Assembly (NCBI GenBank): GCA_025399215.1
Contig: MU621184.1
Location: 1 to 58,479, forward strand
Direction of reading: 5' to 3'
Source: Globomyces pollinis-pini
Lineage: Eukaryota > Chytridiomycota > Chytridiomycetes > Rhizophydiales > Globomycetaceae
DNA: 58,479 nt
The stretch's first letter is position 1; each line of letters opens with the position of its first letter. Under the pieces are notes generated by a model that did not search any database, was not told where the DNA came from, and saw only the letters and a program-made list of their open reading frames with translations. The translations under genes and the position numbers were made by a program. Below, in pieces: positions 1 to 58,479 of this stretch.

Positions 1-327
1 TATTTCAATGATCAAGTTGGACAGGCAGCGATTTCTTTTGGGGTGACCACAGAAGATGCTACTGCAGTGGGAGCTAGTTTGGAATCGTTGTTTAATGTGA
101 AATGTTCCATTCCAACTAAATTGACACCTAAATCAGACAACGCGCCTCAAGGAATGTGTGGATCTAATGATTGTAAAAAGGCCGACAAGGGAATGTGCCC
201 TGGTGAGATGCCTAGTACCAATAGTAATTCATCCCCATCTGCAGCCTCAACGATGAAAAGTCATGCTGAATCTAACAATTTTGGGTTTGCTTTGACAACC
301 TTCGTTATTTCTTCCCTCTTAGTTTAA
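1..327 (+). CDS. C-terminal part of a GPI-anchored, cysteine-containing surface protein
   Basis: The reading frame is open from the first base of the window, so the 5' part lies outside. The visible 108 residues contain four cysteines (KCSIP, GMCGSNDCKK, KGMCPGEM), then a Ser/Asn-rich stretch, and end in a short hydrophobic tail (FALTTFVISSLLV) directly before the stop. Small residues followed by a hydrophobic C-terminus form a typical GPI-anchor signal, so the mature protein should sit on the cell surface or in the wall. I do not recognise the upstream domain. The call as a surface protein is an inference from the tail. Confidence 0.6.
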   Translation, partial: YFNDQVGQAAISFGVTTEDATAVGASLESLFNVKCSIPTKLTPKSDNAPQGMCGSNDCKKADKGMCPGEMPSTNSNSSPSAASTMKSHAESNNFGFALTTFVISSLLV

Positions 328-765
328 GGGGATCCGATTGTCAAGTCTCATAAACGGAATATAAATTAATTCTACTTTATTTAACATTATTTAACATTTT
401 TATGCCTATTATTTAATCGGGGTGCATAGGTGTTCTTTACCACAATGCAACCCTCATATTACTATTGAAATGTTTCCTTTATTTTAAGAATTGTTCAGTT
501 GCTTCTTGTCGCATAGAAAACGCGACCGATATAGATAAAGCGTCAATGAGTATTTGAAATGAGTTACTGTTCTCCAATTGTCATCACGTAGGTTCGACAT
601 TACTGTCTTTTTTCAAACAGCATCACGTTCTCTACCATCTCGGCATAATCCCAATGGTAAAGTTCACAGTAATCGCCAATGCCGGCATCGTAAATTTTTT
701 GTTGGTGTTTGGACAAAATTGTTCTGAGGCAAGAAAAAATGGGTTGAATTTTGTTTGTTTATTCT
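328..765. other. Intergenic region
   Basis: AT-rich spacer between the GPI protein and the DUF1003 gene. I see no long open frame, tRNA or repeat. It presumably holds the 3' end of the first gene and the promoter of the second. Confidence 0.5.
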
Positions 766-2419
766 ATGAATTCACAACAAAGTTTAGAACCAATTGTTTC
801 ACCAAATACCACGAGAAATTCAATAGATAACAAGTCTTCAAATTCGCTTCGTCGACCATCATCCTGTAGCATTTGTGGAAATTCAAATAATCTGATTCCT
901 GTAAGAGAAATCAAACCAAGATATTTAACTGGATTACGTCAATTTTATCCCATCCTAGAGGTCTCCAAAAATGCTTCCATTTGTTTAATTCACCTTAAAA
1001 AAATATTACATGATCGAGTGGATGAGTTGTTGGTTGAAGATTTAGCAGAGTTTTCCAAGTTTCAAGATGATGTTATGCAGAATTTGAAGGATTATGAATT
1101 GGGAGAGGATGATTGGCAAGGTTTGTGTCCACCATATGCTAATGAATTATAGCACAGTTTGAGAAAACAAGATCGTTTTCTGATCGGGCAGTTGATGTAG
1201 TTGCTAGTTTTGGAGGATCATGGCACTTTTTGTTTGCCCTTCTTGGATTCATATTGTCTTGGGCATTGTAAATATAGTTTCATTAATTTTATTCAGCATA
1301 AATTCATTTCTTAATCAGTTTGGTGTAGCTTGGGATGTATATCCATTTACTCTTTTAAATGTATTTCTTTCAATGATTGCGGCTACCCAAGCACCTGTGA
1401 TTATGATGTCACAGAATCGTCAGGCAGATATTGATCGTAGTCAGACAAATTATATTAGTAAATCGATTTTAAGAAATGATAACCAAACTCGCCACGTTGA
1501 CGCTAAAATTGATCATTTGATTTCTTATCAATGGAAGAGATTACTTGAAATACAAGAAATTCAGATGCAGTTATTGAATCAAGCTATCGGTGGACAAACT
1601 CTTGAACATGTCCATCGTAACTTTTGGAGTGCAGAATCTCAACCTGATGGATTCTCTAACCTACTACTTCGACACTTTTTCCAAATCTCAAAAGAAGGTG
1701 ATGAACTACTATTTACGCATTGGCATGAAGATGGTGACAATTTCTTTGGATATATCCGAAATGTCAATATTACTACTTGTACCAATCGACTAACCAAAAT
1801 CAACTTCCAATTATCATTCCCAAACTTGTGTGCGTCGTTGGATGATATATTCACAGGCGAATCAAATGTATCCTTACGAAACGATTTCAACTCCAAAAAT
1901 CTACTCGCGACGGGTAAAATCGAGAGCGTACATGTCGTTCTCGATGGGGTTTTGAAGAATATAGCTAATGGAAGTTTTCCACAAAGGTATTGTAGTGCTA
2001 ATTGACAAATTAGATTTAAACCAACATTTGCCATTAAACGACCTGAACGTGTGAATCAATTGTGGAAAGAGCATTTTGGGGAAATTTCGATTTCTTATAT
2101 CCCAACTACTCTTGCTGCTGTTTTACACATTCCTACTGGTTTTAAACTCAATCAAATGAGTGCTACCACTTACTCCGAAACTATTCCAGATATTCTAGAA
2201 TACAAAGAAATCAAAGCGGATTTCAATTTCAAGGATTATTTATTAGAAATCATAGAAAATGAGCGTTGGGTTCTATTAGAATCTACACTTCGTCAGGAAA
2301 CCGTTGGTCAATTCCATACATTTGATATTAAAATGGATATTGTTGGACCTACGGTTTTGATGTTCAAGAGCGACATTCGAATTGGTTGGCAAGCTGCTTT
2401 GGACCCCGTGAGAGCTTGA
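766..2419 (+). CDS. DUF1003 membrane protein with N-terminal zinc-ribbon-like motif
   Basis: Four exons joined by introns at 1121-1152, 1268-1296 and 1987-2013 (32, 29 and 27 nt) give a continuous 521-residue protein. The first ATG of the frame is at 766. The DUF1003 signature is clear: DVVASFGGSWHF, then a membrane span, WDVYPFTLLN, a second span, and QAPVIMMSQNRQADIDR. Upstream is CSICGN, a CxxC pair like the one at the start of many bacterial DUF1003 proteins. The C-terminal 270 residues or so are soluble and I do not recognise them. DUF1003 proteins are mainly bacterial and of unknown function, so transfer from bacteria followed by intron gain is possible. Only the family call is secure. 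Confidence 0.85.
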
Positions 2420-2702
2420 TTGGTGTGTTTTTGTTAAATATAGATATTTATAAAACAAGTCAAGTCGTTTAAACAATCTTTTAACACATCTAACACTGCA
2501 CTTTTCAAGATACTGTCATCATTAATAGGATCGATGTTTGAGTTATTTTTCAAAATGTAATTATTAGTTGTGTTTAGATTGGATCAACTATGTAGGTATA
2601 GTATCACAGTTCATATACCTGTTGCACTGAATATCCTAACTTCATGTTCGACAAACTATTATTTGAAACTTAAGAAGTCATCAACGCGCAAAATTTTGTT
2701 CA

Positions 2703-4175
2703 TTAGATATAAGCTATCACAACGCTACATCTCATTGTCGATTCATCAGTCATCTCCAATAGTTCTGATGAAAGTGTACTGTCCATAGAGTAGCAAACGT
2801 TTTCATTGTCTTTATATAGCTGAATTTTTGACTTGAATACATGACAGGTTTTTAGAAAGCAAAAGATCTGAACCAATGCCATGATGCCGCTTCGTTTATC
2901 TGAGATGAATTCAAAACTGCTTGCGCTTCTTTTCAAATAAAAACTCAGTTTTGAATCAATGAATACTGCTGCTAGACACCATTTTGAACTATTGATGAGT
3001 AAGATATAAATACCCAGCGTATTCAATTTGAGTAGATGCCACAGTATAACCTAACTTCGCTTGGAAAATTGAAAAGTCTGTTGCAAATCGTAACGGAGGG
3101 AAAGGATAGTAATCATGTATAGGTTCTGAGAAAACGTTAAATACATGGATACTATCCACTTTTGGAATATAACCATTATCTAATAGATATTTAATAGGAA
3201 TGTTTTATACCGATTTCGCTATCATAATCCAATACTTCTCTATACGAAGTATTGATCGATTCAAAAGCGTTGATGATAGTCGTTAGTTTTGTTTTCATCC
3301 AATTATGTTCAGCAATGGTTGTTTTTGGGATCATTTTAGCTTTTTCCAATTCTAACAGTTGTCTTCCAGTCATGTTCATCAAATGTAAACGTTTAAATAG
3401 ACTTGTTTTTTCGATTTCAATGTAAATGGCTTCAGAAGTGTCTGCGTATGTTTCTTTAAGAACTGATTTATCATCCATATCGTCCAGAACTGTATCAGAG
3501 CTATCATCGTTAATCAACACTCTTGTATTTCTTCTTCCAATAACAATTTTAGATAGAAATTCGACCCTATCGTGTTCATCTACACTTGCAAAGCAGTCCG
3601 ATGCCAAAACTTTACAAATCCATTTGGGATCTATTTGATTCCAGAATTCTTGTTGAAAGTCACTTGTACCCAATCTGCAGATTTCCAAAAGACAACCATT
3701 TATAACAGTTTCTGAGTATGATCCAACTGAGTACGTGTCGAAAAACCTCAGATATTGTGGGATTGTTGTAAGATCTAGTGAATGTAAAATATACTCCACA
3801 CATCGCTGACAAAGGGGATCTTCGTGCAAATATGAGGACACAGCGAAGACTGATAGCACATTATCTGTAGTGATAATAAGTTCCCTTCCATATACGCTAG
3901 AAATGAACCATTCCAAGAGAGAATTACTATACGATTATGGATTTGAATGCATCCTCAGTTATGAATTCATTGTCATCAAAATTCAATTTCAATTATTGTC
4001 CTTCTCGGCATTCCTTCCATGATCCTGATAATAGAGTCCTAAAATATTCATTTTGAGCCAGAATTATTCGATGCAACTTGAAGGTAGAGTTAAACGCTTG
4101 GATTTCAATATCAGAAAACGATCCCCCCAAGATACCAACATCATACAGCACGGTATTTTCTATCACCACTGACAT
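2703..4175 (-). pseudogene. BTB/POZ protein copy A (tandem paralogue), probably disrupted near the end of exon 1
   Basis: This is a tandem paralogue of the gene at 4425-5978. Exon 1 encodes a BTB start (MSVVIENTVLYDVG, FKLHRIILAQNEYF). Later exons match copy B throughout, with introns at 3180-3210 and 2989-3013 in the same places, and contain YPFPPLRFATDFS like copy B's APFPPFRFTVEFS. Near 3988 the frame after KECREGQ hits TAA where copy B reads on with KLVLSF. The only GT donor before exon 2 (about 3935, acceptor about 3900) does not restore the frame. So the gene looks inactivated by a small indel plus stop, or there is an assembly error. The order BTB, alpha-helical part, FPPxRF domain recalls germ cell-less (GMCL)-like proteins. 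That family link is tentative. Confidence 0.5.
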
Positions 4176-4424
4176 CTCGCCATCTTAGAGTCAGATACTT
4201 ATAATTTGGTTACGATATACTGCCATTTGTAGAAAGAAGAAAATTCCACCTTATGAAACAGAATATGATATTGATGAGATCCATATGACCTTATCATGTA
4301 CTAAATGCCTTATGGGTGTATGTGGGAAAGAAGAAGGTTTGTGAGTAGAGCGCCTGTAAAATATATTAGCATAACTACGGAAACGGTAAACAGATACAGA
4401 TATTAAGATATGTACACCGTAATA

Positions 4425-5978
4425 TTAAACATAGCCTAAAACTACACTGCATTTACATATTGTCTCGTCTTTTAACTCTTCCAGTTCTTGATAGAGATAG
4501 TAACTGGACCAACCCCAACTTTGCTTGTCACTGAACGAGTCCACTGTGGATTCTAACAAATGGCAATCCTTTAGATAGCAGAACATTTGAAACCACGCCT
4601 TAACTTGTAATCGGGGATCACAGATGGACTCTTCAGATGAGCATTGAATTCGCTGTAAATACAAAGACAGCTTAGGTTCTTGTGAAAACCCCACGCCTTT
4701 CAAATGTATAATAACTTGCCAGAAGGATCTATCGTTAAGTAGAATATCAGGTTACCCTGCGTAGTAAAGAGGATCAGATGTCTGCTTTTGGCCTAATTGA
4801 ATTGTTGAAATTGAAAACTCTACTGTAAATCGAAAAGGTGGGAAAGGCGCGTAATCATACGATTTCTCTTGCAAAATATTATACTTGGTTGGATTTCCTA
4901 TTTCAATTGTATTTTGTTTGGGGATATATTCATAATCTAAAAGGTCTGATAAGCTTAATCATATAAAATACCTTTTTTTGTATCATATACAAGCAATTCC
5001 CCAAACGACGTTATGTCAGCTTTAAATGAATTAAGGTAAGCAATTTGCTTTGTTTTCAACCAGTTATGGTAGAGAATAATATCTTGGGGAAAAAATGTAT
5101 TTTCCAAGTCCATCAATTGTTGTACGGTTAGATTGATCAAGTGCAGTTCTTTGTACAACTCCGTTTTGATTTGTTCAATATCATGCCGTTTTGAATTGCC
5201 TTTTTTGATATCAATTTCTCCGTCAGAGACACATTCTATATCAACTAACGTATGTTCATCAGCGTATGAATCATGTATTTCACCACTATCTTCCAGTAAT
5301 ATGGCTTCAAATTCCACACAAAAAAGACTTTCAGGTTTGCAGGAATCGAAATTGGACTTTGTTTTTAAGATTTTTGAAATGAATTTTAACCTTTCCAGTT
5401 CACTCCTACACGTAAAACAATTTGATTTCAAAGCCATAATAATCCACTTAGCATTCAAGTGATACCAGAATTCCGATTTAAAAATACTCGTTCCAATTCT
5501 ACAAATTTCAAGAATGCAAGCGTTTATGATATCATCTGAATAAGATCCAGAATAATGACATTCAATAAAATCCAAATATCTTATAATATTATCCAAGTGG
5601 ATTGAAGATAACAGAAAGGCAACACACTCCTGAATAATTTCCTCTTCTTGCAGATACAATGCTGTTGCAAAAATTGAAAGGACATTATCAGATTTGATGT
5701 TCAATTGCTGTCCATAAATACTAAAAACGATTAACAGCTTCTCGTTACCTTCCTAATACCAGCTTGAATGCATCATAGTTCATGAACGAATCATTCACAT
5801 TGAAAGACAACACCAATTTTTGATTATTTTTGCTCTCTTTCCAAGGACCCAATAACAGTTTTCTAAAATATGGATTTTGAATGAGAATAATCCGGTGTAA
5901 ATGAAAAGTTGAATTAAAGGCATGAACAACAATGTCTGAGAAATGGCCTTCTAAGATACCCATTTCATACATGATCAT
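4425..5978 (-). CDS. BTB/POZ domain protein copy B (germ cell-less-like architecture)
   Basis: Four exons with introns at 5721-5748, 4946-4971 and 4729-4755 (28, 26, 27 nt) join into 490 residues. Residues about 8-75 form a BTB domain (GHFSDIVVHAFNSTFHLHRI, QNPYFRKLLLGPWKES). A helical BACK-like region follows, then a conserved block DYAPFPPFRFTVEFS. BTB proteins dimerise and often act as Cullin-3 substrate adaptors. The FPPFRF block after the BTB part resembles germ cell-less-type proteins, but I am not certain of that family. The gene lies just downstream of the SLC35 promoter, divergent from it, and has a broken sister copy directly downstream on the same strand. The intact frame and matching introns suggest this is the working copy. 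Confidence 0.8.
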
Positions 5979-6241
5979 ACTTGGTGTTTCCTTGGAACTT
6001 TCCCGTGCTAACGATTACTGGCCAGTATTTACTTACCTTTGAACATTGACTGGAATACTATAATTGGTTGAAGATGTTACATTAATGAAACTGGAGGCGA
6101 CAATTTGATACATTAGCTTGTATCTCTTATGAAATCCATATTAATGCTACCATCAAATCCCAAAGATTCCAGTTCGATAACAGTAGAACAATCTTATCAA
6201 GTGCAACAAAAAGACACGAATTTCTTCACTCTTTACCTTGA

Positions 6242-7516
6242 ATGAGTGGTGATTTATCCCCCAAGAAAACAAGAGTATTCAGAGCTGGAAATGAAAAACC
6301 AAAAGTAACTTGGGTGATATTCTTGTAAGTCAACTAAGAATATGTGGATATCAAAATCAAATTCTTCATCCATCATCAACTGCTAATGTTTTAGGGTATT
6401 ATCATGGTATACAACATCAATTTCACTACATTTGTATAACAAATGGCTGTTCTCTAAAGAGCATAATGATTTTCACTTTCCACTATTCACAACGATGATT
6501 CATATGGTACTGATGAGTAGAAAATTGACTATTTTACCTAGACTATGCAGTTTATATTATCATATGGATCACTTCAGTTCATTTTACCAAAGTTGAAACC
6601 AACTAGATACCCTACTAAATTTGACTACTTCTTTAAAGTTGTACCTTGTGGATTAGCAACTGGATTGGACATTGGATTGTCAAACTCAAGTCTAAAAGTA
6701 ACCTTTAAATGACTTACAATAGTATGTTTCTTTATCATTTTATACTATGGTTAAATCTGCAGCACCAGTTTTCATTTTACTTTTCGCATATCTATTTGGA
6801 TTAGAAAAACCATCTTTATCACTTACAGGTGCTATAGGCCTAATATGCTTGTAAGTCTTAATCTCGCATTCATTAAAAGTGGAGTTGGATTTATGGTTGC
6901 AAATGACACAACATTTAACGCTTTTGGATATTTTCAAGTACAGAGTGCAACAATATTATCTGGATTAAGATGGTCATTAACGCAAGTATTATTGGAAAGT
7001 GAAAAAATGGGAATGAATAATCCATTAGCAACCAATTTATTTTTAGCTCCTATTGTATGTGTATCATTATTATTCAGTTTTTTGTCTATTGAGGGTACAT
7101 CGGATTTATTAGCATCCCCACGTATGCACGATATGGCTTCATCGTTATGGTTATTGCTTACAATATCATTAGGAGGTTGCATAGCCTTTTTAATGGTAAA
7201 CATCGAATTTATGTTGATTTCCACTACATCAGTGGTAACATTCTCTATTACCGGGATATTTAAGGAAATTATTACAATTACTGCTGCAATATTAGTTTTT
7301 GGTGACGAATTTACTCCAAATATGATTTATGGTCTATTAATTAGTTTGGTAGGAATTGGAGGTATGAATTAACCAAAATACTCTTACTTTTAAGCATTTA
7401 ATTATATTCGTATCCAACAAATGAATCAAAGAGCCGTTGAATATGAAGAGCTGGATCCAAGTGGTTTTGAATTAGAAAATTTCCCGGAATCTGAAGATTG
7501 GGAGCACTTAAATTGA
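6242..7516 (+). CDS. Triose-phosphate-transporter-family protein, SLC35C2-like
   Basis: Six exons (introns 6325-6394, 6507-6541, 6698-6722, 6851-6879, 7362-7394) join into 360 residues. Landmarks of the TPT/nucleotide-sugar transporter family are present: LSWYTTSISLHLYNKWLF, FPLFTTMIHM, TGLDIGLSNSSLKYVSLSFY, TMVKSAAPVFILLFAYLFGL, SGLRWSLTQVLL, and near the end SITGIFKEIITITAAILVFG plus GIGAFNYIRI. The family has about ten membrane spans and works in Golgi or ER membranes. SLC35C2-type members are linked to GDP-fucose or related transport in animals, but the substrate here is unknown. The tail is acidic and polar. The start is the first ATG of the frame and the joined frame is fully consistent. 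Confidence 0.88.
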
Positions 7517-7639
7517 AGAGCAAATTAAAATATAGACATGTTTCTTGATTATTATGGTAGTATTTTGAATGGATTGTTTATTGATGGTTGAAACAAAATC
7601 TATGGTTCATAATTAAGTTAAAATGTCTCTCCAAAGTCT

Positions 7640-10007
7640 CTAACAAACTGGTACATTCACAGCTAAGCCTCCTTCAGAAGTTTCCTTGTACTTGCTTTGC
7701 ATATCAATACCAGTTTGTCGCATCGTTGCAATGACTTGATCCAATGAGACACGATGAGTACCATCTCCATTAAGTGCAACTATAAAATTATAAACATTTA
7801 TTCTTACGCTGAGCAGCGGTGACAGCTTTCACTGCAGCAAGTGCGTTCCGCTCAATACATGGGATAATGACCAAACCCATAGGTGGATCACAAGTTAGCC
7901 CTAAATTGTGTTCCATTGCTATTTCTGCTGCATTTTCTATTTGATGGATGGTACCACCTAAGTCGAAATCAATGTAGATACACATACCCATTACCGCAGC
8001 AAAAGCACCAGCCGCCATAGAGCAGGCAACTCCAACTTCGCCTTGACTATACCATTGTTATATAAATCTATGAATACCATCCCATTTCTGCTGCAGAAAT
8101 ACTGGCACCTCGCTTATATAACATACCAATTGCGGAAGCAGTGAGCAAAAACTCAATAATATCATGATTCTTTTGGCCTGGGGTAGGGCAAATAAAGTCT
8201 AAATAATACTGAAACTGTGAATAAAGTGTTTCATTTACCTTCAGAACCGCTGGAATAGTTCCTGAATATTAAAAAAATAGATATGAAACCTGCAGCACCA
8301 TTTGTAGGTGCAGTACTAAAGTCAGTTATACCATTTAATTACACTACTCTTCCTCCAGCAGCATTTTCTAACATTAGGTTTTGATATCTTACCCTCATTA
8401 ACAGCCAAAGCATATAAGTTTATCCAATCTAATGCAGGCAAACTTCTTTGCGGCCTTAAAACAGCACCTTCTGTAATCAAAGATGATTTAGAAGTCATTC
8501 GAGCTTTAGTGGGCTTTTGTGATTCGCCTGCTGGTCCGTTATCGAAACCGCATAATTTGCAAATGATCTCATCAATTTTGCGTGCAGTTTTGGAGCTCTT
8601 CGTTGTACTCTTAACCCACCAGGCAGAAAATCTTGCTCAGAAGATATTCCATTTTGAATACTTTCATTCATAACATCCCATAAATGTATTGTACGGGCCA
8701 CTACCTCTTCAGCATCTCTCCACTTGTATTATAAGACACAGTATTCACAAACCTGCAATTCGTTTTCAAAAACAACCTACATGTTTAAAGATCCAGTAGC
8801 TTTACCTGCGCAATAGTCATATTCTTCTTTTCGCATATTTGCATCAATGATGCAGAATCATAGAATGGTAGAGTGCATTGAACAGACTTTGATTCTATCT
8901 TTGAAACCATTCTATACATTGAGTCTATAATTTCGTGATTTACTGTGTATTTTGGTCTGGATCCGAAGTCTGTAGATTCTTTGTTGATAGTAATACTTCT
9001 GCCTCTTTCTCAACTTCTGATGTTTTTTCTAGATTTTCCACATGATCTACTCTGGAATCTCGAAAATACACGTTTGCTAAAAAGAATTATTGCACATATA
9101 TTAAATTACCTGCCAAATTTGTTTGATCATTCACAACAAATCCCTAAATCGTTGAATATTGTAAAAAAATTACTCCACCAATACTTTCTGTGAGTAAAAA
9201 CAGTTAGATACCTAAAGAATTCATTGGTCGCAATTAATTCTCCTTCAGCATCATAACAAGAAAATCGCATTCCATTGGGGTGTTGGGGTAGTGACTCTTT
9301 AAAATGAAATATTCTACAATAAACCATTAGGAATTTACAAATGTTTTTTAGGAATAAAGTTGATTGTATGAGTTCCATTCAAAGATAACGTGCTGTCTTT
9401 GTATATTTTATCAACTCTAGGTAAGATTGATTTGGCATCTATCAATTCGGGAGTTTCCCCTGATAATCCCTAAACTTTATAACTTACATTGTATGTTACC
9501 ATCAAAACTGCATTGGGAGTTCCGTGACCAACTCCTGTTAATGCCAGAGAGCCATATAAATCTGCTCTAACAGAGTGTACTTTGTTCAAAACCTCTAAAA
9601 TTTAAATTCTCACAAAAATCTTACTGAGTCCAAGTAAATCTTCAACAAAGATTTTTGCTGCTCGCATTGGACCAACTAAATTGTTAGCCATAGTTATTAA
9701 AGTACCAGTGTGAGAAGAAGAAGGTCCTGATAGATTAGTTATATGAAAAAATACCAATTCCAATACTAAATAAATCAAAGGTGCTGATATTGATAAGATT
9801 AAAATGATTCACCTAACAACTGCATGTCTGGAGGTTAGTTTTTTTCTAATAGTACTGGATATTCTCTTGACCAAATTCATTATGAAAGGTATCTGATTCT
9901 GTAGTCCGCCAAACTGAAGAACTGTTGAATAGTCGTATCTGTTTGATAGTCCATAGACTCCTTGAACATAATCTTCCAGCATTCAATCTCCTAGAACACC
10001 TTATCAT
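7640..10007 (-). CDS. L-serine dehydratase (iron-sulphur type, beta and alpha domains fused)
   Basis: Deaminates L-serine to pyruvate and ammonia using a [4Fe-4S] cluster. The beta domain begins [17 protein letters not shown], the family signature, split by a short intron after GIG. The alpha domain shows [48 protein letters not shown] and [20 protein letters not shown], and the protein ends AVNVPVC. The cysteines in [12 protein letters not shown] are in the usual cluster-ligand region. Before the beta domain are about 50 residues rich in Arg and Ser ([19 protein letters not shown]), which look like a mitochondrial presequence. Many short introns interrupt the gene; I have not fixed every junction. 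This bacterial-type enzyme is unusual in fungi, which mostly use PLP-dependent serine dehydratase. Confidence 0.85.
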
Positions 10008-10183
10008 TGTCGTCGAATTAAATTAAATTTTCAAACTACTCAGATACATCACATGTTTGTCTGAAGGGCGTAATTAAGGGGTTTAATTACCTCATTCATA
10101 CTGAAAACGTGACAATTGCAACAGAACTCTTTTTATTAAACCCACAAATGATACCCACGATATCATTCGCGTAAATGCTTAAT

Positions 10184-13098
10184 TCAGACTTTTTCCTGTA
10201 CCACTTCTATACCATCTGTCCAACCTTCTGTAAATTCATCTACAATCGTTGAATTCGAATCATCCACAACCAAAGATTCTTCCTCAGTAAGCATTATTTC
10301 TTCAGACCAATCAGTTCTATTTGGACTGCCAATGGGAGATAAAAACGGTAAACTAGTGCCCTTTAAGGATGAGATATCGATCGGTGAATCTATAATCAAC
10401 TTGTTTAAATCTATATTTTCATAGTCATTTGAATGTACTGTATTATTAGTATACACTTCAGTGTGAAGCCTAACTATGAAAAATGTTAGATTTTACCACT
10501 CTTCGTAATGAGTTTTGAAGTTATCGTCCAATAACTCAGGTATAGACTGATCTTGATCAAGTAATGCTGAGTGTGCAGGGTTGGAAGAGTCAAACCCATC
10601 TCTTTCAGAAAGAAGCAAGGCCATCTCTAACCCATCTGCAACTGACGGTGGATAATTTTGGGTATTTGATATTTTAGAGCATAATCGCTCATGAAACTGG
10701 TTCACCAATCGTTTCAAGTTCAACTCTTGTTGCTACAGGTTAGTAATGGGTGCAATTACCAGGGCCTCTTCAGGATCTGTATCTGCGTCCCCGGCAAGAT
10801 AATCTTCCTTCAATTTATGACGAACATTCATATAGATCAATGATACAATATGCATATTATCTAAAGTTAATCCAGGAAAACAATACTTGTTCGCCATTTT
10901 TTTCCTAAATAAGGAGTTTGACTTTTAATTAACTTTAGCGCATAAAGTTGTAGCGGAGTATTGTTGACTTTTAACATTCTCTTCAAGACGGCAGAAGCTT
11001 TCCATTTCACCAGTACTATATTATCAATGATAGCATCATTTACAAAGGATCCTGTGAGTTTTATTCTTCGTTAACTTTTGAAGTATTCGCAGTAAATTGA
11101 TGGTGGTTAAAAAGTTTTGTGGTGAGCCTTGGTATGCGGTATTGACTGATCCAAGCGTTGTATCGCTTCTTTGTCCATTACTAGATTGCTGAAGATTAAC
11201 AGGAGTAGTGCTAGAATTATTCTGCAAACAAAATTCCATAAAACTATCATGAACCTTTTCAATCATTACCTCAATTCTGAAAAATGTGGCCTTGCAGATA
11301 GCCATTCACCTCCCATCAGAAAGTTTGAGACAGGCTCATCTTCTGCCGGATACTTCGTCTGCTTTTGCTGGCGATTGGGAGGGTTCACGAACCAAGCACT
11401 CAATAGCTTTAACAGCAATATTGGCCCGTTATTTTCCACTAGTGTTTGCGATACATGTTCGAATCCACAAATATCTGAATGGTTAGAAACTAAAAGAAGG
11501 TACGATATCGTTTGGAAACTATCAAAATTAAGAGAATAAGGCAAGAGACTACATGAGTAACAGATTCCCTATGTTTGATATTTTCCAATTTCTCAAATTC
11601 AATTTTACGTTGATCTTCTGAAAGTCCTGTAAGATTTTCTAGCTTCGAGAAATCCGATGCATTTGATTCACCAGTCGCAGAAATATTTAGATAAAATAAT
11701 AGTCTAATCAACATCGTGATTATTTGTGGCAATTCGATTGACATAGTTTCCTAACAAATATTAAAACCATATTCAAATACATAAAATTGCTTGATATACA
11801 GTGTATGTAGTGGCATGTCTGTGGATTTATCTTCATTATAGAAACATTTTTGTTGGCTTATCTGGCGCTCCTTTGCGAGTTGCAAGGACGAAGCAGCTAT
11901 GTGTAAATTTTTCATATGGACATCAATAGATTCTTGGATTGATATAGGTATACCATACTGGTTACTAAAAGAGTTTGGATGTACAATAACTGAATGTCTA
12001 GAAATTTCAAGATGGGCTTGCAAGGCATTGTCCAACTGACCAACAATTGGATTGTAATATTGATATAACAACCGCTTGGAATTATTACTGAGTGGAACAC
12101 ACATTCCTGGAACGTATCCGGGAATAGTTTGATGTAGATCTGGTAAGAAATAGCTAGGATATCTGTAAGACAGAATGGTGTGGTGGTGAAGGTATTCTTG
12201 TGGAGAAGTACTTGTGTAACTCTTTTGCTTGCTGGAAAGACCTGCTTTATTTCTAGTTTCTTGTTTTGCATTGGCTATTGTTTTCTCATTTCCTACCAAA
12301 GCGTCCAAGACTCTCCAAACCAGTAACAAAAGCTTCAAAGTTAGAGAATAATCATTGATCACCTTTTTAACTGGAAACATGTGTCTATTGCCTTCAGCCA
12401 ATTTTACTAAAGTCTGAAACAAAAATGATGGTAGGTAAGGACTCTCCGATGCTAACATTTTAACGAAAGCAGGATCATTTGAATTAAATGTGACCATCAT
12501 GTATAACAAGCAAAGGCATATGGTAGTTTCTAAAATCACTGCATCGATGATCAATTGAGTTGATTTTTCAATATCCTCCAATTTTTCAAATGAATCAAAA
12601 AAGCTGACCATTAATTTAAATATCTAATTGTATCAATTAATGGTCAATAACCTTGTAAACAATTGGAAATGTCCCCAATTTCACTAATTGTGCGTTGTGT
12701 TCTTTCATCAAGTCCATTAATATTTCTTTTGACTTAACTGGAAAGTTTCCTTGAGAGTAATATAATAATTTAGAAGCTGAAATAATCCTTTTGGAAGAGT
12801 TTCCTTTAACTAAATCTTGCAAACATTGTTCAATATCGAAACTTCCATTTGATTCACTAATTCCTTTCTCATACAATGATTTTGAATTCAATAGCATTGG
12901 AAAATCATTACTGGTATAAAATAGGTCTAAATCGATTTTGTTATTTGTTTTATAGTCCCATCTAACCCATTAACGTTGTATTTTTTACTGGTTTATTACA
13001 GGATCACAGTGAATGGTAGTAGGATGAACTTTAGTTGATTGAAGTACTTTTGGGGCCGAAAGTTTTAGTGGTTTTATTTGATATTTCTTCAATCCCAT
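10184..13098 (-). CDS. STRIP/Far11 homologue, STRIPAK complex scaffold
   Basis: The start ATG at 13098 opens MGLKKYQIKPLKLS and joins across intron 12962-12988 (27 nt) to NKIDLDLFYTSNDFPMLL, the N1221-type start. Middle parts carry GNRHMFPVKKVINDYSLTLK and LKLLLLVWRVLDAL. The C-terminal DUF3402 region has ENIKHRESVTHVVSCLILLI, FEHVSQTLVENNGPILLLKL, INLLRILQKLTKNKTHRILC and VLKRMLKVNNTPLQLYALKL, which match the STRIP1/Far11 pattern. In other fungi this protein holds PP2A, striatin and kinases together in STRIPAK, which controls septation, mating and cell growth. The gene consists of many exons and the last acidic 90 residues are lineage-specific. Individual junctions in the C-terminal half are not all resolved. 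Confidence 0.8.
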
Positions 13099-13198
13099 GC
13101 TGACAACTTTGAAAATTATAAAATTTGAATTAGTTTATTTTGTGACCTTTTTACCAAGATCTTAATATATGGACTCAAGTGGATCTAGTAGTTGCTTA

Positions 13199-14470
13199 TC
13201 ATAGTGGTTCGGATTTCATGGCTTTCGTTAAGATAGCAATCACCCCTCGATGATTAGCTGATTCAGCAAAACTAAGTGCTGTAATGCCATGCTAAATTGT
13301 TATAAAACTAATTTATACCTCACTCTTCATAAATGGATCTCCTCGGTGATTCTCTAGCAGATAGGTGCACAATGGTCCATGGCCATTCATTGCTGCCAAC
13401 ATTAAATGAGTTAATGGGTGCTTTTTAGAAACTGTGTTGACCACTAGTGCTCCATGGGATATTAACCAATCGGCAGCGTCTGTTAAACCGCATGATGTAC
13501 AAAGCCTATCTAATGCTGTTGCTCCATTCATATCTTCTTGGTTTAAATCTACTCCAGCATCTATGATTTCTTGCAAGATTTTCGTCTCGTATCCTTTTCT
13601 AAATGCAAATATAGAATTCTCTGCCGCAAGCATCAACATTGTTACACCATTGATATCTGTATGTGAAGCCAATGTCTTGTCTTGCAATAGAAGTTGCTTT
13701 ACCACTTCGTACTGAGAATTTGTTATTGCGATGCTTAATGCGGTTTTCCCTGCCTGTGTTGTACTTTTCAAATCTGCACCATTTGCAATTAATAATCGCA
13801 TTATATCAGTATTTCCTGCTTTTAGTTTCTATTTGGATCAAACCTTGCTGTGCTGCTATCTAGAAGGTTGAATAAAATTGATTTATACCATTGGTAATGT
13901 TCTTCCATTTTTATCCCTAGCGGCCATAGAGAGCTGTGCTCCGAATTCTTCTATCAGAGATGCTACTTTAGGTGAATCATTCTCTTGTACAGCCCTGATC
14001 AATTGTAGGATAGCTTTGTTCACCTGTGATTCATCTAATATTATATACTTCTTAATTACCACAAGTTTGAACTTTTAATTCCCCATAAGTTTGACTCCAT
14101 ACTGTTGAATTTTCGCACAAGAATCCGAATCTGACTTTAAAAGTATATTCGGTCAAGGGCTTTAAATTAGTGATAGTTACCACGGATTCTGATCCTTCAT
14201 AAACTACATCAAATTCCAAATTCGCCATTTCTGCTCTTGTAACTTGATACCCAATACTTTCTAATGATGATCCTCTTGATTCTTGTTTACAAACCCATTC
14301 CAATTGTAACTGGCGCGCTTGAATATCTGAAAGTAAATAAGATGAATATAAATACTTGATGCTAAAACTTTTAGAGTCAACTTTGGAAGGCTGGGGGGAA
14401 TAAGCTGTACTTTTGTTTGAGCTGTTGACATTGAAAATTGTAAGAAACGCGATTACAATAACCAAAACAT
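13199..14470 (-). CDS. FANK1: Fibronectin type III plus ankyrin repeat protein, FANK1-like
   Basis: An N-terminal fibronectin type III domain (PQPSKVDSKSFSIK through LKPLTEYTFKVRFGFLC, TYGELKVQTCG) is followed by ankyrin repeats (RDKNGRTLPMIAAQQAGNTD, MRLLIANGADLKSTTQAGKT, GVTMLMLAAENSIF, HPLTHLMLAAMNGHGPLCTY, HGITALSFAESANHRG). This order is the architecture of animal FANK1, a protein expressed in ciliated and sperm cells. Short introns of about 25-30 nt join the parts in frame; for example, the last one yields KSE/HGITALSF. The proposed start (ATG at 14470, a tiny first exon MFWL, then a 35-nt intron) is my best guess. A membrane-like reading FVCYIAYVLVIVIAFL over the same bases is the alternative. 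The gene lies head to head with CFAP251. Confidence 0.75.
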
Positions 14471-14705
14471 AAGCAATGTAACATACAAAATTATCTTATT
14501 TCTATCCGAGGATAACTGTGTATATAAATTGTAAATTTTCTTTGCTAGAGTCATTTGTCACTGATGATCTAGTTAGAGAGTGATACTTGCACATAATACT
14601 TAAATAAAAATTGTATGTATCAGCATTTAGCAATATTGCATCAGATCGAATCACAGTTAAGTGGTTCGATTCTTTGAATGAAGTCGACGCGTTTTCTTCA
14701 AACAA
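14471..14705. promoter_or_regulatory. Shared bidirectional promoter region of FANK1-like and CFAP251
   Basis: The two divergent flagellum-associated genes start about 235 bp apart, so this spacer must hold both promoters. I do not recognise a specific binding site. An open frame on the minus strand here lacks an ATG at its start and overlaps no recognisable domain, so I do not call a gene. Confidence 0.45.
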
Positions 14706-17700
14706 ATGACAACAAGTAATGCTTTGGTAAAAACATCAACAAACTAATTCTGAAGGGATTGAATTGGTCATTTGGATTTAACAGAGACAACTACAGTAAT
14801 ATCCATAATATATCCTCCACGTATGGACAGAAGGTTTAAACATGGAATTTAACAGCAGATTCTTTTGTATGGAGCTTCAAATACAGTTATTATGTACGAC
14901 TATGGCAATAGAAAACAAAAAATTCTTCAAGGACATGTATATAATTGATCTAACATTTGAAGACGAATAGTATTACGGCCATCAGCGTTTCAAAGCAGAA
15001 TCGCTGGTTCGCATCAGCAGATACTGGAAACAACTCTATGATTGTTGTTTGGGAAAATTCTGGAGCCAAATTGGACAGTCTTGGCCAAAAACCAGAAACA
15101 GAAGGATTATTAAATGCGTAAGTTATTGTACATTAAAGAAGTCAAGATTTCCAATCAAAAACATATTTGACCCACATGATGGATTTGGAGTTATGTCAAT
15201 AGCATTTACCCCAGACTCAAAGTATCTGATTACGTTGGGAAATGGTATTCTATCAGTTGATTTTTATATCTAAATAGAGCCAAAACAAAAGATATGTATT
15301 TGGGATTGGACAAAAGTTGGTCAGGAAAAGGATAAACCTGTTTTAAGTTTGGAAATTGTTGGTGAACGTCAAGTAAAACACTCTAAACTGATTTTAGAAT
15401 GGCCTTAAAGTCAATCAGCAAGATGGACTTGAAATCATGACCATTGGATTAGGAGCAATATACTTTTTTAGTTATGACAAAGGTGTATCAGAGATTAAAC
15501 AACACATTCCTGCAATTAGCGCAAAGTATGATATTTAATCAAACTCAATCAAAGGGACTTCAAGTTTCTTCCAAGTGGTTATAGTGCTGGAGCATTCTCT
15601 CCAAATGCAGGTCAGGCTATAATAGGAACCAAGGATGGAGACGTGATTTTGTTTAGCAACAAAAGTCTCAGTAACATGACAGCTACCCTTGAAAGAGGGA
15701 ATAAATGTGCTATAAAATTTATTAGGTTATTTATTTGTTTTTAACAACCAGGCTTCATCAAGCTGCGGTAACGTTCATTGACAACGCGCTGGGAAAATAC
15801 ATAATTACAGGTGGAGAAGATGGAATAATCAAGTTATTTGATTTAAATGTAAGAGATTCGTATTTATTAATTATTTAAGCTTCGGATATTATTTTGGTTT
15901 GATAAACTAGCGTCAGGTCCAATATTATCCGTTTTATATAGCCCCCATTCAGACAGTAAAGACATCTATTATTAACATGTAGCACTATTTGAAGATAGTA
16001 GTATTCCAGAATTACTCGTGGCAACCAAACAAGCGAAAGTATACTTACTATCAAGAAGTAATTCAGCAACTATTCCATTTAGACCAAAAACATATGTTCA
16101 ATCTAATGAAGATACTTATGTTACCAGCTCAAAATATCACACTAATACTTTATCAGCTGAAGATGAAAAGAAATCAATTGTAAGTTAATTCAAGGTTTAT
16201 CTGATTCAAAGAATCCGGAAGTTACTTTGGTTATGCAAGGTCAATATGGAAAAATCACATCATTAGTACCCCATCCAGAATTGCCAATATTCGCAGTATC
16301 AGGAGATAGTGGTATATTGGTTTTACTTGATTAAATAACTAGGGTTGATACAAGTATGGGATTACAATACCAAAATGTTGGTGTGTAGTCGATTGATTAC
16401 TGAACAACACCATAAGAAAGATAAGAAAGCAGATGAAGCTCAACAAGAAAATCCAATCCCCGTGGAATCTTTGTGTTATTCCAAAAGTGGAAAAACGTTA
16501 GGTACTTTTCTTATTTCTAATGATCATTAAGCTGCTGGATTTGTTAATGGAACTATAAAATTTATGGATTCAAATGATTTGGTTGATTTACCACAAACCA
16601 AACAATCGGGTTTAAGTTTGCATGGATACAAAGTATCTAACGTTGCAATCACCAAGATTGCATTTTCATTAGATGGATCATATTGTGCAGTCACAGATGC
16701 AGAACATGTTATTTCTATCTTACAAAAGCAAGTTGTCAAAGTCAATTTGGATAGTGGATTGAAGCGTCGTACTTCTGGAGAAACAGTAGAAGAGGATCGA
16801 ATAAAACATGCGAGACAAAGAATTGAATGGTCGTTTATTGGCAGGCGGAAGACACATTACAAAAAAGTCATAGGTAACCTAAACAAGGTCACTTATATTG
16901 TAGCGCTGTTATTTACAACAAGAGAAAATGTTCCAATTTTATACTCTGTCTCAAAAGATCGCCATGTAGTCGAATATGATTTGAAAAATTCTTCAGCAAC
17001 GGATGGTATTGCTGTGAAAGTAATTTTTAACTATTAAACGATAGTCAATTCGAAGAATTGAGCAGCTTTATTATCCCGAAGCAGCTATTTTGTATTCAAA
17101 AATGAATAATTCTCATAATGAAGAGTTTATTATGACTTTTAATAGCGCTTTCAAGTTTAAATTGTACTCTTTGGAGACCCAACTGTGCAGAAAAACAAGT
17201 TTGGGACCAACATTTGGTGGACTTCTTAGTTCCATTCATATGATACAACATACCGAGACCAAATATATGGCATTCGTGTCCCAAAATGTAAATATATATT
17301 AAACATTAAATGATTAATGGATAGATTATTGGATTTGGCAAGTTACCATTAGATGGAAATCCATTTAGATTTATTGGATTTGTTGGTCATCCATTTGAAG
17401 TAGTTTAGCATCTTCATTTATTTTTAGATTTCTAATCTGGTGTCTACATATAATGGGGGCAACATTTTAACAGCAGGAGGTCAAGATGGATGCGTCAATA
17501 TGTGGACCCTTAATGCAAGTGTTTTAGAATCACAAATCATCGCAGGTGGAGAAAAGATGGACCCTTTTTTGAATATGTTGGATCCAAGTGGAAAAGGAGT
17601 TCAAGGAGACATCTATAGAGAATTTGAAGATTATTTTTACTATGCCCAGATAAAAACGTAAGTGAATTTGCTGATTTTATTACATGATTAGACAAGGTGA

Positions 17701-18295
17701 AGATGTCTCCGTTGACAGAATTGTTGGAGACACAGTTCCTTTGAGTCAAGTCCCATTCATTATACAAGCAATGGGTTACTATCCATCCAATATGGAAATC
17801 GATGACATGATTAATGAAATTAAATATTCTCGATTTTCAGAAGGAGAAACGGAAGAAGTCAAAGAGGTGACACTAAATGAAATAATCAAATGTAAACAAG
17901 TGCAATTAATATCCTAGTATACTTGAACCATCGCCCAGAAACCTCAGTCAGTTCAGAAGACCTAGAAATCGCATTATCACACGCGAAAAGATTGGAACCA
18001 GGAAAAGGAGTTCCTTTAGGTCCAGTCACAAAAGTTAGAAGAAATCAAACAATCAAAACAGAAGGTTTAGTGTCTATTATGCAACAATTTGGTATGTCAT
18101 GATACTAATTTAAATCAAGGTGAATCAATGGGTATTCAAGAATCGAAAAAAGTGTTTAATGAATTACTATTTCAGAAAGATCCTTACTATGGAAATCTAC
18201 CCAGCCAATTTACTACAAGCGAATTTGTTGAGAATATATTGGGAATGAACCCCACAGAAGAAGTAGATAATCCTCCTTCCACAAAGGCTGCTTAA
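14706..18295 (+). CDS. CFAP251: CFAP251/WDR66-like axonemal WD40 protein with C-terminal EF-hand-like region
   Basis: The first exons read MTTSNALGLNWSFGFNRDN then QILLYGASNTVIMYDYGNRK and LQGHTNSITAISVSKQNRWF, matching the start of CFAP251. A series of WD40 blades follows (IAFTPDSKYLITLG, ICIWDWTKVGQ, YIITGGEDGIIKLFD, GLIQVWDYNTKMLV, FVNGTIKFMDS, ILTAGGQDGCVNMW). The C-terminal part contains a calmodulin-like region (MGYYPSNMEIDDMINEIKYS) and ends PPSTKAA. CFAP251 belongs to the calmodulin- and spoke-associated complex at the base of radial spoke 3 in motile cilia, so this organism should build a motile flagellum. More than 15 introns of 22-35 nt interrupt the gene, including one of 22 nt ending at about 14852. 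Several internal junctions are provisional. Confidence 0.85.
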
Positions 18296-18349
18296 AGTCT
18301 TCACCATATTTGCTAGAATAAATTGATTTTTGAGACAATGTGTTTATTT

Positions 18350-18824
18350 TTAAAGATCTGTCTTGGATCGGCTTGGAATTTCAAGCAGTTCAACTTCAAA
18401 TACCAGAGTAGCACCTCCTGGGATCACTCCACCAGCACCTCTGGAGCCATATCCCAAATGAGGAGGAATGATAAGTTTACGCTTTTCACCAATGCACATA
18501 TCGACCAAACCTTGATCCCATCCTTTGATGACCATTCCTGCACCTAGGCAAATTAATAATTGATAAGAAAACCTAAGGTAAATTCAAAAGGACCACGGTT
18601 AATCGACTTATCGAATTCTTTTCCAGTGTCAAATAAAGTACCAATATAGTGCATGCTTAGAGTATCTAATCATAAGAAATGTAATTATCACCTCCATTCT
18701 TTGATGCAATACAATCTTTCGCATCAACGCTTTTCAGTGTTATAATTTCCAAATCAGATGGTGGTTGCTCGGTTGTTGCTTGACAAATCCCAGCAAATAA
18801 TGCAGCAATAGAGATGAATTTCAT
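18350..18824 (-). CDS. Secreted or ER FKBP-type peptidyl-prolyl isomerase
   Basis: Three exons (introns 18666-18691 and 18544-18572) join into 139 residues. An N-terminal signal peptide [16 protein letters not shown] is followed by a complete FKBP domain: [73 protein letters not shown]. The aromatic and hydrophobic residues of the FK506 pocket (Y, F, D, W, Y) are present. It resembles FKBP2/FKBP13, which helps proteins fold in the secretory pathway, but the C-terminus (RSKTDL) is not an HDEL-type retention signal. It is convergent with CFAP251 and starts only 41 bp from the divergent TMEM42-like gene. Confidence 0.92.
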
Positions 18825-18865
18825 GAAAATTGGAAGAGAAAAGCTGAGTCAAATTCTATCCAAAA

Positions 18866-19267
18866 ATGAAATCAACCTATCTGCCACTGGCCATAGCATC
18901 AGGGATATTCGCTAGTTTAGCTTCGGTTTTCTCTAAACTGGCTAGTAATCCAATTACAGTGGAGCGTTACTTAGAGTCATTGGTAACTAAAGAGATAACC
19001 AGGATCTTGATGGTTGCTTGTGTAGTTATCTGTAATGCAATCATGTGGGGTACATTTACTCTAGCATTGAACAAATCACCAAGGAGTATTCAAGTCACTA
19101 TTCTAAACACTTGCAGTAATATGATTACTACTGGAGTTAGTGGTTGGATTTTATTCCAAGAAGTTATAACTGTTAAATGGGTAGTTGGAGTGTCTATGAT
19201 CGTTGTCGGATCTTTAGTTTTATCAACAAGAGATGAAGTGTCTGTTGACGTGAAGAAACAAGAATAA
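18866..19267 (+). CDS. TMEM42-like small membrane protein (EamA-related)
   Basis: A single exon encodes 133 residues with four predicted membrane spans. The pattern SGIFASLASVFSKLA, RILMVACVVICNAIMWGTFT, NTCSNMITTGVSGWILFQE and WVVGVSMIVVGSLVL is that of TMEM42, a half-size relative of EamA/DMT transporters. The function of TMEM42 is unknown. The start ATG lies 41 bp from the divergent FKBP start, so the two must share a promoter. Ends with a short charged tail. Confidence 0.85.
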   Translation: MKSTYLPLAIASGIFASLASVFSKLASNPITVERYLESLVTKEITRILMVACVVICNAIMWGTFTLALNKSPRSIQVTILNTCSNMITTGVSGWILFQEVITVKWVVGVSMIVVGSLVLSTRDEVSVDVKKQE

Positions 19268-19367
19268 TTACTTTATATAATATACTCAAATAATCTACTC
19301 ATATCTGGTTGGCTAATATTCTCAACGATTGTCCCTTTAATCAGAGTGAATACCATTTATTAACTAT

Positions 19368-21737
19368 CTATTCGATTTTTGTGATGTCCAAAGGTTTCCA
19401 AAACGACTCTCCAAAGCTAACCAATAATTCAGTTATGGTCTGGGTAAATTCGTCACTACCATGAACGAAGCACCGTTCGTCTCCTATCAGAGTATTGAAA
19501 ACAGGGTATAATGATGATTCCTGCAACATAAACTTATCAACATGATGAATTTTGATGTAGTCTGTAAATGCGCTTTGAATGTACTGGACTTCTTCAGAAA
19601 CCGGTGAAGGATTAGGTGATTGACTGCAGTGAATGAAACTAAGTCTAACTTGGTGAAATGGAGCAACACAATAGATAGGGAACACACCATTACAATCCTG
19701 TGTCACATTTCTTCCTAGACACCATCCATCCATTCGGTGTACTTGAACTTGGAGTACATCACCCTTAGTAACGGTGATTTCGGTTGTATTGATTGGTATA
19801 TAATTTTCTGCGGCCTAAAAATATAAGCTTAAGTTGATCTTACCATTATATCCACATTAATTGGCAAAAAGAGAGATATTGCAGCATTTACAAACTCTTG
19901 ATTCATTGGAAGATCCGAAAAAAAGAACAAATTTCCACTGGTACCTGATTTATTACTGATACCAGAGATTGCATCCATGACTCGAGATGAAGCCTGTTTG
20001 GTACCTGAAGATAGTTGTGAACGCGGCTTTTGCTGAAATTCGTTGTTTGCATCTGAATAATCACCAATTGCATGTGCCATATTTGTTGGAGCCTCTACTA
20101 ACGTATCAGATTGTCTGCTAGGTGAAGTCATTTCGGAAACAGAGGCTTTTGGTTTAATTGGAAAGGAATTTGATTGTCCAGTTTCGACTTGGTGACCAAC
20201 ATCATTATTCTGTTTTTTAAATCCAAATCCAATAAACTGCCATACACGAAACACTGCTGCTACACAAAATGCAACACAAATAGTGGCTCCAACTCCTATC
20301 AGCAACCATGAACCAAAGGATCCGGCTAATAAGAAACTTTCTGTTGTTGGTACTGGTGATGTGGATGTTGAAGGGGTTGGTGAGGCAGATGTGACTGGTC
20401 GATTCACAGTTGTCCCAAATCTAACATTTAATTGATCAACCACTTACTGAAATTTTTCTGGAGAGTATTTTGGTATCGATTTGATTGAATCTGGAATAGG
20501 CAGTGATAACTGATTTCCACCAAAATTCCTATAATTGAGTTATACCGTTATTGTTACATTTCCTGAACTTTCAGCATTTTACCAAGTTCAGATGGAATGG
20601 GACCCGTAAGAGTGTTTGTGCTCATGTCACTAACGTTAATGATATCAAATTACATTAGGTCCATATTCACTAGATTTCCAAGCGAAGTAGGAATACTACC
20701 CGATAATTTGTTGAAGGACAGATCCCTAAAATTAATGAATAGGGAATTTTACAAATTAGTCAAGTATGCTAGATTTCCTAATTCAGGTGGTATAGTGCCG
20801 GTCAATTGATTATTATTCAGAAACCTACGATAAGAAACAGAAGAGAGATACAATCTTTCGCATAAAGCTAATTGTCCAAGAGTTTCTGGTATTTTTCCCG
20901 TTACCGCATTATTCATAATAACACTACCTAATCAGTATATTAAACAATACTTACAATAACTGGACTTTTCGTAAATTTCCCAGTTCAGGGGGGATGGTAG
21001 TGAGCTTGTTGTACCCCAAATTGCTAACGAGTGAATCAATACAAAATTACAAGTTGATCAGATTTACAAGGTTTCCAATCGAGCTTGGAATTGGACCACT
21101 AAGTTCATTGTCATGTATTATTCTACAAAGTTAGCGCAAGAAATAAATACAGATTTTCCAAAGTGGTGATTTTCCCAATGGACGCTGGAAGCGATCCAGT
21201 TAGTTTATTAATGTTCAGTAGTAAACTCTTCAATTGATTACAAGCGCTTAAGTCTGGAATAGTTCCCGTCAATGAATTATTAGTAAAGTTTCTATAAAGA
21301 TTAAATTTGATATGAATGAGTATTTACATTTCCGTTAAACTTGTCAATTGTGCAAAGTCTGAAGAAATCTGTCCCTTTAGTCCCCTATTGGGCAAATTTC
21401 TAGTCCGGTTAGAAAGACAAATCATTGTACATTGAAATAATTTCATTCTGAGCATTGCATTTAATTTGTGATTGACAGCAAGCTATAGTACTATTTGCAT
21501 TCCCAGTCAATTTCTGATAAATAGATTTCGTGAATAAATTACAGTTTGGAGAATCCGTCATAAGTTAAAATCCAGTGTGCACAATTTGTATGGCTTTATA
21601 TTGAAGGCTTCTACACAATAAGTGTTTCCAATCTACACCATTGATAACAAGCTTCCTCTTCATGATTTTTGCAAGGGATAAAATAAAGAATAAACTAGGA
21701 CTAGAACCAAACCCAAGAATTGCTGTTTGTCTACCAT
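19368..21737 (-). CDS. LRR receptor-like protein: signal peptide, plant-type LRRs, TM segment, cytoplasmic SH3 domain
   Basis: From 5' to 3' there is a likely signal sequence (QQFLGLVLVLVYSLFY), a cysteine-containing cap (STIACCQSQIKCNAQNEII), and about nine LRRs of the LxGxIPxxLGxLxxL type (SLTGTIPDLSACNQL, ELSGPIPSSIGNL, TTIPPELGNLRKV, NTLTGPIPSELGKM). Then come a Thr/Ser/Pro stalk and a membrane span (SWLLIGVGATICVAFCVAAV). A polar linker is followed by an SH3 domain (ITVTKGDVLQVQVHRMDGWC, GVFPIYCVAPF) and the end DITKIE. LRRs of this type followed by TM and SH3 are known from zoosporic fungi. Ligand and partners are unknown. Most LRRs have their own 72-nt exon. The first exons (about 21540-21737) are unresolved because my reading of the signal exon does not join in frame to the cap. 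Confidence 0.72.
20558..21291 (-). repeat. One-LRR-per-exon array
   Basis: Exons at 21151-21291 (141 nt, two repeats), 21051-21122, 20955-21023, 20852-20923, 20753-20824, 20654-20725 and 20558-20629 are 72 nt long, except one of 69 nt and the double one. Introns between them are 24-31 nt. Each exon holds one leucine-rich repeat cut at the same repeat position. Confidence 0.8.
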
Positions 21738-21891
21738 TTTGTCCTGGGATTGTCCAGTTGGAAATATCCTGACCATGATCCCATCAAGGTTTCACAACCG
21801 CCCTGTTTCAGCCTGAGTCCCTCATTCGAAATTTTTAAAGAAAGTATCATACTAAGGTCAGCAAATCTTTATTAGGTATTACAATAGACAT

Positions 21892-23934
21892 TCAATATGA
21901 CCATAAAACCAGCAACTTCAACATTTCTAGCGCCGCATTCTGAAGGGCAAGTTTTTTGGAACTACCTGTGGCCATCACTTCCAAAGCCTCAGATCCAACC
22001 TCTAACAGTTTGATTTTAGCAGTAAACACACCATAAATGCCATCAGAAACGGTTTGATCTATTTTTGCTTCCACTTTTTGCACATAACTATTTAAGACAG
22101 CCAACTCGGACTGAGAAGGAAGGGCACCAGAAAAGAATTGAAGTATATAGGAATACCCTTGCTGTTTTTTAACATTAGTACTGTACAATTTCGCATTGGT
22201 GGACTTCACGTTTAAGGCTTGGCGAACTTTTTCTAAATTGTGGTCGATTCGTGAAAACTCATCGATGATACTCTTTTGATTAGATTCTGCATTTACTAAA
22301 TCTGGCACTGTTTTGCTTTTGGATTCATTCATTACGATAAAGGAACTGTTAGCCTGTCTTGCCCTTCCTCTGCTCTGTATGAATGAGACTGGCGTTTGCA
22401 TTGCATCAAATCTAACGACACAATTTGCGGCAGGAATATCTATACCTTCTTCTGCTACGTTTGTGCTAAATAGTACTTGAATACTAGCCGTGCTGAATTG
22501 ATGAACGTGAAGTCTTGCCTGTGTTTTTGATAAAGACAGTGTAGCAGTTGCTGCTGTCGACGTCGCATACAGATACTTTGATTTTAAAACTGCTTTTAGG
22601 TCAGGATCACTCATCAGAAAGTGATGCAAAATATGAGTCACCACTCGTTGTTGAACAAATACTATACAGCGCAAATCTCTTCCATATATTTGAAACTGAT
22701 CAAGTAATATTTGCTTCAAATTTTTCAATTTGCTGAATTGATCTTTATGTGTATACCACAGTTTTGATAATTTGTTAAGTTCATTTGATCCTTCAAGCAG
22801 ACCCATCATAATCAGGTAGTGGATTGACAATTCTAGACCAGTTTGCTGTGACACAATCAATAATCGAACCGCTTCATATAAGTGATGCAAGGTGTGATAG
22901 TATGGTGCTATATTTTTGCCCACAGATAAACACTTTTTCTGTGCATAGTTACCCCATTCTTGCATTTTATCCATTGTTTCGATATTTTCCATTGGGGACA
23001 TAAAAGTTCCATCTACCAATCTGGTTTCTTCTTCCACCGATTGGATTGTTTCCATGAGACAGACAGACAAGGGGTGAATTGGAGGCCTTAAATATTCAAT
23101 GTGGTATCTAAAAGACTGAAGTGCGTCATGGGGCATTCCAATTAACAAAGAAGAAGCGAATTTATCATTCTCATACACAATCGTTTGGTGAGAACTATTA
23201 TGTTCAGTATCATCTAAATCTTTGCATTCGTCTGAAAAAATACAATCTGCACCGACGTTGAGGGCCACACATAGATTGATGATTGATGGTGCAATACCTT
23301 CACCCATGGCATATGAAAGAGATGCTGTTAGACCTACTCGATGAGGTGGATCCGTGAGACTATTAAAGTGATTGGCGACTCTTGTATATGGGTGTTTTTT
23401 AATCATATGGTGCACCTCGTCAAAAATCACCAAATCAAAATGAAAACGTCGATCGGACACACTAGGTAAAATAGAATCAACAGGGATATATGGACACATC
23501 GCTGTTGAACTGTATCGCAGAAGATTCATAAATGCATCTGGAGTCGAGACAACAACACTAGCAGTTGTGCACATGCTTGAAGCCCTTTTCTTACCACCCA
23601 TAACTTCTTGAACAAATAGACCAGTTTCGTGCCTCAGAACCTCACTCTGTTGCTGAACTAGTAATTGAGTGGGAACTAAAAATAACACCCTTCCATTTTG
23701 ATTCACATACAGTTCTGTTAATGCTGCTGCAATAAGTGTTTTTCCAGAGCCAGTAGGTAGAACTATAATGCTACTCCTTTGTTTAGCAAATTCCAATGCA
23801 TTCAGTTGGTAAGGCCGTAACTTGTTACCCCTTTTCGAAGTCCACTCTCCAACGACAGTATCACTAATGGCCAAGTCTTCACTGGATGAGAAAACAACAT
23901 TTACCTGTAGTATTTTTGGTACTAAAGCCCACAT
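21892..23934 (-). CDS. Dicer/RIG-I-type DExH helicase with dsRBD-like C-terminus, no RNase III
   Basis: One uninterrupted exon of about 680 residues. SF2 helicase motifs appear in order: LRPYQLNALEFA (Q-like), LPTGSGKT (Walker A), FLVPTQLLVQQQ (Ia), VVSTPDAFMNLL, FDEVHHMI (motif II), GLTASLS (III), RCIVFVQQR (IV), LFSTNVAEEGIDIPAANCVV (V) and QSRGRARQANS (VI). DExHH with QSRGRAR and the EEGIDIP box is typical of the Dicer/RIG-I branch rather than of DEAD-box proteins. The last 100 residues (YGVFTAKIKLLEVGSEA, ATGSSKKLALQNAALEMLKL) look like a dsRNA-binding fold. There is no PAZ or RNase III domain before the stop. It could be an RNAi accessory helicase or an RNA sensor. Lack of introns is unusual for this window. 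The first ATG is at 23934. Confidence 0.85.
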   Translation of the reverse strand: MWALVPKILQVNVVFSSSEDLAISDTVVGEWTSKRGNKLRPYQLNALEFAKQRSSIIVLPTGSGKTLIAAALTELYVNQNGRVLFLVPTQLLVQQQSEVLRHETGLFVQEVMGGKKRASSMCTTASVVVSTPDAFMNLLRYSSTAMCPYIPVDSILPSVSDRRFHFDLVIFDEVHHMIKKHPYTRVANHFNSLTDPPHRVGLTASLSYAMGEGIAPSIINLCVALNVGADCIFSDECKDLDDTEHNSSHQTIVYENDKFASSLLIGMPHDALQSFRYHIEYLRPPIHPLSVCLMETIQSVEEETRLVDGTFMSPMENIETMDKMQEWGNYAQKKCLSVGKNIAPYYHTLHHLYEAVRLLIVSQQTGLELSIHYLIMMGLLEGSNELNKLSKLWYTHKDQFSKLKNLKQILLDQFQIYGRDLRCIVFVQQRVVTHILHHFLMSDPDLKAVLKSKYLYATSTAATATLSLSKTQARLHVHQFSTASIQVLFSTNVAEEGIDIPAANCVVRFDAMQTPVSFIQSRGRARQANSSFIVMNESKSKTVPDLVNAESNQKSIIDEFSRIDHNLEKVRQALNVKSTNAKLYSTNVKKQQGYSYILQFFSGALPSQSELAVLNSYVQKVEAKIDQTVSDGIYGVFTAKIKLLEVGSEALEVMATGSSKKLALQNAALEMLKLLVLWSY

Positions 23935-24558
23935 TTTGAATACTTTGCCCAATCATTTTGGTAAAGTTACTTGAGTTCAAAATTTCCTTGATTTTATGTT
24001 GTAGTAGAGACATCACTTTGTTGAAGATAATATATCAACAACGATTTTGAAATGAAGGTGCCAATCATTCAGATTTAAATCCAGTGATTCTCCTGCATTC
24101 AAATGTCAAATTTTGACTGCAATGAAATTGATGTGCTATTTTCATGCTTTGCCATTGATAACATGAATTTGACATTTACACGGGTTGACATCTAGTGCTA
24201 ACATTAGGATTTATACATGATTGTCTTTGTGGTGGAAAAACGAAGATATTTCATATGCCTAATTTACTTTTTTTTGTCCAATCAACACGAGGTTTTTATC
24301 CCACAACCGCATGCGAAGCACGAAAATGGAACTCATAAAAACAACTCCAAAAAAGTAATTCATAATAGGATTTACAGTCAGTTTAATATCGCAAGAGATT
24401 GAAAATCAGAAATTGTAACTAACACAACTCGGACTCGGTTGACAATAAGTAATCTACAAATAGTTGAACAATTTTAACATTGTAACGATGGCCTTACACT
24501 TTTTATTCGATCCATTTTGTTCTTTATTCAAACTTCACTAAGTATTGAAAAAAAGAAA

Positions 24559-24625
24559 CCCACATGAAAGACTTAGGTGTGGGAACTTTTCTTTGCAAAA
24601 AGGCGTTTCGCCCCAGATGATCTGG
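24559..24625. other. Cluster of three short hairpins (possible structured RNA)
   Basis: CCCACA (24559-24564) pairs with TGTGGG (24578-24583). GGCG (24602-24605) pairs with CGCC (24609-24612) over TTT. CCAGA (24613-24617) pairs with TCTGG (24621-24625) over TGA. On the minus strand the first hairpin is followed by a run of T. It does not match any RNA family I know, so a role is unproven. Confidence 0.25.
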
Positions 24626-25061
24626 TATCACGCTGCAGGACGGTCAAATAACTAATTTAATGAAATCAATATGCAATATAATGCAATTGACTCAATGGAT
24701 AAATACATTTACTTTTTAGTCGATCCTCTTGTTTTCTGATAGCGGGTTCTGACTTAGCTGTTCAGTTACACCAAAATATTCAGCCACTTTTTATGGTCGA
24801 ACTTGGGCAACTAGTCACTTAAAAAGAATCCATTTGGTTACAATGTAAATATGAGGAGAAGCTTTCTCAATCCTTGTTTGAAAATCCAAGTGTGAAATGA
24901 AAGAAGTTAAGACTTCATGAGTTGGAGAGTTTGTTTAGTGAATCCTGCTTTGGGGTCTTGGCGCGGGAACTCATGTGGAACTTAATCGGGACTCATGCTG
25001 CAAGGAATTGCGAACCATGCTGACCTTGTATCATCGTACAAATTGCACCATTTTCAACAGC

Positions 25062-25068
25062 TATAAAT
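25062..25068 (+). promoter_or_regulatory. TATA box of the S41 protease gene
   Basis: TATAAAT lies 44 bp upstream of the ATG at 25112, in the sequence CAGCTATAAATACGC. A clear TATA box with a short leader fits the high-expression codon choice of this gene. Confidence 0.55.
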
Positions 25069-25111
25069 ACGCAACCGCATTTGTAACACAGCACTATACT
25101 ATAGACAAAAG

Positions 25112-28077
25112 ATGTTCTCTAAAGCTGCTGCATTGACCGTGTTACTTGCTACTACCAATGCATTATATTCTGCTCCACAATTCGTCGATGTGAAAGTCTC
25201 TCTCATGAAAGACTCCAGAGATAAATTCACCTTTGTTCCTTATACTCCTGAAGAAAGAGTTGCTGCTGCAAAGAACGTGGAAAACTTATTCCAAGTCTAT
25301 GGAAACAGATTTGTAAAGATTGAAGACTATGGTGCTGAATTCCCAAACATTGACCCAGCTGCTCGTGCTGCTGAAATCACCAAGAACGCTGCAAAGATGA
25401 CAGATAAGGAATTCCACTACAAGAATGCTGATTTGTTCCTTTCCATGCGTGATGCTCAGTAAGATTTAGCCAATTAACTTTTAGTACTGTCTACTACATG
25501 CCTGCTCCACATGCTTGTTACCTTCAAAACACTGCTGTAGGTTTCGCCATGATCGATTCAAAAGATATTGATAATGACCCAGTCGTTGTTGTTAGTGGTT
25601 TCAGTTCTAGACAAGTTGTACGTGATCAATCCCCTCAAATTTCAAAAGTCACTGTCGGAGACAAGCTTGTTACTGTTGATGGACTTAAATACATTGATTA
25701 CATGAAACAAAACAAATTCATCAACGGTGGTGCCAACACTCCAGCAGCTTTGCGAAGAGGTCTCCGTTCTGGTCTTTCCGGTGGTTTGTTAGCTGTACAA
25801 AAACCAAAACCAAATGACACTGTCAAGTATGTCCTTGAACGTCCAGATAAAACTACTTATGAAGTTGAATTACCATGGGTTATCTTGGAAGATCAAAAAT
25901 GTATTGCTAGTACCAAAGATATCCCTGCTGCCCCAGTTAACTTCAAGGACGACTTTGGTGTCAACCCAGATTTCATTATGCAAGATTTGATGGAAAATAA
26001 CAAGAATTCTATCACCTATGTGAACACTGTAGAACCTAGAATTAAATGGGGTATCTATAACAGTGAAACTACCAACCTCGGTGTTATTCAATTGGGTACT
26101 TTCTCCACTGCTATTTCTCCTGATGACACTGTCCTCTTGATCAGAGATATCGTTACCAACAAATTGGCTGATACTAATGCTATCGTGTTTGATATCAGAT
26201 CTAACGGTGGTGGATATGGTATCATTGCCCAAAAGCTCCCTCAATTGTTCGTTCAAAACGTTATTGGAACCAAGGCCCGTGCTGTCGTCAATGATGTCAA
26301 CTTGCGATTCATGCCGACCCAAGGTCCTGAATGGATAGATGCTGCTAAGAGATCTAAACTTGGTGACAAATACACTCCTCTTGTTCAACCAGAAACCGAT
26401 GATGCTAACCTCAACCTCTTGGGACAAGCCTACTTAAAACCAGTTGGTATTTTGAACGATGGTGTTTGTTACTCTGCTTGTGATTACTTCTCTGCTACTA
26501 TGCAAGATAACGCTGCCGCTGTTATGTTTGGTGAAGACAACTTAACTGGTGCTGGTGGTGCAAATGTTATTACCATTGAAGCCATGTCTAGTGCCGCTCC
26601 AAAGGACTTCACCCCACTTGCATACGCCGGTAGAATGCCATTTGCACAATCCATTTCCGTTGCCTTTGGTGCTGGTATCAGAGTTGGACCAAATGAAGGT
26701 AAACCTATCGAAAATTATGGTATCAAGCCAGAATACATTGTCAGACCAACCATTGATGAAATCAAAGTACAAACCAGTAATGGGCAATTCGATCGAGTTG
26801 CTGCTAAGTTGAAGGAAATCGGTGAAGCTAGAGGTATCAACAACCTTTTCTTCAAATCTGCAATCGATTACGATGTTGTTGGGCGATCTGATGAAACACT
26901 CAAACTTGAATTTGAATCTTCTGGTTTGAAAACCGTATCTGTTGCTCCATTCAAGGGATCCTCCAACATTGCTGATATTTCCAAGAAAACTAAGGGTACT
27001 TTGGAAGTTCCTTTAGGTTCTGAAAATGGATACTCTTACTTCAGCTTCCTCGGAGTTGATGCCAAAGGAAAGAATGTTCTCAAAACCCAACGCAGACTTC
27101 GTGTTATTCCATCCCTTGCCAAGTATGCCAAAATCGACAAGGCTGGTGTCAACTTACAAACTGGATCACCAGTCATCTATAACTTGGGATCATCCCTTAC
27201 CACCCCTGCTAACGGTTGGGTCAAGAACAAGGATACCTTCACCATTGGAAAAGGTCTTGGATTTGGATATGCTGAAGCCTTTGACAGTACCTTATCATAC
27301 TTTATTCAACCTGTTTCAAGCTTGAAGTTAGCTTTGGCTATTGATTATGACACCGAAGAGGACTATGATTACGTCCGAGTTGGTTATACTGATTCCAAGG
27401 GTACTACTTACCTTACCAAAGATGCTAAGGGTAAGAATGGTGTCAGTGGTGTTGGAAAATTATCTATCAACTCTGAAATTAAACCTGAAGGTGCATTTGA
27501 ATTGTTCATTGCCTTCAACTCTGATAGTAACACAATTGGAAAGGGAATTACTCTTCAATCCATCTCCATTTCTGCTCCAAACTCTGTTGATCAAACTACC
27601 ACCACCACCTCCCCTGCTACTACCCAAGCTACTACCACTTCAGGATCTACACTTCCTACTAGCTCTGGTGTTACTGGAACTGCCAGTACTGGTGTTTCCA
27701 TCACTACCAGTGCTAAAGCTACTACCACTGAAGCAGCTTCAACTAGTGCTGCTGTCACAACCTCTGCTGTTATCACAACTTCTGCTGTTGCCCCAACCAC
27801 TGCTCCTACGTTTACTGCTGCTCCATACAAGCCAAAGAAGACTAACTATGGACCTGTTGTTATTCCTACTGGTACTCCTGCCAAAGATGATGCAGGTTAC
27901 AAAGTTCCAGAAACTAAACCAGCTGGTAAACCAGATTCTAAGCCAAGTTATGATGATTCTAAACCTGCTTATGATGCCAAAACTCCAGAAACTCCAAAGG
28001 ACTCTTACAAAGAAACTAGTAATGCATTCATGGCTTCATCTGGACTTTTAGGATTTGTTCTTGCTGCTTTGTTGTAA
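25112..28077 (+). CDS. GPI-anchored S41-family (CPAF-like) serine protease
   Basis: Two exons (intron 25459-25484, 26 nt) give 979 residues. The N-terminus is a signal peptide (MFSKAAALTVLLATTNALYS). The S41 core follows, with RDAHTVYYMPAPHACY, a PDZ-like part (VGDKLVTVDGLKYIDYM), VFDIRSNGGGYGIIAQKLPQ and the nucleophile region NDGVCYSACDYFSATM, where Ser of YSAC is the likely catalytic residue. A Thr/Ser-rich stalk (about residues 820-900) and a Pro/Lys-rich stretch lead to a GPI signal (SSGLLGFVLAALL). CPAF-like S41 proteases of this size are common and often expanded in chytrids. It should act at the cell surface. Codons favour GGT, ACC, GCT and ATC more than neighbouring genes, suggesting strong expression. 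Confidence 0.9.
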
Positions 28078-28144
28078 TTGTATGAACAATAAATATTAAA
28101 TTCTTTTACAAATTCAATTTACGCTATCAATAATTAAGACTTTA

Positions 28145-28926
28145 TTAAAAAGAAACAACGTCCCAATCATCCAATTCTTCGGTTAGTGGTATATCCTCAA
28201 CTTCATGATGATGAATGAAGTTGTCGGACATTAATGAAACCACATCAAAATCATCGGAATTAAAGATAGATTCCGAATGTGACCAAGAGAGAGAAAAATC
28301 GTTTGGATTAAGATTCCATTCATCCAGAGTATTGAGAATAGACAAGATAGTTTGATCCTGTTCTTTAATTGGATTTGAATCTTTGGAATCTTTGACAACA
28401 TTATCTACCCAGTTTTGTAAGGATTGAATATGATTTTGCAATTCGGAATCATTATCTGTGGTATGTGGTGTAAATGATTCCAAACCTTTTAATTCTCCCA
28501 AATCGTTAGATGAATCTTGTACTACTTGATTATTTGAAATAGTTTGTGTGATTGGAGTAACAAGAGTATTTGGTATGTTTAATGGAGATTGATTTGATGA
28601 TAGATCCTAAAGAATTATAGATATGGAGATATACCAATAGTTTTGATTCAGTTTTTGAATTTGTAGATAAGATTCGAGTATTTTTTTTTGAGTTTTCGGT
28701 ATGATTTGTGATTGAAATTGATTTATTTGATAATAAAATAGGATTATTTTTATGAATACGTTTCCCAGTTTGATATTTATCATCACCGGAAACACTTTTA
28801 ATTTTGATTGTGATTAAATTGGATTGAGATTCTAAAGAAGGATAAACAAACGTTCAGTGTTACCTAGAGTTTAAAGTTACAAAACTTACCAAGTCTTAAA
28901 ATGGAAGCATTCCGTAGTAAAGCCAT
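28145..28926 (-). CDS. Unknown Ser/Asn-rich protein with twin DD[FW]DVVS motifs
   Basis: Joined across two introns: about 58 nt after MALLRNASILRL, and about 28 nt before DLSSNQSPLNI. The protein has about 250 residues. The start has a short amphipathic, positively charged segment that could target mitochondria. The middle is low complexity (Ser, Asn, Thr). Near the C-terminus DDFDVVSL and DDWDVVSF occur 30 residues apart, the second at the very end. Each is acidic residues, an aromatic, two residues, then an aliphatic, which is the form of an Atg8/LC3-interacting (LIR) motif. I do not recognise a family, and the autophagy idea is an inference. It is convergent with the protease gene. Confidence 0.6.
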
Positions 28927-29280
28927 TAATTTACTTTAAAAGAAGTTCGAAATTTGATGAGTCACTATCTTATCAACACAAAGCACATGCTCATATCACG
29001 ACATTTTGATTCTTTTATTTAAATCAAATGAATAGTTAATAAAGTATTAATTAGTAGATTGTTCCTACCATTGGTAATCAATAATAAGTGTATAAGTGAT
29101 CTGTCTGCCTTTTTCTATCTTTAATAAACTCTTTAAAATTACTTTAATTCATCAGGTTTGAGTCTGCCTGCGTTTGTCTCATCTTCTCATCTCTTTGTTT
29201 CTTCATATTAGCCTCGGATAATTATGGTTTTTCCGCCTTTACCGAATTTCATTTTCAAAAAAATTCAAAGTTACCAAAAA
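28927..29280. other. Divergent intergenic region
   Basis: About 350 bp between the unknown gene and CFD1, holding both promoters. An in-frame ATG at 29224 would add 19 residues to CFD1. Otherwise I see nothing specific. Confidence 0.4.
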
Positions 29281-30121
29281 ATGGAAAATGTTAAACATAT
29301 AGTGTTGGTTTTATCAGGAAAAGGTGGGGTTGGTAAATCAACAGTGACCGCAGAATTAGCTATTTCATTGGCAGAAAAGGGTAACAAAGTTGGAGTATTG
29401 GATATTGATTTAACTGGACCTTCTCTTCCAGAATTGTTTGGATTAAAAAACCATCAAATACATCAATCTAGTGCCGGATGGATTCCTGTTTATACAAATG
29501 ACAAAAAGAACCTAGGTGTTGTTTCCTTAGGATTCTTGTTGGGAAATAATGATGAACCAGTGATTTGGAGAGGTCCAAAAAAGAATGCTATGATCAAACA
29601 ATTTGTGAATGATGTAGCTTGGGGTGAATTGGACTACTTATTAATCGATACCCCTCCTGGCACTTCTGACGAACATATTTCAATTGTGGGATACCTTAAA
29701 GAGTATAATCCCGATGGTGCAGTCATTGTTACTACACCTCAAGTAAACTTTTAATATTACTAATTATTAGGGAATTTCCTTAATTGATGTTCGACGAGAA
29801 ATCAATTTTTGCAAAAAAGTGAATTTACCAATTCTGGGATTAGTAGAGAATATGAGTGGATTCATTTGCCCTCATTGCGAAGGATGTACTGATATATTTT
29901 CATCAGGAGGTGGAAAAAACTTGGCAGAAAGTTTAAGCATTCCTTACTTTGGAAACATTCCATTAGATCCTACCTTGACAACTTTGATTGAAAAATCCAA
30001 TTTTGTTGAAACGTTCAAACTTTCAAATCTATTTGGCGTCTTCAGTCATGTCTTGGATAACTTTTTAATTGCTATTGATCGAACACACACCAATGATGTT
30101 GAGATGGAAAAATTGAATTGA
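29281..30121 (+). CDS. CFD1: Cytosolic Fe-S cluster assembly scaffold CFD1/NUBP2
   Basis: Two exons (intron 29743-29770, 28 nt) join into 270 residues from the ATG at 29281. The P-loop is [11 protein letters not shown], followed by [26 protein letters not shown] and [17 protein letters not shown]. The C-terminal [19 protein letters not shown] carries the CPxC motif and the SSGGG pattern of Cfd1/NUBP2. There is no N-terminal four-cysteine cluster, which distinguishes it from Nbp35/NUBP1. Together with Nbp35 it assembles [4Fe-4S] clusters for cytosolic and nuclear proteins such as DNA polymerases and helicases. An upstream ATG at 29224 would add 19 residues ([15 protein letters not shown]), but family length favours 29281. 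Confidence 0.92.
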
Positions 30122-30180
30122 ACGTATTGAAGAGTATTTGTATTAATAAAAACAAGAAGTGAAAACCATTGAACCAAAAT

Positions 30181-30900
30181 TCATAATTCTTGAGTTTTCA
30201 ATCGAAAATAGATCTCACCACATAATTTGACGTCAACATCTGCATTATGTAATCCATGCACATCACTTCCATCCACCACCAATTGGTATAAATCAATCAA
30301 TTTTGGATTTTTTGTTAATTTTAATTTTTGTTTTGCTAATTTCATCGTACATTGTTTATCCATTGAATTCCACAATTCAATTAAATCGTGTTGTCCATAT
30401 CGTTGGAATTCATTCAACAAAATACGATCATCAAATGACATATTGTGAGCAACTAAAGTATCTGTTAATTCTAAATCACGTTTTAATATGTTCAAAACCA
30501 TTCTAATTGGTTTTCCATGTTGATTTGCAATTTCATCTATACATTATCAGTACATTGAATGGTTACTGGTGATTCCATGAATATCGGCAGTTTTTTTAGG
30601 AATTTTAAAGTTATACGGTTTGATGATATGACATTGCTTGGATTTCAAGTCTCCGTCTGCCGAATAGATATTCCATGCTATTTGGACTACGTGAGCATAC
30701 TTTGAAAACCCAGTAGTCTCTGTATCAACTACCATGATTCCCTTTTTCTTCAAATGTGGTAATTGTGATAATGCATACGCTGATCTAGAGATAGCACTTG
30801 TTTGATACTTGACTATCTTTACTGGGAAAAACCACATATTGAATTGATGCTGTATATACCGTTTGATGGTTGTAAATATGTCCAGAATGTCAAAGTTCAT
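30181..30900 (-). CDS. DEDDh 3'-5' exonuclease (DnaQ-like)
   Basis: Two exons (intron 30537-30566, 30 nt) join into 229 residues. The exonuclease motifs are present: MVVDTETTGFSKYAHVVQIA (Exo I, Asp and Glu), IHGITNEIANQHG, VAHNMSFDDRILLNEF (Exo II) and GLHNADVDVKLCGEIYF (Exo III, with the His and Asp of the DEDDh type). The family removes nucleotides from 3' ends of DNA or RNA. There is no fused polymerase or other domain. The N-terminal 50 residues are hydrophobic and basic and could target an organelle. The gene converges with CFD1, ends 60 bp apart. The substrate cannot be told from sequence. Confidence 0.85.
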
Positions 30901-31015
30901 GTATTCACACAAAATTGGACGAAAAATAATTCATGATTTTATTACGTAAAAAATAGCATATGTTAAGATAATACCCCGACAGGAATATAAAAAGGTTCAA
31001 AGTTGTATCATGGAT

Positions 31016-33147
31016 TTAAAAAAAATCAGCACATTTAATCAAAGATTCCTCAACCATAATAGGAGGTATATGACAGTACCCACCAATAACTTGATTGTAT
31101 TTCAAATCTTTCTTTAGACGATCTTCCTTGATGTCACGTATATTTGTCAATAATTCTCCTTGTTGTTGAATAGATGCATTGATAAGCGATTCAAGTCGTA
31201 TTAATTGAGAATTTAATTTGGATTCAAAGCTTATTGTTCGATTGTGTCCATTACGTTCCAATTTAATTCTCTTATTTGACTCCAACTCTGCTCCTCCTTC
31301 CATTTCCATCTCATTCACTCGGGGTCCTTCAACCAACGAGGAACTTATAGTGCTTGGATTATTGGTATTGTTCCCTGTGCTCAACTTTTTTTCAATCTTG
31401 TTTGCATATTTGGACACCAACTTGAATCGTTCTTTATGATATTTAATCTCTGATAGGTTTAATCGAGCACCACTTAGATGATGTGCAGTTTTTAATGCCA
31501 TAGCATCATTAAATCTAGAAATGTGATCAAACCCACCGGCAGACATAGTCGACAGCGTTGAGCTCGACAGTCTCCTTTTAATGGTTGGCACACCCAAAGG
31601 CTCTGCATCATATGGTGATGAAAACGGACTCTGATTCGATATGTCACTCGTTGGAGTAGTTGGTGCATCACTGTAGTCGTCGAATTGTACTGCTTTATTA
31701 TCAGGTTTGGCTTCAGGGGAATCCTTCAAAGTTAATTAAAAATATTTACTAATAATCTTCGTAACCTAATATCTCGAACAGAAAGACTCATTGGGCTGTC
31801 ACCAGATTCATTAAGGATCACCTTGGAAGCTCCCAACTTAATGAGTAATGCAGCAATTCGGTGGTTTCTAGTTCTACATGCGATATGTAGTGCAGTATCG
31901 TTATTACTATCTCTTTGATCAATAAAGTCCGCAAATCCCAGCTGCTGTTTAACATTTGTTTCTTCAATGTACGCCACAATGGATTTCATATAGTAATGTG
32001 AAATAATTCTCTTTGATCGAAGGTTTCCCAAGTTAGCTAAATAATGAAGTATTGTTCTGTCGAAATCGTCTGTTTTGAACATACTAGGGCTGAGTAGTCT
32101 GACTATTTGATCCATGGTTTGGTTAGTAAAATTAGCAGTCATATTGATTGCGCGCATGAATGGAGTTTCGCCATCCACAGCTCCTAATATAATACTAGCC
32201 CCTCTTCCAATCAAGTGGCGCAAGAGACTGATTTGCCCACACCCTGCTGCCCAATGGGTTGGTGTACTTTTCCTAGCATCTAATTCCAAATTAAGTTCAA
32301 AAATAGATTCATTAGTTGGTGATCGAAGGTATTCAAAAACAAGTGCAATGTTCATTGAGTTGCTGTCTTCAACAACAATATGTTGTAAAATCACTGCCTT
32401 TCTCTCTGCTTCGGACAGTGGTAGAGGCCTTGGTATATCTGGTTTATAATCGTATAATATTTTTTCTTGATCCAATAAAAACTTTTCCCGTCGTAAATAG
32501 ACTGATGAAAAGAAATCGTTTTGAGTACTCTCTTCATCAAAAAGTCTTCTTGAAACGCTAGAAGGCGACGCTCCATCTGGTTCTGTCTGCTTTTCTACTG
32601 CATAGATAGGAGTTGGCTCTTGTTGCGGTTCAATCTGCATGAAACTACGAATTGGAGATGAGTGGATCGTTGATGCTGAAACAGCACGCGATCGTGCTCT
32701 GTAATTATCAGGATCGGTGGTATCTTGTGTTGGAGTTGCGCTAACAGCAATTTGCTTTTTGGATTTTTTTAATGCAGCAGGTTTGGTAGCAACGGAATCT
32801 TCTGCTGGATTAAATTGTAAAATGGTTCTTAAATCTTCATCAACACCATATTTCACTGCTAATTTAGTTCCGGCCTCTAATGGGATCCTTACTAATCAGT
32901 TAACTTTATATTACCATGTTCCTTGATATTTTCCATAACCACCCTGGATTTTTTCATGCAGCCCTTGCAAGACTTCAGTTTCCAATATTTTTGTACGTTG
33001 TGGTTTAGAGAAACCAGCTAATTTGAGTATCTGGGTAGCGTTCATGTAAGAATCACCCATTCGTCGCATAACTGAAATATCTTTACATAGTACTTCGTAA
33101 ACAGGAACTCCTGAATAAATAGCTGAATATACCACGTCGTCTGTCAT
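31016..33147 (-). CDS. APSES-domain transcription factor with ankyrin repeats (Mbp1/Swi4/Res family)
   Basis: Three exons (introns 32888-32914 and 31724-31749) join into 692 residues. The N-terminal APSES/KilA-N DNA-binding domain is complete: [60 protein letters not shown]. Ankyrin repeats lie in the middle ([64 protein letters not shown]). A helical C-terminus follows ([20 protein letters not shown]), as in Mbp1/Swi6. In fungi this family drives G1/S gene expression through MCB (ACGCGT) or SCB sites. It is exclusive to fungi, apart from KilA-N relatives in viruses, and so supports the taxonomic call. The first in-frame ATG is at 33147. Confidence 0.92.
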
Positions 33148-34559
33148 TCGTGATGGAAAGTGCACTGAAAGGAAAAGATTTGGAAAAAAGTGGCCAATCG
33201 AAAAACCGCGATCTGAAGAGTGATTGGTTGGAAAAACGCCATCCTCCGTGGATTGACGTTGGGTTCGCTTTCCACGATCAGTCTCATTAGAAACTACAGC
33301 ATGTTATAGCAAACTCGATTGGAACGCTTGTCTGTTTGTTAGGAATACAAAGTATCAGTCAGTGAGTCGGACACGTCATCAATTCGGCCTTGTTTTCCCT
33401 TACAAAAAGAAGAAGTATTAATATTAATTAGAATCACTCATTGACGTGATAAAGACCATAGTCAACCTGATCGAATATATATTGGTTGTAATCTACTACC
33501 CAAAAAAGTAATTGCTTACTATTTCTTTTGGTGTAATACATAATACTCTTCTCAGCTATCTATCATATTTCTAATCCTTGTGTACTATTAAATTTCTATC
33601 ACATGTTTTGATTTGAACAAGCGAGTGTTTACTTTACGCTTTATTAAATGAGAGCACGCGAAACAAAAAGCAATGACCTTATCTGTTACATGTTTGAAAT
33701 TGATTACTTTTTTACAATATAAAATTATCGTTGTAAACTTGTCCTTATCGTTAATGGTTTGGTCCAAACCAGAAAATTTATCAGTAATTTAATGACGTAA
33801 TAGATCATCCAAAAAAAAACATGTCCTCCAGTTTGTGTTTGTTTTTTGTTGGATAAGCCAAACGATTTAAATTACGGTTGATTAAAAAATACAATCATGT
33901 GGTGGATGTGAAAATGATAAAGAAAGACACGGTATTTCTTTTTCAGGGTTGCTAATACACAGTATCAAGCTGCAATTCAAAAGCTAAACTTATATTTATT
34001 GGCAGGTCTAACAAATGTAGAAGTTCACTAAGCGAATCTTTGACACGAATTATCTATCAAAGGCTGAAAGGGGTAATGAAACTAAAGCCACATCTACCTT
34101 CAAAGTGTCATTTGAAGGTAAGCGTTTATATTGAATCGTACTATTGAAGTCTAAACATATGTTTATGTGTAACAGCAGTATAGATTTACTGCAAAATAAT
34201 ACAGTCAACTGTGGGGATGTGGGCACTAATGTGACGTTGTTTACGTTGCCCATTAAAGGACATGATTTTCCGTATCTGGTTGTTTCAACTTGAAAAGATT
34301 GATAACGTCCATCAATTATGAAAATGGTTTTATGGCCACTGCTCACAAACCCTTTTATGATTTTTATACTCAAACTAAGACCTTCTTAATCATTTTCAAC
34401 ACCGGTCCACAAGTCCTTTGACCCTATGTGATTGAAACCTTGTGTTTGAAACTGCCAAGACATGAGATCCAATATAAGTGTAAGAAACCCCTAAAAAAAA
34501 ACTTTTTAGGCGAACGACTCATGGTCACGCACCTTATCAGTATTCCTTAAATAAAGCCA
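33148..34559. other. Long divergent intergenic region upstream of APSES gene and symporter
   Basis: About 1.4 kb, AT-rich. Contains CACGCGAAAC at 33655-33664, which resembles a mix of MCB (ACGCG) and SCB (CACGAAA) sites, and CCAAT-like boxes near 33194 and 33222. A minus-strand open frame at 34050-34373 (about 107 codons, no ATG start, no recognised domain) is probably chance. No RNA gene seen. Confidence 0.45.
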
Positions 34560-36024
34560 ATGGAATCCCACAATGTGTTTCTACTTCAACTTCATATGGC
34601 TTCTTCAGATTCAAGCACTGATGGGTCAAGTGGCAAAACATCACTACTCGCGTCTGTTGGTAAGGTTCATCTGACTTTCTGGATCTTCTTGTCTATGATT
34701 CTTGGAATTGTTGCAGGAATAATCATGCCAGACTTTTCAAAAACCAACCTGTCCTTATTGTCTTCCGCAATCTTTCTGCCAATGATTAAAGCCTGTATTG
34801 TACCTTTGATTTTCTCCACCTTAACTGTTGGTATCTGTGGACATGGTGATGATATCGGTCGAGTAGGAAGAATGGCTTGGAAATCTATGACCTACTTTGT
34901 CACTGTTACTTTCTTTGCATTGTTCATTGGTTTGGCTTGTGTCAATATCACCAAGCCTGGTGCTGGTGTTGATCTAAACCAAGGTGCGAAGAATGCTAAT
35001 ACAACCAACAATATCGTCAAAGATAGTAGTCATGTCTCTTTGAAGGATGAATTGAATAAGATTTTCCAACCATCATTTTTCCAAGCAGCAGTTGGATTCA
35101 GACCAGATGGAAGTTTGGCAAACAATGGTGGAGAAGTACTGGCCTGTGTCTTCTTTTCAATTATGTTTTCAGTTGGAATTCTGCACGTTAAAGATAAGAG
35201 GTTAAAGAATTTCATGGTTGATTTCAATCGATCATTATCCTTGGTAATGTTCGAAGTTATCACTATTGTCATGGCTTTTGCTCCTTTCGGTATCTTTGGT
35301 GCTATGGCAGCTTCAATTGGATCACAAGGAATTGGAATTTTAAAGAATTTGCTGGCCTTAGTCGGGACTTTGTATCTTGGTTTGGCTGTATTCTTCCTGG
35401 TCATTTTGTTGCCAATTCTTCTTGCTACTAAAACAAATCCAATTCGTTTCTTCTCTGCCATATCTGAACCAATTTTGATTGCATTTTCTACTGCTTCCTC
35501 TGATGCTGCTTTACCAAGAGCTATGGAAAATTTAGTAGAATATGGTGTTCCAAGTCATATTGTAGCTTTTGTGATGCCAACTGGATATTCATTCAATTTG
35601 GATGGTAGTACGCTTTACTTGGCCATTGCAGCTATTTTCTCAGCACAAGCATCCGGAATTGACAAATCTATTGGTGAACAGATTTACATGATGTTAATTC
35701 TTATGCTCACTTCTAAGGGTAAATTGATCTTCAAGTATTAATTTTGTAGGTGTAGCAGCTGTTCCTCGTGCCAGTTTAGTAGTTTTGGCAGCAGCTATTA
35801 GTCAATTTGATATGAATCCACTAGCGATTGGAGTTATTTTGGGAGTAGATCAGTTGATGGATATGGCTCGTACCACCATCAATCTTATTGGAAACTGTAT
35901 TGCTTGTGTGGTGATCTCTAAATGGGAAGGACTTCAAATCACCCCAGGTACCAAATATGTAGATTTTGAAGAGGAAACAGACAAACCATCCAATCCTTTA
36001 GAAGTTGAAGACGTTAAACTTTGA
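34560..36024 (+). CDS. Dicarboxylate/amino acid:cation symporter (DAACS, SLC1/GltP/DctA family)
   Basis: Two exons (intron 35719-35749, 31 nt) join into 477 residues. Family features are clear: FLPMIKACIVPLIFSTLTVG, the serine-rich hairpin with STASSDAALPRAMENL, then MPTGYSFNLDGSTLYLAIAA (NMDGT-like), TSKGVAAVPRASLVVLAAAI and QLMDMARTTINLIGN. These form the re-entrant loops and TM7/TM8 cation and substrate sites. It imports glutamate, aspartate or C4-dicarboxylates together with Na+ or H+ across the plasma membrane. TM segments alternate over the whole length, with one extracellular-like loop near residues 135-165. An internal ATG at 34596 is an alternative start. Such carriers are uncommon in fungi. 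Confidence 0.9.
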
Positions 36025-36162
36025 ATTAATATATTTTCATTTTGCATTTTAATTGGGTTTTGATTTTTTAGTAAAATTGAATTATTGATTCATTGGAGCT
36101 GTGTGATTGATACGGTTGAAAATCACGCTCAAAATTTTACCTCATAAAAGTCATCAATTGAG

Positions 36163-39100
36163 ATGATATCAGAGAAAAACATAGAAGCAGCACCAATGTC
36201 TATAGCGATACCACCAGTTCAGACTAATTCAGATCAGAACTATCAGCAACGAGAATTAATTACTGATCCATCCTTTTTATTCGGTGATACTATTCCTCCA
36301 ACTGATTCGGAAATGGAAACCATGCTGGAATTGATGATGGTTGGTTCATATCAGTCTCTTATTATCATATAGGAAGATGTAAACTTGACAGAGGATAAGA
36401 AGCGTGTGATGCGTAAATTACCTAAAGATCGGAAATGGTTAATGCTCGTTCAAAATCTATCTGAGCGATATCGCATTGGACCTCAAGAAGTACTTGCAGA
36501 GATCCAAGAAATCCAGAAGCTGAAGGATGGTCCTAAACCTAAATTATTGCTAAACCTGGAAGTATCATTAAGGTCAAGACCAATTCGTTGGATAAGCGAA
36601 TTCATTGAGCATGGAGGATTAGCTGTAATGCTGGATAATTTAAATGAACTGGAAGAAAATGGAAGGTAAAATTCAAATGATACTGATCTGACAGTCACAA
36701 TGATATCGAGGAACTATATATAAAATGTTTAAAATCATTCATGAATAACAAGGTATATATGGTAAAGTTCATCATGTTAGATTGGTTTAGCAGCCATCTT
36801 AGACACTACAGGTGCCTTAAATGTAATTGCACTATCTTTAAGGTCATCATCATCCCGGACAAAGGCATTAGTATTGGAAATATTTGGAGCAGTTTGTTTA
36901 CTTCCAGGTGGACATTCACCAGTTCTTGATGCAATGGATTCATTAAGTCAAATAGCATCCACTAGATTTAGAATGGAAATAGTATTGTATAGCTTATGGC
37001 AGAGCTGTAAAGGAGATTCACAGGCAGAAAAAGAACTCCAGGTAGCTAGCATGTCTTTTATAAATGCGGTCATATGTGGTGGACCTGGTACTGAACGCGA
37101 ATTCCGGTTGCATATGAGATGGGAGCTCATTCAACTAGGAATCATTCAATTAATAGATGTATATCAATTTTGATTAATGTTAGAAAATCGGAAGCATAGA
37201 TAATGATCTATTGCAAACTCAAATTGACGTATTTTTGACAGGGATGGATTCTGATGAAACAGACATGTTCAAGGAAATGCAAACTGAACCAATTGATATA
37301 GAAGACATTAGCAAACTGCTTGCAACGCTTAGTAATGTGATGAAAGCATCTTCTTGTGAAGCACCCTTTGCGTCCATACTTCGACACATGATGATGTTGC
37401 CAGCAAATTCCTTTGAAAGGTATATCTTCTAATGGCTTACCTGAGAATGAAATACATGCTTGTGATTGACAAATTAGTCCAACAGTTAACACTTCAACGA
37501 AGTGGAGAAGACAGTGATCCTTCTGTTCTGCTAGCAAACATTGATATGAGCAAATTTATCGGTGATTTGAATAATGTCGAGTCTTTAAAAGAGCAAGAAG
37601 CACGTTATCAAAAACAATTAGAGAAATCTAAGAGATTAGAAAAAGAAATTGAAATGTTAACGAAAGAATCTGGTAGAAAAGAGAAATTAGAAGCAGCTGA
37701 ACTAAAAATTGTGGAATTGGAAAGAAAATTGGGGGCTCTTCAAGTAATATTTCTATAAGTTAAACGATAGCGATCAAGTACTTTATTATCACAAGCAAAT
37801 TCATTAGCACCTTCACCATATGGTAATTATATTCATATACTTAAAGTAGCTGGATTTGGTAATACCTTAAATTGCTGATAGTAGGAACCTCCACTTTGCC
37901 TTCAATGGGTAAGTCACTGTATTTTTTTATCTAAGGTGGTGGCCCTCCCCCTCCACCTCCACCTCCAATGATGGGTAATTATAATAGTATATGCAGCATT
38001 AATGCTAGGTGGTGGCCCTCCTCCTCCACCACCACCTCCAATGATGGGTAAAGTCTGCGTTTATTTATTGTAGGTGGTGGTCCTCCCCCTCCTCCTCCTC
38101 CTCCAATGATGGGTAATTTACTCATTAATTTCTAAAACCAGGCGGTCCTCCCCCACCACCACCTCCTCCAATGATGATGGGTAAAGATTGTTTGCTTACC
38201 ATAGGCGGTGGACCTCCTCCACCACCACCTCCCCCAATGATGGGTAATAGTTTTATGTCTAACGATTAGGTGGAAATTTTCCACCACCTCCTCCACCACC
38301 TCCAGGTATGTATTTTCGAAACAAGAACTCATAAGACTCTTTCCCACAATCTTGAACAACTGCTAAACTTCAGGTATGTCTGGACCTCCTCCACCAGGTA
38401 TCTCTTTGAAATTAACCTTTTAGGGATGGGTGGCCCTCCACCTACACCACCACCACCACCAGGTAAATTGGTTGTCAATAACTTAAAATGAGGAATGGGA
38501 GGTTTTGGTGGACCTCCACCACCTCCACCTCCACCAGGTATTTGGATTAGTTTAATGTGAATTAGGAATGGGAGGATTTGGCGGACCTCCACCACCTCCA
38601 CCACCGCCTGGTATTTAGAGTAGTTTTAATATGATTTAGGAATGGGGGGATATGGCGGACCTCCACCACCTCCACCACCGCCTGGTATTTAGAGTAGTTT
38701 TAAAATGATTTAGGAATGGGAGGATTTGGCGGGCCTCCACCTCCACCACCACCACCAGGTAAATTGCCCGTGAAATACTTAATATTAGGAATGGGAGGAT
38801 TTGGTGGACCCCCTCCCCCACCACCACCACCAGGTATTATTTTATTTGGGTTGATTTTATTAGGAATGGGTGGACCACCTCCTCCTCCACCACCACCAGG
38901 TACACCATTTCTATGTAACGATTTTAGGAATGGGTGGACCTCCTCCCCCTCCACCACCAGGTTAATTCCAACTCCTAATGTTAGGCTTTGGTGGACCCCC
39001 TCCACCTCCTCCTCCAGGTTTGATGCCTTTAGATTTATGTATAGGAATGGGCGGACCTCCTCCTCCACCACCTCCAGGTTTGTTACCTTTGAATATTGAA

Positions 39101-41368
39101 AATAGGAATGGGTGGACCTCCTCCTCCACCACCTCCAGGAATGGGAGGACCACCAGGACCTCCTCCGCCGCCAGGTATTTAGCATTTAATATCTTATGTT
39201 GTAGGAATGGGACCACCACCTCCACCTTTTCCAGGTATTGGTTCATTCTCTAAGTTCAGGTGGCCCTCCAGCACCAGCAGCATGGGCCCCAGTAGCAGCT
39301 CCTGTAGCACAATCAAAACCACTTAATCTATCTTCAAAACCACTCAAGTCTTTCAATTGGGTTAAACTGCCACCAATGAAAGTAAAGGAAACAATTTGGG
39401 CGGATTTGGATGACGCTGATGTACATAAGAAATTAAAAGGAACAGCATATAAAGCTTTTGAGGATCTATTTGCAGCAAAGGAAACAAAAGTTGCCGAAGT
39501 GGTGACAGATAAAGTTGATAACAGTATGTCGAAATTTTATAAATTTTCTAGCTCCAAAAGAAATAACTTTCTTGGATTCAAAAAGAACACAAAATATTAG
39601 TATTGATTGATAAATATTAAAAAATAGATGTGATGCTAAAGGCTATCAAACTAGATCCACAAGCAATTAAAAAAGCCATTTTACAAGTTGATTTACAAGT
39701 TCTACCACAATTTGTTTTGACAGAATTACTAAAGCTAGTCCCAACTGACGAAGATATTGCCTCATGTGGGCAATATGCAAAAGATGTTGAAAATTTAGCG
39801 ACTGCAGAACGATTTATGTATGAGATTTCAGAAATTACTCGATATGAACAAAAATTAAAAGCAATGTTTTTCAAGGTAACGTTTGCTGATTATCAAGAAG
39901 ATGCCGAATCTCAAATAAATGCATTGAAAAAAGCCAGTGCCGATGTGATAAAGAGTACCAAGTTTAAAGAGTTATTAAAGGTAAGCTTGAAAATACTAAT
40001 TAAAGATTATTCTCGCACTTGGAAATTATTTGAATGCAGGGCAAAGAGGTGGTGCTTATGGTTTTAAACTGGGTAGTATTCTAAAGGTTAACTGTTTCTG
40101 ATTCTCAATATTTAGATGATTGATACGAAGTCCACAATCCAAGCTAGAAAACACACACTTCTTCACTATTTAACAGATTTATTGGACCAAGAATTTCCCC
40201 ATGTAGCAAACTTTCATGAGGAACTTTCGTCAGTTGAAGCAGGAGCAAAAGGTATTTATTGTTTCACCTGAGTTATTTCATTTAGCTGGCATTCCAGCTA
40301 TTCGTATGGCATTGGTGGCTATTCGCGATAACTTGAAATCAATCAAAAAGCTACTTGACACAATGGAAGAAGATGCAAAAAAGAAAACAGTTGAAAAGAA
40401 GCCTTCCAACTCATCCATGATATCATCTACTAGTAACACAACGACATCTACAGCTCTGAATGCTGGGTTCATCGATGTGATGCAAACATTTTATGACGAA
40501 TCGATGAAGTTTTATGAAACACAAGATGAAAAGTTTAAAGCTGCAGAAAAAGATTTTGAGGTCGCATGTAATTTGTATGGTGAAGATCCTAAAACTGCTA
40601 CTCCTGAGGAATTTTTTGGAACGTTTGCTGGATTTTCTCAAGCATTTATAGCTGCCAAAGCAGAAAATGAGTTGGCTTTAGCAAAGGATTTAGCTGAAAA
40701 GAAGAAAGAGAATGCAAAGAAGGTTAATATGTTTTTTTTTAAATGATTAGGAACAAGAAGAGAAAAAGAAGGCGAAAAAAGATGACGGAGCTACTCCAGT
40801 CACACCTTCGGTGTCAAGTCCTACCAAAGAAACAGCGACACCATTGCCACCTGACGCGAAAGATGGTGGATTGGATGATCTTATATCTTCCATTAGGACA
40901 GGAAAGGCTTTTGGGACAAATGATGGTCCTGGAGATAGAAGACAACGAAGGCAAAAGGATCCTAACGGAAAGAATGCTACAGATAAAGTGGATGAAAAGA
41001 AAGAAAAAGAAAAAACGTTCCAAAACCAAGAGCAAGGTGCTGTTGGAAGGTTAAGAAGACAAGACCCACAATCGGGATTAGCAAGAAATCCGTCCAAAAA
41101 AGAAGTAATTAAGGAAGACTCTAGTTCAATATCTCTGAGTAGTACAAAAAAAGACACGGCCAAACGAGATCTAAACCCAAAAGAAGAAGGTTTAACCATT
41201 ACTCTGAATCAAACCCCCAAAAAGGCGTTCCAAGATCCACTCGAAAAGAAAAAATCAGCCAAAAAGGAAACTCCTCAGTCAAAGCTAAAATCTACTGGTT
41301 TATTGAAAGAGTCTGCTCAAGACGTTAGAAACCGATTTGAAGCGATTGGAAAAGATCAGGCGAAATAA
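36163..41368 (+). CDS. Diaphanous-related formin (GBD/FH3, coiled coil, FH1, FH2, DAD)
   Basis: Nucleates and elongates unbranched actin filaments. The order is complete. GBD/FH3: [80 protein letters not shown]. Coiled coil: [22 protein letters not shown]1: poly-proline, 37936-39234. FH2: [81 protein letters not shown] followed by basic RRQRRQ. GBD plus DAD means it should be autoinhibited and opened by a Rho GTPase. The start ATG is at 36163. All introns are short; FH1 is split into many microexons. Several upstream FH3 junctions were inferred but not each checked. Confidence 0.9.
37936..39234 (+). repeat. FH1 microexon array: 19 phase-1 proline-rich cassette exons
   Basis: Exons: 37936-37974, 38009-38047, 38074-38112, 38142-38180, 38205-38243, 38270-38305, 38374-38397, 38424-38462, 38493-38537, 38566-38610, 38640-38684, 38714-38758, 38789-38833, 38864-38899, 38928-38960, 38985-39017, 39045-39077, 39106-39174, 39205-39234. 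All lengths are multiples of three (24-69 nt; classes of 39, 45 and 33). Each begins two bases into a Gly codon and ends on the first base of the next. Introns are GT-AG, 24-34 nt, except 38306-38373 (68 nt). Early modules encode [14 protein letters not shown], later ones [15 protein letters not shown]. Confidence 0.88.
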
Positions 41369-41641
41369 AGTCATTTTGTATTTTTAAATTGAATCATTGT
41401 TTATTCATTCATTATTATGTGATTACGTTTAATTTATTTAACATATGTCAATGTTAACACGTTATTATCGTGTGATTTGCTTCACAAACCTTTGTAACAT
41501 CCTAATATACTTGTTACATACATTAGTCGTGAATTTAAACGTGAAATTTAATACCTATTAGTGGCATATACTATTGTATAAACCAAATACTTCAAAATTT
41601 ACTTTTGATAAGAAACTTATAAACAATCACAGACATGTCAC

Positions 41642-43204
41642 ATGGAGAACCATGGCAATCTGGGTGGATCTGAGCTGTTTTGTAAGCTTAAGAAAAAGTT
41701 TACTTTAATGGCAGTTGAGTTAACTAAGCAAATTCTAAGACTTGGTATTTATAATGAAAATAAAACTCACGAATCAAATTGTAATACACAACCACGAACG
41801 CGAGAAGACTTTTTAACTCTACTCTCTGAAATTCCAAAGCGGCCTACTGACATGCTGCTTGGAAACAAAACAAAAGAGCAGGGTTTAAAAACTGTTGGTC
41901 AGTATCCAGTACAGAGTAGATCTGAAATAATAGATCTAAATCGAACTAAAGAATCAACAATTGGAGATATGAAAACAATTATTTTTAAAGATGTTGATGT
42001 TTTGGAAGATTTAGATACAACTGGAAATGGCTCAAATCGTACGCAACCTGTTGCTATACCTATTTCGGCTGACATCAAACAAACAAACAGAGATGATGAT
42101 GGGTTGAAAAAAGACCAAATTGATGCTCATATTAGTAACAAGATACTAGAAAACAATCGAATTAATAATATGACAAATGAAGCTATTGCAATAAAATGGA
42201 CAAAAACGCAAGCACATCAGAAAGAAGTAGAACACCATTCACAATTAGAAAAGCATCTTCATGGGCACGTAGCCAAGCAATTAGAACAACAAAGGCTTTT
42301 AAACGAACAGATATCTGATTCAAAACCAAACTATAGAAAAATCGTTAGTAAAACCGCCGATTTTAACGTCAACTACAAACCTAAAGTCATTCTTATAGAT
42401 GGATTTAGCCGCTCACTTGATGATTCTCGAAAAATATCAGGAACACCACCAAGAGACCCTGTTATTACACAAATGAATGCGAAATATTTGTTTTTAAAAT
42501 TCCCACCACCGGAATCATCATCGGTATTATACCATTCATTGCAAGGAGACTTACTAAGAAAGCGTGACAAGCTCATCTTGGAAAGTCAGAAGAAGGAGGT
42601 CATGGATCCAATACTTCGTTCCTCAAAATTGAACCAGGGAATGGAGAATCGAATGGACTCTGTAGCAGACCTTTCTGTTTTCATGTCAACTAAGGTAAAC
42701 GCGATCCAAAAGAACATTTTTCAAGATATTGTACGGTGGTATCGTGGCAAACCACCAGCATTTTGGAAGGTACATTGATAACTACTGATTAATTGTAGAA
42801 TGATGAAGAAGTAGTGCATTGCATTGGATGTGCAAACATGTTCAGCTTTTGGAGGAGGCGACACCATTGTCGATCGTAATCTACAAAACTATTGATTTGT
42901 TAGTTGTGGAAACATTTACTGTGATAAATGCACTAGTAGTAGAGCAGAACTGACCTTTCAAGGAAAGCCAAGCTTTGACGGGCACACTGAAAGAACATGC
43001 GAACCTTGCTACAATCGTTTAGCTGAAGAGATGGCTGACTTTCGTTATCAAACAAAATTGGCCCAAATCAAATTCGCACGTAAACGAACTCAAACCTTAA
43101 ACCAACAATTTCAGAAGCACATTATCATAGACGATATTAAGTTGCTGAATGATATCATTGAACCGGACCAAGTACCCCAAAATATACCTACAATTTCACA
43201 TTGA
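41642..43204 (+). CDS. FYVE zinc-finger protein
   Basis: Three exons (introns 42770-42798 and 42876-42903) join into 501 residues. The C-terminal FYVE domain is spread over the exons: NDEEVVHCIGCANMFSFW, RRRHHCRSCGNIYCDKCTSS, RTCEPCYNRLAEEM. It has the paired cysteines and the R(R/K)HHCR PI3P-binding motif, so it should bind PI3P on endosomes. The N-terminal 370 residues are polar and low complexity without a domain I recognise. Some charged helical parts (HQKEVEHHSQLEKHLHGHV) could form a short coiled coil. An earlier, out-of-frame ATG lies six bases upstream of the chosen start. Confidence 0.82.
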
Positions 43205-43282
43205 ACCAAATGAATATTTATCAGTTACACCATATAAAACGGAGTATATTGGTGTATACATGAATTGTAATAAAAATCTAAC

Positions 43283-43823
43283 TTAAAAGTTTTGGACTTT
43301 ATTAATCTTTGATATGTACTCGCGGCCGAATTGATCCTCTAGTATCTTGAGCATATTCTTTTTGTGTTGAGCAGCTCCAGAATCTTTGCTTTTTACAGCT
43401 TCCTGGATTTTTCGTTTATACATCAACGTAACTCTGTCATTTCCAAGTTTTTCGGCAGAGACTCCCAAGACATACTCATCGAATCCTTCAAATTAGCATC
43501 AAGATTGAAAACTTACCTCCCCATGCATCTATCTCACGTAATGCATGTGCAGAGACACAGGTCCAGATTTGCATGTCTAGTGCACGAGAATATAAAGGAT
43601 TGAACAGGATATTAGGTATGAATGAACGTCTGGTTTTCGTATGTTTTGTTCTTTTATGCCCAAATGTGATTTTCTTTCCACCCATAATTACGGGCATGAT
43701 GGACTTGAATTTCTCCAGATGGAAAGGTAATCCTCCAAATCTCCTTGGGTCTGATAAAGGAGCTCCTTTAGCTACTGCTTGTCCAAGTCTCCAAGTTCGT
43801 TGAGGGAGAGTCAAGTTTCCCAT
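43283..43823 (-). CDS. Mitochondrial large ribosomal subunit protein bL28m
   Basis: Two exons (intron 43486-43516, 31 nt) join into 169 residues. The bL28 core is GKKITFGHKRTKHTKTRRSF, IPNILFNPLYSRALDMQIWT, CVSAHALREIDAWGGFDEYV. The family pattern of a basic beta segment, then a T/S-rich strand and the final ALRxIDxxGGxDxYL, is followed closely. Extensions before (MGNLTLPQRTWRLGQAVAKG, basic, presequence-like) and after (a charged helix ending KVQNF) are typical of fungal mitochondrial versions. It belongs in the mitoribosome. The gene converges with the FYVE gene. Confidence 0.88.
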
Positions 43824-44109
43824 TGTTTAAAGTTTCGTCAAAAAAAATTTTTATTGGAGAATTGAAGGCTTCAGACTGACATTGAAAATTTGGCACTTCA
43901 AAGTAAAGGCGAATTCAAAGATTTGAATTGGTTTAATTTTCCAGATTTTGAATGAATGAAATGAAGTAAATTTCTAACCTGTCGCATCATGAACCGAAAT
44001 AAAAATGAGGTATCATTATGTAGTTGTTATAATTGATATTGGTTAATAATGTCAGTAATTCCTTTAAATTGTCAAAGAATTGGGTTGATTCTCACTTTTC
44101 CAAAATTGA

Positions 44110-44782
44110 ATGCCTCCAAAATCAAAATCAACCCTGGTCGAATTAGATGACAGTGACAATCCATTTCTATCAGAACAAGAACGAACAGATATTATAAATC
44201 AAACAGGAATTCTGCAGAAAGTACCACAACAGTCATTGGAAGAACCTGAACCACATGTGTTGGTAGCAACTATGCTCACTTTTCCGTTATTAGGTTCTCA
44301 TTTAGCATTCGATGTGATTCTCATTTATCTAAAAGGTAGTATATCGTGCACATTCAGTATGGATTTGAGAAAGATTTCACTTGGGACCATTTAAGAAAAA
44401 GACAGTTACCAATCATACCAGCTCTCTTTATACTTGCATTCATCACCAATAGATTCAAAAAGTCAAAAGTAGCGCAATTTGTTTTCACTCTGATGGCTAT
44501 AACTGTTGGTTGCCTCACAATTGAACAATCTACTGATCATGCCACGTTCGGAAACATGCTAAAGTGCCCGTATTGATTTTTTTACTGAATTGATAGTGGT
44601 TATGCGACCTTGGGAGTTCTGTTAGTCATTCAAATGTAGATTACACGGTGTTTCTCAAAATTAGGGATCTAACTCCATCATTAATTTCAATTGCTGCTTG
44701 TTTCCTTTTCTACCATCGACAAACATTGATTAAACTATTTGAATCTGGACAAAGCCAAATTTTAGGAAAAACAGAACTCTGA
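44110..44782 (+). CDS. Small fungal multi-span membrane protein (DUF7719-like)
   Basis: Four exons (introns 44314-44339, 44564-44596, 44636-44664; exon 3 only 39 nt) join into 194 residues. Membrane segments include VLVATMLTFPLLGSHLAF, LPIIPALFILAFIT, VFTLMAITVGCLTIE and LGVLLVIQMDLTPSLISIAA. The order HLAFDYIVHIQYGFE, a Trp-Asp-His region and late LGVLL recalls a fungal family in which HxQYG follows the first span (DUF7719 in my memory). Its function is unknown to me. The N-terminus is acidic and polar. Its stop lies 48 bp from the convergent talin stop. Confidence 0.72.
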
Positions 44783-44829
44783 ATGAAATATTGAACAAAA
44801 GAATTAAATAAAACCGAGATATTTTATTG

Positions 44830-47800
44830 CTACTTTTTTTTGGCCATTGGAATTCCTAGTGCGTGGACTTGTAAAGGCTTCGAATCGACTTGAGGTGCTG
44901 GTTTCTTCCAACCGCGATGAGTTCTTGGAATGGAAGCATTTCCATCTATGATTGTACCCAACGAATCAGGATTCAAACTACCACTTTCGGATTTGCCTAG
45001 TTTCTTGTTAGAGAACTGTGGTTGGAACCGCTGTTGAGCAGTGCCTTTGACTGCGAGATTTTGATTAGAAATACGTGTCTCAATATCGTTTGACGCTTTG
45101 TCTGAGTACTTTTGCTTTCTAATATTCGCCAATTCCAGTCGAGCATTTTCCAACTCTTTTTCTAATCTCAAGATTTTCATCTGTGCTTCCATTTCCAGGA
45201 TTTTTCCTTTGTGTACACTGACAGGAACACCATTACTTGAAGTATTTGTTGGTCCAGATGTTTTAGCTGAGCCTCTTGAAGAAACAACAAGATTTTCAGT
45301 TGCGTCCAAAACTGCTTTACCTGCAGCGCGAAGTCTCATTTGAGTAGTGGTTTCATTTGTAGTAGTGGTTACAGCAGATGCCGTCAATAAATGTGCAGTT
45401 GCAGATGATATGTTCTTTGCACATACCATCACCATTTCTATTGGCGATTCATTCTTGGCATAGTTGTTTGCAACGTCACAAAGAGCATCAGTTGTATGTA
45501 CTATTTCTTTGGAAGCGGTGACGATTCCTTGGTTAAAGGTATTGGAGTCTGGATGGTTTGAAGCGGTGACTTCCCTTTGAACTGCAGTTGCAAACTTCAC
45601 CAAAATTGCAGTAGCAGATGCGATGTTTTGAGCAGCATTCAATACTTGATCTTGGAATGCATTGTCAGCAGCAGAAGTATTCACTCTGTCAATTGGTTTC
45701 AATTGAGCCATCTTTTTAGCCGCATTTTCAATACTGCTGGTAATACTCATCAAATCACGCTCCGCTATCACGTTGGGGTCGTTAGGATCTGCGTAACCTT
45801 GAGGTAACAATTCAGAAACCATCTTTTCAGTGACCGAAATTGCTTGAGTAATGTCTTTGACTGAAGCATTCAAATATTGTTTCATGTTAGCGAGTTGATT
45901 AGAGTCTTGAGCTTGCTGGATTGCTTGAACCAACTGCTTGCATTTTTGTCCAATACTAGATATTGACGAAATCGTATTTTCAGCCTTTTCTTTTGGAGCA
46001 TTTACAACAGCTGCCTTACCAGCACGGTAAAGAGCATCGATAGCATTTCTTAATTGATTTAGTGAAGCCATTGCTTCTTCAGGTTTATCCCCGCCTATTT
46101 TGTGAACAAGAGTAAAGACAGATGCTCCCAACTGATTTGATAAAAGTACTATTTCAGCTGGGAGGGATGTTCCTAGCGCTGGTAGATCCTTATCGTTTAG
46201 AATTTTATCTGAATCTTCAATACAAGATATAGTATTTTGGTATGTCATAGAACTGATACCAACTTGATCATTAACTTTGTTCACCTTTTCTACCAGCTGA
46301 GAAACAACTTTTACTTGCTCTTCAATCTTGTTGGTAAGTAATCCATTTTGATCGTTGGATTTTCCAGCGGAATTTTGAGTAGCCTCAATCAAGCCTTTCA
46401 TTGCTTCACCAATATCTACTGCGGTTGATAGCAGCTCTTGTTGCATTTCATAATCAACGCTAGAAATTGCCATAGCCGCTTGAGTAGATTTGACCTTTAA
46501 ATCACGATACGCATCTCCTGCGGATTGAACTAATGTTCCCATGGCCTCTTGAGTTAATTGAGGAGAATTTAAGAATGTTTTAAAGACATCCGAAAGCGTT
46601 TGAGCGGATTCCAAAAGGGCATCTTTGTGTTGAGGGAAAGAATCTGTTTCAGATATTGGATTCAACTGTCTAGCCTCGGCAAACATAATAGTGCTGTTGA
46701 ATTCAGTTAACATAACATCGAGATCTGATGTTACTTTTGCACATGCAGTGACAACAGGTGCAGATTGTTTAGCAAGTGCGACGAGTTCATGCTTTTGGGT
46801 TTCCAACTCCTTGATGTTTTGGTTCAGTTTATTTCTATTAGTTGCATCAATAGATCCTTTTAAACTGGTTTGATTTAATGTGGATATTGCTCTCATAGCT
46901 GATCCTCCCAATTCTTTCACCATGGCAGACAATTTCTGTTTTAAATCATCATCATCAGTTTCGTGAATAAGTACACCAGCATTGGTAGTAATTTCCTCGT
47001 ATTGCTTAGTTATCTTTAGCGCAATAGGTCCGTATTCTTCTATGCTCTTAGCCTCCAGTGCTTGCTCAAGCTCAACTTGTAGCTGTTTAGTTGACGTTTC
47101 CAAACTAGCCGATACCGTAGCAAGTGGGGCGTTGATAACCGTCTTTGTACCATTTGAATCAAAGTCATTGATTATTGCTTCCATCTTCATATTCGCTTCC
47201 AAAAATTCTGGTACGCTAGCAATCGATTCTTGTAATTTTCCATGAGTGGAAACTATCAATTTATCAATGGCTTCGGATTGCATTTCAAGTTGTAAATGAC
47301 TATAATCATTTGGGTCAGATATATCAGTCTTTAACGTTCGTATAAATTCTTCTAACAAGTCTCCCAAAGTTTTGATTGAAATTAAAAAGTCTATTTGATC
47401 TTCGTTTTTCACATTTGAGTATGCTGAAAGTGCATTTTTGGTAGTCTAAAGTAAGAAAAATTTCATTTTACAATTTCAAAGGTGTCTGGAAAATCTTCAA
47501 CGTAATGAAGTAGAGTTTGTACATTTCCTCTGGATGCTGTAAATGCCCCTCCTGTAATGCTGTTCAGTGACTTGAGTGTTTCGGAAACTTTCAGTAGTTC
47601 ATCACCTTTGCTTTTGTCAACTACTGTTTCTCCGTTTGGAGGATTCGCTAAAAGACTTTCAAGTTTTTCGTTTACAGCATGATTTGCACGTCTTACTCTA
47701 GCAATCGCAGCTTCGGATTCAGACAGGCCAGGTTCGCTTGACTTTAAAAGAGTCAACAAAGCCTTCCCTTTATCTCCTAATGTTGAAACTTCTTTCAGTA

Positions 47801-50800
47801 ATTCTGACTTCAAGTTATTGTTATTTGGCGAAGAGCACAGTTCCTGTACCAAGAATACTATTTTCGAAGATTCCATGAGCATTGCATTACAACTTTCAAT
47901 GATAGGAAGTTGTAAACTGGCACCTTTATCACCCAGTTTGGAAGACTGACCGGACAAACCAGGAGATTTCAATAAATTCTCGTAATTGTTTAACTGATTG
48001 AGAATATTGGTAGCTGGAACAGTAATTTCTTCAAATCTATTTGGTGAAGCACTTTTCATAGTGGAAACGACCTTTGATGTACTAATAGCTAATTCATTCA
48101 CTAATGTGGCAAATTGGAGTCGAAGAACTTCATCGAGGTTTGGATCTTGGCTAGCTGCTTTACTAGCTGCACAAACAACTGCGCATTGTTTTGATATCAA
48201 TGCTACATCATTCAGCGTTCCCTTGGAATCTTTATAGTTCGAAATTAAGTCTCGCACAGCCAATCTACTCTCTTTAATAGCAATAGCAGTTTTTTCGTCA
48301 TGCAAACGCCCTTTCACAGCTGGTTGAGTAGTTGGGTCACTGATACCAAGTATATGCCCACCATCTATAGCACTATTGATTAATTCTTGTACCGCCGATG
48401 CTAATTTGGACACCTCTGCTGAAATGGTTTCTGGATCACCTGAGGATACACATAACTTCAAGGCATGTCCATTTAATCGATGTAAAGAAGTTTGAGCTAA
48501 ATAATTGACATCTGAATAAGTGACTTGATTTAACCGTGGCTGGTTGACTTCCGAAATGACATTGGAAATATCATTCAGAATTTGAGTAGCCTTGTTACAA
48601 TCATCATATCCAACTTTAGATATGGAAAACAGGCCAAGTAGTTCATCAACCGTTTCACTAACTGATTTTGCAGCATTTACTAGTTGCCCACGATTTCCAG
48701 ATGCTTCACTATCAATATATGATGTTTGAAGGGTGTGTAGAAATTGGTTACACTCTAATCCTACATGCTGAACTGCTGATAAAACGTGGTTGGACTCTTC
48801 ATTTTTAGGTAAAGCGGCTGAGAGGTCGATTAACTTTCCGAACGATTGTTCAAGGCTGTTGATTTTTTCTTTCATAGCTTTTGTATCACCATGTGAATTG
48901 TTTACAAGAGCTTGCGCTGCAATAGAGAGCTGAGCGGCAGCATCTACAATCAATCTGTGAGAGTCAAGTGTGTCATTATCATTTGATAATTTAGTTGGGC
49001 TTGCTTCTGCAGTTGTTGACGTAGCAGTTTGTAATGGAGTCTCCAACTGCTTTTCTTCAATAGTTACATTAGCAGTTTCTACAGTTAAATCCATTTGATC
49101 AGTAATTTGTCTAATTTTATCCATGACTGCCAACATTGCTCTTTGCCCAGGTAGGTTTGCTAGCAGTAAGTTCATCTCTTTAGACGTTTGATCATGCAGA
49201 CTGTAAAACTCATCATCATCGATTTCGCGATTGCTAATGCTAGCTACCCCTTTAATAAGATTGGTTAAGGCATCACCCAATCGTGCCGATGACTTCTTAA
49301 TGTCATCACATGCTTGATCATCATCCAGTTGTTTCGATATGCAGTTCATAAGTAATTGAATATGCTGTAATTCTGTAACTGCATCCGTGACACCTAAACG
49401 TGCACCAAATGAGTCCTGGAAAGAAGTCGCGTCATGAATTTGCGCCAAACAATTGAAAAACTGTCTAGCATGTTCAGTCACTTCTTTCTCTGCCTCATCG
49501 ATGCTCATTTGAACAGCCGATCCATCTTGGTTACGACTTTGTAAACTATTCAAAGCTGCAGCTAATTCTTCATCATCAAACATTTTCTCTGCTTCCCCAA
49601 GCAAATTTTTTAGATTTTCAAGTTCTTGAACCAATTGATTGACATTCATTTGTAATTGCTGTTTGCCAAACTCATCTCCAATAGATGTTGAAGCAGTTTG
49701 TGCAGCTTCAGTCAAGTTTTCAACAGGAACAATAAATTCTTTAGCGGTTTGGATAAATTTGAATCGTGTAGCATAATCGAATGGGTTCTTTTTGGTAGCA
49801 TTAATAGCTTTCACTGATTTAGGGATTTTTTCAGTCACTCGTTTACCAGATTTAATCAAATTCAATTGAGCATTTCGGTCTTTGTTTGTATTGCCAGTCT
49901 GCCTTGAAGTGAAAATGACTTGATTTGAACTTGAAATAGTGCCCTTGAAAGCTTGCACTAAACTTCGGAGGATGTTTGATCGGATAAATGGTCCGCAAAT
50001 CTCCTGATTCTTACTTCGAATTTGGTCAATCACATCCACCAAATCAGCTTTGGCTTGATCACTGCTAGAGTTCGATATAACACCTCGAGTATTAGCTACC
50101 ATTGCAGCAATAAGTTCTGAAAGCATTCGGGCTTCGTCTTGAAGATTGAGACCACCTTCTTCGTCAGATAATTGTGATGCTTTCAACTTCAATACTTCCA
50201 CTAATCGAGTACCATTCACTGTTAATCCTTTAGCAGATGCAAATAACTCTTCACGATTATCAATCTTTTCAACGACATCATTTGATTCCAGTTCAATCTG
50301 ATCATGGTATGTTTCAATCTCATAATCTAAACTATGATCAATATTACGAGCCTTTTCAACCAAGTATGCTAAAGCATCTTCAGTGTCCGCCACTGCTTTT
50401 TGCAAGGCCTCCGCTAGTTCTTGATCAGGACAATGGACGCATAAGTTTTCAAGTGCAACAGCTCGGTCTCGCATCAAAATAGCAGTTTCAACCATCTGTT
50501 CTTTACAAATTGGATCAGCAATACAAGGCGCCATCACAGCAGTGCAAGTAGATAGAATGCCACCAGTACCAGAAATAGTTGTCAATTCATTTGACATTTT
50601 CTTTTTCATATCATTATCCGTTAATGATTTACCAACTGCTTGCCCTGCTACAGTTAATGCTGCTAATGCTTGTCCAACTTCTTCTACTGCACCTATCAAT
50701 TCACTCTGTACCAAATCAGATACATCTAAATGATCTATTTTTGATAAAAGTGAAGATGCAGTTATGGCTACTTTTGATGCTGAAGAATGCATATCAGTTA

Positions 50801-52769
50801 GCGTTAAATGCCCGGTGATAATAGGTAATACTTCGTTCAAAAAGCCACATAAGGCATCTACCATTGCTTTGCCAGCATTAATTAAATCATCCTGTGCTTC
50901 GTCATCATTGGTGTTGAGGCCACACAGCACTCTGAGGGATTGAGTAGCTTGCCCAGAAGAGCTTAAAATCATGGATATTTTTTGACCAATCAATGGATAA
51001 TTCATTTTTTCCTTATCTCCATCGGCTTCTAATAACAGGGCTGCAATAGAGGCTAAAATTCCAGATATCAATGATGCTAGTGCTTCCGAGTTTATATCCT
51101 GCATTTCGTCACGCCAAGCAATAGCGGACGGATCATTCGAAGTTGTGGGAAGAGGGATAGGAACGAGTAAATCACGCGAAGAAGCGGATAATTGAGCAAT
51201 AGCAGCCTTGATTTGTTCAATTATAATCTCTTGATTTTCCAAAGTTTCCATATCCTCTGCAATTTGTCCTTTAGTTTTCTTTCCTTGATCTGCCCCATAC
51301 CCGCCTTTAGGGCCTGCATTGGAAGATACCTGCTTGGCTACAGCTCTTGATGCCACATGTGCTACGTTGTTTGATTTCCCTGGTGTTACGTAATCCTCCA
51401 CCACTGCCTGTTCTTCCATCTTTGGAGGTGGTGCAGCGGTTGCCAACTGTGTACGTTTCTTGATTGAAATTGCAATATAACCTGCAATCAATCTTGATAT
51501 CTCTTCTCCTTCAGTGGTCTCTACTTGATAGTAAGAATCCGCATGATCACCAAAATCCAATGTAAAACTATTTATTAGTACGGTTTGTGATTACTTTCGA
51601 GGGGTAGCTGCCCATCGACGTAACTGCGTTAGTTTCCATTCTTGCATAATCGCTTTTGTATCCATATTCATTCTCACCACCGAATTCTTTGTCACACCCA
51701 AGAATACCATTTCTTGTTTCTTTTTTTTCGCCTTATCAGCCAGTTCCTAAACATTACAATATTTTATCCTGACCTTGACGAGAAAAAAAGATGTCCCGTA
51801 TATTTTCAAAGATCTGATCAACTGCACATACCGAAACTTTGCATTAAGTTCTGTAGTTCCTTTCAACATGCTATGCTCCTTATAGATCAACTTTTCCAAA
51901 TCCTTATTTTTTTGGTACTCTGGCCCAACAAAATCTTTCATTCTAACACATGAACGAAAATTCAAAACAATACTTTATAAAGCCAAGCTTATGTTTTTCG
52001 GGATCTTGATTTCCATATTTGATTTGCATTTCAATTCCTCCAAATTGCGCAGCCTCTTCGAATGTACATGGATATTTCCCATTTAAAATCATTTCACGGG
52101 CTTGATTGTACATGAGAACCAATTGAATAGGATCATTACGATCCACAACATGATCCGTTACAAAGAATTTCTTTTTCAGAATCACTGCATCTTCTTCTGT
52201 TAACCCTTGATCGCGTAATGTTTTGTCTGCAATTAACCAACCCTCTGAAGTTAATATGTAATATTATTTACTAGCATCAGTAGTATTGTCCTTTTTCTTT
52301 TTATCTTTCTTGGTGACTTCAACAGTCTCATCTCTTGATAACGAATATTCTTCATGATTTGCCAATCCTATGTTGATAAATATCTAAAGATCATATACCA
52401 ATTTTATCACAAATCACTTCCACAATTGCCTTTACATTCGTACTTTCATCGATTAAAATATTCTTTACATTCTCATCCAAAGTTTTGACTTTTAATACTC
52501 TATGTTTCTTTCTAAATTCTAGAGTATCTCCATATTTTAATTCATAATGTCCTAGCATTTTATTGGGTGCTAACCAAGTCCCAGATTCTTTTAATAATAA
52601 TCCATGACCCATACCACCTTCTCCATAATTGTATTTTGATCGAATATCTTTACATATTTCAATCACATACATATCAGATGGATACTATTTTTAGTAGTTG
52701 ATTATTACTTGACATGTTTTTACACTTCCTAAATCAACTAGAAATATTTTCAATGATAAAGATGCCATT
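44830..52769 (-). CDS. Talin (FERM head, rod, C-terminal I/LWEQ-type actin-binding module)
   Basis: The start exon MASLSLKIFLVDLGSVKTCQ resembles F0 of talin. F1/F2 follow: GHGLLLKESGTWLAPNKMLG, KFFVTDHVVDRNDPIQLVLM, NQAREMILNGKYPCTFEEAA, FVGPEYQKNKDLEKLIYKEH. The F3/PTB lobe has EMVFLGVTKNSVVRMNMDTK, LTQLRRWAATPRK and DSYYQVETTEGEEISRLIAG. A very long exon (47472-51560) and a second (44830-47445), joined by intron 47446-47471, encode about 2,200 residues of alpha-helical rod. The end has MEAQMKILRLEKELENARLE, the dimerisation helix of talin and Hip1R. A basic tail (RTHRGWKKPAPQ) replaces the villin headpiece of amoebozoan talins. Talin links membranes or adhesion receptors to actin. Junctions between 51560 and 52391 were only partly verified. 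Confidence 0.92.
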
Positions 52770-53093
52770 GATATATCACTCTTTACTCTTGTTTAGAAAA
52801 TTGTCAAAACACGCGATTTTTGTTTTACAAGTTTGTTAAACTTGGTGTATTTTTATTCAATTAGGACTGCCTACAATAACATGGCTTCCAAAATTTGGTC
52901 TTGAATAGTTTAATATTTTATTGAGGTTGGTACATTATACGTATGTACTCCGTACAAGTGGCATTACTATTTACTACTGTCATAGTGAATGCTACAATAA
53001 TTGATCTATCATAAATTGCCATGCGTTTGTGTTGAAAACGTCTACTCAAAATCACATTTCAATCAGACAATAGGATGCATTATTAATTCTATA
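52770..53093. other. Intergenic region upstream of talin
   Basis: About 320 bp of AT-rich DNA between the talin start and the 3' end of the SH3-RA gene. It should contain the talin promoter. I see no distinct site. Confidence 0.4.
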
Positions 53094-55164
53094 TTAGTTA
53101 CAAATGGGTAAGACAGCATTAGACAACGCCCGTATCAGCAGCATATTTAAGTTCTAAAATAAAATAAAAATAAGATATTACCCGTTCCATATCTGTTAAA
53201 GTGACACTAGTGGTTTTGAAGGACTCAAAGAGGGCAGTGGTATCGATATCGTCTTGTTGGTCGAGGTTGTAGAGAGTTGAGAGCCTTGATTGACGTCGAT
53301 GTGCCGATGTTTTTTCATGCTGAAGGGTGAGGAGTTGTTCAAGGTCTGTGGCTAGGTCGTTCAGTGTTTGGTTAAGATCGACGGGCTTGGCAGTTTGTGC
53401 AATAGTTTCGTCTAGGATTGAGAGTAAATTGTCAAAATCAATGGTGGGTTCTGATGGTGGTTGATTGTTTTGTGGTTGGGATTGTGATGGTTGTGGTAAT
53501 GGTGATGGTTGACGGAGTGTGGCCGATTGCTCAGACAAGATTTGACTTACTCTGCCAGGATCCAATTTACTCTGATAATATCCAGTAGATTTACGAGCCG
53601 GAATGACAATTTTAGGATTCAGACTTGGTTTACCCTCAAATACATCATCCGAATCACGTGCACTATTAGACAAACTGGATCTATCATCAAACGCGATAGA
53701 GTTGGATAAGGAGGATTTGACACGATCTGTATCTGGGTTGGCTATCGAGAAGGATTGAGAAGATACAATCTGAACAGGTGTTTCTGGGCCATCATTCATA
53801 CCTGCATCCAAGCCCAATTGTGGCCGTAATGCCAATTCATTAACGATCTCCAGACTCAAATATTTGTTATTCCCATCAGCAATCTCTGCCAAAGGCATCA
53901 CCAGTCTATCACTATCCAATTTTTCATCTACCATTAATACTAATAATTACTGGTATCCAAACTCTTTAAGCTGTATTGGCCATGGGAATCAAATTTGAAA
54001 AAGTCTTTAGCGATACGCAACACATCAACTACTTTGGTCGTATCATAAATAAGAATGTTCCTGAATTCATAACCTTTCATTCGAATTTGGATTGTGATTG
54101 AGGAAACTGCGGGATTTATATCATTTGCAATGAGGTTGATTTTAATTTTTAAAGATTCTGGGACTTTTAATTTCCGACCTGGTTGATTGTTTTTAAAGGT
54201 AAGGTAGGAGTAGACATCATACTTATCCAAGACATGATTAATATTAGCATCTGGATTGAGCCGTTTTTCTATATGTGAGTTTTGAATTGAAATACCAGGT
54301 GATTGAGTATCTAAATCAGTGATGGTCATGTAATATAAGGTTGGATCTGGATCTGGTAGTCGAAACCGTTTGAGAGTATTAAGTGTGAGTGTTTCGATTG
54401 TAGTATTTGCATCAAAACTAACACTTTTGAAAGTTGAATTCGTGAAATTGAAGTTAACATTCCCAACATAAATTCGCAGAATGTTTATGTGAGTATTTTC
54501 AAAGTCAATATTTTCCATGTGAGGAGAATCGACAGCAGACCGTAGCTCACCATAAAACTCTTCTTTTTTCTTTGGTGTAGATTGACTTGGAATGGATTCT
54601 TTCACTGACTTTTCCTTTTTTTTGAATAATTTCTAGAGGTTAAAGAGGAACAAGTACGCCGAATAAAGAAGTAGATTTACGATCCCGATCAGCCAGCTGA
54701 GGTTCCGGTTCTGGTAAAAAGTCTTCTTTTCCCACAACTTCGCCATTGCTATCAATATAAATTTCCGAGTGAAATTCAGCAAAAGCGAGTTTAGGTTTCT
54801 GTGAGTTGTTAGTTTTAGGTAGAGGTTTATCATTCTGAGAGGGTAGCGAGTAATCAATATTTCTTTGTTTGTTGAATCTAGCTAATTTTTCAAAGGGAGT
54901 TTCAATATTTTCCGCAGGAATGTAACCAATTTCGTTGGATGTAATTGATTTGACGGCCCACCAGTAAGAATTAGAATCGTCTAATAATTCGAGAGCGTCC
55001 CCACCTTTTACATGAATCTGACCGTCCATGGTAGCTTTAAAAGTGAATAAAGCGTAGACATAGTTATAATTAATATCATCGATAGACAGAATGGGTACTA
55101 AGTAAGCAGCACTCAAGTTTTCAGACCCAAAAATAGCGTCTTCATTCTCTTCTTCGTCCTGCAT
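53094..55164 (-). CDS. SH3 and Ras-association (RA) domain adaptor protein
   Basis: Four exons (introns 54633-54657, 53928-53950, 53154-53181) join in frame into 664 residues, start ATG at 55164 (MQDEEENEDAIFGSENLS). The N-terminal SH3 domain reads NYVYALFTFKATMDGQIHVK, LELLDDSNSYWWAVKSITSN, EIGYIPAENIETPFEKLARF. RA-like ubiquitin-fold regions follow (LRIYVGNVNFNFTNSTFKSV, FRLPDPDPTLYYMTITDLDT; SITIQIRMKGYEFRNILIYD). The rest is Ser/Pro/Gln-rich with an acidic C-terminal helix. The SH3 sequence is close to that of fungal polarity adaptors that combine SH3 with RA, but I cannot name the orthologue. It probably connects a Ras or Cdc42 GTPase to the actin machinery. The final exon (NLNMLLIRALSNAV) is supported only by splice consensus. 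Confidence 0.78.
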
Positions 55165-55350
55165 CAATAAAGGGAGAAGCAAAGAACGAAGCCTCACCAC
55201 ACTTAACCCTAACCACTACATCAATTACCAAAACTTCACATTAAAACAAAACGGAAATACTTGGAACCAAAATCTATTTACCAAATACCAAATACGATTT
55301 ACCAAAAAACTAAATACAAACACAAATTAAAAACAAATCAATTACAACTG

Positions 55351-55740
55351 ATGTTTGCTCGATTCTCTTCTAAACGAGTTTGGGCTGATATGAAAAATGC
55401 TCCACTCTCTCATTTACTCGCATTTGGTTTATTGCACGAAATTACCGCTATTCTACCGTTACCAATTGCTTACTACTCTCTCAAATACTCAGAATTACCT
55501 TACCCCATTCCTGATCACTTACTCGATGAGGCCAATAGACGCATCAATAAACTCATCAGTTACTCTGGTTGGGATACTGACTTGATAAATGATCGTCACT
55601 TCATGCTAAACTGTCTTGGCGCCTATGCTATCGTTAAAGCTGCTATGCCTTTGCGTATAGCTATTTCCCTCGCTGGTACTCCTTACTTAGCTTCTGTATT
55701 TAGAAAGCCAATAGCCATTTTCTCTAAATATAAATCTTGA
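55351..55740 (+). CDS. Small mitochondrial membrane protein, MRX11-like
   Basis: A single exon of 129 residues from the ATG at 55351. The N-terminus MFARFSSKRVWADMK looks like a mitochondrial presequence. The core SHLLAFGLLHEITAILPLPI resembles the HxxxFxxLHExTAIxPL block of a fungal mitochondrial inner-membrane family that includes yeast Mrx11. A second hydrophobic stretch (LGAYAIVKAAMPLRIAISLA) lies near the end. The biochemical role is unknown. The start is 187 bp from the divergent SH3-RA gene. Confidence 0.7.
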   Translation: MFARFSSKRVWADMKNAPLSHLLAFGLLHEITAILPLPIAYYSLKYSELPYPIPDHLLDEANRRINKLISYSGWDTDLINDRHFMLNCLGAYAIVKAAMPLRIAISLAGTPYLASVFRKPIAIFSKYKS

Positions 55741-55882
55741 CTGTACACTGTATTCGATTGCTGGCATTAGTAACTCAATGTTGGAATTAGCCACTGATAT
55801 TATCTCAAGTAATATCTATAAGATATGACATTCTTTACCATAAATTAATAACACACATGATGCATTACTTATAACACTTTAT

Positions 55883-56953
55883 TTACTTCATGGTAAGTTT
55901 AGCTGGTATCCCATTTGGAAAACACTCATCAACAAAACCTAGATTTGGTGGATACAATTTGCTTCTTTCAGCCAAATTAAACAACTCTTTACCCCACAGA
56001 TCAGCAGTGTCACCTCTTTCATCAAACACCTTTCGGATACGATATCGGTTTATCAAATTCTCTCTCAGTAGCTTCAACGTGACTTTGTAGGATTTGACAA
56101 CTGGATTTGGGTTGAAAACACTGGTTGGAAGCTGGTTGATGAGAATCTCCATAATATCTAGGATTTCTGCTGATACTAACGGTGCCCATAGTATATCAAC
56201 ACATTCACTTTGTCCTCGAACCAGTTTTTTCTCTGTCCAATCCATCAGTTTACTTACCAATACAATGAGTGTCATATAATTGTCAATATCTTGTTTTGCA
56301 AAATCCCTTAGAAATGCTTGATGCTGAGAATTCTTGAAGAATGCAGTGAATTGCTTTGGTGGAATTGATACGAAAAACTTATTCCCAACTAGTGAGTTGT
56401 AGTAATTGAATCGATCAGTAAGTATGGTGATAATTCGTGTTGCTGGAGTTTGAATCTTTACGTGCAATCGAGAATTGAGACGAGAATAATCTGATTCAGT
56501 CAACACTATCATGTTGTCCATAAAATAGGGTCGTAAATGGTTACCACAATGAATCCGTGCAGCACATACAGTTAACAGAATGGTAGCTGCTTCCATCACA
56601 TACTTGTTATTCTCATTTACAACAAAGAATTCGACGGGGTCTTTGATAAACATATAAATATTGTGGTGACATTGATCTAAAACAGTTTCCGGAAATCCTG
56701 TATTCCTGAATGCATCTGGGATATCTTGAAATAAAAATTTATATCCAAAACGAGAATTTTCTGATTTGATACGGATGATATGCTGTAATTGGTTGAGTTC
56801 TGGAAATGGACCAATGTTTGCTGTAACGATGAGTATAAATGCTGTTGCGATTTGGTGAGTATCAATAGCAATAAATGATTCGTTCGGTTTTGGTTTCGAG
56901 AAAAGCATACTTCTTTGTATAGTTGTCAGAATTAATTCAAGTTTTTTAGTCAA
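55883..56953 (-). CDS. Unknown intronless protein
   Basis: An open frame of 356 codons without introns. The first ATG is at 56908 (MLFSKPKPNESFIAIDTHQI). The frame extends 15 codons upstream without ATG, so a short upstream exon is possible. The protein is soluble and mostly helical by composition (DAFRNTGFPETVLDQCHHNI, FVSIPPKQFTAFFKNSQHQA, NRYRIRKVFDERGDTADLWG, ending FPNGIPAKLTMK). I recognise no family or motif. The length and even codon use make a real gene likely. Confidence 0.65.
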   Translation of the reverse strand: MTKKLELILTTIQRSMLFSKPKPNESFIAIDTHQIATAFILIVTANIGPFPELNQLQHIIRIKSENSRFGYKFLFQDIPDAFRNTGFPETVLDQCHHNIYMFIKDPVEFFVVNENNKYVMEAATILLTVCAARIHCGNHLRPYFMDNMIVLTESDYSRLNSRLHVKIQTPATRIITILTDRFNYYNSLVGNKFFVSIPPKQFTAFFKNSQHQAFLRDFAKQDIDNYMTLIVLVSKLMDWTEKKLVRGQSECVDILWAPLVSAEILDIMEILINQLPTSVFNPNPVVKSYKVTLKLLRENLINRYRIRKVFDERGDTADLWGKELFNLAERSKLYPPNLGFVDECFPNGIPAKLTMK

Positions 56954-57174
56954 GTTACTATATTGTAAAGCTGTGACTCAGTCATGCCAAAGAGTTTTGA
57001 AACACGGTTGGGGTTTATTGAACATACCAAACCTTCTTGGTACTCATTGTGGTTATTCCTAAGATGAATTGGAAATGAAAGTCAGTCACGACTAAGTTAT
57101 CTTTCCTGGCTCGAGAAGGACATCATTTGCAATTTTTGCAACAAAAGAGTTTATAAATAAGATCACTGAATATA

Positions 57175-58479
57175 TTAAGCTTTCTTTGATTCTTGAACCG
57201 CTTTTCTCTTCCGGTATACGATTCGAGCATATTCTTCAAATCCAAACGTAAACAATGTAACGCAAGTTCCTAATATGATCCATGGACCTGCCTTCATTTC
57301 AAAAACCACAGACAGTACCGCCCAACCAACGGCAATCACCATCCGAAAGATGACTCGTGACAAGATGGGAATTTTGGCTTTATAGGTATGTTTCGTTCCA
57401 TCTCGATTATCAATATCATCATGTGATAATCCAAGAAGTCCAATACATATATAATAGACCATAAAACTGATACAATAAAAAAATTGATGCTGTACTTTAT
57501 CCGGTTCGACAGTACCTCCAGCTCGTTTCATTAGTAGTTTTTCATATTTAGAATCAATTGGCAAAGCGATTTGACTCACAAGTCGATAGATTGCAACACC
57601 CATCCCAACAATACAAATCGCCAGCGGAATGTGAATAATACTCCAAAGAAAACCAGTGACAGCACTTCTTCGCATCGCATGTTGAACATGCTTGGCTGTT
57701 TCGACTCGGAAGTACATAAAGAACAGACTCAAAGATGTTATGAAGCTGAGCAGTTGATATAAAAGAATTATTGGGGGTAAATCCATTGAAAAGTCATTCA
57801 ATAGACCAACCACTACTTCTCCCAAAACGATGACAATCAACAATCCATTTCGTTCTGAAATATGTTCAATATCTAATCATTGTTAGTACAGATAAGATTA
57901 CTGATGGCCATTCTTCCTATTCCATATTTGGACTCTGCTAAAGCTTTAATGTTCGCAAAGGAAACATAAATAATAGGAGTAAGTAGGATTTGCATCAAAA
58001 GACCAGCAACCCACAGAGATTTTCTTAGCGCATCCCGTTCATAAGTACCATTAGCTGGGAATCCAAGAAAAATAAATAATGGTATCATACAAATCCAGTC
58101 AGCAAATCCAACTATAATAGTAGAGTACCGGACGAATGTAAATGCAAACAAACCACCAAATATATAGTAGATGTCAAGCAGCATGGAACCAAAGATATAT
58201 GCGCCAACCAAAATATCTCCTGTGTTACTCTTATAATCAAGGTCAAACGCATGGCTTTGAGTGATACATATCAGAATCAAAACTGCAATTTGAATAATAG
58301 TAAACAGCTAGAATTGAGTTAAACTGAATATTATTTACTTTTCTGGTGAGATCTTCATGCTTGATTCTGTTATTCAAATACGTCCCACTTCTCCAATACA
58401 TGATCAAAGTAGTCAACGCTAGTGAGTATTCTATACATCCCTGTGCATTGTAGTTGGCTGCAAATAGTTTTCCTGATAC
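57175..58479 (-). CDS. LtrA-family (low temperature requirement A) multi-span membrane protein, 5' partial
   Basis: The gene runs off the right edge, so the N-terminus is missing. The LtrA signature is HISERNGLLIVIVLGEVVVG, like the bacterial HFxERFGLxxIIxLGE, split by a 29-nt intron in the preceding residues (GRMAIN/IEHISERN). Other spans: ILVGAYIFGSMLLDIYYIFG, FTFVRYSTIIVGFADWICMI, LWSIIHIPLAICIVGMGVAI, YCISFMVYYICIGLLGL, AVLSVVFEMKAGPWIILGTC. LtrA proteins are found in bacteria and some fungi; their function is unclear. A further intron of about 31 nt lies near 58310-58341. The protein ends with a basic tail (YRKRKAVQESKKA). Confidence 0.8.

Follow-up and report, generated by a model that had tools for sequence, protein, structure and literature searches.

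Repeat modules carried in small frame-neutral exons are known from collagen and elastin. These are animal matrix proteins with longer introns, unlike the array described below. A second comparison is offered by the Schistosoma micro-exon genes (MEGs), which have tandem exons of 3-81 bp, the majority of them multiples of three; they encode secreted proteins, a single gene giving several, and their introns measure 0.1-5 kb (PMC10526429). For Bni1p, slower elongation is reported after the replacement of two proline tracts (PMC11773026). DAAM-like Diaphanous formins are found in other chytrids, including Batrachochytrium, Spizellomyces, and Entophlyctis. Most of these models have the domain order GBD-FH3-FH1-FH2, and they share proline modules of the GMGG/MMGG kind with the gene studied here.

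The window analysed is a stretch of 58,479 nucleotides from Globomyces pollinis-pini (contig MU621184.1). It contains a gene at 36163-41368 (+) for a Diaphanous-type formin, whose proline-rich FH1 was identified by sequence. The predicted gene is a Diaphanous/DAAM-like chytrid formin with an FH1 arm made from tandem frame-neutral microexons, about one proline tract each. Like the MEG exons, all 21 formin microexons are short multiples of three. The introns of the formin array are of 24-34 nt with one of 68 nt, whereas those given for the MEGs (PMC10526429) are of 0.1-5 kb; the product here is a formin, whereas the MEGs encode secreted proteins. The preliminary description knew of no formin with this architecture, and none was found among the titles and abstract openings searched, which cover the literature incompletely.

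The formin gene and its domains

The predicted CDS (36163-41368, +) agrees with the gene model, the Pfam matches and the deposited protein P0001. The hand-corrected model has 35 exons and encodes 1404 aa; the gene finder alone gave 34 exons, and the deposited protein has 1430 aa. The N-terminal exons (36163-37743) encode a GTPase-binding domain (Drf_GBD, PF06371, E 3.9e-34) and an FH3 domain (Drf_FH3, PF06367, E 7.3e-33), followed by a stretch that looks coiled-coil-like by eye. A 52-nt exon (37771-37822) stands directly before the microexon array. The FH2 domain (PF02181, E 6.8e-85; 39260-40722) is encoded by six exons (39260-39523, 39552-39599, 39628-39980, 40006-40086, 40116-40251, and 40286-40722), and its top PDB match is DAAM1 (2j1d, E 1.1e-64). 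The last exon (40751-41368) contains a DAD-like segment, which aligns to the C-terminal GEFDDLVSALRSGEVF of DAAM1 (2j1d); the Pfam search gave no match to a DAD profile. This domain order is of the intracellular formin type. The FH1 upstream of the FH2 contains 19 tracts of at least five prolines, compared with 0-13 in the 28 other models among P0002-P0030 that have a readable FH2 anchor, a comparison of protein models only, several of which look misannotated in FH1.

Layout of the microexon array

Between 37936 and 39234, exactly the 19 exons of 24-69 nt claimed earlier were found, all divisible by three and of phase 1 on both sides. Between them lie 18 GT-AG introns, of which 17 measure 24-34 nt and the remaining one 68 nt. 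The frame would survive the skipping of any single FH1 exon, as had been proposed. The further claim that each exon is one FH1 module holds nearly throughout; it fails for exon 39106-39174, which contains two tracts, and for exon 38374-38397, whose only prolines are PPPP. The array also begins before 37936, with two phase 1-1 microexons absent from the earlier list, of 9 nt (37850-37858, encoding AGF) and 24 nt (37885-37908, encoding GTSTLPSM). Neither is a proline tract. The full array thus has 21 microexons and 22 introns (37823-39259). All its junctions are of phase 1; they interrupt Gly codons (G|GN) in 21 of 22 cases, the exception being the first (37823-37849), which lies in an Ala codon. 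This first intron has a length divisible by three, contains no stop codon, and remains as coding sequence in the deposited protein.

All of the exons are on the forward strand. FH1 exons 1 to 5 (37936-37974, 38009-38047, 38074-38112, 38142-38180, and 38205-38243) are each of 39 nt and 13 residues. Exons 4 and 5 are separated by a 24-nt intron (38181-38204), also divisible by three and stop-free, which is coding according to both our own gene finder and the deposited protein. Exon 6 (38270-38305; 36 nt, 12 residues) marks the switch from MM-type to GM-type modules, and is followed by the single long intron of the array (38306-38373, 68 nt). A hidden exon inside this intron was considered and rejected: its only GTs, at bases 1 and 5, both precede the first AG, so an internal exon between AG and GT is impossible. 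Exon 7 (38374-38397; 24 nt) encodes GMSGPPPP, exon 8 (38424-38462) 13 residues in 39 nt, and exon 9 (38493-38537) 15 residues in 45 nt. Exons 10 and 11, each with its own intron, form the two copies of a recent duplication (38566-38639 and 38640-38713). Exons 12 (38714-38758) and 13 (38789-38833) are of 45 nt, and the introns after them (38759-38788 and 38834-38863) are both stop-free and divisible by three. Exon 14 (38864-38899) has 36 nt and 12 residues; exons 15 (38928-38960), 16 (38985-39017), and 17 (39045-39077) have 33 nt and 11 residues each. The intron after exon 16 (39018-39044) is again divisible by three, stop-free, and kept in the deposited protein. Exon 18 (39106-39174; 69 nt), with its two tracts, includes one module boundary without an intron, and exon 19 (39205-39234) has 30 nt and 10 residues.

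Tests of the intron assignment

The unspliced array contains stop codons in all three forward frames, so the layout is more than a chance reading. A gene finder that started from the array but was retrained with the array excluded recovered 21 of the 22 array introns. The same number was reached from a generic seed when training excluded the entire formin gene; the successive rounds gave 10 (untrained first round), 20, 20, 21, and 21 of the 22. Twenty decoys with the letters of the introns shuffled scored 308 on average (maximum 328), against 452 for the real sequence, and none of the array introns was recovered from them. Five of the 22 introns are divisible by three and stop-free, so the frame alone is no proof that these five are spliced. 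Overall, the predicted layout looks real and unusual.

Comparison with the rest of the genome

The background sample of 258 kb comprised the window and 20 further 10-kb stretches, including three picked for formins. It was annotated with our own gene finder, which gave 55 genes scoring at least 60 (15 in the window, 40 outside) and is error-prone, some predicted exons being of 0-8 nt. The other introns of this sample have a median length of 28 nt (5-95% range 24-37 nt, n=441; 24-44 nt in an independent gene-finder run). Tiny introns were therefore rejected as the novelty of the array. What is distinctive is the intron density together with the register, in which almost every proline module has its own intron: the array has 28 introns per kb of coding sequence, compared with 3.4 elsewhere in the sample. 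The splice sites of the array score equal to or above those of the sample, and are not weak.

One intron per module is absent from three paralogous formins and from the two proline arrays examined on C42 of the same genome. The paralogue on C180 is similar in that a phase-1 intron interrupts it at one PPPPG|GM boundary; the paralogue on C86 differs, its FH1 lying in a single 804-nt exon. The two C42 proteins have similar arrays of 12-residue modules, with 8 and 10 tracts, but each of these arrays lies within a single exon, 1608 nt long in one protein and 1881 nt in the other. No Pfam family was matched at E 0.01 by the last exon of either gene. For one of the proteins (L030), the best PDB match, to Inverted formin-2 (E 0.0045), covers residues 95-192, where the proline array is located. 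A pattern of six CCN-like codons had 174 matches, of which 100 were listed, and only the two C42 arrays were fetched besides the formins; the intron check left out the listed matches on C3, C5, C13, C17, C45, C51, C70, C74, C81, and C83. The absence stated above thus covers these three formins and two arrays, not the whole genome.

Splicing and history of the array

Judged from the sequence, this is probably a constitutively spliced array with one intron per module, altered mainly at the DNA level. Intron definition would remove each of the 24-34 nt introns one by one, and the outcome would be one main mRNA with about 19 tracts of at least five prolines. These tracts may deliver profilin-actin to the FH2 dimer; profilin genes are present in the G. 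pollinis-pini genome, which counts in favour of this explanation. The number of tracts would shift mainly by gain or loss of exon and intron units of about 57-75 bp in the DNA. The uniform phase might come from repeated use of one boundary type (CCAG|G or ATGG|G), not from selection for cassette splicing.

Copy-number change, one of the possibilities raised in the preliminary description, has occurred at least once by duplication of an exon with its intron. The likeness is 96% between exons 38566-38610 and 38640-38684, whose following introns differ at 1 of 29 bases. The intron before this block (38566-38713) is likely to share their descent. The average likeness of all 19 adjacent intron pairs is 0.188. 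Without the two related pairs, the average of the other 17 is 0.125, with 0.123 in the control, so unit duplication is unproven elsewhere in the array. The silent third bases of adjacent exons agree at 0.542, compared with 0.408 after shuffling, and none of 1000 shuffles reached 0.542 (17 exon pairs, the recent duplicate pair left out). Dating the array by intron likeness was tried and rejected; there is no signal outside the one block, and the power is low at the observed silent-site divergence.

Parallel intron gain is a possible, though tentative, rival for this history. An intron-free proline array would have come first, and its repeated proto-splice sites CCAG|G and ATGG|G would later have received introns, roughly one for each module; such a history is compatible with constitutive splicing. 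It would account for 17 of the 19 adjacent intron pairs being at control level though the exons keep their silent-site likeness. However, simulation showed that intron likeness is hard to detect at the observed silent-site divergence, and the introns may simply diverge faster. In the first block of modules the intron follows MM, but in the second it follows the prolines immediately, so two or more origins, or else a shift, would be needed. Parallel gain also agrees with the two other arrays of similar modules being intron-free, and with the one boundary inside exon 39106-39174 that has the site but no intron. Against it stands the block in which an exon and its intron were clearly duplicated as a unit.

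Frame-neutral introns and exon skipping

The deposited protein P0001 is identical to the spliced model letter for letter, once three stop-free introns divisible by three (37823-37849, 38181-38204, and 39018-39044) are read through. The deposited gene model either reads through frame-neutral tiny introns or reflects real retention. It is possible, though unlikely, that retention tunes the arm, with some of the five introns of this kind sometimes kept to place 8-10 extra residues between tracts; the three introns kept in the deposited protein could then be real retention. Such introns are in excess in the array (5/22, compared with 21/442 elsewhere; Fisher p 0.005), also when only DP-called introns are counted (4/21, p 0.02), with p 0.12 against phase-1 introns only, and the gene finder may under-call them everywhere. 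The excess hints weakly at tolerated retention; with p between 0.005 and 0.12 by control, it was rejected as evidence of retention. In the metagenome relative P0002, two modules are separated by GTAIVNQG, which looks, judged by eye, like a kept 21-nt intron. Against retention, gene callers can read through stop-free introns of this kind, as our own did at 38181-38204, and the introns 38759-38788 and 38834-38863 are spliced out in the deposited protein.

Regulated skipping or inclusion of exons, by which the earlier account proposed that the number of profilin-binding tracts and hence the filament elongation rate could be tuned, is quite unlikely. The 19 exons divisible by three with phase 1-1 would permit it. 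Two reports count in its favour, with the slower elongation of Bni1p after tract replacement (PMC11773026) and the alternative splicing of the short, mostly frame-neutral MEG exons (PMC10526429). However, skipping one array exon requires an intron of 62-130 nt (median 95), and introns of at least 77 nt are rare, at 10 of 441 elsewhere in the sample. Short introns are ordinary in this genome, the splice sites of the array are not weak, and uniform phase follows from repetition alone. Gain and loss of modules in frame is also possible without introns, as in the two intron-free arrays of closely similar modules. We know of no isoforms of this formin. Splicing-tuned isoforms are possible but unsupported. 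It is improbable that transcripts, for instance those of zoospore and thallus, differ in the microexons joined or in the frame-neutral introns retained out of the five; one gene would then give formins differing in the number and spacing of profilin-binding tracts.

It is very improbable that the gaps are a broken or artefactual repeat tract: introns so short are uncommon among fungi, but the gap lengths are mixed modulo 3 and the frame is restored at every join, all gaps have GT-AG sites like those of the genome, the shuffled decoys fail, the introns are found again without training on the formin gene, and an FH2 domain comes after the array.

If isoforms exist, FH1 tract number would be a natural variable within one gene, and how elongation rate is linked to tract count could be tested directly. 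Even if the constitutive splicing favoured above is correct, the locus is a natural experiment on intron gain, since similar modules are interrupted by introns at almost every boundary in one gene but at none in two others of the same genome.

Related proteins and repeat exons

The FH1 regions of P0006 and P0003 contain stretches that look to be in the wrong frame, and P0019 has a GKKLIFMKIPDHVPTIG insert; these oddities suggest annotation trouble. The gene structure of the orthologues does not follow from them, because spliced wrong-frame models and unspliced models look alike. Within the window, a leucine-rich repeat (LRR) gene (19368-21561, -) resembles the formin array in having nine consecutive phase-2 exons divisible by three, six of them of 72 nt, with about one repeat each. 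These exons encode a folded solenoid, whereas the FH1 modules of the formin are presumably disordered.

The formin gene and the layout of its FH1 array

The gene finder placed a formin gene at 36163-41368 of the forward strand, on contig C95 of an 18.5-Mb assembly. The protein contains a GBD, an FH3 domain, a proline-rich FH1 region, and an FH2 domain; its C-terminal segment resembles a DAD, and its best match among solved structures is DAAM1. In a protein search, the spliced formin matched the deposited Globomyces pollinis-pini protein P0001 (BC833DRAFT_649016) at 100%. The genome also encodes profilin, with matches above the cut-off on contigs C247 and C356. A talin-like gene (44830-52768, reverse strand), containing I/LWEQ, Talin_R4, and Talin_middle, lies a few kb from the formin.

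The preliminary description reported 19 in-frame phase-1 microexons of 24-69 nt in the FH1-coding region, separated by introns of 24-34 nt apart from a single 68-nt one. Parsing of 37936-39234 by hand bore this out: all 19 exons are 24-69 nt long and divisible by 3 (3n), every junction is in phase 1, and 17 of the 18 introns measure 24-34 nt, the other being 68 nt long. Two more phase 1-1 microexons (9 and 24 nt) lie upstream, bringing the array (37823-39259) to 21 microexons and 22 introns. A glycine codon is split at 21 of the 22 junctions. The claim of one FH1 module per exon is close to true: 18 of the 19 exons have a single proline tract each (one has only PPPP, and another PPPTPPPPP); the remaining exon holds two tracts.

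Validation of the array introns

The layout of the array is genuine on every sequence test run, in register, and unusual. A splice-aware gene finder, seeded with the array introns and retrained on non-array introns (432 in the last round, with a codon table that still included the formin gene), recovered 21 of the 22 introns. Because this run was array-seeded, the gene finder was rerun from generic random seeds, with training that excluded the entire formin gene; it recovered 10 of 22 untrained, then 20, 20, 21, and 21 over successive rounds. The sole intron missed in both runs was 38181-38204, which is 3n and stop-free. None of 20 decoys with shuffled intron letters scored above 328, against 452 for the real sequence, and no array intron was recovered in them. 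P0001 equals the hand model exactly once introns 37823-37849, 38181-38204, and 39018-39044 are read through; therefore, the deposited model also has 19 of the 22 array introns. These three 3n, stop-free introns add 9, 8, and 9 residues to P0001, between or just before modules.

Comparison with the rest of the genome

The array introns are of ordinary length: introns elsewhere in the genome sample have a median of 28 nt (n=441; 5-95% range 24-37 nt, or 24-44 nt in the generic-seed rerun). The 3' splice sites of the array score about equal to those of the sample (3.94 vs 3.75, p=0.39); the 5' splice sites score higher (5.24 vs 4.29, Mann-Whitney p=0.0005), in part because Pro-Gly and Met-Gly codons impose the exon ends. 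Intron density is 28 per kb of coding sequence in the array, whereas it is 3.4 elsewhere. Counting 3n exons that share a phase and are no longer than 150 nt, the array has a run of 20 (gene finder) or 21 (by hand). The second-longest such run among 55 genes is 9, in an LRR gene of the same window, and the longest among 40 genes outside the window is 4. The LRR gene (19368-21561, reverse strand) has nine successive exons that are 3n and in phase 2; six are 72 nt long. With about one repeat per exon (two in a 141-nt exon), they form a second module-per-exon array in the window. Comparison of the LRR gene's introns with each other showed no likeness beyond chance.

Three other formins were found in the genome, on contigs C86, C180, and C68. 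Unlike the array, the C86 formin has its whole FH1 in one exon; the FH1 of the C180 formin occupies one exon plus one phase-1 intron, the latter at a PPPPG|GM boundary; the C68 formin (C68:9001-19000, reverse strand) has one short, intron-free proline tract. By eye, the latter has a PTEN-like N-terminal part. A PTEN-formin has been described from a chytrid (PMC5628938), in a paper whose main text does not contain the words exon and intron. Two related-looking proteins on C42 (C42:5001-8000 and C42:15501-19500, reverse strand) carry proline arrays: one has 8 tracts, the other 10, and each array is contained in one exon (1608 and 1881 nt, respectively). Thus, the genome contains other repeats of similar modules that have no introns, as judged from the formin FH1s and these two arrays among its proline-rich places. 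In both C42 proteins a WH2-like stretch, identified by eye, follows the tracts; no Pfam family was found in their last exons.

Splicing and history of the array

The microexons had been proposed to act as a splicing cassette that tunes the number of profilin-binding tracts. Elongation by Bni1p is slower once two tracts are replaced (PMC11773026). The sequence disfavours tuning through exon skipping. Skipping one array exon would create an intron of 62-130 nt (median 95 nt); among 441 introns elsewhere, 10 are at least 77 nt long and 3 are within 77-125 nt. Intron definition is the likely mode for introns as short as those of the array, so retention would be favoured over skipping, as error or option. 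By hand count, 3n stop-free introns make up 5/22 in the array and 21/442 elsewhere (p=0.005); the gene finder's own calls give 4/21 (p=0.02), and comparison with phase-1 introns only (12/149) gives p=0.12. This excess is no more than a hint.

Exons 38566-38610 and 38640-38684 show 96% likeness, and just 1 of 29 bases distinguishes their introns; the intron preceding this duplicated pair is also related (p=0.00075). Among 210 intron pairs (68-nt intron left out), five gave p<0.01, with 2.1 expected. The 19 adjacent intron pairs score 0.188; with two pairs of p<0.001 set aside, the other 17 are at control level (0.125 vs 0.123), in a test that simulation showed to have little power at the divergence seen in the array. 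Adjacent exons have silent third bases in common at 0.542, compared with 0.408 in shuffles (0/1000 reach it; 17 pairs, recent duplicate pair left out). Introns follow MM in the first block; in the second block, the prolines directly precede them. These patterns fit two histories: unit duplications long ago followed by fast decay of the introns, or introns gained separately.

Comparison with other organisms

No formin with a microexon FH1 layout was found in the accessible portions of the literature on formin FH1, microexons, chytrids, and alternative splicing. The nearest architecture met there is that of the Schistosoma micro-exon genes (PMC10526429). The formin array is classed among tandem frame-neutral exon arrays, as a new variant.

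The FH2 anchor is present in 28 of the 29 matched proteins P0002-P0030, and absent in P0027. The 28 anchored models have 0-13 tracts of at least 5 prolines, compared with 19 in the Globomyces formin; the low counts are unreliable because several models look misannotated in FH1. Four of P0031-P0120 match the anchor, and counts for those four are 3-11 tracts. Between modules of P0002 lies GTAIVNQG, a stretch resembling a retained intron. The P0006, P0003, and P0019 models contain wrong-frame-looking stretches or an odd insert within FH1, which suggests that there might be FH1 annotation errors in other chytrids.
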